Positions 1 through 49,514 of a stretch of 49,514 nt of DNA are shown here, piece by piece. Positions within the stretch are counted from its first letter, which is position 1. Every line of letters starts with the position of its first letter. Both the position numbers and the translations under genes were made by a program. Origin of the DNA: Flavobacteriales bacterium (GTDB lineage: Bacteria; Bacteroidota; Bacteroidia; Flavobacteriales; BACL11). Where the stretch lies: positions 1-49,514 of the forward strand of contig JABGVU010000010.1 of the NCBI GenBank assembly GCA_018645865.1, read 5' to 3'. Below the pieces are notes generated by a model that did not search any database, was not told the origin of the DNA, and saw only the letters and a list, made by a program, of their open reading frames with translations.

Positions 1-39
1 GCCTTAGATGCTGAGCGTTTTTTAGCAAGTCAAGAATAA
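1..39 (+). CDS. trxB: Thioredoxin reductase, C-terminal end only (partial)
   Basis: The window opens inside a plus-strand frame that reads ALDAERFLASQE followed by TAA. The ALDAERFL pattern is the typical extreme C-terminus of thioredoxin-disulfide reductase, the FAD/NADPH flavoenzyme that keeps thioredoxin reduced in the cytoplasm. Only 12 residues are visible, so the call rests on that short signature. No terminator is evident before recQ, whose likely start lies 75 bases downstream. Confidence 0.7.
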   Translation, partial: ALDAERFLASQE

Positions 40-114
40 ATTATATTCTATAAGTAAGTGAAGAGCCTCAGTTTAGTTGAGACTTTTTTAGTTTATATTT
101 TGTATTTTTGGTTA

Positions 115-2019
115 ATGGAGGCAATTGATGTATTAATAAAATACTGGGGACATACACAGTTTCGCTTAAAGCAAGAAGAAATAATAAAGCAAGTAATTGA
201 AAAGAAGGATACCCTTGCTCTAATGCCAACTGGTGGCGGAAAGTCAATTTGCTATCAAATTCCTGCTTTAATGAGTGAAGGAATTTGCTTAGTCATATCC
301 CCACTTATTGCTCTAATGGACGACCAAGTTCGTTTTTTAAAATCCAAAGGAATAAAATCGGTTGCAATAACTTCAGGAATGCATTATAATGAAATTGATA
401 TTGCCCTAACTAATTGTATTTATGGAGGTGTAAAATTCTTATATTTATCTCCTGAAAGATTGCAAAATGAATTGGTGCAAACGAGAATTAAAGAAATGAA
501 CATTAACCTTATTACTGTTGATGAGGCACATTGTATTTCGGAATGGGGACATAACTTTCGCCCAACATACAGGCACATTTCTAAGATAAAAGAAATAATT
601 CCTGACACACCTATTTTAGCACTTACAGCCACTGCAACCACTAGTGTAATTGATGATATTCAAAATAACCTTGATTTTAAAGAACACAACCTTATTCAAT
701 CATCATTTATTAGAGAAAATCTCTCTTATGTTGTTGATAATGTAGAAGATAAAAAATCACGATTATTAAAATTAGTTGACAAAATAAGAAGTTCTGTTAT
801 TGTTTATGTTGGAAGTCGAAAAGCAGCTAAGGAAATTACAAATTTCTTGTTAAACAATAATTATTCTGCCAATTATTATCATGGTGGCTTAGCAGCAAAA
901 GCGCGAATCGAAAGACAAGAAAATTGGACACAAAACCAAACTAGAATTATGGTAGCTACTAATGCTTTTGGAATGGGAATAGATAAACCTGATGTTAAAT
1001 TAGTAGTACACTTAGAGCTACCCTCAACAATTGAAGCCTATTTTCAAGAAGCAGGACGAGCAGGTAGAGATGGAAAACAGGCCTATGCATTCCTTCTTGC
1101 TAATAAAGGTGATGTAAAAAAACAACAAGATTTATTAAGATTGAGATATCCATCAATTACTGAAATAAAGTCAATTTATCAGAATTTAGCAAATTACTTT
1201 CAACTAGCAGAAAATGTATTGCCTGAAGAGGCAATTTCTTTTGATATGGTAAATTTTACTGAACGTTATAAAATATCTATTCTTAAAGTGTATAACATAC
1301 TTAAATATCTTGAAAAAGAAGAACATATTAAACTTTCTGAAGCAATGCATAGTCCTTCAAAATTAATGATTAAAGTGAATAATATTGAGTTATATAAATT
1401 CCAAATTGCTAATAAATATTATGATAATTTCTTGAAACTTTTGCTACGTTCCTATTCTAATTTGTTTTATAATTATGTAATAATTAACGAACAAGAAATT
1501 GCAAAGAGATTTAATGTTAATAATAAAGAAGTTGTTCGTTTACTTAATAAATTAGTCCAATTAGAAATCGTTAAATATATTCCTAAAAACAATCGTACTC
1601 AAATTACTTATCTAAAAGCCAGAAAAGATATTGAAAAGCTATATTTTGGGGAAAAAAAATGGCTAGAAAGAAAGGGATACGAACAAGCAAAGCTTGATAA
1701 AATAACAAACTATATAAACGATAAAGAAAATTGCAGAAGCAAATTTATCTTGCATTATTTTGGTGAAAAAGGAAGCAAACAATGTGGGAGGTGTGATTTT
1801 TGCATACATAAAAAGAGAGAAAAAACAAAAGAGGATGAATATCAAAGAATTACGAATCAGTTGGCTGCAGTCTTGGAGAACAAGGAGCTTACAATTGAAG
1901 AAATCTGCACATCATTGCCTTTAATAAACGAACAACAACTCATTAATATTATTCAGTTTTTATTCGACAATGATAAAGTTGGAAAGTATGGAAATAAATA
2001 CCAATGGAAAGGAATTTAG
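115..2019 (+). CDS. recQ: ATP-dependent DNA helicase RecQ
   Basis: RecQ unwinds DNA 3'-5' during recombinational repair and fork restart. From the ATG at 115 the protein has 634 residues. Visible motifs are Walker A TGGGKS (about 39-44), DEAH (136-139), motif III TATAT (171-175), the motif VI stretch QEAGRAGRDG, and a zinc-binding region ending CGRCDFC. The C-terminus has a winged-helix-like segment but no HRDC domain that I can recognise, as in the shorter Bacteroidota RecQ paralogues. A GTG at 58 would add 19 hydrophobic residues. I prefer the ATG because the conserved helicase start (a YWG...QFR-type motif) follows it directly. The next gene, fmt, starts 42 bases after the stop. Confidence 0.93.
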   Translation: MEAIDVLIKYWGHTQFRLKQEEIIKQVIEKKDTLALMPTGGGKSICYQIPALMSEGICLVISPLIALMDDQVRFLKSKGIKSVAITSGMHYNEIDIALTNCIYGGVKFLYLSPERLQNELVQTRIKEMNINLITVDEAHCISEWGHNFRPTYRHISKIKEIIPDTPILALTATATTSVIDDIQNNLDFKEHNLIQSSFIRENLSYVVDNVEDKKSRLLKLVDKIRSSVIVYVGSRKAAKEITNFLLNNNYSANYYHGGLAAKARIERQENWTQNQTRIMVATNAFGMGIDKPDVKLVVHLELPSTIEAYFQEAGRAGRDGKQAYAFLLANKGDVKKQQDLLRLRYPSITEIKSIYQNLANYFQLAENVLPEEAISFDMVNFTERYKISILKVYNILKYLEKEEHIKLSEAMHSPSKLMIKVNNIELYKFQIANKYYDNFLKLLLRSYSNLFYNYVIINEQEIAKRFNVNNKEVVRLLNKLVQLEIVKYIPKNNRTQITYLKARKDIEKLYFGEKKWLERKGYEQAKLDKITNYINDKENCRSKFILHYFGEKGSKQCGRCDFCIHKKREKTKEDEYQRITNQLAAVLENKELTIEEICTSLPLINEQQLINIIQFLFDNDKVGKYGNKYQWKGI

Positions 2020-2061
2020 TTTTGCTAATTGGTAGTTTTGTATTCATTTAAAAAATTAAAA

Positions 2062-3042
2062 ATGAAAATTGTATTTTTTGGAACTCCTTTCTTTGCCGCA
2101 ACTAACCTGAATGCATTAATTAATGCAGGACATGATATTGTTGCAGTAATAAGCCCTCCTGACAGCAGGAAAGGAAGAGGGAAAGAATTAAAACCTTGCG
2201 CTGTAAAAGAAGTTGCAGTAGAAAACAATATCCCTGTATTACAGCCTTTAAAATTAAGATCTGAACATTTCATTACAGAATTAAAAACATTCAATGCAGA
2301 TTTATTTGTTGTAGTTGCCTTTAGGATGTTGCCCGAATCAGTTTGGAAATTACCAAAAAAAGGAACGATAAATTTACATACTTCCCTCCTGCCAAATTAC
2401 AGAGGAGCTGCACCCATTAATTGGGTGTTAATAAATGGAGAAAAAGAAACTGGAATTACTACTTTCTTTATTGATCGGCAAATAGATTCTGGAGCAATTA
2501 TTAAACAAGAAAAGATAGCATTAACGGATAAAACTACAGCTGCTGAATTGCACAATACATTAATGAACAAGGGAAGTCAGTTACTGATTAAGACTCTAGA
2601 TTCAATCAAAGAAAATTCCGTAAACCAAAATCCTCAACAACATAACTCAGTTATGCTAGAGGCTCCAAAATTAACGAAAGAACTATTAAAAATAGATTGG
2701 TCAAAACCAGCAAAAAAGATTCATAATTTAGTAAGAGGGCTATCTCCCTTTTTGAATAGTAATACAAAGTTAAAGGATATTTCTATTTGTCCTTCAGCAT
2801 GGTTTATTTTACAAGATGATAAAGGAGTTCAAAAAAGAATAAAAGTTCATTTATCGAAAGTAGTTAGCAGTAATTCTAAGAAGTTACTAAACCTTAGAAC
2901 AGACAATAAAACCTATTTACATATAATCACAACTAAACATGCAATTGCAATCCTTAATTTGCAAGTTTCAGGTAAAAACCCAATGACAATTCAGCAGTTT
3001 TTACAAGGTAATAAAATCAATGAAAATTACAGCATTTTATGA
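2062..3042 (+). CDS. fmt: Methionyl-tRNA formyltransferase
   Basis: Fmt transfers a formyl group from 10-formyl-tetrahydrofolate to Met-tRNA(fMet) for translation initiation. The 326-residue protein has the N-terminal formyltransferase domain with the family active site: Asn104 and His106 in INLH, followed by SLLPNYRGAAPIN, and Asp142 in IDSGAI. The DSRKGRGKEL stretch near residue 34 is also characteristic. The C-terminal tRNA-binding OB-like domain is present. The ATG at 2062 gives MKIVFFGTPF, the usual N-terminus. An earlier in-frame codon at 2029 would add 11 residues and is less likely. The stop overlaps the trmH start as ATGA, suggesting translational coupling. Confidence 0.95.
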   Translation: MKIVFFGTPFFAATNLNALINAGHDIVAVISPPDSRKGRGKELKPCAVKEVAVENNIPVLQPLKLRSEHFITELKTFNADLFVVVAFRMLPESVWKLPKKGTINLHTSLLPNYRGAAPINWVLINGEKETGITTFFIDRQIDSGAIIKQEKIALTDKTTAAELHNTLMNKGSQLLIKTLDSIKENSVNQNPQQHNSVMLEAPKLTKELLKIDWSKPAKKIHNLVRGLSPFLNSNTKLKDISICPSAWFILQDDKGVQKRIKVHLSKVVSSNSKKLLNLRTDNKTYLHIITTKHAIAILNLQVSGKNPMTIQQFLQGNKINENYSIL

Positions 3043-3731
3043 GTAAACTAAGGCATGATTTAGTACAGTACTTAAAAGAGTTTATAGTGGAAGAAAGGCG
3101 TGAGCTGTTTGAGGAAAAAATTAAGCAAAGAACAAAACACATTACGGTTGTGCTCGAAAATGTATTTCAAGGAAGAAATATATCTGCCTCTATTCGTTCA
3201 GCTGATTGCTTTGGTGTGCAAGATGTGCATGTAATTGAAAATGATAATATCTTTAATGATGATCCGGAAGTTTCAATGGGTGCAGATAAATGGGTAAGTA
3301 CAACAAGATATAATCAAGAAAAAAACAATACAGCTAAAGCAATTAAAAAACTAAAAGCTGATGGATATCAAATTATTGCTACTACCCCACACAATACAGA
3401 TTGTGATTTGTATGATATTAAAATTATCGATCAAAAAATCGCTTTAATTTTTGGATCTGAAGTTAAAGGCTGTAGTGAACAAACCTTAAAGCTTGCTGAC
3501 AGACGAATGAGAATTCCTATGTATGGATTTACTGAAAGTTTTAATATATCTGTTTCTGTTTCTCTATGCTTACAACACCTTATTTATAAGATGAGAAATT
3601 CAGCTGTTAACTGGAGAATGAACCAAGAGCAGCAGGATAAAACCTTATTAAAATGGTTAAGAAATAGCATTAAATCATCTACCCAAATTGAAGAAAAATA
3701 CTTGAAATTTCAATCTAAAAAATCATCATAA
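3039..3731 (+). CDS. trmH: SpoU/TrmH-family tRNA 2'-O-methyltransferase
   Basis: This 230-residue protein is a SPOUT-class methyltransferase and resembles TrmH, which methylates the 2'-hydroxyl of G18 in tRNA using S-adenosylmethionine. Motif 1 is NISASIRSAD with Arg53, motif 2 is FGSEVKG (about 138-144), and motif 3 is FTESFNISVS (164-173), which forms the knotted cofactor site. The basic N- and C-terminal helices flanking the fold fit TrmH better than the RlmB type. It overlaps the fmt stop by 4 bases. Substrate specificity is inferred from family resemblance only. A second SpoU gene at 44100-44822 is of a different subtype. Confidence 0.85.
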   Translation: MSKLRHDLVQYLKEFIVEERRELFEEKIKQRTKHITVVLENVFQGRNISASIRSADCFGVQDVHVIENDNIFNDDPEVSMGADKWVSTTRYNQEKNNTAKAIKKLKADGYQIIATTPHNTDCDLYDIKIIDQKIALIFGSEVKGCSEQTLKLADRRMRIPMYGFTESFNISVSVSLCLQHLIYKMRNSAVNWRMNQEQQDKTLLKWLRNSIKSSTQIEEKYLKFQSKKSS

Positions 3732-3851
3732 ATTATGAAAAAAGAGATGGAAATTTAAGAAGAAGGAAGATTTTCGATTGGAGTTATGTATTGTTAATCT
3801 AAAAGTAAACTGCTTTTAAATTTGTTATATGAAAGCATTCAAAAAGAAATA

Positions 3852-3890
3852 ATGAAAAAGGTTAGCGCTTAAGTTACTAACCTTTTTCAT
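3852..3890. terminator. Bidirectional hairpin terminator between trmH and the polysaccharide operon
   Basis: Bases 3852-3865 and 3877-3890 form a perfect 14-bp inverted repeat around an 11-base loop. The arms carry A-runs and T-runs on both strands, so the hairpin can end transcription arriving from trmH on the plus strand and from wzx on the minus strand. The wzx stop codon lies immediately beside it at 3892-3894. Confidence 0.8.
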
Positions 3891-3891
3891 T

Positions 3892-5337
3892 TTATAAAAT
3901 TTCTTTTACTATTTTCTTAAACGGTTTAAAAAGTAATCCAAAATAACAAATATAAACTAAAATTGGAACTGAAATAAAATGAAATATTTGAAAAACCAAT
4001 TCTTGATTAATTGCAAAATACATTGCAATAATAGTTAACCCAAATAGAAAAAATAACTCTTTACTAAAAGGAGATATTTGTAAATATTTTCCAATATAAA
4101 TTAGCTGAGCTCCATTAATAAAAAGCATAAAAACAACATAAAGAACCACAACTGATAATAATCCAATTATAGGAATGAACCATAAAGAAAGAAAAAATAA
4201 TAATATTCCTCTAATCAATTGAAGTTTTAAATTTTGATTTTCTAAGCCTGCCATCACCATAAAAGTACCTGAACTACCAGCTGCTAAGGATAACATACCT
4301 CCAACAAGCATATAAAATAAATATTTCTTATATATTAACATCTCAACAGTATACAGTGCTAAGATTTCATCAGAGAAAATAGCAATAATTACAGCTAAAG
4401 GAACCGCAAAGAGATTAAGAAGAAAAGTTATTTTTTTATACAAATCATTCATTTCTATGAATTTCTTTTCATGATATAATTTTGAAATTGCTGGAGCAAA
4501 TATTTTATTCAAATTTATTAATAGAAATGTAGTTAGCCCTGTTAATGTTAGTAAAATATTATATGCTCCAACATCAGTTGAAGGAAGTTTAATGCTAATA
4601 ATAAAACTTAATACATGTGTCGAAATGAACAATACAACAGAGTTATAAAACATCCTTCTGCCATAGTTCACCATTTTAGTATCTAAAGTTACTACTTTAG
4701 TATCTGATTTTACAAATACAGAAAATTCATTTTTATTAAACAAATACAATAGGATAGATAACACCAATATTTGTGTAAAAACCTCCAGCAATATAAAATG
4801 AGCAATATCATCCGTAAATTGAAAAATAATAAACGTTAAAATAGCACGTACAGTAACATTGACTAATGTGCCATAAAGAACTATCTCCTTTATCTTTAAC
4901 ACTGATCTATACAAAGAGATTACGACTCCAAATAACATACTTATAGGCACATTTATACACATTATAAATAATAACCAATTTAAATCACTAATGTCACTAT
5001 ATACAAAATGGTTAATGGATGATGAGAAAAAATAAATAACGCCTAAATAAATACTTCCAACAATAAAAGCATATCTAATAAATATACTTGCAATTTTACT
5101 GGCTTTATCTTTGTTGTTTTCAACAAAATTAGGTATAAATTTTATTATAACATAAGGTATTCCTATTGATAAGAAGGTTTCAGAAATTGAACTAAATGTA
5201 TGCACAGTAACATATTTTCCCCAAGCATCTAAACCAACAATATCTATTAAATAAATTTTAACAAAAAAACCTATAGAAAATCCAAATATTGCACCAAATA
5301 TACCCCAATTTGCCTGTCTTAATATTAATTTAAGCAT
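3892..5337 (-). CDS. wzx: Wzx-like polysaccharide flippase (MOP superfamily)
   Basis: The 481-residue protein is almost entirely hydrophobic, with about 12-14 predicted membrane segments, and begins with an amphipathic stretch like other O-antigen or capsule flippases. Such proteins move undecaprenyl-linked oligosaccharides across the inner membrane. No catalytic motif is expected, so the call rests on topology, size and position as the last gene of a polysaccharide operon that begins with wza and wzc. Its start overlaps the end of the upstream HprK-like gene by 13 bases, and a strong hairpin follows the stop. No Wzy polymerase was found next to it, which is unusual for a Wzx-type locus. Confidence 0.8.
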   Translation of the reverse strand: MLKLILRQANWGIFGAIFGFSIGFFVKIYLIDIVGLDAWGKYVTVHTFSSISETFLSIGIPYVIIKFIPNFVENNKDKASKIASIFIRYAFIVGSIYLGVIYFFSSSINHFVYSDISDLNWLLFIMCINVPISMLFGVVISLYRSVLKIKEIVLYGTLVNVTVRAILTFIIFQFTDDIAHFILLEVFTQILVLSILLYLFNKNEFSVFVKSDTKVVTLDTKMVNYGRRMFYNSVVLFISTHVLSFIISIKLPSTDVGAYNILLTLTGLTTFLLINLNKIFAPAISKLYHEKKFIEMNDLYKKITFLLNLFAVPLAVIIAIFSDEILALYTVEMLIYKKYLFYMLVGGMLSLAAGSSGTFMVMAGLENQNLKLQLIRGILLFFLSLWFIPIIGLLSVVVLYVVFMLFINGAQLIYIGKYLQISPFSKELFFLFGLTIIAMYFAINQELVFQIFHFISVPILVYICYFGLLFKPFKKIVKEIL

Positions 5338-6428
5338 CCTTCACTTTTTAAAAAATCATATAAGTCATTTGGGTTTGACATATAAGGAACAAAAACTAAT
5401 TTTAAAGATACATTCTTAAATACAGAAGTAAAGACATCCTCAGATGCCGCATATATTTTAGCTGTTGACTGAAATGGAGAAAAAGGTAAAGAGGCTAAAG
5501 TATTGAGCTTATGATTTGCTAAAAATAATTCATTAATTAAAATAGAAATCGTAAAATTCATTAACTCTTCAATAGTAATATTCTTTATTTCATATGTATC
5601 TTTATCATGATTACATAAGTGAATAATACTTTTTATTTTTGATTTTTCACTGATACTATCAAACAAATCATTTGGTGATATCCTATAAGTCAATCTATTA
5701 TCTTTCAGAAATTTCCATTGTAATTTCTGCATTCTACTCATTAATAAGCTTAATCTAGCAGTAAGAAAACTATAAAAATTTAAATGATATGGCTTAACAC
5801 TTAAGCACCTGCCTTGATAATAACTTTCAGCTTGATCAGAAATAATAGTTAAATCATCTGCTATAAATTTAAAATTACCGTCTTGTGATAATTTAAATAA
5901 TAAAGAGCTTTTCCCAACACCTGAATCAGCAGTAAATAAAATAGAATTCCCATTTATCTCAATAGCAGAAGCATGTACATAACTGCAATTATTTTCAATA
6001 TTCCAAATTTGAGTAAATAATAGAAAAATACGATAGTAAAAAGTTGAAATTTGAAGTTCAATATTATTCTTAAATGCTTTGTTAAAAATTCTTAATGAAG
6101 ACTTTAATGTTTCATTATCAGAAATATTAATATATACCTTAAACTTATTTGAATTATTAATTAAAAAATCAAGGTCAGTATCTTTAAAATGAGTTTGATT
6201 TTCACCAATTTTAACATCTTTTACTCTAATAAATTCCTTATCGACAATAAAAGATTTTATATTATCAGTAAAAATGAATTCTAATGCAATACACTTAGCA
6301 CTACAACTAATGAATCCTTTAAACACATCCTTTAATGCAATCTCAATTTTTTGTTGTAAATCTTTATTTTCTATTGCAGAAACCGAAAGAGAAAAGGCTA
6401 CATCTTGATGTTTAAATATTAGTGACAT
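5325..6428 (-). CDS. HPr kinase-like (HprK-fold) protein in a polysaccharide operon
   Basis: This 367-residue protein has a P-loop region resembling the catalytic domain of HPr kinase/phosphorylase. It has His152 in YVHAS, Walker A ADSGVGKS at 167-174, and a downstream FIADDL with paired Asp191-Asp192. The corresponding HprK elements are the catalytic His, GDSGxGKS and VADD. The N-terminal 140 residues do not resemble the HprK N-domain. No HPr gene is present, so a sugar-phosphotransferase role is unlikely. HprK-like kinases are known from modification clusters, including some lasso-peptide clusters, where they phosphorylate non-HPr substrates. It directly abuts a nucleotidyltransferase-like gene (6428/6429) and overlaps wzx. 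The substrate is unknown; a glycan or lipid-linked intermediate is my inference. Confidence 0.65.
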   Translation of the reverse strand: MSLIFKHQDVAFSLSVSAIENKDLQQKIEIALKDVFKGFISCSAKCIALEFIFTDNIKSFIVDKEFIRVKDVKIGENQTHFKDTDLDFLINNSNKFKVYINISDNETLKSSLRIFNKAFKNNIELQISTFYYRIFLLFTQIWNIENNCSYVHASAIEINGNSILFTADSGVGKSSLLFKLSQDGNFKFIADDLTIISDQAESYYQGRCLSVKPYHLNFYSFLTARLSLLMSRMQKLQWKFLKDNRLTYRISPNDLFDSISEKSKIKSIIHLCNHDKDTYEIKNITIEELMNFTISILINELFLANHKLNTLASLPFSPFQSTAKIYAASEDVFTSVFKNVSLKLVFVPYMSNPNDLYDFLKSEGCLN

Positions 6429-7025
6429 TTAAAATACTCTAGATTTTATCATTTTTACAAAATTACCATTTATTAATAACATGTTCAACTTACATTTTTT
6501 AATAAATGTGCTTTTAACATTAAAGTTTGAATTTGAGATGTTTACTAAAAGTTCATAGGCTAATTTTTTACCAATTATCTTTCTTAAACACTCCTCTACT
6601 TCATTAGGAATTGAGTTATTAAAGTATTTTTTTAGTCGATATTGATGACGATTATGATATTTAGAGAACTTAAGTAAAGGATCAATAATTTGATAAATTA
6701 TATATGCTAATTCTGACACCTCAGTATTTAAAAAATCCTGATTATCAATTTCAAGGAAATGATAATATCCTACATTAAGAGTCTTGAAATACAAATCAAT
6801 TCGTAAATTATTTTCAATATCCAAAAATGAATTATCACCAAGGTATCTATAATTATCATCCTCTATAAGGAAATCAAATACTTCATTCTTTTTGCAATTC
6901 AAGACAATATCTAAATCATTTTTAAAACCCTCTTTTTCAGTCGAGTACGATTCCTTATCATACGTGCCTTTTAATATCGCAAATGCAATACTTTTTTGCT
7001 CTAAAAAATTAATTATATTAGTCAT
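6429..7025 (-). CDS. Nucleotidyltransferase-like protein, function unknown
   Basis: The 198-residue protein has the pattern FAILKG, then NDLDIVLN about 20 residues later, then LRIDLYF. This matches the layout of the poorly characterised NTP_transf_5-type nucleotidyltransferases, in which acidic residues of DLDI and RIDL would bind metal. I see no canonical GS motif, so catalysis is not assured. The C-terminal half is helical and basic. It overlaps the upstream glycosyltransferase by 8 bases and abuts the HprK-like gene with no gap, so the two are probably co-translated. Pairs of HprK-like and nucleotidyltransferase-like proteins also occur in some peptide-modification clusters. Its role here is unknown. 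Confidence 0.5.
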   Translation of the reverse strand: MTNIINFLEQKSIAFAILKGTYDKESYSTEKEGFKNDLDIVLNCKKNEVFDFLIEDDNYRYLGDNSFLDIENNLRIDLYFKTLNVGYYHFLEIDNQDFLNTEVSELAYIIYQIIDPLLKFSKYHNRHQYRLKKYFNNSIPNEVEECLRKIIGKKLAYELLVNISNSNFNVKSTFIKKCKLNMLLINGNFVKMIKSRVF

Positions 7026-8157
7026 CTGATTTAAATAATAAATAATTTATAAACTCTTTAATTGTATTTTTAATATCATACTTCTCATCAAAAGGGTAAT
7101 TTATTTTTCTGTTATACGCTATCAATATTTTTTCCTTTAATGACTCAGCAGATTGTTTCTCAGCCAAAATATTTTTTCTTTCTTTATCAGATATTAGCTC
7201 AGATATACCTTGACCTTCAATTCCTATAAAAGGAGTATTAGTAGCCCAAGACTCTAAATAAACACAACCTAAAGCCTCATAATATGAAGGTAAAACAAAT
7301 AAATCAATACGATTATAAAAATCATTCAATTTTTCGTGAGCAATTTCTTTTTCAAAAGCAATATATTTTGAGAGACTATTTTCAACTACATATTTTTTGC
7401 AAAATTGAAGAGTTGGCCCAGATCCAATCAATCTTAATTTTATTTTATTTCCATCTTCTAATATTTTTTGAATTGACTTTATCAGAGTTATTTGATCTTT
7501 AATTTCCCAAAAATTAGCAACACATCCAATTGTAAAAATATCAGTTTCTGTAATTTCTTTTTTAAAGAATTTTGATGTATTTACTCCATTATATAATACA
7601 AATTCATTTTTAGGATTGTAGGTTTTGAAATTTCTAAGTTGTTGCAGAACTAAATCAGAAACTCCAATATTTATGTCAGCATTATTAAGATATTTTATGG
7701 TATTTCTAATTAAAAATCTTTTTTGGATATTTTTAATAAATTTATTTCTTCCATTCGTTAACTGAAGAACATCTAAACCATGATGCTGAATTATTTTATA
7801 ACATTCTAAATCCTCTACCAAATATAAAGATGGATAAGAAACATGAGAGTGTGAAAATTTAATATTTTCTATATTATTATGTTTTAAAAAGAGTCTAAAT
7901 CTCATTTTATTAATGAAATTAAAAAATCCAGGGAAAATAAAACATGGAAAATCAATAACTTTAAATATTTTAACTTGAAAATTCTTAAAAAGATAATCCT
8001 TTTCATTTGATAAAATAGAAACAATTTTAACTAACTTAATATTAAAATTAGATTGCTTTCTAATCTCATTTAACTGATCAAAAATATAACTTCCTACATG
8101 ACATTCGTTAGATGGGAAAAATGGCGTGACAACTAGATATGTATTGCTCTTAATCAA
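7018..8157 (-). CDS. Glycosyltransferase family 4 (GT-B), TTG start
   Basis: The 379-residue protein has the two-domain GT-B layout of family 4 glycosyltransferases, cytoplasmic or membrane-associated enzymes that add a sugar to a lipid-linked glycan. The N-terminal half begins with the strand YLVVTPFFPS. The C-terminal nucleotide-sugar domain contains IGCVANFWEIKDQ, LRLIGSGP and the E-x7-E element EALGCVYLE near residue 295. The frame starts with TTG at 8155-8157 directly after an in-frame TAA, and no ATG lies near the start, so TTG initiation is the most economical reading. It overlaps the sulfotransferase stop by 8 bases. Donor and acceptor cannot be assigned. Confidence 0.8.
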   Translation of the reverse strand: MIKSNTYLVVTPFFPSNECHVGSYIFDQLNEIRKQSNFNIKLVKIVSILSNEKDYLFKNFQVKIFKVIDFPCFIFPGFFNFINKMRFRLFLKHNNIENIKFSHSHVSYPSLYLVEDLECYKIIQHHGLDVLQLTNGRNKFIKNIQKRFLIRNTIKYLNNADINIGVSDLVLQQLRNFKTYNPKNEFVLYNGVNTSKFFKKEITETDIFTIGCVANFWEIKDQITLIKSIQKILEDGNKIKLRLIGSGPTLQFCKKYVVENSLSKYIAFEKEIAHEKLNDFYNRIDLFVLPSYYEALGCVYLESWATNTPFIGIEGQGISELISDKERKNILAEKQSAESLKEKILIAYNRKINYPFDEKYDIKNTIKEFINYLLFKSDD

Positions 8158-8989
8158 TTAAGTTAGGATATATCTTCTTGAAATCAGGGAATTTATTTAA
8201 TACAAAATCAATTGTTTCTTCTTGAAGTTCATGATAAAACTGAGATTCCTCTCCTGATCTAGTAAATTCTCCATTAAAACTTCCATCTTTTGGACCATTA
8301 CCATACATTTGATTCTTTTTAGCACCCATTTTCTTTATTTTCTTAAAAGATGAAATATCAATAGTTTTTTTCATTAACTTCACATCAAAATCCCAGTCTA
8401 GAAATTCTAATAGTTTAATAAAAACTGCTTCTGTATCTTGTTTTATTTCCGTGTAATTTATCACAAAATCAGCATGTTTTATTGATGTATTATAAAAATT
8501 AATCCAGGAATTTATCTTATACAGAACATAAAAATCGATATCATGTAATTTCTCTCTAATATTTTGAGAATCATCTAAAAATGGAACTTTTCTATTTTTA
8601 TAAAAATAATAAGAAGAAATTAATGTATCTAATGGATTTCTATGGATAAAAATTCTTTTATCAAATAGATTATATGATTTTTTGTATATTTTATGTGTTC
8701 TATAAATAAAAGGAAAACCATTTTCAGGTAAAAAAGTAGTACCTCTGTCCATTATATTATTCTGTAAAGCATTTAATCTATCATAAGAAACTGTTTGTTC
8801 TTCATCAGGATGTAATAATAAGTTTCTATAATTATAAATTAGAAAACGTGTCCAAGTATTTCCGCTTTTAGGATATCCAAAAAGTAGTATTTTTAATTCT
8901 TTTCTATTATTAAAGAATTTTTTAAGAGTCTGGTGATTATTAACCCAATAGTACTTATCCTTTATCCAGTTTATCATCTTAAATTGCAT
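8150..8989 (-). CDS. Sulfotransferase (PAPS-dependent, Sulfotransfer_1 type)
   Basis: From the ATG at 8989 the protein has 279 residues. The 5'-phosphosulfate loop is GYPKSGNTW (38-46), and the 3'-phosphate element is IFIHRNPLDTLISSYY with Arg117 and the following serines. These are the two PAPS-binding signatures of cytosolic-type sulfotransferases. In this operon the acceptor is most likely a sugar hydroxyl of the exported glycan (inference). An ATG five codons earlier (9004) is possible, but a GGGAG sequence sits 8 bases before the 8989 ATG, which favours the shorter form. The gene lies between two glycosyltransferases and overlaps both. Confidence 0.85.
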   Translation of the reverse strand: MQFKMINWIKDKYYWVNNHQTLKKFFNNRKELKILLFGYPKSGNTWTRFLIYNYRNLLLHPDEEQTVSYDRLNALQNNIMDRGTTFLPENGFPFIYRTHKIYKKSYNLFDKRIFIHRNPLDTLISSYYFYKNRKVPFLDDSQNIREKLHDIDFYVLYKINSWINFYNTSIKHADFVINYTEIKQDTEAVFIKLLEFLDWDFDVKLMKKTIDISSFKKIKKMGAKKNQMYGNGPKDGSFNGEFTRSGEESQFYHELQEETIDFVLNKFPDFKKIYPNLID

Positions 8990-10008
8990 ATTACATTCTC
9001 CCATTCACCAATAACTCTTTTCCAATTAAATTTTTTAGCCAACAAAATTGCACCCTCTGAATTCCTTGTCAACAAATTTTCATTATTTATTAAGCCCCTT
9101 AGGGTTGTAGTTAATTGTTCAAAATCATTTACAATAAAACCATTTTCATTACTAACTATCCATTCTGACGCGCCATAATTAGAATATACTAGAGAAGGAA
9201 TTCCAGCAGATGCAGTCTCTAAAATTACTTTCGGAAACCCTTCGGATATTGAAGGAAGAATATGTAAATCCATATCATTAAATTTAGATGCTAATTCTAC
9301 TTGACTTAAGGGTCCATAGAAAATTACATTATCTGTAGCATTAATTCTTAAAGATTCCTTATCGATTCCATCTCCAATAATATTAAAATTAATATCCGGG
9401 AAAATTTTTGCTAACTCAAGGAACTCTCCTACTCTTTTACGTTTTTTAAGGGTTCCAACAAAAACAATATTTTTTAATTTACTTCTTACTTTAGCAGAAA
9501 AAATATCTGATTCAACACCTAAATATAACACCTTATTTTCTAATTTAACCCCACATTTAGCATTATCAATAATATATTGTGTAATACCAAAAATATTTGG
9601 GATACGTTTAAAATAATTTATAAGATTCTTTTTTCCTTTAAAAGAGTTAATCATACTCTCCTTTTCAAGATCGCACATATTATTTTCAATAGTGGTAAAT
9701 ATTTTTTTACCAAGAAACATAGCTATATAATGAATCCAAAAAGGATGAGATTTATGTTTTGGGAAATAAGCAATGTCACATATAATTACACCCCACAAAA
9801 AACCTAAAATAGAAGAAATTTTGAATGGATAAAAACAATTAAAAACAATCGCTTTGCTTTTAATTTTAGGTAAAAAATAAACGCTTAGAGCATAAGTAGT
9901 GAATTTTGAAGAATCAAGATAATTAGCTAAAGCTAAACAGTTTAAATTTTGAGCATTTGTATAATTTAAATATCCACCTAAAAATATTTTAATTTTCTTT
10001 TTATGCAT
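8974..10008 (-). CDS. Glycosyltransferase family 4 (GT-B)
   Basis: The 344-residue protein carries the family 4 C-terminal domain: IVFVGTLKKRKRVGEFLEL, NFNIIGDG and an E-x7-E element in SEGFPKVILE, which contact the nucleotide-sugar donor. The N-terminal acceptor domain is less conserved and begins KIFLGGYLNYTNAQNLN. It overlaps the upstream GT-B gene by 8 bases and runs into the sulfotransferase coding region downstream. It is one of three glycosyltransferases in the operon. Specificity cannot be read from the sequence. Confidence 0.85.
   Translation of the reverse strand: MHKKKIKIFLGGYLNYTNAQNLNCLALANYLDSSKFTTYALSVYFLPKIKSKAIVFNCFYPFKISSILGFLWGVIICDIAYFPKHKSHPFWIHYIAMFLGKKIFTTIENNMCDLEKESMINSFKGKKNLINYFKRIPNIFGITQYIIDNAKCGVKLENKVLYLGVESDIFSAKVRSKLKNIVFVGTLKKRKRVGEFLELAKIFPDINFNIIGDGIDKESLRINATDNVIFYGPLSQVELASKFNDMDLHILPSISEGFPKVILETASAGIPSLVYSNYGASEWIVSNENGFIVNDFEQLTTTLRGLINNENLLTRNSEGAILLAKKFNWKRVIGEWENVICNLR
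8998..9002 (-). promoter_or_regulatory. Shine-Dalgarno-like GGGAG deciding the sulfotransferase start
   Basis: On the minus strand GGGAG is followed by 8 bases and then the ATG at 8989-8987. It overlaps the alternative ATG at 9004, so it can only serve the downstream start. Bacteroidota use such sites weakly, so this is supportive rather than decisive. Confidence 0.35.
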
Positions 10009-11125
10009 TTTTTAAAGATTTTAAAAAAGATGCTTCACAAAAAGGTTGATAAAATTCTTTTGCCCATTTCTGAGCTTTTAAAGAACAAAACGAATAATTA
10101 TTGTACAAATCAGATAATAAATAATTATAGAAAGGGTAATTATATTGTGTATTAAAAATGCTCATTTTAATAGGATCTAATTGCAAAAAACAAGTTGGAA
10201 TTCCATGTAATGATGCCTCAAAAGTCACTGAAGAATAAGATGTTAAATGAAAAGAGCATTTATCAAAACTATCTTTCAAATCTTCAGAGAACAACGATAC
10301 ATTTGGTAAAGATAAAAAACGACTTAAATTGATCTCATTATTAAATCTAGGATGGCTTTTTAAATAAAAATGAAAAGAAGATTCTTTCTTTATATGGATT
10401 TCAAGATTCTCAGCGATTTCTTTATTTTCATCAAATGAATGATCATGTGTAAACTGTAATGAAACCAAAACATTTTTATTTAGTTTTGATGGAATCACAT
10501 TATTAAAATTGGAAATACCAATGACCTTAATATGATCCAGAAAATAATTTGATGTATCATTTTTTATTAAGATATCTTTAAAAGCATTACCCCTCAACAA
10601 AAGGGTTACATCATTCTCTTTTAAATTACTTGACACTATCCCGTTATACAAATAACTTTTCTTTTTTGCATGTATTGTACCGTGCTGTAAATCAAATCGT
10701 TTAGCATCAGAATTAACTCCGTTAAAAAAGCTTAACATACTCTGAGAAATAGTAATGTAATTATCAAAGGTTATGTTTTTAAAAAATATTTTCTTCATGA
10801 AACCACCAATTTTTTTATCATCATCAATATATGAGATCTTTGATTTCATAAATTTACGAAAGAATACAGTCAAGTAATAAATAAAATCAAAAGGTATAGC
10901 AATCTTAGATCGTTTCTGATTAGAATAAACATCTGGCTCTTCTAAGTATAAAAAACTTAAATTATGCGTTTTACATAAATCTAATAAATCTTTAAAAAAA
11001 ATATTTTCTGAATTATTTCCTCTATTAAAATGATGTGGAGCATAAAAAATGATATTGTAATGTTTTCTTTTAAAAGCTAGTTTTATAAAATAAAAAAAAG
11101 AATAGAAAAAATAATAAGCTCTCAT
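10001..11125 (-). CDS. GT-B-like capsular glycosyltransferase, candidate nonulosonate transferase
   Basis: This 374-residue protein is not a family 4 enzyme. It has DLQHGTIHAKK near the middle, FYLKSHPRFN, and then LTSYSSVTFEASLHGIP. QHG, an HP pair and an SS element followed by EAxxxGxP are features shared by capsule-type GT-B enzymes and by several bacterial sialyltransferase families. The operon makes a CMP-activated nonulosonic acid, so a CMP-sugar transferase is needed, and this is the best candidate in it. I do not see the classical D/E-D/E-G motif of sialyltransferases clearly, so the assignment is inference. It overlaps both neighbours by 4-8 bases. Confidence 0.55.
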   Translation of the reverse strand: MRAYYFFYSFFYFIKLAFKRKHYNIIFYAPHHFNRGNNSENIFFKDLLDLCKTHNLSFLYLEEPDVYSNQKRSKIAIPFDFIYYLTVFFRKFMKSKISYIDDDKKIGGFMKKIFFKNITFDNYITISQSMLSFFNGVNSDAKRFDLQHGTIHAKKKSYLYNGIVSSNLKENDVTLLLRGNAFKDILIKNDTSNYFLDHIKVIGISNFNNVIPSKLNKNVLVSLQFTHDHSFDENKEIAENLEIHIKKESSFHFYLKSHPRFNNEINLSRFLSLPNVSLFSEDLKDSFDKCSFHLTSYSSVTFEASLHGIPTCFLQLDPIKMSIFNTQYNYPFYNYLLSDLYNNYSFCSLKAQKWAKEFYQPFCEASFLKSLKNA

Positions 11126-11880
11126 ATTTTATAACCAAAATAGGGATTTAATTTTTCCATTTTTTTGTTGCAAAATGTAATATCTTCTAATGTAAGTTCA
11201 TTAATATACGATCCTTTTCTAGCTTTTCTAACCTTTAATTTATTAGTTTCTTTTCCAAAATCACTAAAACCTTCAAGTTGATTTTTTTTCTCTTTTTCTC
11301 TCATTTTATGAGCAGTACATTCTTGATAAATTCTTTCTATTGATTCATCAGGAAGCTCTACATTTAAAAAACTTATTACTTTCTTTAAATCTAAAGTATT
11401 TTCTAGTAAATTTTCATATTTAATAAGTAAAAAGTCTTTAGGTTTCGTTTTATTGTTATACCACATATTGAAGAAATGTATAACTCTATTAAAACCATAA
11501 AGATCATGATTAATAAACTCTGATTTTGAATTAAATTTAAACGGATTTTTGGATCTATTTGTAACTTGATAAAAATTAGAAGTAATTATGTCTCTAGGAT
11601 CTCTGGCTAAAAAAATAACTCTAGCACGCAAGTACCTAAATCTATTTGTAAAATTAAAAATTAAGTGAGGATCTTGCCTAGTTCCATTTTCAATAATTAT
11701 TTCGCTGCAGTCATGTGTGTATTCAATATAAAGATTCTCTTTTCCAGCTTCTTTTAGTATGCTTCTCAACATATACATAAGCCAAGTACGACCTGAATTT
11801 GGAAAAGAAACTAAAAAAAATTGACCAGAAGGATAATAAAAAGAAAGTGCTATATCCTTAATATTTCTCCACCATTTCAC
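11122..11880 (-). CDS. Second sulfotransferase (PAPS-dependent), GTG start
   Basis: The 252-residue protein has the PAPS 5'-phosphosulfate loop VSFPNSGRTW (24-33) and the 3'-phosphate element VIFLARDPRDIITSNFYQ (Arg93, Ser101). A late VRKARKGSY corresponds to the C-terminal RKG element of Sulfotransfer_1 enzymes. It is clearly diverged from the other sulfotransferase of the operon, so the two probably act on different positions or acceptors. The start is GTG at 11878-11880, sharing one base with the TAG stop of the upstream neuA-type gene. The nearby ATG is in another frame. Its likely substrate is the glycan assembled by this operon. Confidence 0.85.
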   Translation of the reverse strand: MKWWRNIKDIALSFYYPSGQFFLVSFPNSGRTWLMYMLRSILKEAGKENLYIEYTHDCSEIIIENGTRQDPHLIFNFTNRFRYLRARVIFLARDPRDIITSNFYQVTNRSKNPFKFNSKSEFINHDLYGFNRVIHFFNMWYNNKTKPKDFLLIKYENLLENTLDLKKVISFLNVELPDESIERIYQECTAHKMREKEKKNQLEGFSDFGKETNKLKVRKARKGSYINELTLEDITFCNKKMEKLNPYFGYKI

Positions 11881-13025
11881 TATTTAAGTATTAATTCAGC
11901 AAACTCTCTTACTACACCATCACCTCCATTTTTATTTAACTGTATAATATTTGGAATAGCTTTAATTTTATCCATTGCATTATTTGGGCAAGCTGCAATT
12001 CCTACATTAGATAAAAGGCTAAAACAATTTATATCATCTCCTATATAAGCTACTTCATCAATAGTAATATTTTCCTTTATGCACAAATCTTTAACTGTTT
12101 TTAATTTATCCTTTGCACCATGAAAATCAAAGTCTAGACCTAGTTTATTAGCTCTTCTTTTATTTAGACTTCTATCTTCAGTAGTTAAGATTCCAACTTT
12201 TATTCCTGTTTTTTGAAGAAGTTGAAAACCCATCCCGTCATAAGTGCAAAATTTCTTAAATTCATCACCATTTTCCGTATAGTACATTCCAGCATCAGTT
12301 AACACTCCGTCAACATCTGATAATAGTAATTTGATTTTATTAAAATTAGATTTATACTCGGGAGCATTATTTTTTAAAAATAATTGCTCTGCCATTATCC
12401 AGTCTTCCACTTCATCAATCTCCACAAAAGTATATTCCTCCATTTCACAAATACCAATATTACCAGAAATACGATTATTGTGATAAATTATATCAGAAAC
12501 AGAACTAATACAAAATGCACCATTTTCCATAAACGTACCATCAAAATCTTGCCTTCTTGGTCGATTATTATGATCGTAATTTAAAGGTATTCCATCTTTA
12601 TTCCATATAAACCGTTTAATTTTTGCGCAAGCAAAAACTGTATCGTACTTATTCATAAGTTTCAAACCATTATTAAAATCCTCTGTACGAGTAAAAGGGG
12701 AAGTGGCCTGAACTAACATAAAAGTATCTGTAGGTGCTAATTTTGCATAATTAATATACTCTAACATAATAGCTTCTGAAGTAGAATGATCCTGTGCATT
12801 TTCTGCACTTCTTTTATACAATTTAACTTTTGAGAAATTAAATTCTTCTACTTTTTTAAATATCTTTTCAGAATCGCTAGCAACAATAACTTCATCAATT
12901 AATTCTGATTTCTCAAGAGCAAATAAATTCCAATAAATTAATGGCTTTCCACAAAAATCTTTAATATTTTTTCCGGGAATAGATTTACTACCACCTCTTG
13001 CAGGAATAAAAGCTATGACACTCAT
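11880..13025 (-). CDS. neuA: CMP-nonulosonate synthetase fused to a HAD phosphatase
   Basis: The 381-residue protein joins two enzymes. Residues 1-220 are a cytidylyltransferase with the signature IPARGGSKSIPGKN at 7-20, which transfers CMP from CTP to a nonulosonic acid. Residues 230-381 are a KdsC-like HAD phosphatase with DVDGVLTD (237-244), TTEDRS (281-286), a Lys in GAKDKL and GDD (329-331). Fusion to a phosphatase suggests that the upstream synthase makes a phosphorylated acid, as for Kdn-9-phosphate or Neu5Ac-9-phosphate, which is dephosphorylated before activation (inference). The gene overlaps neuB by 4 bases. The exact acid (Kdn, Neu5Ac, legionaminate) cannot be told from sequence alone. 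Confidence 0.85.
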   Translation of the reverse strand: MSVIAFIPARGGSKSIPGKNIKDFCGKPLIYWNLFALEKSELIDEVIVASDSEKIFKKVEEFNFSKVKLYKRSAENAQDHSTSEAIMLEYINYAKLAPTDTFMLVQATSPFTRTEDFNNGLKLMNKYDTVFACAKIKRFIWNKDGIPLNYDHNNRPRRQDFDGTFMENGAFCISSVSDIIYHNNRISGNIGICEMEEYTFVEIDEVEDWIMAEQLFLKNNAPEYKSNFNKIKLLLSDVDGVLTDAGMYYTENGDEFKKFCTYDGMGFQLLQKTGIKVGILTTEDRSLNKRRANKLGLDFDFHGAKDKLKTVKDLCIKENITIDEVAYIGDDINCFSLLSNVGIAACPNNAMDKIKAIPNIIQLNKNGGDGVVREFAELILK

Positions 13026-13891
13026 TCGGATCTATATTTTTCATATCCTCCTTTTGGTTTTTCGATATCCAAAATATCTTCATTTTTAAATGTTAATGCT
13101 TTTTGTACAGCTCTTAAATCTCTAGCTAATTTTCTAATTCCAGTTGGCTCTAATGAGAATACTTGATCAGTTCCTTTCCAAACTCTGTCCAATGTAAAAT
13201 GTCTTTCAAACCATTCTGCTCCTAATGTGTAAGCAGCTATATCAACAGAAATTCCATGATGATGACCAGAAAAACCAATCTTATCAACCCTATCTCCAAA
13301 TGTTTTTTTTAATCTAACAATCTCTAACAAACAAACATCCTCAAAAGGAACAGGATAACCAGAAGTGCACGCATACACTACTAATCTGTTTCCTTGATTA
13401 GTTTCTTCAAAGAATTGCACTATTTCTTCTTCTTGTTTTTTTGTAGTCATTCCGAATGAAATATGCACTCCTCCAGTATATTCATCTCTTAAAATTCTTA
13501 GCATTGCAAAATGATTATTACAAGCAGAAGGAACCTTAATGTACTCAGGATTTAGAGTGATAATTTCTTTTGCAGAAGAAACATCAAATGTAGAGGATGA
13601 ATACATAATACCTACACTTTCGGCATAATCTTTAAGTTCTTTATGTTGATTAATAGAAAATTCTAAAAATTCCCTATGCACACCATAAGGTTCTCCAAAT
13701 GAATGCATTTTGTTTGGATGAGGAGTGTCAAATTGCTTCTTTGTAAGAAACTCTTTATTATTTCTTTTCTGAAATTTTGCAACAGTTAGATTTCCATCAG
13801 CAGCAACTTTTATCATTTGTTTTGCAATCTCTATGTTTCCTTGGTGATTACAGCAGATTTCAGCTGCAATATTTGGGTTTTTATAATTCAT
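13022..13891 (-). CDS. neuB: Short NeuB-family nonulosonic acid synthase without SAF domain
   Basis: NeuB enzymes condense phosphoenolpyruvate with a hexose or hexosamine substrate to form a nine-carbon sialic-type acid. The 289-residue protein has the TIM-barrel motifs AEICCNHQG (10-18), VAKFQ (38-42), STFD, GFSGHHHG and FERHFTLDR, which hold the metal and PEP sites. It ends about 60 residues earlier than standard NeuB (roughly 340-350) and lacks the C-terminal SAF/antifreeze-like domain that covers the active site of the dimer partner. It overlaps wzc by 11 bases and the neuA-type gene by 4. No NeuC epimerase is present, so the precursor must come from elsewhere. Confidence 0.82.
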   Translation of the reverse strand: MNYKNPNIAAEICCNHQGNIEIAKQMIKVAADGNLTVAKFQKRNNKEFLTKKQFDTPHPNKMHSFGEPYGVHREFLEFSINQHKELKDYAESVGIMYSSSTFDVSSAKEIITLNPEYIKVPSACNNHFAMLRILRDEYTGGVHISFGMTTKKQEEEIVQFFEETNQGNRLVVYACTSGYPVPFEDVCLLEIVRLKKTFGDRVDKIGFSGHHHGISVDIAAYTLGAEWFERHFTLDRVWKGTDQVFSLEPTGIRKLARDLRAVQKALTFKNEDILDIEKPKGGYEKYRSE

Positions 13892-16262
13892 TAGTTTTTA
13901 ACTTATTATTTTCATTAAAATACTCTGAACCTTCAGTATATCCATATTTATTTCCATAACCGTAGCCATATCCATAGCCATAGCCATAGCCGTAGCCGTA
14001 GCCGTATCCGTAGCCATAAGCACCACTTCCCTCTCTTACATCATTAAAAATAAGATGTATCTCACCTAACCTCTTATTAATATACATATCATCAGCATAT
14101 GACAACAAACCTTTTCTAGAATAATTCTGTCTTGCTACATATAGGTTAATATCTGAATAATCCATTAAAGTTAATGAGTCAGCAACTAAGCCTAAAGGTG
14201 GTGTGTCTAAAATAATAATATCATAGTTTTCTTTTAAGACAGCTATCATCTCTCCAAATTTATCACTCAGTAATGCATCAGATGGATTATTTGGTATAGG
14301 TCCAGAAACCAAAATATCTAAATTTTCAATATCTGATTGCACAATTACATCACTTAATGATTTATCAGCAAGTATATGATTAGAAATCCCAATATCATTT
14401 GTAAGTTCAAAATCAACATACATTCTGGGCCTTCTTAAATCAGCCCCTACGACTAAAGTCTTTTTACCAGATTTTGCAAATACTATAGCTAGATTTTGAG
14501 CAATATAGGTTTTACCTTCCCCACTAATTGATGAAGTAACTAAATATACTTTTTTGTTATTATCCCCATTGAAAAAGTCTAAATTAGAACGCAAAGCTCT
14601 AAAGCCCTCAAAAACAGCTGACTTAGGATTTTGTTGAGACAGTAAGGTATTACCACTATTATTGCTGCCAATTATACTTAAAATAGGAATAGATGTAGCT
14701 TTCTCCAAATCAACTCTAGTAAGTATTTTTTCGTTTATCAATTCTTTAATCAAAAGTATAATGATAGGCAAGATAAAACCTATGAGTAATGCAATTAGAT
14801 AATTTTTTAGTTTATTAGGAGTAACAGGTTCGTTAGATAAATATAGAGAAGGCTCAAGTACTCTAGCATCAGTAATATTAGAGGAAGAAGTAATTTTTGC
14901 TTCTGCTCTTTTTTGTAATAAGAAAATATAAATATTTTCAGAGATAGACTGTAAGCGCTCAAAAGTTAACAGTTCTCTCTCAACTTTTGGAATATTTCCT
15001 AATGAGGCTTCCATTTTATTAATTCTATTTTTGAAATCGGTAATTAGTAAATTATTAGTTGACTTACTTGAATTAATTGTTTCTTTAAGATTAACTACTA
15101 ATTGCGTAATCTGACGATTATATTGAGAAACTGATGGGTTATTGATTTGCCCACCATCAACTAAGATATTCTTTCTAACTTGTAACTCAATTAATTGATT
15201 TATTATCACGTTCAAACCTATATCATTAGCGCCAATTGAATTAGAGACGCTAATGCTTTCTAAATTATCCCCATCATTAATATAATCTTCAAGATAAATA
15301 TAATAATTATTAAGATTTTTGCATTTAGCTAATTCTGTATCTAAATTAGCAATATTAGTATAAATGCTTTGCGCCTTTAAACTTAAATCAGTAATTTTAT
15401 TACTATTCTTATATTCTTGTATATTTAGTTCAATAAGTGATAACGAATCATTCATGTCTTTCAACTGACTATTTATAAATGAAACAGTGTTCTTTGATGC
15501 TGTATTTTTTTCTATTAGCTCAGTATTAATATAATTCTCAGTTAATTTATTTAAAAATTCAACCCCCTTTAATTGATCCTCTTCTAAAATTGATATATCA
15601 ATTACAGTTGACTTTACATCTTTTTGTGTAATTAAAATCTTCTTTTGATACTCTTTAGTAAGTTTTTTTAAATCCCTAAATTTAATAATTGTACTAGGAG
15701 TAGTAATGCTATTTGTAGAATACCTAGTATCTAAATCAATTCTAATCTTTGTTTTATGAAAATTAATTTCCTCTCCAAACTGATAATTTTGTTGATTATT
15801 ATCATCATAAATTAATGTGTATTTATTATCATCAATATATTCAATAATAATTTTCTTTCCAATTACTTTAGTTACATCACTACATTCTATTTTGATTGGT
15901 GCAATAAAGGTTTCAGACTCTTTTATAGCTCCAAGAATAGAATAACTAATATCAAAACCTAAATCAGATAATGTTGAATAAACTAAAGGATACGATTTTA
16001 GCATTAACACCTTGTTCTCCATACTTATATTAGTACTTCCCATTGTTTTTTCAAACAATAATTCAGAAGCAGACTCCATTGAGTTATTTTCCTTTATAAG
16101 AATAGATGTTTCAATCAAATATAGCTCATTAGTATATCGGTTATATAAAAAAGCAGTAGCAAAAGTCAATAACAAACTTAATCCAAGAAAGTGCCAATTA
16201 TTAATTATCTTATAAAAGAATTGCTTAAAATCTATTATCTCATCAAATTGATTATCATTCAT
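13881..16262 (-). CDS. wzc: Wzc-like polysaccharide co-polymerase and tyrosine autokinase
   Basis: The 793-residue inner-membrane protein controls chain length and export of capsule-type glycans. A Wzz-type domain with a membrane segment near 22-41, a long periplasmic coiled-coil region and a second membrane segment near 480 are followed by a BY-kinase domain. That domain has Walker A GEGKT (581-585), Walker A' GADLRRPR from 606 and Walker B IIILDTPP (682-689). The C-terminal tail has eleven consecutive Tyr-Gly pairs (749-770) plus three further tyrosines, forming the autophosphorylation cluster. It lies 2 bases after wza, with which it forms the trans-envelope export channel. It is translationally coupled to neuB. 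Confidence 0.93.
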   Translation of the reverse strand: MNDNQFDEIIDFKQFFYKIINNWHFLGLSLLLTFATAFLYNRYTNELYLIETSILIKENNSMESASELLFEKTMGSTNISMENKVLMLKSYPLVYSTLSDLGFDISYSILGAIKESETFIAPIKIECSDVTKVIGKKIIIEYIDDNKYTLIYDDNNQQNYQFGEEINFHKTKIRIDLDTRYSTNSITTPSTIIKFRDLKKLTKEYQKKILITQKDVKSTVIDISILEEDQLKGVEFLNKLTENYINTELIEKNTASKNTVSFINSQLKDMNDSLSLIELNIQEYKNSNKITDLSLKAQSIYTNIANLDTELAKCKNLNNYYIYLEDYINDGDNLESISVSNSIGANDIGLNVIINQLIELQVRKNILVDGGQINNPSVSQYNRQITQLVVNLKETINSSKSTNNLLITDFKNRINKMEASLGNIPKVERELLTFERLQSISENIYIFLLQKRAEAKITSSSNITDARVLEPSLYLSNEPVTPNKLKNYLIALLIGFILPIIILLIKELINEKILTRVDLEKATSIPILSIIGSNNSGNTLLSQQNPKSAVFEGFRALRSNLDFFNGDNNKKVYLVTSSISGEGKTYIAQNLAIVFAKSGKKTLVVGADLRRPRMYVDFELTNDIGISNHILADKSLSDVIVQSDIENLDILVSGPIPNNPSDALLSDKFGEMIAVLKENYDIIILDTPPLGLVADSLTLMDYSDINLYVARQNYSRKGLLSYADDMYINKRLGEIHLIFNDVREGSGAYGYGYGYGYGYGYGYGYGYGYGNKYGYTEGSEYFNENNKLKTNEL
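13953..14018 (-). repeat. Hexanucleotide repeat, 11 units, coding (Tyr-Gly)11 in Wzc
   Basis: Eleven tandem six-base units encode Tyr-Gly pairs at residues 749-770 of Wzc. The units differ only at wobble positions (TAT/TAC, GGC/GGA/GGT), with runs of three identical units. Changes in unit number would keep the frame and alter the number of tyrosines in the kinase tail. Confidence 0.9.
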
Positions 16263-16264
16263 AT

Positions 16265-17035
16265 TTAATTATTATTGATTAAAAGATAAAGTGTTATTGC
16301 TGATATTGACATAGACACCAAGTTAGGCAGGTTAGAAAACGAATAAAATCTTTTTTGCAATTGTGGTACAAAAATCACATCATTAGGCTGTAACATGAAA
16401 TTAGGATGATTTAAAACGTTTAAGTCAGTTAAATCTAAATAAAAAACTTTATTTTCTTTAGAATTAGTTCTAATAATTTTTACTTTTTTTCTATCACCAA
16501 ATTCTGTCATATCATTAGCTAAACTTAATGCATATAAAACATTTACATTAGGATTAATTATTCTATAATTTCCAGGACTGTTTACAGATCCTAGAACGCT
16601 TATTTCAAAGTTAATGATATTCAGTTTTATTATTGGTTGCTCAAAGTGAGTCATTGCAATATTTTTTATAATACCCTCTAATTCTCTTAATGTAAATCCT
16701 TCAGCTTTTATTTTACCCAAAGAAGGCAGGTCCAAAAAACCACCTTCCTTAATCAAATACCCATACAAGTATGGATTTTGCACTATTAGTTGAGAATTTG
16801 AATTTTGTTCCTTATTAAAAAAATCGTTTTCTTGATTAGTAACTGTGCTAACTTGTACTGATATTAGATCACCAACATGCAAATGATATTCATTAGTATT
16901 TAACTTAATTTTTGAGATATCCTTTGAAGTCCGAAAATACTCTAAATCCTTATTTGTAACACAGGATGAAAAGGAGAAAAGTAGTACTAAAAGTAGTACT
17001 ATAAATTTTGATTTTATATAAAGAAAATCATTCAT
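16265..17035 (-). CDS. wza: Wza-like polysaccharide export lipoprotein
   Basis: The 256-residue protein begins with a lipoprotein signal peptide ending in SFSSC, so Cys25 would be lipidated. A polysaccharide-export domain follows (HLHVGDLISVQVS), then an SLBB-type segment (EISVLGSVNSPGNYRI) and a C-terminal hydrophobic stretch. Such proteins form the outer-membrane portal that works with Wzc. It is the first gene of the operon, 2 bases before wzc, and a candidate promoter lies just upstream. At 256 residues it is shorter than E. coli Wza (about 380), as is common in Bacteroidota. Confidence 0.9.
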   Translation of the reverse strand: MNDFLYIKSKFIVLLLVLLFSFSSCVTNKDLEYFRTSKDISKIKLNTNEYHLHVGDLISVQVSTVTNQENDFFNKEQNSNSQLIVQNPYLYGYLIKEGGFLDLPSLGKIKAEGFTLRELEGIIKNIAMTHFEQPIIKLNIINFEISVLGSVNSPGNYRIINPNVNVLYALSLANDMTEFGDRKKVKIIRTNSKENKVFYLDLTDLNVLNHPNFMLQPNDVIFVPQLQKRFYSFSNLPNLVSMSISAITLYLLINNN

Positions 17036-17068
17036 GAAATTGCGATTTTTAACTTGATTTATAATTTA

Positions 17069-17099
17069 CAAATATGAAAAAAAAAAATCAGATAAACAA
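17069..17099 (-). promoter_or_regulatory. Candidate promoter of the polysaccharide operon with a T11 spacer tract
   Basis: On the minus strand TTG (17099-17097) is followed by 20 bases and then CATATTTG (17076-17069), one mismatch from the Bacteroidota -7 consensus TAnnTTTG. Spacing and position, about 33 bases before the wza ATG, fit. Eleven consecutive T residues (17087-17077) fill the downstream half of the spacer. Confidence 0.5.
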
Positions 17100-17121
17100 T
17101 ACTGTAGAAATTAATATCATT

Positions 17122-19098
17122 CTAGTATGAGAGCAAATCTTTTAGTTGAGTTTCAAAGCGTGCTTTAGCCAAAAACTTATCTTCTAATTCATGGGCAAAA
17201 GGAACAGGTGTGTCCATTGATGCTGAACGCTTTACAGGAGCGTCTAAATATTCAAAACATTCATCAGCAATCATAGCTGACAAATCAGCTCCAAAACCAC
17301 CAATCATACAATCCTCATGTAATACAATAGCTCTACCAGTTTTCTGTACTGAATCCAAAACAACCAATTTATCTAAAGGAATAAGTGTTCTTAAATCAAT
17401 CAAATCTGCGGAAATATCCGGATTATTTTTTAAAACCTCCAAAGCCCAATGGACTCCAATACCATAAGTTATAATACTTACATCATTTCCTATTTTTATA
17501 CGCTTTGCTTTTCCTATTTCGGTAGTAAAATAAGCCTCTGAAACTTTCCCTCTTAAACTTCTATATAGAGCTTTATGTTCAAAATACATTACTGGATTTG
17601 GGTCATTAATAGCCGCATTTAACAAACCTTTTGCATCCTCAGGAAAGGCAGGGTAAACTACTTTTAATCCAGGAGTATGAGTAAACCATGCTTCATTAGA
17701 TTGAGAATGGAAAGGGCCTGCTCCTACTCCTGCCCCTGTAGGCATGCGCACTACAACATCCACTTTTTCGCCCCATCTGTAATGAGTTTTTGCCAAATTA
17801 TTAATAATTGGATTGAAACCAGAAGTAACAAAATCAGCAAATTGCATTTCCATTACAGATTTGTATCCGTTAATTGATAATCCTAATGCAGTACTGACTA
17901 TGGCTGATTCACAAATAGGTGTATTACGCACTCTATCCCTTCCAAATTCATTCATAAAACCATCCGTGATTTTAAATACTCCTCCATAATCAGCAATGTC
18001 TTGCCCCATAAGAATCAAATTATCATGTTTTTGCATGGATTGTTTTAATCCATCAGAAATAGCATCAATTAATCGTTTATCTGTTTTTTCAACAGAAGGT
18101 TGAATAATTGCAGGAAGATAAGGAGCATAAATATCAGCCAACTCTTGCTCAGGATTTGATACTACCCTTGACTCTGTATCAGCAGTAGCCCAAGCCATAT
18201 TTATTTCAGCTTTTATTTTTATTTTTAATGCATCTATCTCTACTTGTGAGATTAATTTCTCTTTCAATAAAAAGGCTTCATAATTTTCAATAGGATCCTT
18301 TTTAGCCCACATTTCTATTAAGTCTTGGGATATATATTTTGTCCCAGAAGCTTCTTCATGTCCTCTCATCCTGAAACTCATACATTCTAGAATAACAGGC
18401 TTAGGGTTTTTTGCAATTTGTTCTTTTATATCCTTAACAGCAGAATATACTTCCAGAATATTATTTCCATCAATTGTATAAGCATCCATTCCGTAACCGA
18501 TTCCTTTGTCTGCAAATTGCTTACACCTGAATTGTTCCGAGCTTGGAGTGGACAAGCCATACCCATTATTCTCAATTACAAACATAACTGGTAAATCCCA
18601 AACGGCTGCCACATTAAGTGCTTCATGAAAATCACCTTCACTTGCTCCACCGTCCCCAGTAAAAACCGCAGTTGTTTTTTTATTATCTTTTAATTTATTA
18701 GCCAAAGCAATTCCATCAGCAACTCCTAACTGGGGTCCCAAATGAGATATCATTCCAATAATATTGTACTCCTGAGTTCCAAAATGAAAAGAACGGTCAC
18801 GCCCTTTTGTAAAACCATTCGCTTTTCCTTGAAACTGTGAAAATAAACGATTCAATGGGACATTTTTAGTAGTAAAAACACCTAAATTTCTATGCATTGG
18901 CAGTATATATTCATCCTGGTTTAAGGCAGCAGCTACACCCACAGAAATAGCTTCTTGCCCTATTCCTGAAAACCATTTTGAAATTTTACCTTGCCGTAAT
19001 AAAATTAACATCTTTTCCTCTATTAATCTTGGTGTTAAAATAGATTTATATAAGTCCAATAACTCAATATCTGAAATTCCCTTTCTATTAAATTGCAT
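17122..19098 (-). CDS. 2-oxoacid dehydrogenase E1, alpha and beta subunits fused
   Basis: The 658-residue protein is the thiamine-diphosphate-dependent E1 of a branched-chain 2-oxoacid (or related) dehydrogenase complex, which decarboxylates the oxoacid and passes the acyl group to the E2 lipoyl domain. Residues 1-320 form the alpha half with the ThDP motif GDG (148-150) ending at Asn177-Asn178. Residues from about 335 form the beta half with GQDIADYGGVF, ESAIVSTALG and a C-terminal transketolase domain. Both subunits in one chain is common in Bacteroidota. No E2 or E3 gene is adjacent. The ATG at 19098 has a TAGTTTTG box just upstream. Substrate choice (2-oxoisovalerate or pyruvate) is not certain. 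Confidence 0.88.
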   Translation of the reverse strand: MQFNRKGISDIELLDLYKSILTPRLIEEKMLILLRQGKISKWFSGIGQEAISVGVAAALNQDEYILPMHRNLGVFTTKNVPLNRLFSQFQGKANGFTKGRDRSFHFGTQEYNIIGMISHLGPQLGVADGIALANKLKDNKKTTAVFTGDGGASEGDFHEALNVAAVWDLPVMFVIENNGYGLSTPSSEQFRCKQFADKGIGYGMDAYTIDGNNILEVYSAVKDIKEQIAKNPKPVILECMSFRMRGHEEASGTKYISQDLIEMWAKKDPIENYEAFLLKEKLISQVEIDALKIKIKAEINMAWATADTESRVVSNPEQELADIYAPYLPAIIQPSVEKTDKRLIDAISDGLKQSMQKHDNLILMGQDIADYGGVFKITDGFMNEFGRDRVRNTPICESAIVSTALGLSINGYKSVMEMQFADFVTSGFNPIINNLAKTHYRWGEKVDVVVRMPTGAGVGAGPFHSQSNEAWFTHTPGLKVVYPAFPEDAKGLLNAAINDPNPVMYFEHKALYRSLRGKVSEAYFTTEIGKAKRIKIGNDVSIITYGIGVHWALEVLKNNPDISADLIDLRTLIPLDKLVVLDSVQKTGRAIVLHEDCMIGGFGADLSAMIADECFEYLDAPVKRSASMDTPVPFAHELEDKFLAKARFETQLKDLLSY

Positions 19099-19117
19099 CT
19101 TTGATTTTGTTTGGTGC

Positions 19118-19125
19118 CAAAACTA
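19118..19125 (-). promoter_or_regulatory. Candidate -7 box for the fused E1 gene
   Basis: TAGTTTTG on the minus strand matches TAnnTTTG exactly and lies 19 bases before the ATG at 19098. I find no convincing TTG at the -33 position, so the promoter call is tentative. Confidence 0.35.
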
Positions 19126-19161
19126 CTTAATATTTTCTTTACTTTGTTGAAAATTGAAAAG

Positions 19162-19278
19162 ATGAATTGGCAGGAAATAGCAGTAGGAATTATATTAGTA
19201 TTGGCGATATATTTTATATATATAAAATTCACAAAAAAGAATGATGATTGTAATAGTGGAAGTTGTTGTAGTAATTAA
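19162..19278 (+). CDS. FeoB-associated Cys-rich membrane protein-like small protein
   Basis: A 38-residue frame starts at ATG 19162 and reads MNWQEIAVGIILVLAIYFIY, then a basic stretch, then a C-terminal tail DDCNSGSCCSN. One membrane helix followed by a short cysteine cluster matches the FeoB-associated Cys-rich membrane protein family (small proteins of about 40-60 residues). FeoB is the ferrous iron transporter, but no feo gene is in the window. The TAA stop shares its last base with the ATG of the next gene, so translation is probably coupled. Family membership rests on size, topology and cysteines only. Confidence 0.6.
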   Translation: MNWQEIAVGIILVLAIYFIYIKFTKKNDDCNSGSCCSN

Positions 19279-21104
19279 TGAAATTTCTAATAACTTATTA
19301 TAAGAGGATTCTTATCTTGATATCTCTATATTCTACTAGCAGAATATATTTTTATCTTAACAATAAGGAAACTATTGATCCTTATTATTTTTTAGAATTT
19401 ATAGCTGGTTTACGCTTTGATATCTCAGCATTAGTATACATTAATATTCCACTATTTATTTTATTGTTTCTACCGCATAACTTAAGGTACAGAAAAAAAT
19501 ATCATAAATTAACTAATTGGCTTTTTTATGTAGTAAATATCCCATTTCTATTAATGAATAATGTAGATATAGAATATTTTAAATTCACACAGAAACGATC
19601 TACTGCAGACTTTTTTCAACTATTGAGCTTAGGAAATGATGCTAAAAATATCATTCCTCAATACTTAAAGGACTATTGGCCAATTACCTTATTTTCTATT
19701 GTTCAGGTATACCTATTGCTTAAAGTAAAAGAAATTCCTAATTATAAATTTTCATTAAACCTTAATGGTATTTGTAAACAGCTATTAGTATTGGTTTTAG
19801 CAATTGGTTTATTTGTGATTTCTGCTAGAGGTGGGTTGCAATTAAAACCAATAAATACTATTAATGCTGGTGAGTTATGTGGTTCTCAGAATACAAGTTT
19901 GATTTTAAATACTCCATTCTGTATTTTACACTCCTTGGACACCAAACCTTTAAGAACTTACAATTATTTTAAAAAGCAAGAGTTAGAAAAGATTTATTCC
20001 CCGATTCACATACCAAAAAGCAAAGCTATTGATAAGAAAAATATTGTCATCCTTATTATGGAAAGTTATTCTAAAGAATTTGTAGGGCACTACAATGAGG
20101 GTGAAAGTTATACTCCATTTTTAGATAGCCTTATGGAAAATGGAATGGTATTTAATAATGCTTATGCCAATGGATTAAAATCCATAGAGGCACTTCCAGC
20201 TATTACGGCTTCAATCCCTACTTTAATGGATAATCCCTTTATCACTTCTAATTACGGACAAAACCAATTTGAGAGCCTGGCTTCCTTACTAAAGATTGAG
20301 GGTTATAACACTTCCTTTTTTCATGGAGGACAAAAAGGTACAATGGGTTTTTATAGCTTTAGTCGTAAAGCAGGTTTCCATGAATATCATGGCATGGAAG
20401 AATACAACAATACAGCTGATTTTGATGGAACCTGGGGGATATATGACATTCCTTTTATGAAGTATTTTGCTTCTGAATTAAATGCAAAGAAAGAACCGTT
20501 TTTTACTACTTTTTTCTCATTGAGTTCTCACCCGCCATATATATTACCAAAAAATTATAATCATCAATTTAAAAAAGTAGAATTAAGAGAAACCATAAAA
20601 TACACTGATGATGCTATGCAGCAATTTTTTAAAAGCATAAAAAATGAAGATTGGTTCAAGAATACACTATTTGTTATTACAGCTGACCATACTTCTCCAG
20701 TAAATTACAATAATACCTATAAAAATAGAATAGGACGCTATGCAATTCCTCTTCTATACTTTAAAGGTGATGGTAGTATAGTAGGAGAAAACAATTCAGT
20801 AGTTCAGCAAATAGATATTATGCCAACCATCCTTGAAGAAGTTGCCTACACAAAACCCTATTTAGCTTTTGGAAAATCATTATTTTCAGGTGAAAGTTGG
20901 GCTATTAGTAAATTGTATAGTAATTATCGTTTTATTACAGATCAAGGAATAATTAATAATAAACGAGAAGAATATCCAACTTTTATTCACTGGAATTTGA
21001 AAGAAATTAGCAATACTGAGAAATCTAATATTAAGCTATTAAAAGCTATAAAACAAGATTATAATTTCAGAATGAAGAACAATAATTTGAAGTATGAAAA
21101 TTAG
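19278..21104 (+). CDS. LtaS/OpgB-like sulfatase-fold phosphoglycerol transferase
   Basis: The 608-residue protein has about five N-terminal membrane helices (to about residue 190) and a large periplasmic sulfatase-fold domain. Visible elements are IVILIMESYSKEFVG (metal-binding Glu), ANGLKSIEALPAI with a Ser at the usual nucleophile position, and FVITADHTSP near the end (Asp-His metal ligands). Proteins of this layout transfer phosphoglycerol or phosphoethanolamine from phospholipids to a surface acceptor. The acceptor here is unknown. It overlaps a diacylglycerol-kinase-like gene by 11 bases. A plausible link is recycling of the diacylglycerol released by the transferase (inference). Confidence 0.78.
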   Translation: MKFLITYYKRILILISLYSTSRIYFYLNNKETIDPYYFLEFIAGLRFDISALVYINIPLFILLFLPHNLRYRKKYHKLTNWLFYVVNIPFLLMNNVDIEYFKFTQKRSTADFFQLLSLGNDAKNIIPQYLKDYWPITLFSIVQVYLLLKVKEIPNYKFSLNLNGICKQLLVLVLAIGLFVISARGGLQLKPINTINAGELCGSQNTSLILNTPFCILHSLDTKPLRTYNYFKKQELEKIYSPIHIPKSKAIDKKNIVILIMESYSKEFVGHYNEGESYTPFLDSLMENGMVFNNAYANGLKSIEALPAITASIPTLMDNPFITSNYGQNQFESLASLLKIEGYNTSFFHGGQKGTMGFYSFSRKAGFHEYHGMEEYNNTADFDGTWGIYDIPFMKYFASELNAKKEPFFTTFFSLSSHPPYILPKNYNHQFKKVELRETIKYTDDAMQQFFKSIKNEDWFKNTLFVITADHTSPVNYNNTYKNRIGRYAIPLLYFKGDGSIVGENNSVVQQIDIMPTILEEVAYTKPYLAFGKSLFSGESWAISKLYSNYRFITDQGIINNKREEYPTFIHWNLKEISNTEKSNIKLLKAIKQDYNFRMKNNNLKYEN

Positions 21105-21951
21105 ATTCATTATTAACCCTATATCTGGTACAGGAAAGCAAAAAGATATTGAAAAATATATTTCTAAACATCTTAAAAATTATGAAATTATTCACACTCA
21201 AAAAACTGGGGATGCAACTAGGATAAGCAAGGAAGCAGCAAATGAGAACATAGACGCCGTAATAGCAGTAGGTGGTGATGGAACGATCAATGAGTGTTTA
21301 AAAGGGTTAGTAAATACTAATACCGCACTTGGGGTTATCCCTTGCGGTTCTGGAAACGGATTTGCTAACCATATCGGAATGGATCGTAGTATTGAAAAAG
21401 CAGTTAAACAACTGAAGGATACAAGAGTGGAGATAATAGATTCGTGCACAGTAAATGGATCTCCATTTGTAAATATTTCTGGAATTGGTTTTGATGCCCA
21501 TATTGCTAATTTATTTTCAACTTTAACAGAGAGAGGTTTTGTTAAGTATGCTAAACTTGTTTTAAGAGAGTTAAGTTATAATGCAAAGGAATATACAATT
21601 AGTTATAACAATATTGAACGAAAAGTAAAAGCTTATATGATAAACTTTGCCAATACTAGTCAATACGGAAATAATGCAAGAATTTCACCTATGGCAGATT
21701 TTAAAGATGGATTAATTGATTTTGTTATTGTTAAGGATTTTCCAAAATGGAAAATTCCTATATTTATATATATGTTGTTAACAAGTAAGATTAATTTATC
21801 AAAGCATGTTGAAATTATACAATGTCAGAAAATGACAATAACGGCAGGAAATACGCTCCTTCACTTAGACGGAGAACCTTTCAAATCTAGTAATACTCTT
21901 GAAGTAACAATATTACCAAAATCATTAAAGATACTAATGCCCAATGGATAG
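21094..21951 (+). CDS. Diacylglycerol/lipid kinase (YegS/DgkB family)
   Basis: The 285-residue protein has the NAD-kinase-like lipid kinase fold: FIINPISGTGK at the start, AVGGDGTINE with the GGDGT nucleotide motif at 60-64, PCGSGNGFA (83-91), and a C-terminal lipid-binding beta domain ending with HLDGEPF. It would phosphorylate diacylglycerol or a related lipid with ATP at the inner membrane. It overlaps the upstream transferase gene by 11 bases and the SUI1 gene by 8 bases. The paired transferase generates the type of lipid this kinase would use. Exact substrate is not determinable here. Confidence 0.87.
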   Translation: MKIRFIINPISGTGKQKDIEKYISKHLKNYEIIHTQKTGDATRISKEAANENIDAVIAVGGDGTINECLKGLVNTNTALGVIPCGSGNGFANHIGMDRSIEKAVKQLKDTRVEIIDSCTVNGSPFVNISGIGFDAHIANLFSTLTERGFVKYAKLVLRELSYNAKEYTISYNNIERKVKAYMINFANTSQYGNNARISPMADFKDGLIDFVIVKDFPKWKIPIFIYMLLTSKINLSKHVEIIQCQKMTITAGNTLLHLDGEPFKSSNTLEVTILPKSLKILMPNG

Positions 21952-22282
21952 AAATAAGAAAAACAGAAAAGGAGTAATGTATTCTACTAATCCTAATTTT
22001 GAGTTTGAATACGAAAATGAAGAAATGGATACATTAGCAAATAATCAGCAAAACCTTAGAGTATGTATTGACAAACATAGGGCAGGGAAAATTGCGGTTA
22101 TCATAAAAGATTTTATTGGAACAACTGATGATTTGAAAGCATTAGGTAAAATACTAAAAGTAAAATGTGGTGTAGGGGGAAGTGCTAAAAATGGTGAAAT
22201 AATTATACAAGGAGATCTAAGAGATAAGGTAATGGATATTCTAGCAAAAGAAGGTTATAATTATAAGCGAGTTGGAGGGTGA
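21944..22282 (+). CDS. SUI1/eIF1-family translation factor (YciH-like)
   Basis: This 112-residue protein has a SUI1 domain in its C-terminal 80 residues, including LRVCIDKHRAGKIAVIIKDF, LKALGKILKVKCGVGGSAK and EIIIQGD. These match bacterial YciH and eukaryotic eIF1, which bind the small ribosomal subunit and affect initiation fidelity. The N-terminal 35 residues are charged and probably unstructured. It overlaps the kinase gene by 8 bases, suggesting cotranscription with membrane-lipid genes. A functional link to them is not evident. Confidence 0.9.
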   Translation: MDRNKKNRKGVMYSTNPNFEFEYENEEMDTLANNQQNLRVCIDKHRAGKIAVIIKDFIGTTDDLKALGKILKVKCGVGGSAKNGEIIIQGDLRDKVMDILAKEGYNYKRVGG

Positions 22283-22346
22283 ATTTTTAGAAATAAAATT
22301 GTTAAACTATTTTTCTAATTCATTAATAATACGAAGGTAATAAACG

Positions 22347-22429
22347 TGCCCAGAGCGGGAGTCGAACCCGCACGTCCATAGGACACATGACCCTCAATCA
22401 TGCCTGTCTACCAATTTCAGCACCTGGGC
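22347..22429 (-). tRNA. tRNA-Leu (anticodon GAG)
   Basis: The minus strand folds into a class II tRNA. The acceptor begins GCCCAGG and pairs with TCTGGGC plus discriminator A. The anticodon stem is CATGA/TCATG with loop TTGAGGG, giving anticodon GAG. A long variable arm follows, and the T arm has GGTTCGACTCC. It reads CUC and CUU codons. The 3' CCA is not encoded; CGT follows the discriminator base. Confidence 0.95.
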
Positions 22430-22451
22430 AAAGTGTTATGCAATAATACAT

Positions 22452-22486
22452 AAAAAAAGAATCCCACTATTAAGCAGGATCTTTTT
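22452..22486 (-). terminator. Hairpin between the two tRNA genes
   Basis: Downstream of tRNA-Lys on the minus strand, AAAAAGATCC (22486-22477) can pair with GGATTCTTTTT (22464-22454) with one bulge, leaving a T run. It could end the tRNA-Lys transcript or act as a processing hairpin before tRNA-Leu. Confidence 0.5.
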
Positions 22487-22491
22487 GTTTT

Positions 22492-22567
22492 TGGTGACCT
22501 GGCTGGGGCTCGAACCCAGGACCCCCTCATTAAAAGTGAGGTGCTCTACCAGCTGAGCTACCAGGTC
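22492..22567 (-). tRNA. tRNA-Lys (anticodon UUU), CCA encoded
   Basis: The minus strand begins GACCTGGTAGCTCAGCTGGT. It has the anticodon arm CCTCA-CTTTTAA-TGAGG (anticodon TTT), T arm GGGTTCGAGCCCC and the acceptor 3' strand CCAGGTC followed by A and CCA. All four arms are intact. It reads AAA and AAG. Unlike the neighbouring tRNA-Leu, its CCA end is in the DNA. Confidence 0.96.
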
Positions 22568-22711
22568 GGTCAAAATCGGCTGCAAATATATTACTTTTCT
22601 TTAATCGGAATGAATTTTGCAAAAAAGATTTAACAATAATATCTATACTTATTTCTAATCAAAAATCATAATAAATTATGTTAATTTGAAACTTAAATTT
22701 ACTTCTTATTT

Positions 22712-23218
22712 ATGCTCTATCTTATTGGCTACATGGGTGCTGGAAAAACTACTATTGCTAAGTTATTAGCAAATGAATTGCACCTTCCCTATTATGATAC
22801 TGACCAAGAGATTGAGAAGAAAGAAAAAAGAAGTCTTTCGGAAATATTCAAAAAAGATGGAGAATTGCATTTCAGAATATTGGAAACTGAACTTTTAAAA
22901 AACATAAACCAAAATAGTATTATAGCTTGTGGTGGCGGATTACCAATACATAATAATAATATGGGATTGATAAATTCCAAAGGAATAAGTATTTACTTAA
23001 AAGCATCAGATAATTGTTTATTTAATCGATTAAAAAAAGAAAAACAAAATCGCCCTTTGATAGCCAATAAAACCGATGAAGAATTAGAGGTTTATATAAA
23101 TAGCAATCTTCAGAACAGAAATGATTTCTATAATTTAGCTAGTTACACCATATTAGTAGATGATAAAAGCACAGATGAGGTGCTAAGAGAGATAAACTCC
23201 CTTATCGGTTCCTTTTAA
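22712..23218 (+). CDS. aroK: Shikimate kinase
   Basis: The 168-residue cytoplasmic enzyme phosphorylates shikimate at the 3-hydroxyl with ATP, the fifth step of the chorismate pathway. It shows Walker A GYMGAGKT (6-13), the shikimate-binding Asp in YYDTD (27-31), HFR with Arg55, GGG (74-76), and a lid region with NRPLI. Length matches the family. The 3' end overlaps the convergent phosphoribosyltransferase gene by 36 bases. No convincing -33/-7 promoter was found in the 144 bases between tRNA-Lys and the ATG. Confidence 0.94.
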   Translation: MLYLIGYMGAGKTTIAKLLANELHLPYYDTDQEIEKKEKRSLSEIFKKDGELHFRILETELLKNINQNSIIACGGGLPIHNNNMGLINSKGISIYLKASDNCLFNRLKKEKQNRPLIANKTDEELEVYINSNLQNRNDFYNLASYTILVDDKSTDEVLREINSLIGSF

Positions 23219-23686
23219 TTCTACATTTATATACTCCTGTAAAGTAGTTGCTAAGGACAAACCAATATAATCCGCCTTTATAGGGTAGCAATTATGGTTG
23301 CGATCCACCAACACCATAATAGATAAGCTAGTTAGTTGAGTTGTTAAAAAATGTTTAGCTGCATACATTAAGGTTTTCCCTGAATTCAAAACATCATCAA
23401 CAAGTATAATTACTTTATTTGCATATTCCTTTTCCGCCAAGTTTAAAGAAACTTCTTGGTGATAAGGATTATCTTTATTTAATTCCAAATGAGAAATCTT
23501 AGTTCTAATATTTGAAACATCCTTAATATGTCCTACTAATTGTTTTGCTAAAATTAAGCCTCTTTCTGAAATACCTACTACAATAATTTCTTTTTCAGCT
23601 GAATTTTTTTCATAAACTTGCCAAGCCAATCGCTTTAGCTTTTGATTAATTTCATTAATGTCTAGTATTTTTGACCTAGTACTCAT
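23183..23686 (-). CDS. PyrR-like phosphoribosyltransferase
   Basis: The 167-residue protein has a type I phosphoribosyltransferase fold with the PRPP loop LVDDVLNSGKTL (95-106) and a late VLVDRNHNCYPIKADYIGLSLATT segment that resembles PyrR, the uracil-sensing regulator and weak uracil phosphoribosyltransferase. Whether it regulates pyrimidine genes here is unknown. No pyr leader structure was recognised, although a dihydroorotase-like gene lies 7 kb away. Its 3' end overlaps aroK by 36 bases tail to tail, and its ATG overlaps the stop of the upstream lipoprotein gene by one base. Confidence 0.75.
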   Translation of the reverse strand: MSTRSKILDINEINQKLKRLAWQVYEKNSAEKEIIVVGISERGLILAKQLVGHIKDVSNIRTKISHLELNKDNPYHQEVSLNLAEKEYANKVIILVDDVLNSGKTLMYAAKHFLTTQLTSLSIMVLVDRNHNCYPIKADYIGLSLATTLQEYINVELKGTDKGVYLS

Positions 23687-24153
23687 TAATATGTTAAATC
23701 TTCAAATACACCTTCAGTAACTGATTTAGAAGAAAAATCAACTGCTCTAGAAGTAAAATTAAATGTTCCTGATAATTTTGCATCTATCTTAGTGAAAATT
23801 AATGTGCCACTTTGAGTATTAGTATAATCCACTCCATCTTTTGTAACTAATGCACCGCTTATACCAGCTCCATAATTTAATGAAATCTCTTCACCAACAA
23901 TTCTATCTGAAAAATTATAAATAATAATTCTAATTGTATTTTCTCCATTTTTAGCATCAAGTGTAAGCACATTTGAAGAAGGGTCAATTACAACAATAGG
24001 ACTGTTGTCCGTGAAAGGAGATCCGCCTACCTTACAAGAAAAATCATATGTAGTAGGAGTTGTAGTAGGAGCTGTATTAGTTAGCTCTTCTTCTTTGTCG
24101 CAAGCTGAAAAAATTACTGCAATAGCTAAAATAGTAAGTAAAAGATTCTTCAT
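23686..24153 (-). CDS. Hypothetical lipoprotein
   Basis: The 155-residue protein starts with MKNLLLTILAIAVIFSAC, a lipoprotein signal with the lipidated cysteine at residue 18. A Thr/Pro-rich linker and a beta-rich domain beginning FSCKVGGSPF follow. This layout is typical of small Bacteroidota lipoproteins such as the DUF6252-like group, which have no known function. It overlaps the phosphoribosyltransferase start by one base, so the two are probably cotranscribed from the promoter at about 24180. Confidence 0.75.
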   Translation of the reverse strand: MKNLLLTILAIAVIFSACDKEEELTNTAPTTTPTTYDFSCKVGGSPFTDNSPIVVIDPSSNVLTLDAKNGENTIRIIIYNFSDRIVGEEISLNYGAGISGALVTKDGVDYTNTQSGTLIFTKIDAKLSGTFNFTSRAVDFSSKSVTEGVFEDLTY

Positions 24154-24178
24154 TGTTTATTTTTTAAAATTTAGATTA

Positions 24179-24186
24179 CAAAAATA
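24179..24186 (-). promoter_or_regulatory. Candidate -7 box for the lipoprotein/PyrR-like unit
   Basis: TATTTTTG on the minus strand matches TAnnTTTG and lies 25 bases before the ATG at 24153. A TTTG exists upstream, but with a spacer of only 13 bases, so the -33 element is unconvincing. Confidence 0.35.
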
Positions 24187-24372
24187 CAAAATATATTTTC
24201 AAATAGATTTAAAATTAATCTACTTCATTCTTATATTTAACCAATATTAATTTTCGATTAATTTTTCATGTATTAGCTTATAATATATTGAAATGGATTT
24301 ATTTAGTGAATAATTTTAGGTGTATTTTTTCAGTATACTATCCTATAAATTGTCTAAAGTATCAATAGATAA

Positions 24373-24396
24373 AAAGCCAAGCAAAGGCTTGGCTTT
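24373..24396 (-). terminator. Intrinsic terminator of sucC
   Basis: A perfect 10-bp stem (24373-24382 with 24387-24396, four-base loop) containing GCCAAGC/GCTTGGC is followed on the minus strand by a run of T residues. It sits 45 bases after the sucC stop. The rest of the 287-base gap between the lipoprotein gene and sucC shows only the -7 box at 24179-24186. Confidence 0.8.
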
Positions 24397-24440
24397 AATC
24401 TAATATCTAATATTTTCAACTTCTATTATAATATCTAACT

Positions 24441-25631
24441 TTACGACAACACCTCTGTTACCTTATCAGCTGCTTCTTGCAATAATATTACTGACTCTAC
24501 TTTTAAACCACTATCGTTAATTAACTTTTTAGCTTCAGTTGCATTCGTTCCTTGTAACCTTACAATTAAAGGTATATTTATCTCTCCTATATTTTTATAA
24601 GCATCAACAATACCTTGCGCTACTTTATCACACCTTACAATACCTCCAAAGATATTTACTAATAACGCTTTTACATTATCATCTTTTAAAATAATACGGA
24701 ATGCTTGTTCAACTCTTTTTGCATCAGCAGTACCACCAACATCTAAGAAATTAGCAGGCCTACCTCCAGCCATTTTAATAATATCCATAGTTGCCATAGC
24801 CAGTCCGGCACCATTTACCATACAACCCACATTACCATCCAATTTTACAAAGTTCAATCCATACTCACCTGCTTCTAATTCTGTAGCGTCTTCTTCTCTT
24901 ATGTCTCTTAAAGCTAAGAAATCTTTATGTCTAAATAATGCATTTGCATCTAAAGACACTTTTGCGTCAACTGCCATTATCTTATCATCTGAAGTTTTTA
25001 ATACAGGGTTAATCTCAAATAAAGAAGAATCTGTTTTATCATAAGCAGTATATAGTGCGTATACAAACTTAGTCATATCCTTAAATGCAGCACCAGACAA
25101 ACCTAAGTTAAAGGCAATTTTACGACATTGAAATCCTGTTAACCCAACCTTTGGATCTATTTCTTCATGAAAAATTAAGTAAGGAGTTTCTTCAGCAACC
25201 GCTTCAATATCCATTCCTCCTTCAGTTGAATACATAATCATGTTTCTGTCAGTAGCTCTATTTAACAAAACAGACATATAAAACTCAGAATTTTCACTTT
25301 CACCTGGGTAATAAACATCCTCACAGATAAGAACCTGGTGTACCAATTTTCCTTCAGATGAAGTTTGTGGAGTTACCAAATGCATTCCCAAAATATCATT
25401 TGCAATTGACTTTACTTCTTCTAATGACTTAGCCAATTTTACTCCCCCACCTTTACCTCTACCTCCAGCATGTACTTGTGCTTTCACTACCCACCAACAA
25501 GTACCCGTATCAGCATTTAGTTTTTCAGCAGCAGTTACAGCCTGTTCAGGTGTTTTCGCAACAATTCCTCTTTGTATTCTTACACCAAAGCTATTTAGTA
25601 ATTCCTTTCCTTGATATTCGTGTAGATTCAT
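24441..25631 (-). CDS. sucC: Succinyl-CoA synthetase (ADP-forming) beta subunit
   Basis: The 396-residue subunit, with SucD, converts succinyl-CoA to succinate and generates ATP or GTP in the citric acid cycle. It begins MNLHEYQGKELL, the standard N-terminus. An ATP-grasp domain has VKAQVHAGGRGKGGGVK, and a C-terminal CoA-ligase domain has NIFGGIVRCD and VRLQGTNA. Length fits the family. sucD is not adjacent, as often seen in Bacteroidota. A terminator follows, and the gene is divergent from the DUF5916 gene. Confidence 0.96.
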   Translation of the reverse strand: MNLHEYQGKELLNSFGVRIQRGIVAKTPEQAVTAAEKLNADTGTCWWVVKAQVHAGGRGKGGGVKLAKSLEEVKSIANDILGMHLVTPQTSSEGKLVHQVLICEDVYYPGESENSEFYMSVLLNRATDRNMIMYSTEGGMDIEAVAEETPYLIFHEEIDPKVGLTGFQCRKIAFNLGLSGAAFKDMTKFVYALYTAYDKTDSSLFEINPVLKTSDDKIMAVDAKVSLDANALFRHKDFLALRDIREEDATELEAGEYGLNFVKLDGNVGCMVNGAGLAMATMDIIKMAGGRPANFLDVGGTADAKRVEQAFRIILKDDNVKALLVNIFGGIVRCDKVAQGIVDAYKNIGEINIPLIVRLQGTNATEAKKLINDSGLKVESVILLQEAADKVTEVLS

Positions 25632-25650
25632 TAGTAGTTTTTTAGTTCGG

Positions 25651-25710
25651 TAAAAATATAAGATTGATTTGAACTACAAACTTCTATTGGTATTAAATTA
25701 TATATTTTTG
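25651..25710. promoter_or_regulatory. Divergent promoter region between sucC and the DUF5916 gene
   Basis: For sucC on the minus strand, TTTG (25680-25677), an 18-base spacer and TATTTTTA (25658-25651, one mismatch) form a candidate promoter. For the plus-strand gene, TATTTTTG (25703-25710) is an exact -7 box 18 bases before the ATG at 25729, without a clear -33 element. Confidence 0.4.
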
Positions 25711-25728
25711 CGCCAAACTTTAAAACTA

Positions 25729-28047
25729 ATGAAAATTAAAAATATTTTCCTTCTTTTTATACTATTGCCCATGATTAGTTTTGGGCAATTTTATGAAAAG
25801 AAAGTATATAATATAGAAAAAATTCAGAACCCTCCTAAAATAGATGGAGATCTAAGTGATGGGGTTTGGAGTAAGATAAATATTGCAAATAATTTCTCTC
25901 AAATATCACCAAATAACGGGAAACCAGAAAGGCAAGATCAAAAAACAGAGGTTAAAATATGCTACGATAGTAAGAATATATATTTTGGTGTAATGATGTA
26001 TGATAATGCACCTGACAGCATATTAAAAGAGCTCTCTAAACGTGATGATGAAAATAAGAATTTTGATTCATTTGGTATATTTATAGATCCATTTAATAAT
26101 GCTCAAGTTGAATATAATTTTATGATTTCTGCAGCAGGAGTACAAGTAGATAGAAAATTCTCTAAAACTGGTATTGATAAAACATGGGATGCTGTTTGGA
26201 AATCAGCTGTAAAAATTAATAATGAAGGATGGGTCGGAGAAATAGCTATCCCTTTTTCACAAATAAGATTCCCTGAGAACGATATGCCTTGGGCAATAAA
26301 TATGGCAAGAACAATAAGAAGGTATCGTGAAGAGTATAGCTGGAACCCAATAGACGTAAACTATAATGATTTTGCATTACAAGCTGGATTACTTGATGGA
26401 ATTAAAGATATTGATTCCCCTATTCGTCTTTCATTTATGCCTTATGCATCCATTTATGCAGATATGTATAATGGAGATGCTACATTTCCATATAATTACG
26501 GTATAGACCTTAAATACGGAATTAATGAGAGTTTTACTCTTGATATGACGCTTATCCCTGATTTCGGACAAGTTGCAGCTGATGCAATGGTATTAAACCT
26601 CTCTCCTTTTGAAGTGAAATATGAAGAAAAAAGACAATTTTTTAATGAAGGAACTGAGCTGTTTGATAAAGGAGATGAGATGTTTTATAGTAGAAGACTG
26701 GAAGATAATTTATTAAATGCTTCAAAAGTTACTGGAAGAACTAAAAACGGACTAGGAGTTGCTGTACTTAATGCGGTAACTAATAAAACAAATGAAGATC
26801 CATTAACTAATTATAATGTGATGATATTTGATCAGGCTTTTGGCAATAGCTCATCAGTAAGCTTAATGAATACCCATATGGTTCAAAATGGGAATAGGAA
26901 GGATGCAAATGTAACGGGCGTTTTTACGAGAATCAACAATAAAGAGAATACTCGAGTATATGTTGGAAAACTAAAAATGAGTCAGGAATTTGAAGGAAGT
27001 GACGTAACAAAAGGATTTTCCGGTATGTTGTCAGTAGGAAAAACAAACGGAAACTACCAATATGACTTATATTCTATTTTTGAAGATGACAAATACAATC
27101 CTAATGATTTAGGTTTTTTGTATTCAAATAATGAAATAACTAACGGCCTAGTTTTAAGTTATCATCAATTTAATGAGAGTAAAAGATTTATTAATTTTGC
27201 TAGTGCAATAGAAATAGAACATCAGACCTTATTTGCATACCAAAAATTTCTAGATTTTCATTACCAGTTAGAAGCTCATGCAACATTAAAGAATTACACA
27301 ACTATCTTTATGCGTGCTAATTTTAACCCTTATGAAAAGAATGATTTTTATGAAGCTAGAACAGGAGACTTCTCACGCCCTCTTAAAAGATCAAAGTCAA
27401 TAAATGGTGGCGGATGGATTTCAACAGATTACAGAAAAAAACTCGCTATTGATATCGGAGGTGGGGCATCTTTAAACCCATTATATCAAGGTTATGCATA
27501 TCATTGGAGGATATCACCTAGATGGCGGATAAATGATAATATATCTCTAAGATATGTGTTATCTATTAAAAATAAATACAATGATATTGGTTTTGTTGCA
27601 AATGATACTTCAGGCTTATTCATAGAACCTTCACAAGTTGATTATATATTTGCCAAAAGAAACACTTATATGATTACTAATGTGTTAAGTTCAAATTATA
27701 TTTTAAATAATAAAATGGACCTATCTGTCAAACTAAGATATCATATGGATCAAGTTAAAAATTTAGAATTCAAAGCGTTAGATGATGATGGTTATTTATA
27801 TGAAAGTGACTATATTGAGGAACATAATATAAATTATACTACTTGGACATCTGATATAGCCTTTAACTGGTGGTTTGCGCCAGGAAGTCAAATGAGCCTT
27901 GTTTGGAAAAATGCTATTGATAATCAAGATAATATATTAGTAAATCATTGGACTGATAATGTTGAAGAATCATTCAACCTAGCCCAACAAAATAGTGTAT
28001 CGCTTAAAATAATATATTATTTAGACTATCTTTACCTTAGGAAATGA
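25729..28047 (+). CDS. DUF5916 family secreted/outer-membrane protein
   Basis: From the ATG at 25729 the protein has 772 residues with a signal peptide ending near ISFGQ (residue 20). An N-terminal carbohydrate-binding-like (CBM9-type) domain begins PPKIDGDLSDGVW, and a long C-terminal region of alternating strands looks like an outer-membrane barrel, which is the DUF5916 layout. Its function is not established. An upstream in-frame start at 25669 would spoil the signal peptide and precede the -7 box, so I reject it. The stop overlaps the lolD start by 4 bases (ATGA). Confidence 0.8.
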   Translation: MKIKNIFLLFILLPMISFGQFYEKKVYNIEKIQNPPKIDGDLSDGVWSKINIANNFSQISPNNGKPERQDQKTEVKICYDSKNIYFGVMMYDNAPDSILKELSKRDDENKNFDSFGIFIDPFNNAQVEYNFMISAAGVQVDRKFSKTGIDKTWDAVWKSAVKINNEGWVGEIAIPFSQIRFPENDMPWAINMARTIRRYREEYSWNPIDVNYNDFALQAGLLDGIKDIDSPIRLSFMPYASIYADMYNGDATFPYNYGIDLKYGINESFTLDMTLIPDFGQVAADAMVLNLSPFEVKYEEKRQFFNEGTELFDKGDEMFYSRRLEDNLLNASKVTGRTKNGLGVAVLNAVTNKTNEDPLTNYNVMIFDQAFGNSSSVSLMNTHMVQNGNRKDANVTGVFTRINNKENTRVYVGKLKMSQEFEGSDVTKGFSGMLSVGKTNGNYQYDLYSIFEDDKYNPNDLGFLYSNNEITNGLVLSYHQFNESKRFINFASAIEIEHQTLFAYQKFLDFHYQLEAHATLKNYTTIFMRANFNPYEKNDFYEARTGDFSRPLKRSKSINGGGWISTDYRKKLAIDIGGGASLNPLYQGYAYHWRISPRWRINDNISLRYVLSIKNKYNDIGFVANDTSGLFIEPSQVDYIFAKRNTYMITNVLSSNYILNNKMDLSVKLRYHMDQVKNLEFKALDDDGYLYESDYIEEHNINYTTWTSDIAFNWWFAPGSQMSLVWKNAIDNQDNILVNHWTDNVEESFNLAQQNSVSLKIIYYLDYLYLRK

Positions 28048-28694
28048 TAAAAGCAAATAACATACAATATGCTTACGGAAACCTTGATGTTTTAAAGGGA
28101 GTTGATCTTCACATTAAAAAAGGAGAGTTTGTAAGTATAGTAGGTGCTTCAGGCGCAGGAAAAACTACACTTTTGCAATTACTAGGTACACTGGATAAAG
28201 TTCAAACAGGCACTTTAATTATTAATAGCAAAGAAGTAAACACATTAAACCAAGAAGAACTTGCAAATTTTAGAAATAAGGAAATTGGTTTTGTATTTCA
28301 ATTTCATAATTTACTAGTTGAATTTACAGCTTTAGAAAATGTGTGTTTACCTGCTTTTATTGCGGGAACTAATAGAAAGACAGCTGAAGAAAAAGGCATA
28401 GCGCTTTTAGAATTACTTGGGTTAAGCAATAGAGCTAATCATAAACCTGACGAACTATCAGGAGGAGAACAACAAAGAGTTGCAGTTGCCAGAGCATTAA
28501 TCAATTCCCCTTCTATTGTGTTGGCGGATGAGCCTTCAGGAAATCTAGACTCTAAAAATGCAGATGAATTACACAATTTATTTCTCAAATTAAATAAAGA
28601 ATTAGGACAAACCTTTGTTATAATTACACACAACAAGGAGTTAGCTAATTTAGGAAGTAAAAAACTTGAAATGAAAGACGGAAAAATAATTTAA
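28044..28694 (+). CDS. lolD: LolD-like ABC transporter ATP-binding protein
   Basis: The 216-residue protein has Walker A GASGAGKTT (34-42), a Q-loop FVFQFHNLL, the ABC signature LSGGEQQRVAVARAL, Walker B VLADEPSGNLDS and the switch His in VIITHN. The GNLDS and FQFHNLL patterns place it in the LolD/MacB group, which powers lipoprotein release to the outer membrane or similar export. No LolC/E permease is adjacent. It overlaps the DUF5916 gene, so it may serve an unlinked permease. LolD versus MacB-type specificity is not settled. Confidence 0.85.
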   Translation: MIKANNIQYAYGNLDVLKGVDLHIKKGEFVSIVGASGAGKTTLLQLLGTLDKVQTGTLIINSKEVNTLNQEELANFRNKEIGFVFQFHNLLVEFTALENVCLPAFIAGTNRKTAEEKGIALLELLGLSNRANHKPDELSGGEQQRVAVARALINSPSIVLADEPSGNLDSKNADELHNLFLKLNKELGQTFVIITHNKELANLGSKKLEMKDGKII

Positions 28695-28726
28695 TTCAAA
28701 AAATACACTATTTCTAGTAAATAGTT

Positions 28727-28734
28727 TAATTTTG
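28727..28734 (+). promoter_or_regulatory. Candidate -7 box for the BatA-like gene
   Basis: TAATTTTG matches TAnnTTTG exactly. It lies only 7 bases before the ATG at 28742, so if used the transcript would be almost leaderless. No -33 TTG is evident, and readthrough from lolD is an alternative. Confidence 0.25.
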
Positions 28735-28741
28735 CACTTTG

Positions 28742-30766
28742 ATGAGATTTCAAAACCCACAACTGCTTTACTTTCTCTTTGCTGTAGCAATTCCAATTCT
28801 CATTCACCTATTTAATTTTCGAAAACACAGAATCATTTACTTTAGCAGTATTCGTTTTTTAAAGGAAATTAAAAAAGATAATAGGAAGAAATCTAAGCTA
28901 AAAAATCTACTTATCCTAATTAGTAGAACACTTGCAATTAGCTGTTTAACACTTGCTTTTGCAAAACCTTACATCCCAATTAACAGTAAAAACAAAAAAA
29001 CAGGCAATGTCTTTATTTATGTAGATAATTCCTTTAGTATGGATGCTGAAAGTATAAATGGTAGGCTACTTTCCATTGCAAAGGAAAAGGCAAGAAGCAT
29101 AAGTAAGACCTACCCTAGTGAAACAAATTTTTGGCTCATAAACAATGATTTTTTAGCACAACATAATAACAGTAATAATGCTAATGAAATTGCTAGCCAA
29201 ATTGATGCCATTAAAACATCAGCCTATAGTAAAAGCTTAAACCAAATTGTAAATAGGCAAGCTAGCTTAAATAATGAAAATGCGCATCTATATATCATCT
29301 CTGATATGCAAATTAATGGATTACAAGTAGAAAAGTTAAACAATTTAGATGCCAATACTTCTCTTTTCTTAATACCGCTTACTGCTAATGAAAACAATAA
29401 TATCAGTATTGACAGTTGCTGGATAAATACACCTGTATTTGATAATAACCAAAAGATATCTGTTTATACTACTATTACTAATCAATCCAAAAATACTTTA
29501 AATGACCAAGCTGTATTTTTGAAAATAAACTCAAAACAAAAATCACAACAATACATTAGCCTAAAAGAAAAAGAAAGTAAAATCATTAGTTTTACTTTTA
29601 TGCCAGAGAACACTGCAGTACAGGAAGGTCTAATACAAATAAATGATCATCCAATATCCTTTGACAATAACTGTTACTTCACTCTTAAAAACACAAATAA
29701 AGTGACTGTTCTTTGCATTAATTCATCTGAGAATAACACAGCAATCACCACCTTGTTTAACAATGACACATCTCTATTCAACTTTAAGAATACTACAGTT
29801 AAAAATATAGATTTTAATGCGTTAAAACAGAAAGATATTATTTTGATTAATGAGGTTCATGAATTTAGTTCTGGTCTTATTAATAGTTTAAATAATTTTA
29901 CTGACAATGGTGGGAGTATCGCTATTTTTCCACCTAAAGATATTGACTTAACAACCTATAACTATACGTTAAAACAACTAGGAATCGCTACATTTTCAGC
30001 ATTAAAAACTCAATCAATTTTACTGGAAAATATAAACATAAAACATCCTATTTACAAACAAGTATTTGAAGGGGAATTAGATAAAATTAACTTTCCAGAA
30101 ATAAAAAAATACTATCCAATAATTTCTCAAACAAATAGTAATAGTATTACTCTTTTGACTCTGGAAAACAATATAGAATTCTTATCTCTATTTGACAAAG
30201 GGAAAGGCTCAATCTATCTTTTTAATAGCCCACTTAACATCAAATTTAATAACTTTAGTAAGCATGCATTATTTGTGCCTACTATATTGAATATAGCAAC
30301 TTCCTCCATCAGAACTGAATCTATTTATAACACAATTAGTCCAGAGGATTATTTTAGTAGTAATGCAATAAAAAATAGAAATGCTATAGTTCATCTTAAA
30401 AATGATAAGATAGATATCATTCCTACTCAAAAAACACATTTAGGAAAGCAAGTGTTTTACACACATAATCAAGTTTATGAAAACGGAATTTACACTGTTG
30501 AAGTTGAGGGAAAAATGATAGATGCAATTGCCTATAACTATACCACAACAGAAAGCGAGAGTAAAATCCTAACAATAAGTGAATTAAAGAAATGGAAAAG
30601 CAGTGTCGATTTAGAAAACATACAGATAATTAGTGGTAATACAAAATCACTAATTGCTACAATAAATGAAACCCAAAAAGCAAAAGAATTATGGAAAATA
30701 GCATTAATTTTTTCACTTCTATTTTTTGCAACTGAAATACTCCTTATTAAATTGATAAAATTATGA
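28742..30766 (+). CDS. BatA-domain / VWA-like membrane protein
   Basis: The 674-residue protein has a BatA N-terminal domain (MRFQNPQLLYFLFAVAIPIL) with two membrane helices. A von Willebrand A-like region follows with DNSFS (Asp95, Ser97, Ser99), the MIDAS core. A long extracytoplasmic region and a final membrane helix near 650-670 complete it. Bacteroidota carry such proteins beside other Bat genes or alone; their role in envelope stress or assembly is unproven. The ATG at 28742 is preferred over a TTG one codon earlier. The stop overlaps the dihydroorotase-like gene by 4 bases. Confidence 0.8.
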   Translation: MRFQNPQLLYFLFAVAIPILIHLFNFRKHRIIYFSSIRFLKEIKKDNRKKSKLKNLLILISRTLAISCLTLAFAKPYIPINSKNKKTGNVFIYVDNSFSMDAESINGRLLSIAKEKARSISKTYPSETNFWLINNDFLAQHNNSNNANEIASQIDAIKTSAYSKSLNQIVNRQASLNNENAHLYIISDMQINGLQVEKLNNLDANTSLFLIPLTANENNNISIDSCWINTPVFDNNQKISVYTTITNQSKNTLNDQAVFLKINSKQKSQQYISLKEKESKIISFTFMPENTAVQEGLIQINDHPISFDNNCYFTLKNTNKVTVLCINSSENNTAITTLFNNDTSLFNFKNTTVKNIDFNALKQKDIILINEVHEFSSGLINSLNNFTDNGGSIAIFPPKDIDLTTYNYTLKQLGIATFSALKTQSILLENINIKHPIYKQVFEGELDKINFPEIKKYYPIISQTNSNSITLLTLENNIEFLSLFDKGKGSIYLFNSPLNIKFNNFSKHALFVPTILNIATSSIRTESIYNTISPEDYFSSNAIKNRNAIVHLKNDKIDIIPTQKTHLGKQVFYTHNQVYENGIYTVEVEGKMIDAIAYNYTTTESESKILTISELKKWKSSVDLENIQIISGNTKSLIATINETQKAKELWKIALIFSLLFFATEILLIKLIKL

Positions 30767-32049
30767 ATTTACTAATTAAGTCGGTTAAAATAATTGACAC
30801 CAATTCAAAGTACCATAATAAGATAGTGGATGTATTTATCAAAAATGGTAAGATTGAGAAAATTGCCAAATCAATTAAGTCCTGCAAGGAATCATTAAAT
30901 AATGGAACAGAAATTGAATATTCAGCCAATAATTTGCACCTATCACCAGGTTGGTTCGATTTACATGCCAATTTTTCTGAACCAGGAAACGAACAAAAAG
31001 AAACTTTAGAAAGTGGTAGTAAAGCAGCTATAAAAGGAGGGTTTACTGGAGTAATGATAATGCCAAACACCACTCCAAGTCTTGATAATAAAGGAATGAT
31101 AAAATTCATTCAAAATGCAACAACAAAAAATATAGTTGACATCCTACCTGCTGGCAATTTAACAAAGAAACAAGAGGGTAACGAATTAGTTGAAATGCAC
31201 GACATGAATAAGGCTGGTTGCCTTGTCTTTACAGATGATAAAAAATCTATCAAAAGAAATGAAATTCTTAAAATTGCCATGCTATATGCTAAGGATTGTA
31301 ATGCCTTAATAATGAACTATCCTAATGAAAATAGCATAGCGAATGACGGCTATATGCATGAAGGAACTATAAGCACTAAACTGGGAATAAAAGGAATTCC
31401 TGCTCTGGCAGAAGAGATGATGGTGAATAGAGATATAAGCATTTGCGAATACACTAATAGTCGTTTTCACCTTTGCTACATAAGTACAAAAGGGAGTGCA
31501 GAGAAAATAAAAAAGGCAAAAACAAAAGGATTAAAGATTACTACAGATGTTGCACTTCACAATCTCTTTTTAACAGATGAAGCTATCAATAACTTTGATA
31601 CTCGCTACAAAGTAATGCCCCCTTTAAGAACTAAAAAAGATAATAAAGCATTAATAAAAGCATTAAAGGAAGGAACTATTGATGTCATAACAACTGACCA
31701 TAGCCCACAAGATGACGAACATAAAAGAGTAGAATTTGATAATGCTGCAGATGGAATAATAGGATTAGAATCAGCATTTGGACTTTTAGGGAAATACTTA
31801 CTCCCTCACCTTGGACTAAGTCAGCTAATTGAAAAAATAGCAATAAATCCAAGAAAGATACTAGGCTTAAATGAAGCTACATTAGTAGAGGGAAATACAG
31901 CAAATATCACTTTGTTTAATCCTGATTTAGAATGGGAGTTCACAAAAGGGGACATAAAATCAAAATCAAACAACACACCATTTGTTGGAGAAAAACTGAA
32001 AGGAAAAGCCCTAGCAATCTTTAATAATGGAAAATTTAAAAAGTGTTAA
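30763..32049 (+). CDS. Dihydroorotase-like protein lacking metal ligands (probable pseudo-enzyme)
   Basis: The 428-residue protein follows the amidohydrolase/dihydroorotase fold (PGWFDLHANFSEPG, KVMPPLR, TTDHSPQ, EFDNAADGIIGLESA) and is usually annotated pyrC. Catalytic dihydroorotases have DxHxHxR; here residues 66-72 read DLHANFS, so the second His and the Arg are replaced. The later His of the IMVHAED-type motif is Asn185 and the His of the CHIS-type motif is Tyr239. Without these it cannot bind the zinc pair normally. Inactive PyrC homologues act as structural partners of aspartate transcarbamylase in some bacteria, which is a possible role here. It is coupled to the BatA-like gene. Confidence 0.85.
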   Translation: MNLLIKSVKIIDTNSKYHNKIVDVFIKNGKIEKIAKSIKSCKESLNNGTEIEYSANNLHLSPGWFDLHANFSEPGNEQKETLESGSKAAIKGGFTGVMIMPNTTPSLDNKGMIKFIQNATTKNIVDILPAGNLTKKQEGNELVEMHDMNKAGCLVFTDDKKSIKRNEILKIAMLYAKDCNALIMNYPNENSIANDGYMHEGTISTKLGIKGIPALAEEMMVNRDISICEYTNSRFHLCYISTKGSAEKIKKAKTKGLKITTDVALHNLFLTDEAINNFDTRYKVMPPLRTKKDNKALIKALKEGTIDVITTDHSPQDDEHKRVEFDNAADGIIGLESAFGLLGKYLLPHLGLSQLIEKIAINPRKILGLNEATLVEGNTANITLFNPDLEWEFTKGDIKSKSNNTPFVGEKLKGKALAIFNNGKFKKC

Positions 32050-34877
32050 TCTAAGATTATCCTTTTTTCTACACTACCGTCATCATAAAGGTAGAATAAA
32101 GTTGTTTTGCCAACTAACTTATCAGCTTCAATTTCTCTTCCAAGTAAATCAGTAATTTTTATTAAATTTCTAGGTGTTAATATATTGCCATTTTCATCAA
32201 TTGATGTACCGCTCTCTACTGAATTCCAGAGATATAAATCATCAATTGCAGCCTCAACTAAACTACCACCACTTAATGATCCATTAGTACTATCAGAAGC
32301 AACAAATCTTAATTGAACCTGAGTACTGTTTAAGCTAATATAATCCTTAACTCTAAAAGCAAATCTTCTCCAACGCGTATCAGAAGTAAGATTGTTTTCA
32401 ATATTTTCCCAATTAACACCATCACCAGTAATAGAAACCTGCCACCAATCAGCATTAGGCTCAGCTCCTGTATTATTAGTAAACCATCTCCAATAACTAA
32501 ATGCAGGATTCACATAATTTGTAACATCATATGTAGGTGAATATAAAGTAGTATGTCCACCATCAACATCATTTTCCCCTATACTAGCACTAGATGAAGT
32601 TGCATTACCTGTAAATGCACATTCAGTACCGTTTGGCGTATGCTGATTGTCTGGCTGAACCATTGTATTAGGATCACCTGGAGAAACGAATGAACCTAAA
32701 GGAGTTCCAATTTCCCAGAAACCAGTTGTTGCATTATCGCTTGGATCACCAGTTTGCCAAAAACCTACAGAAAAATCAAAATCTTCTTCCATTTCTAATT
32801 CGTAGCCAATCATTATAAAGTAGGGAAGATTAGCAAATCTATTAGGTGTTTTGTTAGCAGAAAATGGAGTTATTCCAGATTTGAAACCATAATTATCTTC
32901 TAAAGAAATATAGTAAGCGATAATACTGCCATCTACTTGTGAAGGTATTTGTCCTATAAAATTACTACCAGATTGTGTCATTACTAAAGGCAACCAACTA
33001 GTATCTGTATTTAATCTATAATAACAGTCTACTGAACCTAAAGCCCATGCATAAGTTAATTGAATATTTGCATTAATAGAGATGATTGAATTTGCACTAG
33101 CTGTAGTAACAGGAGTATGATTAATTACAGCATTAGAAATTAATGTAATCCCATGTAAAGCAAATGCACTTATAATTGCAATATCGTTTGGAGTACCATT
33201 AGTTAAATTAGCATCATTATCATCAGCATATAGAACCTCAATCAGGATATCTGTATAAATCTCTCCTTCATTTCCATTAGATCCATCAACTCCACTATCA
33301 TAAGTATACTTAAATAAATCAATCATCTGATTCATATTGCCCAGATTCAAATAAGTATCCCAAAAAGCACCAGCAATAATTTCCCCATCAGCATGAACCT
33401 CTCCGACTAAATCCTGTGGATAAACTTTCTTGTCAATATCAAAACGTCTTACAAAACCTGTTGGGTTATTTTGATAGAACCCAATGCCTAGAATAGGATC
33501 TTCTGTTAATGTAAAAGCCCAAACATCAGCAAATCCTTCATTCAACCCTCCATTCTTCATACCTCCATTCATAGCATCTCCAATATACTTGTATCTATTA
33601 ATTGCATGTCCATACTCATGATAAACAACATCAGCAATCTTTCCTGTAGCCTCACAATAATCTGTTCCATTGCTAGAAAGCCCTTCTGCAAAAAAATTAA
33701 TAGATGTACCAGCAAAAAAAGCATTACATGTACCAAATTCATCAACATTTGTTTCTAATGGTTGATTTAAAAAACCATTAGATGGATAACTAGGAAATAT
33801 ATTTAAAAAATGATCATGAATTTCATTAACAGCACGATATGTTGTTCTTTCTTGTATAGTGGAATTAGAATTATTAAATAAAATAGTATTAGTTGCAGAA
33901 AGGTTAGCATATAAATCAGGTGTACTTCCATTAGTCTGAACATCAGCATACAAACCCTCAAGCTTATATCTTATCTGAGTACCTATAGGCAATGAAATAG
34001 TTACATTTCCAAATAAATCTGTATAATAATTAGCCCCCGTTGCAGGATTATTTGCCTTCAAATGTTTTAACTTTTCAACTGAAGTAGGGTTGTAAGGATG
34101 AGTAGTATATAATTCTCCAGAAACTGAAGAAACAGTAGGTGGCGCTTCATACATCACCTCATTTCTACGCATCAATAAAGTAGCATCATTAGCATCTACA
34201 TAGCAGATATAGTGAGCTGGACCAGCTTCAATTTTAGTTTTAAATTTAACAATATATACCAAATGATAAACATACTTTCCATTTTTAGGAATAGGCAAAA
34301 TCATTAAATCATCTTGAACTGAAACATCAGTAATTGGCTGATTAATTTGTTGTTGTGCAGCAGTTATTGCTGTATTAAAATTAATTATTGGATTGATATT
34401 AATATTAATATCATTATAAATATCAAGACCAAAAGCTATCAACTTATTATCCAAACTTAATTTAGCATATACTTTACTATTAATAATTTCAATATTATTA
34501 TAAAACTGATTGAAATGAAAATTGATATACTTATCATTTTTACTGCTTTTTTTAAATCTTAAATCTGCTGGAAGAACAAAGCTTGTGGCTGATAAGAAAT
34601 TTAGCACATCAGTACTAGAGCTTCCGTTTAATTGGATAGGCTCCCCAAAAGCTCTATGCGGCATTTTATTATTTTCATTGAACATCACGAACCAATTAGG
34701 GTTATCAGTTAAAAATGCTTGCCAAACTCTACCTTCTCTTAGTTGCTGCTGCATTGCTAGATCTAATGGTGAAACTTTAAAATATCGAATTTCATTTTCA
34801 TCAATATGCTCATGTTTTGTAGCGTATAGTAAACTAGTGCTTATTGTTAAAATAATACATAAAATTTTGCTTTTCAT
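32046..34877 (-). CDS. M36 fungalysin-type metallopeptidase with T9SS C-terminal domain
   Basis: The 943-residue secreted protease has a signal peptide (MKSKILCIILTISTSLLYAT), an FTP/PepSY-type propeptide, and the zinc site HEYGH at 420-424 with Glu447 in GLNEGFADVW. A beta-sandwich region follows, and the C-terminal about 50 residues (LIKITDLLGREIEADKL, then TLFYLYDDGS) resemble a type IX secretion type A sorting domain. It would be exported by T9SS and degrade extracellular protein. A TTG at 34898 would add seven residues, but it lies inside the -7 box, so the ATG at 34877 is chosen. It meets the dihydroorotase-like gene tail to tail in a shared TTAA. Confidence 0.93.
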   Translation of the reverse strand: MKSKILCIILTISTSLLYATKHEHIDENEIRYFKVSPLDLAMQQQLREGRVWQAFLTDNPNWFVMFNENNKMPHRAFGEPIQLNGSSSTDVLNFLSATSFVLPADLRFKKSSKNDKYINFHFNQFYNNIEIINSKVYAKLSLDNKLIAFGLDIYNDINININPIINFNTAITAAQQQINQPITDVSVQDDLMILPIPKNGKYVYHLVYIVKFKTKIEAGPAHYICYVDANDATLLMRRNEVMYEAPPTVSSVSGELYTTHPYNPTSVEKLKHLKANNPATGANYYTDLFGNVTISLPIGTQIRYKLEGLYADVQTNGSTPDLYANLSATNTILFNNSNSTIQERTTYRAVNEIHDHFLNIFPSYPSNGFLNQPLETNVDEFGTCNAFFAGTSINFFAEGLSSNGTDYCEATGKIADVVYHEYGHAINRYKYIGDAMNGGMKNGGLNEGFADVWAFTLTEDPILGIGFYQNNPTGFVRRFDIDKKVYPQDLVGEVHADGEIIAGAFWDTYLNLGNMNQMIDLFKYTYDSGVDGSNGNEGEIYTDILIEVLYADDNDANLTNGTPNDIAIISAFALHGITLISNAVINHTPVTTASANSIISINANIQLTYAWALGSVDCYYRLNTDTSWLPLVMTQSGSNFIGQIPSQVDGSIIAYYISLEDNYGFKSGITPFSANKTPNRFANLPYFIMIGYELEMEEDFDFSVGFWQTGDPSDNATTGFWEIGTPLGSFVSPGDPNTMVQPDNQHTPNGTECAFTGNATSSSASIGENDVDGGHTTLYSPTYDVTNYVNPAFSYWRWFTNNTGAEPNADWWQVSITGDGVNWENIENNLTSDTRWRRFAFRVKDYISLNSTQVQLRFVASDSTNGSLSGGSLVEAAIDDLYLWNSVESGTSIDENGNILTPRNLIKITDLLGREIEADKLVGKTTLFYLYDDGSVEKRIILD

Positions 34878-34895
34878 AATATATTTCTGTTTGTA

Positions 34896-34927
34896 CAAAA
34901 ATACATTTTAATTTTTTATCAGGCAAA
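34896..34927 (-). promoter_or_regulatory. Near-perfect Bacteroidota promoter for the M36 protease
   Basis: On the minus strand TTTG (34927-34924), a 20-base spacer and TATTTTTG (34903-34896) match the -33/-7 consensus exactly. Transcription should start around 34892, giving a 5' leader of about 15 bases before the ATG at 34877. This is the clearest promoter in the window. Confidence 0.7.
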
Positions 34928-34943
34928 TGCACTTTTCATAATC

Positions 34944-35711
34944 TTATTCATTCAAAATTACTACTTGGCCATCATATGCTAATTTTATATGATTAGGTAG
35001 ATCATCATTTACACTATCATGTAAGCCCATATAGTGTGAAATATGTGTCAATAAAGCTTGTTCAGGATTTAACTCTTCTAAAAGAGCCAATGCTTGTTCT
35101 AATGTGAAATGAGATATATGAGCATTTTTTCTTAATGCATCTAAAATAATCAAATCAGCCCCTTTCATTTTTTCTTTCTCTTTTAATGATATTTCACTTA
35201 CATCTGTTAGGTACACAAAGTTCTTTATTCTAAAACCTAAAACGGGTAATTTATAATGCAAAACCTCAATAGGTTGAATTATAGTTTTGTCTATATTAAA
35301 AGGTTTATTTTCAATAATATTAATTTTTACTTTTGGAATTCCAGGATACTTAAAGTCTGAAAAGATATACGGAAATTCCAATTTCAAAGCGTCACTAGTA
35401 ATTTGATTGCAATATATCGGCATATCTCTTTTCCACTTATAATTAAAAGCTCTAATATCATCCATTCCCGCAACATGATCCTTATGATGGTGAGTAAACA
35501 AGATAGAATCTACTTTTTCTACCCTTTCTCTTAGCATTTGCTGTCTAAAATCAGGTCCGGTATCAATTACAATATTAAGATTATCAACCTCAATCATTAC
35601 TGATGAACGTAATCTTTTATCTTTTAGATTAGAAGAAAGGCAAACCTCACAACCACACGTAATGACGGGCACTCCCTGTGATGTACCTGTTCCTAAAATA
35701 GTAATTTTCAT
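34944..35711 (-). CDS. Metallo-beta-lactamase-fold hydrolase, PhnP-like
   Basis: The 255-residue cytoplasmic protein begins MKITILGTGTSQGVPVITCG, with Cys19, Cys21 and Cys24 forming the structural metal site of PhnP-type phosphodiesterases. The catalytic HxHxDH motif is THHHKDH at 73-79, and later His residues (HISH, about 220-225) complete the binuclear site. Such enzymes hydrolyse cyclic phosphodiesters. In Bacteroidota the family is common without phosphonate genes, so the substrate is unknown. It is divergent from the gene at 35804. Confidence 0.85.
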   Translation of the reverse strand: MKITILGTGTSQGVPVITCGCEVCLSSNLKDKRLRSSVMIEVDNLNIVIDTGPDFRQQMLRERVEKVDSILFTHHHKDHVAGMDDIRAFNYKWKRDMPIYCNQITSDALKLEFPYIFSDFKYPGIPKVKINIIENKPFNIDKTIIQPIEVLHYKLPVLGFRIKNFVYLTDVSEISLKEKEKMKGADLIILDALRKNAHISHFTLEQALALLEELNPEQALLTHISHYMGLHDSVNDDLPNHIKLAYDGQVVILNE

Positions 35712-35773
35712 ATCAGTCTAAAGTTTTTTTGTAAAATTATATATAATAAGTGTTTTGTACAGATATATCTATA

Positions 35774-35781
35774 TAAATTTG
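35774..35781 (+). promoter_or_regulatory. Candidate -7 box for the gene at 35804
   Basis: TAAATTTG matches TAnnTTTG exactly and lies 22 bases before the ATG. TTTG at 35754-35757 is 16 bases upstream, shorter than the usual 19-21 spacer. Confidence 0.4.
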
Positions 35782-35803
35782 CAAAAATTTTAAGAAAGTA
35801 GTA

Positions 35804-37210
35804 ATGGACAATAATATCATTCTTTCACCAGCCCAAAAAGCACTTGCAATTAACTTAGATGATTCTATTTATGGGTCATTTGTAGAGATTGGTGCAGGAC
35901 AGGAAGTAGTAAGAAATTTTTTCAGAGTTGGCTCGGCTTCAAGTACAATTGCCAAAACTATGTCAGCTTATGACAAGGATTTTTCTGATGCTATATATGA
36001 AAGAGAACCTGATGGAAGATATGTTTGTAAATCAAGATTAGAGAAAATGCTCCAAAAAGAATACTCTCTTTTGGAGGAACGATTAAATAGGGATAATTAT
36101 AATAATACGTGTTATTTTGCATTTGCTGATACAATAGCAACAATCAATTATTCTAAAACAACAAAAGGGCATGGATGGATGGGTTTACGTTTCCAGTTAA
36201 CTCCTGACCAGAAACCAAATGATTTCATTATTCATGTTTTATTAAATGATGCTGAAGCACAACTACAACAAGCAACAGTAGGTATTATAGGAACAAATAT
36301 GCTGCATGCCTGTTTTAATGAAACAGATCCTAAAGAAATATTGAAGCAATTATATGACAATCTATCAAAGGATAAAGTACAGATAGATATGATTGAAGTG
36401 CTTGGACCTGCTTTTGATCATGTCGATAATCGTCTATTAAGTCTTACCTTAGTAAAAGAACGCATGACAAATGCAGTCATATTCACTCCTGACGGAATGA
36501 ATCAGCAGCCTTCTGATATACTGCATAAAAAAAATATCGTAACCATAAGGGGTAGTTTTAGGCCTGTCACAAAGGTTAATATTGATATGCTTGAAAGAGG
36601 TTTGCAAGAATTTAAGAAAAATTCAAAAGTAAAAGAAGAAAATATTCAACTGCTTTTTGAAATTACACTTAGCAATTTAAGATCTGAAGGTGAAGTTGAT
36701 GAAAGAGACTTTTTAGATAGAGTAGACATCCTGTGTTCACTAGGATATACAGTAATGATATCTAATTACAAAAAATATTATAAACTAATAGAATATTTAT
36801 CTCAATTTACAAAATCAAGAATGGGACTTATCCTTGGAGTTGATAATTTGGTAGAAATGTTTGAAGAGAGATATTATAGAAATCTGAATGGAGGAATAAT
36901 GGAGGCATTTGGAATTATATTTACAAGAGACATTCGTTTTTATTTATATCCTTACAAACCAAATGACAAAACAGAGTTATTAAATAGTGATAATGTCCCT
37001 ATTCATCCAAGAATTAAAGATTTGTACAATTACTTACTTAGTAACGGAAGATTAATAGATTTAGATTTTAATCCTAAAGTTTTAAATATCTTTTCAAGAG
37101 AAGTTTTAATGAAAATAAAAAACTGTAAAGAAGGGAGTTGGGAAAATCAAGTCCCAGAAGGTGTAGCTGATATAATCAAAGAAAAATGTTTGTTTGGTTG
37201 GTCGCACTAA
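35804..37210 (+). CDS. Conserved Bacteroidota protein of unknown function
   Basis: The 468-residue protein has no signal peptide or membrane segment and is probably cytoplasmic. Its conserved-looking N-terminal part includes GSFVEIGAGQEVVRNFF, GSASSTIAKTMSAYDK and KGHGWMGLRF, with later ILGVDNLVEMFEERYY and a C-terminal CLFGW. I recognise it as a protein that recurs in Bacteroidota genomes but know of no demonstrated function. Names sometimes attached to such proteins (TonB receptor, nicotinate-nucleotide adenylyltransferase) are not supported: there is no barrel, no plug and no HxGH nucleotidyltransferase motif. It has its own -7 box and stands alone between a hydrolase and an outer-membrane receptor. 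Confidence 0.75.
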   Translation: MDNNIILSPAQKALAINLDDSIYGSFVEIGAGQEVVRNFFRVGSASSTIAKTMSAYDKDFSDAIYEREPDGRYVCKSRLEKMLQKEYSLLEERLNRDNYNNTCYFAFADTIATINYSKTTKGHGWMGLRFQLTPDQKPNDFIIHVLLNDAEAQLQQATVGIIGTNMLHACFNETDPKEILKQLYDNLSKDKVQIDMIEVLGPAFDHVDNRLLSLTLVKERMTNAVIFTPDGMNQQPSDILHKKNIVTIRGSFRPVTKVNIDMLERGLQEFKKNSKVKEENIQLLFEITLSNLRSEGEVDERDFLDRVDILCSLGYTVMISNYKKYYKLIEYLSQFTKSRMGLILGVDNLVEMFEERYYRNLNGGIMEAFGIIFTRDIRFYLYPYKPNDKTELLNSDNVPIHPRIKDLYNYLLSNGRLIDLDFNPKVLNIFSREVLMKIKNCKEGSWENQVPEGVADIIKEKCLFGWSH

Positions 37211-37294
37211 ATTTAATCAAATTTATTTTAATCTCTCTTGTAACCAATGCCAAATAAAATACATTTAAGAACTAATAATTTATAAAATATAAAG

Positions 37295-39766
37295 ATGAAA
37301 CGTATACTACTGATTTTACTTGTTTTTCCATTTATCACTCTAGCGCAGGAAAGAGGTGGTGGAGGTGGAAGCTTCAAGGGTTTAGGAAAAGATAATTCCA
37401 AAGATTATATAAAAGGTAATGTTAGTGGCAAAATTATTGATAGCAAAACTGGAAAAATACTTGAATATGCTAATATTAGTCTTACAAATATTAAATGGAA
37501 TAAAATAATTGAAGGAACAATATCAGATGCAAAAGGAAGGTTCTATATGAATAAAATTCGTTCAGGAAGATATCAGGTTAGTGTAAGTTATATAGGATAT
37601 GATACTCAGAATATTGATATTGAACTCACCAAAAAGAAGCCAGATGTAAAGCTTGCTGATATATTGCTAATTGCTAATACTGAGATGCTTTCGGAAGTTA
37701 AAATATCAGAGCAGAAACCAATTTTTGAAAATAAAATTGATAAGATAGTTTATAATGCGGAGGATGATATGAATGAGGGATTGAATGATGCTACAGATGT
37801 ACTAAGGAAAGCACCTCTACTTACGGTTGATTTAGAAGGAGAGGTAAGCTTAAGAGGTTCAAAAAACATCAAGTTCTTAGTAAATGGAAAAGCTTCTTCT
37901 TTTTTCACTTCTGATATTGCTACTGCTCTTCAGATGATCCCAGCTGATGAAATAAAAAGTGTAGAAATAATAACAAGTCCTGGCGCAAAATATGATGGAG
38001 AAGGAGATGCCGGAATAGTAAATATTATCACCAAAAGAAAAGTGATTGACGGCTATAAGAGTACGTTAAGCAGTGCTTTTGGAACCAGAATGAACCGCCA
38101 AAATGCTAACCTCAGTTTAGGCAAAGGAAGGTTTGGTCTTTCAGCAAGAGGTGGTGGGCATTGGAGTTGGCCTAGGATTGGAAATGCTAATTCTAAAAGG
38201 GAAGATTGGGACCTTTCAAACCAAGAAGACATTAATACCTTAATTGACTCCAGTAATACTTTTAGTCAATGGAAAATGTATAGAGGGTCAATAAATATGT
38301 TTTATGATGTAAATGCTTACAATAGTATCATGTCTGATATTCGTATATCAGGAAGAAATTCATTTAGTAATGATTCTACTCAATATCATTATGACCATGC
38401 CACTATAGATTCTTTAGATAATTCTTATGATTCCTACATAGAAATGAGTGGAGAAAAGACAAATATAGAATGGAGTACAGATTATATTAAAACCTTTGCT
38501 GACAATGAAGACAGAGAACTAAGTATCTCATTCCAAATAGGTGGAAATATAGGAGATGATGATATTGATAATTACAGAAACGATATAAAACAGTATGGTA
38601 CGGATAATGATGAAAAAGAAATAGAGTATACTTTACAATTGGATTATACTCATCCATTTTTAGAAGAGAATAAACTTGAAGTGGGTGCAAAATTAATTAA
38701 TAGGGATAGAGAGATAGTTAGTTCAACTTCCTCTAATTTAGAGGGCTTTCGAGCTCTTCAAGATATTTTTAATTACAATCAGAAAGTATTATCTAGCTAT
38801 ATCTCATCTGACTGGAATTTAGCTAATGATATTGGACTAAAAGCAGGGGTAAGATATGAAAAGACTATTATTAATGGAGATTGGGATTCTGGTAAGAAAG
38901 ATCCATTTGAGAATTCATACAGAAATATATTACCAAGTTTAACAGTGGCTAAAGAGTTTAGCCAAACAGAATCTCTCAAACTAAGTTATAATAATCGTAT
39001 TTCTAGACCTGGAATAAAACATGTAAACCCAAGCATTCTTAGAACAAATAATTTTAGTATCACTGAAGGAAATCCTAATCTATTCCCTGCTAGCACACAT
39101 CAAGTAGAAATGGGATATAATAATTTTGGGAAGAAATACCAAGGAAGTTATAGTCTATATGCAAAAAAGAGTATTGATATTATAGAATCCTATACAAGAA
39201 TTGATACAACAGGAATATCAATTAATAAATTTGAGAACATTGGTTCAAGTACCACTTATGGATTTAGTTATTTTGGTTCATTACGATTTGACAAACTGAA
39301 TATTCGTTCTGGGTTTAACTTATATCAATATACTGGCTCTGGAGATATAGATGGCAAGGAGATATCACTTACCAGTAACTTGCTATACAGCTACAATTTT
39401 GGAGGAACTTATGATTTAGGTAAGAAATGGAAAATTGAGGGTTGGGGATTTTTTCGTTCACCTTCACAAACTATACAAGGAACTTCTACTTCATTTAGTA
39501 TGATGAGCTTTGGAATTAAAAAGGATTTTAAAAATAAAAGAGGTTCTTTAGGGATGCATATTGTTGAGCCTTTCAATAAATACAAAGTATTTACTACTGA
39601 TGTAAGTGGCATCAACTTTACCCTACATTCTGAACGGAATTTAACTTTCCGATCTATTGGCATTAGTTTTAAATACACCTTTGGTAAACTTAATTTTAAA
39701 GCTTCAAGCAAACAGTCTAACATTAAGAATGATGATGTCAAAGAAGGTGAGAATACTGATTATTAG
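37295..39766 (+). CDS. TonB-receptor-like outer-membrane beta-barrel protein
   Basis: The 823-residue protein has a signal peptide ending ITLAQ (residue 18), a Gly-rich stretch, and a carboxypeptidase-regulatory-like domain (about 45-125: GKIIDSKTGKILEYANIS). A TonB-type plug (DVLRKAPLLTVDLEGEVSLRG; IKSVEIITSPGAKYDGEGDAGIVNI) and a long C-terminal barrel follow. This is the outer membrane beta-barrel family related to SusC-type receptors. No SusD partner or TonB box is visible, so the ligand is unknown. A weak TTG-N19-TACATTTA promoter lies at 37238-37267. Confidence 0.88.
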   Translation: MKRILLILLVFPFITLAQERGGGGGSFKGLGKDNSKDYIKGNVSGKIIDSKTGKILEYANISLTNIKWNKIIEGTISDAKGRFYMNKIRSGRYQVSVSYIGYDTQNIDIELTKKKPDVKLADILLIANTEMLSEVKISEQKPIFENKIDKIVYNAEDDMNEGLNDATDVLRKAPLLTVDLEGEVSLRGSKNIKFLVNGKASSFFTSDIATALQMIPADEIKSVEIITSPGAKYDGEGDAGIVNIITKRKVIDGYKSTLSSAFGTRMNRQNANLSLGKGRFGLSARGGGHWSWPRIGNANSKREDWDLSNQEDINTLIDSSNTFSQWKMYRGSINMFYDVNAYNSIMSDIRISGRNSFSNDSTQYHYDHATIDSLDNSYDSYIEMSGEKTNIEWSTDYIKTFADNEDRELSISFQIGGNIGDDDIDNYRNDIKQYGTDNDEKEIEYTLQLDYTHPFLEENKLEVGAKLINRDREIVSSTSSNLEGFRALQDIFNYNQKVLSSYISSDWNLANDIGLKAGVRYEKTIINGDWDSGKKDPFENSYRNILPSLTVAKEFSQTESLKLSYNNRISRPGIKHVNPSILRTNNFSITEGNPNLFPASTHQVEMGYNNFGKKYQGSYSLYAKKSIDIIESYTRIDTTGISINKFENIGSSTTYGFSYFGSLRFDKLNIRSGFNLYQYTGSGDIDGKEISLTSNLLYSYNFGGTYDLGKKWKIEGWGFFRSPSQTIQGTSTSFSMMSFGIKKDFKNKRGSLGMHIVEPFNKYKVFTTDVSGINFTLHSERNLTFRSIGISFKYTFGKLNFKASSKQSNIKNDDVKEGENTDY

Positions 39767-40059
39767 AAGAGTACTTTCTATCTCTGTTTAAATACAATCA
39801 TAGTCAGAAAAATCAATAAGTGGTAATTTATTTAGGATAAAAGATGAATTTTTCTATATGATTTACTGGCATTCTCTACTGAATAATTTTCTGCTTTTAT
39901 AATTATCAAAAAACATATTATTAAAATAGAAACTAAAATTACAATTCTTATATTTCTAAACTAAAAAATGAATATAGAAAACAAAATATAAAAACTAGTG
40001 ACTAGCAACCAACAACTATTACCTATATTTGTCCCTTTTAAAAAAACAAAATATAAAGA
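39767..40059 (+). other. 293-base intergenic region with a -7 box
   Basis: This gap between the receptor and aminotransferase genes is very AT-rich and has no frame, hairpin or RNA gene that I can support. Near its end TATATTTG (40024-40031) matches the -7 consensus exactly, 28 bases before the aminotransferase ATG, without a clear -33 TTG. Confidence 0.4.
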
Positions 40060-41256
40060 ATGGCAAAAGTATCAGATAGGTTAAATCGATTAGCAGAATC
40101 TGCAACCTTGGCAATGGCAAGGATGAGTAGAGAATTAAAAGATCAAGGACATGATGTAATTGCCCTAAGCCTTGGTGAACCTGATTTTGACACTCCTGAT
40201 TTTATTAAAGAAGAAGCAAAAAAAGCGATAGATGATAATTTCTCTCACTACACACCTGTACCTGGTTTGCCTGAGCTAAGAAACGCTATTGTTCAAAAAT
40301 TTAAAAGAGATAATAATTTAAAATATACAGTTGACCAAATTGTAACTTCTACTGGAGCTAAACAATCCTTAGCCAATATATGTTTGAGTTTATTAGATCC
40401 TGGTGATGAAGTTCTTTTGCCTTGCCCTTACTGGGTAAGTTATATCGAGATCATCAAATTATCGGAAGGTATTCCTATTGAAGTTCCTTCTAATATTGAT
40501 ACTGACTTTAAAGTTACTCCTGAACAGTTAGAAGCTGAAATTACACCAAGAACAAAACTATTAATGTTTAGCTCTCCATGTAATCCAAGTGGAACTGTTT
40601 ACACCCAAAAAGAATTAGAAGCAATTGCAAAAATGCTCAAAAAATATCCTGATATTTATGTTATTGCTGATGAAATTTATGAGCATATAAACTTTACTGA
40701 AGTTCATTTTTCAATGGGAACGATTGCTAGTATGAAAGATCGAACAATAACAGTAAATGGTGTTTCTAAAGGATTTGCAATGACAGGTTGGCGAGTTGGC
40801 TTTATTGGAGCGCCACTTTGGATTGCTAAAGCTTGTAACAAAATTCAAGGACAAATTACTTCTGCTACTTGTGCTATTGCACAGAAAGCAGCTGAAACAG
40901 CTATGCTTGCCGACCCAAAAGAAGTTACTAATGAAATGAAAGCTACTTTCCTAAAAAGGAGAAATATGATTTTAAATGAATTGAATAGTATTAAAGGTAT
41001 TAAGTGCAATGTTCCACAAGGAGCATTTTATGTTTTTCCTGATGTAAGTTATTATTTTAGTAAGTCAGTTGGCGATACTATTATCAATAATGCAAATGAT
41101 TTCTGCATGTATTTACTAAATAAAGCTCATGTTGCTTTTGTATCTGGTGATGCTTTTGGAAATCCTGAATGCGTAAGAATTTCTTATGCTGAATCTGATG
41201 ATAAGTTAATGGAGGCAATGTCAAGAGTTAAACAACAATTAGCTAAACTGAGCTAA
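40060..41256 (+). CDS. Class I PLP-dependent aminotransferase (aspartate aminotransferase type)
   Basis: The 398-residue cytoplasmic enzyme transfers amino groups between aspartate-type donors and 2-oxoacids. It has Asn175 in SSPCNPSGT, Asp204 and Tyr207 in IADEIYEH, the Schiff-base Lys237 in NGVSKGFAMTGW, and a C-terminal Arg in CVRISYA. The sequence fits the I-gamma group of bacterial aspartate/prephenate aminotransferases. Precise substrate range is unknown. Its TAA overlaps the start of the next gene by one base, beginning a three-gene coupled run (aminotransferase, sugar kinase, menG). Confidence 0.88.
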   Translation: MAKVSDRLNRLAESATLAMARMSRELKDQGHDVIALSLGEPDFDTPDFIKEEAKKAIDDNFSHYTPVPGLPELRNAIVQKFKRDNNLKYTVDQIVTSTGAKQSLANICLSLLDPGDEVLLPCPYWVSYIEIIKLSEGIPIEVPSNIDTDFKVTPEQLEAEITPRTKLLMFSSPCNPSGTVYTQKELEAIAKMLKKYPDIYVIADEIYEHINFTEVHFSMGTIASMKDRTITVNGVSKGFAMTGWRVGFIGAPLWIAKACNKIQGQITSATCAIAQKAAETAMLADPKEVTNEMKATFLKRRNMILNELNSIKGIKCNVPQGAFYVFPDVSYYFSKSVGDTIINNANDFCMYLLNKAHVAFVSGDAFGNPECVRISYAESDDKLMEAMSRVKQQLAKLS

Positions 41257-42230
41257 TGGATATCAAAACATTATTTCAAGGATTTAATGAAAAAAAAGTT
41301 CTAATTATAGGTGATGCCATGATTGATGCCTATATGTGGGGAGAAGTAAATAGAATCTCCCCAGAGGCTCCTGTGCCAGTAGTTGAAGTAAAAAAACATG
41401 AGAACAGATTAGGAGGAGCGGCAAATGTTGCTCTTAACTTAAAAGCTCTTGGTGCTAACCCTTTTTTATGTTCAGTAATAGGCACGGATGAAAGAGGTCG
41501 TTTATTTGAGAAATTAATGAAAGAATCGAACCTATCAACAGCAGGAATACTTACTGCTAATAAAAGAAAAACAACTATAAAAACTAGAGTAATTGCCGAA
41601 AACAAACACCAATTAAGAATTGATGAAGAAGAAACCTTCCCTATTGTTCATGCAGAAGAATTCTTAAAACTTACTATCAATTTAATGAATGATATTGATG
41701 TTATTATTTTACAGGATTATAATAAAGGAGTGCTTACTCCTAAAATAATTGAAGGAGTAATAGCTTATGCAAATAAAAAAGGAATTCCTACAATTGTTGA
41801 CCCTAAAAAACTAAACTTTAACTCTTATAAAAACTGCACAATATTTAAACCCAACTTAGCTGAAATAAAAGCAGGAATGAAGATTGATTTTGATGACAAT
41901 AATATTGCTGAAATTGAGCAAGCTACCACAAAACTAAGAAAACAACTTTCAGCAAAAGGAGTTTTACTTACTTTATCAGAAAGAGGGATATGTATTAATT
42001 CTGAGAAGAAATTTAAGCATACTTCAGCTTTTAAGAAAAATATTATTGACGTTTCTGGTGCTGGAGATACTGTTATTTCTGTAGCATCACTTTGCCTTGC
42101 TTCAAACATTGATTACACTGACCTTTCCATGCTTTCTACATTAGCAGGCGGGATAGTATGTGAAGAGGTTGGAGTTGTACCTATCAACAAAGAAAAATTA
42201 CTTAAACAAGCTTTAAAACACATTAGTTAA
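41256..42230 (+). CDS. PfkB-family sugar kinase, RfaE/HldE domain I-like
   Basis: The 324-residue protein resembles the kinase half of HldE, which phosphorylates D-glycero-D-manno-heptose 7-phosphate in LPS core synthesis. It has IIGDAMIDAYMWGEVNRISP, the sugar-binding GGAANVA (53-59) and the ATP/catalytic motif SGAGDT with Asp271. The cytidylyltransferase half is absent, so that step would need another gene. Many Bacteroidota kinases of this type have no proven substrate, so heptose is only the likely one. The gene shares one base with each neighbour. Confidence 0.78.
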   Translation: MDIKTLFQGFNEKKVLIIGDAMIDAYMWGEVNRISPEAPVPVVEVKKHENRLGGAANVALNLKALGANPFLCSVIGTDERGRLFEKLMKESNLSTAGILTANKRKTTIKTRVIAENKHQLRIDEEETFPIVHAEEFLKLTINLMNDIDVIILQDYNKGVLTPKIIEGVIAYANKKGIPTIVDPKKLNFNSYKNCTIFKPNLAEIKAGMKIDFDDNNIAEIEQATTKLRKQLSAKGVLLTLSERGICINSEKKFKHTSAFKKNIIDVSGAGDTVISVASLCLASNIDYTDLSMLSTLAGGIVCEEVGVVPINKEKLLKQALKHIS

Positions 42231-42949
42231 TGGCTAAAATCACTCCTTATAACAACACAGAAACAAAAAAAAAACAAGTAATTAAAATGTTTGATAACAT
42301 TGCGAATAGTTATGATTTCCTGAATCATACATTATCTTTAGGAATGGATAATATCTGGCGTAAAATTGCTATTAAAAAACTAAACAATAGGCCAGCTACA
42401 ATACTTGATATTGCTACTGGAACTGGTGATTTTGCTATTAGTGCTTCAAAATATACCAATGCTAATATTACAGGAATTGATATTTCACAAGGAATGCTTG
42501 ACGTTGGAATTGAAAAAATAACTAAAATAGGACTTACAGATAGAATTCAATTACAATTGGCTGATTCAGAGAACTTACCTTTTCAGGACAATAGTTATGA
42601 TGCAATAACTGCTGGCTTTGGTGTGCGTAATTTTGAAGATTTGAACAAAGGACTTTCAGAAATGTATAGAGCACTAAAATCAGGAGGTGAAGTAGTTATA
42701 CTTGAACCCTCAGAGCCAATTCATTTTCCTTTAAAACAGTTTTACAATCTATATTTTCATCATATATTGCCTTTTATTGGAGGTATTATTTCAAAAGACA
42801 AAAATGCTTACACTTACTTGCCCGATTCTGTTTCTTTCTTTCCTTCTGGAAATAGTTTTTTAACTGAACTTAATAAAGTAGGATTTAAAGAATGTAAACA
42901 TATTCCCCTTTCCTTTGGGATTGTTTCATTATATATTGCAATAAAATAA
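42230..42949 (+). CDS. ubiE: Demethylmenaquinone methyltransferase (MenG/UbiE)
   Basis: The 239-residue enzyme C-methylates demethylmenaquinone with S-adenosylmethionine, the last step of menaquinone synthesis. It shows FDNIANSYDFLNH at the start, the SAM-binding DIATGTGDFAI (60-70), and GFGVRNFEDLNKGL plus LEPSEP later, which are UbiE signatures. Length fits. In Bacteroidota menaquinone is the usual respiratory quinone. The porT gene follows after 23 bases, a recurrent neighbour in this phylum. Confidence 0.95.
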   Translation: MAKITPYNNTETKKKQVIKMFDNIANSYDFLNHTLSLGMDNIWRKIAIKKLNNRPATILDIATGTGDFAISASKYTNANITGIDISQGMLDVGIEKITKIGLTDRIQLQLADSENLPFQDNSYDAITAGFGVRNFEDLNKGLSEMYRALKSGGEVVILEPSEPIHFPLKQFYNLYFHHILPFIGGIISKDKNAYTYLPDSVSFFPSGNSFLTELNKVGFKECKHIPLSFGIVSLYIAIK

Positions 42950-42972
42950 TATCCTTATCGTTTACGGGCTAA

Positions 42973-43686
42973 ATGAAGAAGAAAATTATATATCTTATTA
43001 TCTTACTTTTATTTATAGGAGCTAGCAACTCTTATGGACAAAAACATAAGACACCTCAAAATCTGGCTCGATATGATTTTAAGAAATTACATTTTGGATT
43101 TACACTTGGAATAAATGAACTTAATTTTAACATTAAGAAAAATAGTAATACCCTAACTAATGACACCTTACTCGCCCTGCTTTCTAATAGTCAAAAAGGA
43201 TTTAATCTTGGGATAGTATCTAACCTAAGAATAGGGAAGTTTACCGACTTACGATTTATTCCTACGCTAGTTTTTGGAGAGCGAAATTTGAATTATGGGT
43301 TTATTGATAGCAATGGTGTAAGTGATGAAAGAGTAAAACGAATCGAATCTACTTTAATTGATTTCCCTATATATATAAAATATAAATCTGCTAGATATAA
43401 TAATTTCAGAACCTATGTAATTGGAGGTGTAAAATACAGTTTAGATGTTGCCTCACAAGACAAAATAAATGATGAAGGGCAAGAAATAGTAAAATTAAAG
43501 AAAAATGACTTAATGGGGGAAATTGGTTTTGGATTTGATTTTTACTTAGAATATTTCAAATTCTCTCCGCAGATAAAACTCTCATATGGAATTTTAAACC
43601 TTCTTTCAAAGGATGAAACAATTTACACCCAATCCATAAATCATTTAAGTACAAGCGGATGGATGATTTCGTTTACTTTTGAATAA
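42973..43686 (+). CDS. porT: PorT family outer-membrane protein (T9SS component)
   Basis: The 237-residue protein has a signal peptide ending NSYG and an outer-membrane beta-barrel of about eight strands, including LHFGFTLGINELNF and GEIGFGFDFYLEYFKFSP. PorT is required for type IX secretion and gliding in Bacteroidota. The size and the position directly after ubiE support true PorT rather than a generic barrel. The M36 protease in this window carries the kind of C-terminal domain this system exports. Confidence 0.82.
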   Translation: MKKKIIYLIILLLFIGASNSYGQKHKTPQNLARYDFKKLHFGFTLGINELNFNIKKNSNTLTNDTLLALLSNSQKGFNLGIVSNLRIGKFTDLRFIPTLVFGERNLNYGFIDSNGVSDERVKRIESTLIDFPIYIKYKSARYNNFRTYVIGGVKYSLDVASQDKINDEGQEIVKLKKNDLMGEIGFGFDFYLEYFKFSPQIKLSYGILNLLSKDETIYTQSINHLSTSGWMISFTFE

Positions 43687-43753
43687 AAAATATTCTCACA
43701 ATCTTTTTTCTAAATTTCTATAGATTAATCCTGATAAATTACTTTTTATTATT

Positions 43754-43761
43754 TAATTTTG
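43754..43761 (+). promoter_or_regulatory. Candidate -7 box for the small zinc-ribbon gene
   Basis: TAATTTTG matches TAnnTTTG exactly, 63 bases before the ATG at 43825. No TTG is found at a suitable spacing upstream. Confidence 0.3.
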
Positions 43762-43824
43762 CAAAGTAAATTAAGAATACACTAGGGTATTTCTATATTT
43801 TCAAAAGAACAGAAATCACTATAT

Positions 43825-44103
43825 ATGGATTATTTTCTATTATTATTCATTTCTATATTAATATATATATTAATTATATTTCTTTTTAAATATTTAGGAG
43901 TTGGAAGCAAAAAAAGAAGTAAAAATTCCAATAACTGTTGTCCTGATTGTAAGAGTAGTCTTAAAAGAGTGAAAAGAATTCTTAGAGATAAAATTATTTT
44001 CTACTTAACTCTTACAATACTTGATTGGAGACGCTATATCTGCGATAAATGCGGATGGGAAGGAATAAGATGGAACAAAGAGTATAAGTTCAAAAGAAAT
44101 TAA
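43825..44103 (+). CDS. Small zinc-ribbon membrane protein, function unknown
   Basis: The 92-residue protein has one N-terminal membrane helix (about 3-23), a basic linker and a zinc-ribbon-like pair of CxxC motifs: Cys39-Pro-Asp-Cys42 and Cys73-Asp-Lys-Cys76, 30 residues apart. I do not recognise the family. The four spaced cysteines and its own upstream -7 box argue that it is real. Its stop shares the four bases TTAA with the convergent methyltransferase gene. Confidence 0.6.
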   Translation: MDYFLLLFISILIYILIIFLFKYLGVGSKKRSKNSNNCCPDCKSSLKRVKRILRDKIIFYLTLTILDWRRYICDKCGWEGIRWNKEYKFKRN

Positions 44104-44822
44104 GAACATAACTCATGCAATAATATTGAAGTAGCTATCGCTACATTTAATGATTCTGCATTATTTCCAATATTTTTAACTGATACTTTATTCGTAATGT
44201 ATTTACTAATTGATTCAGATATACCATTCGCCTCACTCCCCATAATAAGATGAACGTGATTAGGTATTTCTTCTTCCTTAATATTAACACCGTTCATATA
44301 AGCACCATAAATGGGCGTATCAATATTAGCTAAATAAGTATCTAATTCCAAGTATTTAATATTAATTCTAAACAGAGAGCCCATCGCAGATTGAACTACC
44401 TTAGGATTATAGCAATCTACCGTATTTTTTGAACAAATAAGTTGTGCAATACCAAACCAATCGCACATTCTAATTATAGTTCCTAAATTTCCAGGATCAT
44501 TAACATCATCTAGCACTAAAGTAATTCCAGTATTGTTTTCTAATTCTTTTTGTTTAATCCTAACAATAGCCAAGACATTATTTGGTGAATTCAAGTTACT
44601 TATCCTTGACAATTCATCATTAGTAATCAATGTTATTGCTGATTTTTGTCTACTATTTATGCCTGAAAATTGTTTTGTTGAATATATATGTTCAATTTCA
44701 AATTTAGAATTCAACAATTCATTTACAATTTTTTCTCCCTCTGCAACAAATAATTGTGCCTTTACCCTATTTTTTTTAAGATATAAACTCTTAATAAACT
44801 TAATTTGATTTTTTGAAATCAC
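44100..44822 (-). CDS. SpoU-family rRNA/tRNA 2'-O-methyltransferase, GTG start
   Basis: The 240-residue protein begins ISKNQIKFIKSLYLKK and has an N-terminal substrate-binding domain (FVAEGEKIVNELL). The SPOUT domain has DVNDPGNLGTIIR, MGSEANGIS and NAESLNVAIATSI, the SAM-binding knot. It resembles 23S rRNA methyltransferases of the RlmB/TsnR type. The start is GTG at 44820-44822, directly after an in-frame TAA, and gives the standard family N-terminus. The RNA target is not known. Confidence 0.85.
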   Translation of the reverse strand: MISKNQIKFIKSLYLKKNRVKAQLFVAEGEKIVNELLNSKFEIEHIYSTKQFSGINSRQKSAITLITNDELSRISNLNSPNNVLAIVRIKQKELENNTGITLVLDDVNDPGNLGTIIRMCDWFGIAQLICSKNTVDCYNPKVVQSAMGSLFRINIKYLELDTYLANIDTPIYGAYMNGVNIKEEEIPNHVHLIMGSEANGISESISKYITNKVSVKNIGNNAESLNVAIATSILLHELCS

Positions 44823-44893
44823 TTAATTTATTTTAATTATAATCAATAATATGAAATTATTAGAAAATTATGCTAAATTTCATAACAATCTTA

Positions 44894-44901
44894 TAATTTT
44901 G
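44894..44901 (+). promoter_or_regulatory. Candidate -7 box for fba
   Basis: TAATTTTG matches TAnnTTTG exactly, 25 bases before the fba ATG at 44927. No TTG occurs at the -33 position. Confidence 0.4.
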
Positions 44902-44926
44902 CTCATCTAAATTAAAAATAAAAAAT

Positions 44927-45994
44927 ATGTCTAAATTTAAAAGCGGGGTGCTTTCAGGAGATAGTGTGCAAGAAGTTTTTACGGATGCAAAAAAGAATAA
45001 ATATGCACTTCCTGCTGTTAATGTAACAAATACAAGTACGGTAAATGCAGTTTTGGAAACAGCAGCTGAACTTAATGCTCCAGCAATCATTCAGTTTTCA
45101 AGTGGCGGATGTCAATTCTTTGCAGGTAAAGGATTGTCAAACGAAAATAATGAAGCTACAATTGCAGGGGGAATTTCTGGAGCTATCCATGTGCATCAAA
45201 TGGCAGCATTATATGGAGTAAGTATTATTCTACATACCGATCATGCTGCTAAAAAGCTACTCCCTTGGATTGATGGACTTTTAGATGCTGGTGAGAAATT
45301 TTATGCTGAACATGGTAAACCATTATATTCATCACACATGATTGATTTATCAGAGGAACCTATTGAAGAAAATATAGAAATATGCAAAAAGTATCTTGAA
45401 AGAATGAGTAAAATTGATATGACACTTGAAATTGAATTAGGTGTTACAGGAGGTGAGGAAGATGGAGTCGACAATACTAATATTGATAGTTCAAAATTAT
45501 ACACTCAACCTGAAGAAGTATCCTATGCTTATGAAGAACTTATGAAAATTAGTGATAGGTTTACTATAGCTGCAGCTTTTGGTAATGTACATGGTGTGTA
45601 TAAACCCGGAAATGTTGTTTTAACACCTAGAATCTTGGACAACTCTCAAAAATATATTGAAGAAAAATTTGGAACTGAGAAACAGCCAATTAATTTTGTT
45701 TTTCATGGTGGTTCAGGGTCATCACAAGAAGAAATTAGAGAGGCTATTGGTTATGGTGCTATCAAAATGAATATTGATACTGATTTGCAGTGGGGTTTTA
45801 CAACTGGAGTGAGGGACTACTTTTTAGCTAATGGTGATTATGTAAAAACACAAATAGGTAATCCTGAGGGAGATGAAAAACCTAACAAAAAATATTATGA
45901 CCCTAGAGTTTGGATTAGAGCTGGGGAAATTACTTTTAAAGAAAGATTAACAAGATCATTTAAGGATTTAAATAACACAAATACAAACGTTTAA
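44927..45994 (+). CDS. fbaA: Class II fructose-bisphosphate aldolase
   Basis: The 355-residue zinc enzyme cleaves fructose 1,6-bisphosphate into two triose phosphates in glycolysis and runs in reverse for gluconeogenesis. Visible elements are LPAVNVTNTSTVNAVLE, the zinc ligand His in SIILHTDHAAK, ELGVTGGEEDGVD, GNVHGVYKPGNV and FHGGSGSS, which line the metal and phosphate sites. The length and the long form match the E. coli FbaA type. accD begins 3 bases after the stop, so the two are likely cotranscribed. Confidence 0.95.
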   Translation: MSKFKSGVLSGDSVQEVFTDAKKNKYALPAVNVTNTSTVNAVLETAAELNAPAIIQFSSGGCQFFAGKGLSNENNEATIAGGISGAIHVHQMAALYGVSIILHTDHAAKKLLPWIDGLLDAGEKFYAEHGKPLYSSHMIDLSEEPIEENIEICKKYLERMSKIDMTLEIELGVTGGEEDGVDNTNIDSSKLYTQPEEVSYAYEELMKISDRFTIAAAFGNVHGVYKPGNVVLTPRILDNSQKYIEEKFGTEKQPINFVFHGGSGSSQEEIREAIGYGAIKMNIDTDLQWGFTTGVRDYFLANGDYVKTQIGNPEGDEKPNKKYYDPRVWIRAGEITFKERLTRSFKDLNNTNTNV

Positions 45995-45997
45995 CAA

Positions 45998-46843
45998 ATG
46001 GATTGGTTTAAAAGAATAAAGGGAGGAATTACAACTTCCACTTACGAAAAAAAGGAAACTCCTGATGGCCTATGGCATAAATGTTCAAAATGCAAGAATA
46101 TCATAACTAACGAAGAGCACAAACACAATCTTTTTTGTTGTGTTAATTGTAATCACCATAGCCGTATAGGTTCTGAAAAATATTTTGCAATCTTGTTTGA
46201 TAACAATAAATTTACTGAACTTGATAGCAATATGAATTCTAAAGACCCTCTAACTTTTAAAGATAAAAAGAAATACCCTGAAAGAGTAAAAGAGATGCAG
46301 CAAAAAACAGGTTTAAAAGATGCTGTTAGAACTGCTTATGGCAAATTAAAAGGACAAGAAGTTGTTATTGCTGCTATGGATTTTAACTTTATTGGAGGTT
46401 CAATGGGTTCAGTGGTTGGGGAGAAAATTGCAAGAGCTATTGATTATGCGCGTGAAAACAAACACCCAATGATAATTATATCACAATCAGGAGGAGCAAG
46501 AATGATGGAAGCAGGAATCTCATTAATGCAATTGGCAAAAACATCTGCTAAATTAGCACTCCTGAGCAAAGCAAAGTTACCCTACATTTCTCTATGTACT
46601 AACCCTACTTTTGGTGGTGCTACTGCATCCTTTTCTATGTTAGGAGATATGAATATTGCTGAACCAGATGCTTTAATTGGTTTTGCAGGTCCTAGAGTGG
46701 TAAAAGAAACTATCGGAAAAGATTTACCTGAAGGATTTCAAACATCCGAGTTCTTACAAGAACATGGATTTCTTGACTTTATAATTGACAGAAAAGAGCT
46801 TAAAGAAAAACTATCTCAATTATTTAGAATTATTAAAAAATAA
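45998..46843 (+). CDS. accD: Acetyl-CoA carboxylase carboxyltransferase subunit beta
   Basis: The 281-residue subunit pairs with AccA to transfer the carboxyl group from biotin to acetyl-CoA, the first step of fatty-acid synthesis. It has a four-Cys zinc ribbon (Cys29, Cys32, Cys48, Cys51) and the carboxyltransferase core with [27 protein letters not shown] and [10 protein letters not shown]. Length matches the family. It lies directly after fba. Confidence 0.96.
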
Positions 46844-46881
46844 ATTCTATTTTAAAAGGGTAAATTATTCAATTAGTTTAT

Positions 46882-46889
46882 TAAATTTG
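46882..46889 (+). promoter_or_regulatory. Candidate -7 box for rpsO
   Basis: TAAATTTG matches TAnnTTTG exactly. It lies 37 bases before the rpsO ATG at 46927, implying a leader of about 34 bases. No -33 TTG is evident. Confidence 0.4.
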
Positions 46890-46926
46890 CAGCCCATAAA
46901 TTAAAATGGTTTTAAAACAGAAAAAC

Positions 46927-47196
46927 ATGAATATAACAACACAAGACAAAGAAAAAATTTTTAAGAAATTTGGTAATGATGACAAGGATTCAGGATCAGT
47001 TCACTCTCAAGTAGCCTTATTTACTAAGAAAATTTCATATTTAACTGAGCACTTAAAATCAAATCGTAAAGATTACGGAACACAAAGATCATTACAACTA
47101 ATGGTAGGTAAAAGAAGAAAATTACTAGACTATTTAAAAGGTAAAGATATTTTAAAATACAGAGAACTAGTTAAAAATTTAGGTCTGAGAAGATAA
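46927..47196 (+). CDS. rpsO: 30S ribosomal protein S15
   Basis: S15 binds the central domain of 16S rRNA early in 30S assembly. From the ATG at 46927 it has 89 residues, the standard length. It contains the conserved SGSVHSQVALFTKKISYLTE, HLKSNRKDYGTQRSL and GKRRKLLDYLK. An ATG seven codons earlier would extend it beyond the family norm. A strong terminator separates it from pnp. Confidence 0.97.
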   Translation: MNITTQDKEKIFKKFGNDDKDSGSVHSQVALFTKKISYLTEHLKSNRKDYGTQRSLQLMVGKRRKLLDYLKGKDILKYRELVKNLGLRR

Positions 47197-47214
47197 AACA
47201 AAAACACAAACTGC

Positions 47215-47245
47215 AAAAAAGGCAATATTTTTTATTGCCTTTTTT
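47215..47245 (+). terminator. Intrinsic terminator after rpsO
   Basis: A 13-bp stem (47215-47227 with 47233-47245) contains GGCAAT/ATTGCC, has a five-T loop and is followed by T residues. It sits 18 bases after the rpsO stop and 26 bases before the pnp ATG. Confidence 0.85.
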
Positions 47246-47271
47246 TAATTTTTATAAACAAAGAAAACAAG

Positions 47272-49407
47272 ATGATAAAAGAAGAAAAACAAATTATTAC
47301 ACTACCAGACGGAAGAGGGATAACTATCTCAACTGGAAAATTAGCAAAACAAGCACACGGATCAGTTGAATTAAGAATGGGAAATACCCACATGCTTGCA
47401 ACTGTAGTCTCAAGCTTTGAAGCTAGAGAGGGAGTTGATTTTTTACCTTTAACAGTAGATTATAGAGAGAAATTTGCTGCTGATGGAAGATTCCCTGGAG
47501 GATTTTTAAAACGAGAAGGAAGACCAACCGATCAAGAAATATTGGTAATGCGTTTGGTTGACAGAATATTAAGGCCTATGTTCCCTAGTGATTACCATGC
47601 TGAGGTACAAATTATGATATCTTTAAATTCACATGACCCTAATGTAAAGCCTGATGCTTTAGCTGCACTCGCAGCTTCAACTGCAATAGCACTTTCTGAC
47701 ATTCCTTTTAACGGACCAATTTCAGAATGTAGAGTAGCAAGAATTGATGGGAGTTTCATAATCAACCCTTCATCAGCAGAATTAGAAAAAGCAGATATTG
47801 ACCTTATGGTTGGTGCTTCAGCTGATAGTGTAGCTATGGTAGAAGGAGAAATGAGCGAAGTTTCAGAAGCTGAAATGATTGAAGCAATTAAAATTGGACA
47901 TGAAGCAATTAAAGTACAATGTGCTGCTCAATTAGAATTAGCTGCGAAAGCTGGTGTTTCAGCTGAAAAGAGAGAATACTGCCATGAAAATCATGATGAA
48001 GATTTAAGAAATAGAATTAAAGCAGAAACTTATGATGCTGTTTATGCTGTAGCTAATGAAGGTTTAGGTAAAGATGAAAGATCAACTAAATTCAACGCTG
48101 TAAAAACAGATTGGATTGAAAGCTTGTCAGAAAATGAAGTTGAAGAATATGATTCAAAATTAATTGGCATATACTACCATGATGTTGAAAAAGAAGCGAT
48201 AAGAAATCTGGTGCTAGCAGAAGGAAAAAGGTTAGACGGAAGAGCAACAACTGATATCAGACCTATTTGGTGTGAAGTAGATTATTTATATAGTCCGCAT
48301 GGTTAATCTGTATTTACAAGAGGTGAAACTCAATCATTAACAACTGTAACATTAGGTTCAGCTACTGATGTCAACCGTTTGGATGGAGTAACTCATCAAG
48401 GATATGAAAGCTTCTATTTACACTACAACTTCCCTCCTTTTTCTACAGGAGAAGCTAGGATGAAATTTAATGTAAGTAGAAGAGAAATTGGTCATGGAAA
48501 TTTAGCGCAAAGAGCATTGAAAAAAATGATTCCTGCTGAAAATCCTTATACCGTACGTATTGTCTCTGATATTTTAGAATCAAATGGATCGTCTTCAATG
48601 GCAACTGTTTGTGCAGGCACTCTGGCACTTATGGATGCAGGAGTTAAAATCCAAAAACCAGTTTCTGGTATTGCAATGGGATTAATTTCTGATGAAAAAG
48701 ATCCAAGCAATTATGCTGTACTTTCTGATATTTTAGGTGATGAAGATCATTTAGGAGATATGGACTTTAAAATCTGTGGTACTACTGACGGTATTACTGC
48801 ATGTCAAATGGATATTAAAGTACAAGGATTGTCTTACGAAATTTTAGATAAAGCCTTAAACCAAGCAAAAGAAGGAAGATTACATATACTAGAAAAAATT
48901 ATTGATACAATTACAGAACCAAGAGTTCAGTTAAAACCTCAAACTCCTAAGATTGTTGTATTAAAAGTTCCTAAATCTACTATTGGCGGAATTATTGGAC
49001 CTGGAGGGAAAATCATTCAAGAATTACAAGCCTCAACTGAAACTAATATATCAATTGAAGAAGTAGATAATATAGGTGTTGTGGAAATTTTAGGGACAGA
49101 TCAAGAAAAAATTGATTTAGCAGTAGAGCAAATAAAATCTATCGCCTTTATGCCTGAAATTGGAGCAATCTATAAAGGAAAAGTAAAATCAATCATGCCT
49201 TATGGAGCTTTTGTTGGAATTTCTTCTAATACAGATGGATTAGTTCATATATCGGAATTAGCTTGGGAAAGAGTTGAAAATGTTGAGGATGTACTTAAGG
49301 AAGGAGATGCTATTGAGGTAAAATTAATTGCTATTGACGAAAGAAGTGGTAAATTAAAATTATCAAGAAAAGTACTTTTACCTAAGCCAGAAAAACAAAT
49401 AAAATAA
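47272..49407 (+). pseudogene. pnp: Polynucleotide phosphorylase, interrupted by an in-frame TAA
   Basis: The whole reading frame is PNPase, the 3'-5' phosphorolytic exoribonuclease of RNA decay: two RNase PH domains, then KH (GGIIGPGGK, about 570-580) and S1 domains, 711 positions in all. Codon 345 (48304-48306) is TAA in the same frame. The text reads [10 protein letters not shown], stop, SVFTRGETQ, where the family has LPSPHGSA followed by FTRGETQ. A single C to A change from TCA (Ser) would explain it; the Tyr replacing the usual Pro five codons earlier is also odd. Both sides are otherwise well conserved, including [17 protein letters not shown] real lesion, a sequencing error or recoding are the options. 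The N-terminal fragment alone lacks the catalytic second domain. Confidence 0.9.
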
Positions 49408-49482
49408 TTTTCTAAATATTGTAACCTTTTGCAAAATCATCCGTATAACCACTTTATGAAAATAAATAACTAAAAAAATCAG

Positions 49483-49514
49483 ATGAGACAACTAAAAATT
49501 ACAAAGCAGGTTAC
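49483..49514 (+). CDS. rpoD: RNA polymerase sigma factor RpoD/SigA, first codons only (partial)
   Basis: The window ends ten codons into a frame that starts ATG and reads MRQLKITKQV. MRQLKITK is the characteristic N-terminus of the Bacteroidota primary sigma factor, and rpoD commonly follows pnp in this phylum. The 75 bases before it hold no clear promoter element. Confidence 0.8.
   Translation, partial: MRQLKITKQV

Follow-up and report, generated by a model that had tools for sequence, protein, structure and literature searches.

What does a protein with the fold of a dihydroorotase do once its metal site is broken, and why is it kept? The question is posed by a gene in the window – the whole stretch of DNA analysed here, 49,514 nucleotides from a Flavobacteriales bacterium – whose product we call pseudo-dihydroorotase (pDHO). 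We consider it probable, from the analysis set out below, that pDHO is a catalytically dead type-I dihydroorotase (DHO) kept as a structural partner of PyrB, the aspartate transcarbamoylase (ATCase) that acts one step before DHO in pyrimidine synthesis, in the manner of the PyrC-prime of Pseudomonas (class A2 ATCase). The features on which the argument turns are these, with ligands numbered as in the Aquifex DHO 3d6n:

30763 to 32049, forward strand: pDHO, 428 residues, type-I DHO fold with a broken metal site (open reading frame, profile, alignment and model).
30964 to 30978, forward strand: codons 68-72, HANFS, with H61 kept, H63 replaced by N70 and R65 by S72 (alignment to 3d6n).
31237 to 31239, forward strand: D159, the zinc ligand Asp153, kept (alignment to 3d6n).
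31318 to 31320, forward strand: Y186, in place of the beta-site ligand His180 (alignment to 3d6n).
31333 to 31392, forward strand: residues 191-210, a low-confidence loop after the place of loop A (pLDDT of the block 63-66, the model being otherwise confident).
31477 to 31479, forward strand: Y239, in place of the beta-site ligand His232 (alignment to 3d6n).
31696 to 31698, forward strand: D312, equivalent to Asp305, kept (alignment to 3d6n).

The reading frame is uninterrupted and its translation was confirmed. Over its full length (residues 22-425) the protein matches TIGR00857, the model for type-I dihydroorotase (PyrC multi), with 360.1 bits against a curated cut-off of 279.05; among the 25 matches listed of 33, no other model reached its cut-off, and the NCBIfam models matched were those of DHO-like enzymes only. 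The closest sequence relatives in the PDB are the DHOs of B. anthracis, Aquifex and S. aureus, all of type I. An AlphaFold2 model, built with 80 sequences as input, has a mean pLDDT of 92.4 and superposes on the B. anthracis and Aquifex enzymes with TM scores of 0.92-0.93, the value for 3d6n_A (Aquifex DHO in its complex with ATCase) being 0.93. The profile score, with the dN/dS given below, shows that the observation is no product of chance. The least certain parts of the model are residues 191-210 and 41-50; the Aquifex enzyme is described as having three loops, of which loop A is one, that become ordered only once ATCase is bound (PMC3880350).

By the published account of the Aquifex enzyme (PMC3880350), zinc sits on H61, H63 and D153 (the alpha site) with D305 adjacent, and a second site is made up of H180 and H232. 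Set against these six ligands, the window pDHO keeps three (H61 as H68, D153 as D159, D305 as D312) and loses three (H63 to N70, H180 to Y186, H232 to Y239); its HxHxR motif reads H68-A-N70-F-S72, so that R65 is lost as well. The first-pass annotation had read residues 66-72 as DLHANFS, which the translation confirms, and had named Asn185 and Tyr239 as substituted ligands: Tyr239 stands, while Asn185 aligns with Asp179 and the substituted ligand is the next residue, Tyr186. On the survival of three of the six ligands that annotation was silent. The losses do not weigh equally, since catalysis is reported to persist in Aquifex DHO deprived of H180 and H232 alone (PMC3880350); the loss of H63 and R65 is the weightier.

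Persistence of H68, D159 and D312 invites a different reading, which we regard as unlikely: that pDHO is still a working dihydroorotase, with a different metal or none, like the zinc-sparing PyrC2 of Pseudomonas. That precedent means that a loss of ligands is not in itself proof of inactivity, because the Zur-regulated PyrC2, a DHO paralogue which like the window pDHO lacks the conserved zinc residues, is described as having DHO activity (PMC2770081). PyrC2 differs from pDHO in being described as active and in being predicted to be zinc-regulated (PMC2770081).

The family as a whole argues for loss of catalysis. We drew on an order sample of 60 related genomes, 50 of which carry a close pDHO homologue, and on a class sample of 158 genomes including the window's own, all at least 95% complete except the window's MAG (75%). 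In the class sample a match at E <= 1e-40 was found in 137 genomes, and pDHO in 136 once a single ligand-complete protein (G109, discussed below) had been removed. Scored across all 137 sequences, the number of ligands kept was none in 25, one in 43, two in 33, three in 35, four or five in none and six in one, so that 136 of the 137 retain at most three of the six, G109 being the exception. Nor are R65 and N95, which we take to be substrate-binding positions of DHO, maintained: they persist in 36 and 32 of the 137 homologues respectively, with no single replacement residue fixed. This counts against a working enzyme with an altered metal. Named homologues from genome_contigs (the best 80 of 580, and hence leaning to close relatives; 79 usable after one was dropped for ambiguous bases) gave no case in which the three alpha-site ligands are complete and none with His at the H63 position. 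They include loci in Flavobacterium, Mucilaginibacter, Tenacibaculum and Polaribacter, and a Cryomorphaceae MAG at 92% identity.

Two matters of bookkeeping belong here. One locus with the motif DMHVHFR (L104) had been a candidate for keeping the alpha site and was rejected when a residue-by-residue check found D153 lost. An earlier pDHO set of 76 rows held one catalytic PyrC (L150) and two repeats (L174 of L119, L183 of L045); the count relied on is the scoring of 137 homologues.

If pDHO does not catalyse the reaction, another protein should, and the first-pass annotation, which had pointed to PyrC-prime and PyrB for comparison, had proposed looking for a second, catalytic pyrC. A second DHO of approximately 443-460 residues exists in most of these genomes: the equivalog model PRK09236 gives that of G013 737 bits against a cut-off of 535, and the closest structure is P. 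gingivalis 2gwn. In all 40 PyrC rows compared, H63, R65, N95, H180, H232 and D305 are conserved, the conservation of H63 and R65 being partly by choice because a QVHFR or HVHFR motif had served to select the rows. This better-preserved PyrC occurs in 45 of the 50 pDHO-bearing relatives (in three as contig-end fragments) and in 151 of the 158 class genomes, including 133 of the 136 that carry pDHO, a coexistence that speaks against pDHO as the working enzyme. PyrC of the E. coli type was above cut-off in none of the 60 relatives. The window's own MAG yielded no DHO besides pDHO, a result that can be read in favour of an active pDHO and that, taken to the letter, would refute the first-pass suggestion, but that is uninformative in a genome 75% complete; the proposed second gene is thus found among the relatives and across the class, and not in the genome that raised the question. 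Taken together, ligand loss throughout the family and a second PyrC in most genomes support the first-pass suggestion that pDHO would not act as a zinc amidohydrolase.

To ask what pDHO is kept for, we compared the possible partners of ATCase. We defined the native PyrB lineage as at least 58% identity to the PyrB of the window genome, with contig-split pieces counted, and the co-occurrence counts that follow are raw genome counts that ignore kinship. On this basis 135 of the 136 class genomes with pDHO have native PyrB, the exception being G187. PyrI, for which controls in E. coli and Bacteroides were positive, was found in none of the 60 relatives; in the class sample it is over cut-off in seven of 158 genomes, and pDHO occurs in none of the seven (hypergeometric p 2.7e-7, with no correction for kinship). 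Two further genomes from one family (G041, G054) are without pDHO, and their PyrB clusters with the ATCases of B. subtilis and S. aureus (100/98; 348 bits to B. subtilis), the replacement pyrB lying beside carA- and carB-like reading frames (named from the start of their translations). Among ATCases of solved structure, a review names that of B. subtilis as the sole one to function in vivo as a bare trimer of catalytic chains (PMC4581275). That pDHO should be missing where the type of ATCase differs is not something that DHO activity would predict.

Concerted losses are also seen. PyrB, PyrC and pDHO are all missing from G039, G046 and G051, and from G092 and G126, where BatA is kept. Native PyrB occurs in two class genomes that gave no pDHO match (G082, G147), and in both a degenerate homologue lies directly behind BatA; it also occurs with no pDHO in three incomplete MAGs (G003, G030, G032), and G112 has a diverged PyrB and no pDHO. 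The converse state, pDHO with no findable PyrB, counts against a partnership of the two and is met in the near-complete genomes G013 (99%), G019 (94%), G050 (98%) and G187 (95%) and in the less complete G005, G015, G031 and G042; PyrB was not found in seven of the 50 pDHO genomes of the order sample. Nor are the two genes neighbours, which also speaks against the partnership. The window's genome carries pyrB on contig 90, after pyrR, and pDHO on another contig, after batA; in the order sample G058 was the single pDHO genome seen with both near one another on one contig, some 2.7 kb apart and on opposite strands.

We also compared bit scores of pDHO, PyrB and PyrC as a measure of rate covariation in 127 genomes with all three near full length (contig-split genes were left out, as were, by oversight, G131 and G199, which have a near-full-length PyrB). 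Spearman coefficients among the three were 0.61-0.63, and the partial coefficients (0.36-0.41) were 0.36 for pDHO with PyrB and 0.41 for pDHO with PyrC. PyrB is not singled out relative to PyrC, the correlations being equal, and covariation was dropped as proof of an interaction between pDHO and PyrB.

The gene that does lie beside pDHO is of a quite different kind:

28739 to 30766, forward strand: BatA-like protein with an N-terminal double-transmembrane domain (TIGR02226), its stop overlapping the start of pDHO (ATGA).

In 68 of 82 pDHO rows (a total that counts two repeats and enters the G109 gene twice) the gene immediately upstream, in the same orientation, is a BatA-like reading frame, and stop and start often overlap. 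This arrangement is what commends the suggestion, improbable in our view, that pDHO serves the upstream membrane protein and has no part in pyrimidine synthesis. The two genes come apart, however, in both directions: among 38 genomes that were selected for contrast and not drawn randomly, six have BatA and no pDHO (G177, G202, G092, G126, G212, G109) and five have pDHO and no BatA (G045, G058, G047, G093, G165). Because of this decoupling, the linkage looks more like shared transcription than shared function. The gain and loss of pDHO follow a single PyrB lineage and not the BatA neighbour. A further genome (G141) has BatA and no pDHO match; its BatA ends approximately 300 bases before the end of the contig, the next gene may have been cut off, and it was not counted.

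A role that is new and unrelated to PyrB binding, for example as a regulator or ligand sensor, seems to us very unlikely, given that pDHO is coupled to one PyrB lineage and excluded from genomes with PyrI. The idea can draw on the genomes that have pDHO and no PyrB, on the fact that the contact between pDHO and PyrB is a predicted one, and on the extreme divergence of pDHO in some lineages. For a short pDHO-like family found in five genomes (f53; approximately 374-424 residues where whole, approximately 24% identity) orthology was not established, and the copies in G129 and G206 are not beside BatA.

That pDHO is simply a decaying gene, as the lost ligands and the strongly degenerate homologues beside BatA in G082, G147 and G075 might suggest, is scarcely credible in view of intact frames, presence in 136 of the 158 class genomes, and a dN/dS with close relatives of 0.04-0.14, which refutes decay for the window's genus. 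Synonymous change far exceeds amino-acid change, and the constraint claimed by the first-pass annotation is thereby upheld. Family-wide ligand loss combined with this dN/dS indicates, at the level of sequence, that pDHO is a conserved pseudoenzyme rather than a product of decay.

Returning to pDHO as a structural partner of PyrB, the way in which it would work can be outlined. It would not catalyse the DHO reaction; it would bind PyrB, probably as six plus six chains, with pDHO dimers holding two PyrB trimers together by analogy with P. aeruginosa, and this binding would be needed for assembly or activity of PyrB. In the pyrBC-prime arrangement of Pseudomonas the PyrC-prime gene lies beside pyrB, whereas the gene for pDHO lies behind batA, and its partnership with PyrB is something we infer. 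Set against the published description of PyrC-prime in P. putida, P. fluorescens and P. aeruginosa, the window pDHO is of similar character: a protein of 428 residues with ligands lost, in the company of an ATCase without PyrI. The class A2 ATCases of Pseudomonas are described as accompanied by a 45-kDa inactive DHO homologue, which in P. aeruginosa converts monomeric ATCase to an active dodecamer (PMC7053772), and PyrC-prime is reported to have lost its zinc residues in genomes with a separate PyrC (PMC2770081). The loss of ligands in pDHO and in PyrC-prime may have been independent.

Two further systems are instructive. The Aquifex aeolicus DHO-ATCase dodecamer (class A1; 3d6n, 4bjh) shares with pDHO the type-I fold seen in the TM score of 0.93, and differs in that its DHO is active with all six ligands, against three in the window pDHO. 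In the CAD-like proteins of the fungal URA2 type an inactive DHO is reported to be retained within a protein that contains ATCase (PMC7053772); there the pseudo-DHO is a fused domain, whereas pDHO is a separate chain. A search of the open-licence PMC literature (titles and the starts of abstracts, a weak negative) turned up no publication on a pseudo-DHO from Bacteroidota. The principle of a non-catalytic DHO as partner of ATCase is therefore known, and the Bacteroidota branch is apparently undescribed.

As to origin, G109 is suggestive. This genome is without the usual PyrC, and its sole pDHO homologue is a DHO with all six ligands, whose gene has the same orientation as pyrB and follows it after approximately 70 bp. 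In a tree of DHOs the pDHOs cluster weakly (90/60), adjoining a group made up of Aquifex aeolicus DHO and the G109 DHO (82/75), and all sampled pDHOs, with Aquifex and G109, stand apart from the PyrC paralogue (100/100). Tree and gene layout fit, without proving, descent of pDHO from an active ATCase-bound DHO. In the ancestor PyrB would have formed a complex with a DHO that was active, as G109 still suggests; a separate PyrC would then have taken over catalysis, and the DHO subunit would afterwards have lost its metal site while the scaffold role was kept.

One extension we mention as a long shot is that most Bacteroidia possess a two-part ATCase whose non-catalytic half is carried in the BatA operon and makes a physical connection between an envelope complex and pyrimidine synthesis at its first committed step. 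To our knowledge no coupling of ATCase to the envelope is known from Pseudomonas or Aquifex.

If the reading of pDHO as a partner of PyrB is true, bacteria such as Flavobacterium, Mucilaginibacter, Tenacibaculum and Polaribacter do not have their dihydroorotase in pDHO; it is probably one half of their ATCase. Metabolic models in which pDHO is scored as PyrC would then be in error, and the ATCase of these bacteria, expressed alone, may be inactive. The G109 layout would be a possible living intermediate on the way from catalytic subunit to scaffold. That PyrI, pDHO or nothing appear to be swapped as the partner of PyrB within one class would open the evolution of quaternary structure in ATCase to direct test.

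The presumed catalytic PyrC paralogues of PRK09236 type may have a metal site that differs from that of standard type-I dihydroorotases (DHOs). Among 40 rows, picked by a QVHFR or HVHFR motif, the first metal His position is occupied by Gln in 30 (DDQVHFR) and by His in the remaining 10, and in the same row comparison the equivalent of D153 (Aquifex DHO numbering) is missing. One example is:

L048:2938-4266, (-) strand, presumed catalytic PyrC, PRK09236 type

The upstream neighbour of the pseudo-dihydroorotase (pDHO) overlaps its start (ATGA), and in most relatives a BatA-like ORF likewise adjoins pDHO:

window 28739-30766, BatA-like membrane protein ORF

Two genomes (G206 and G129; loci L149 and L151) carry highly diverged DHO-like proteins of 374-402 aa, all lacking a DHO ligand motif, together with a PyrB at ~49% identity. 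Searches of five others (G092, G126, G039, G046 and G051) found neither PyrB, PyrC nor pDHO; these are possible pyrimidine auxotrophs.

In two further genomes the pyrB loci are:

L064:8998-14512, B. subtilis-like pyrB with adjoining carA- and carB-like ORFs (genome G041)
L165:4489-6840, pyrB, then a ligand-complete type-I DHO (genome G109)

The family of G041 is without pDHO, and its B. subtilis-like pyrB looks like a replacement of the native ATCase. No PRK09236-type PyrC was found in G109, where pyrB and the ligand-complete DHO look like an active ATCase-DHO pair.
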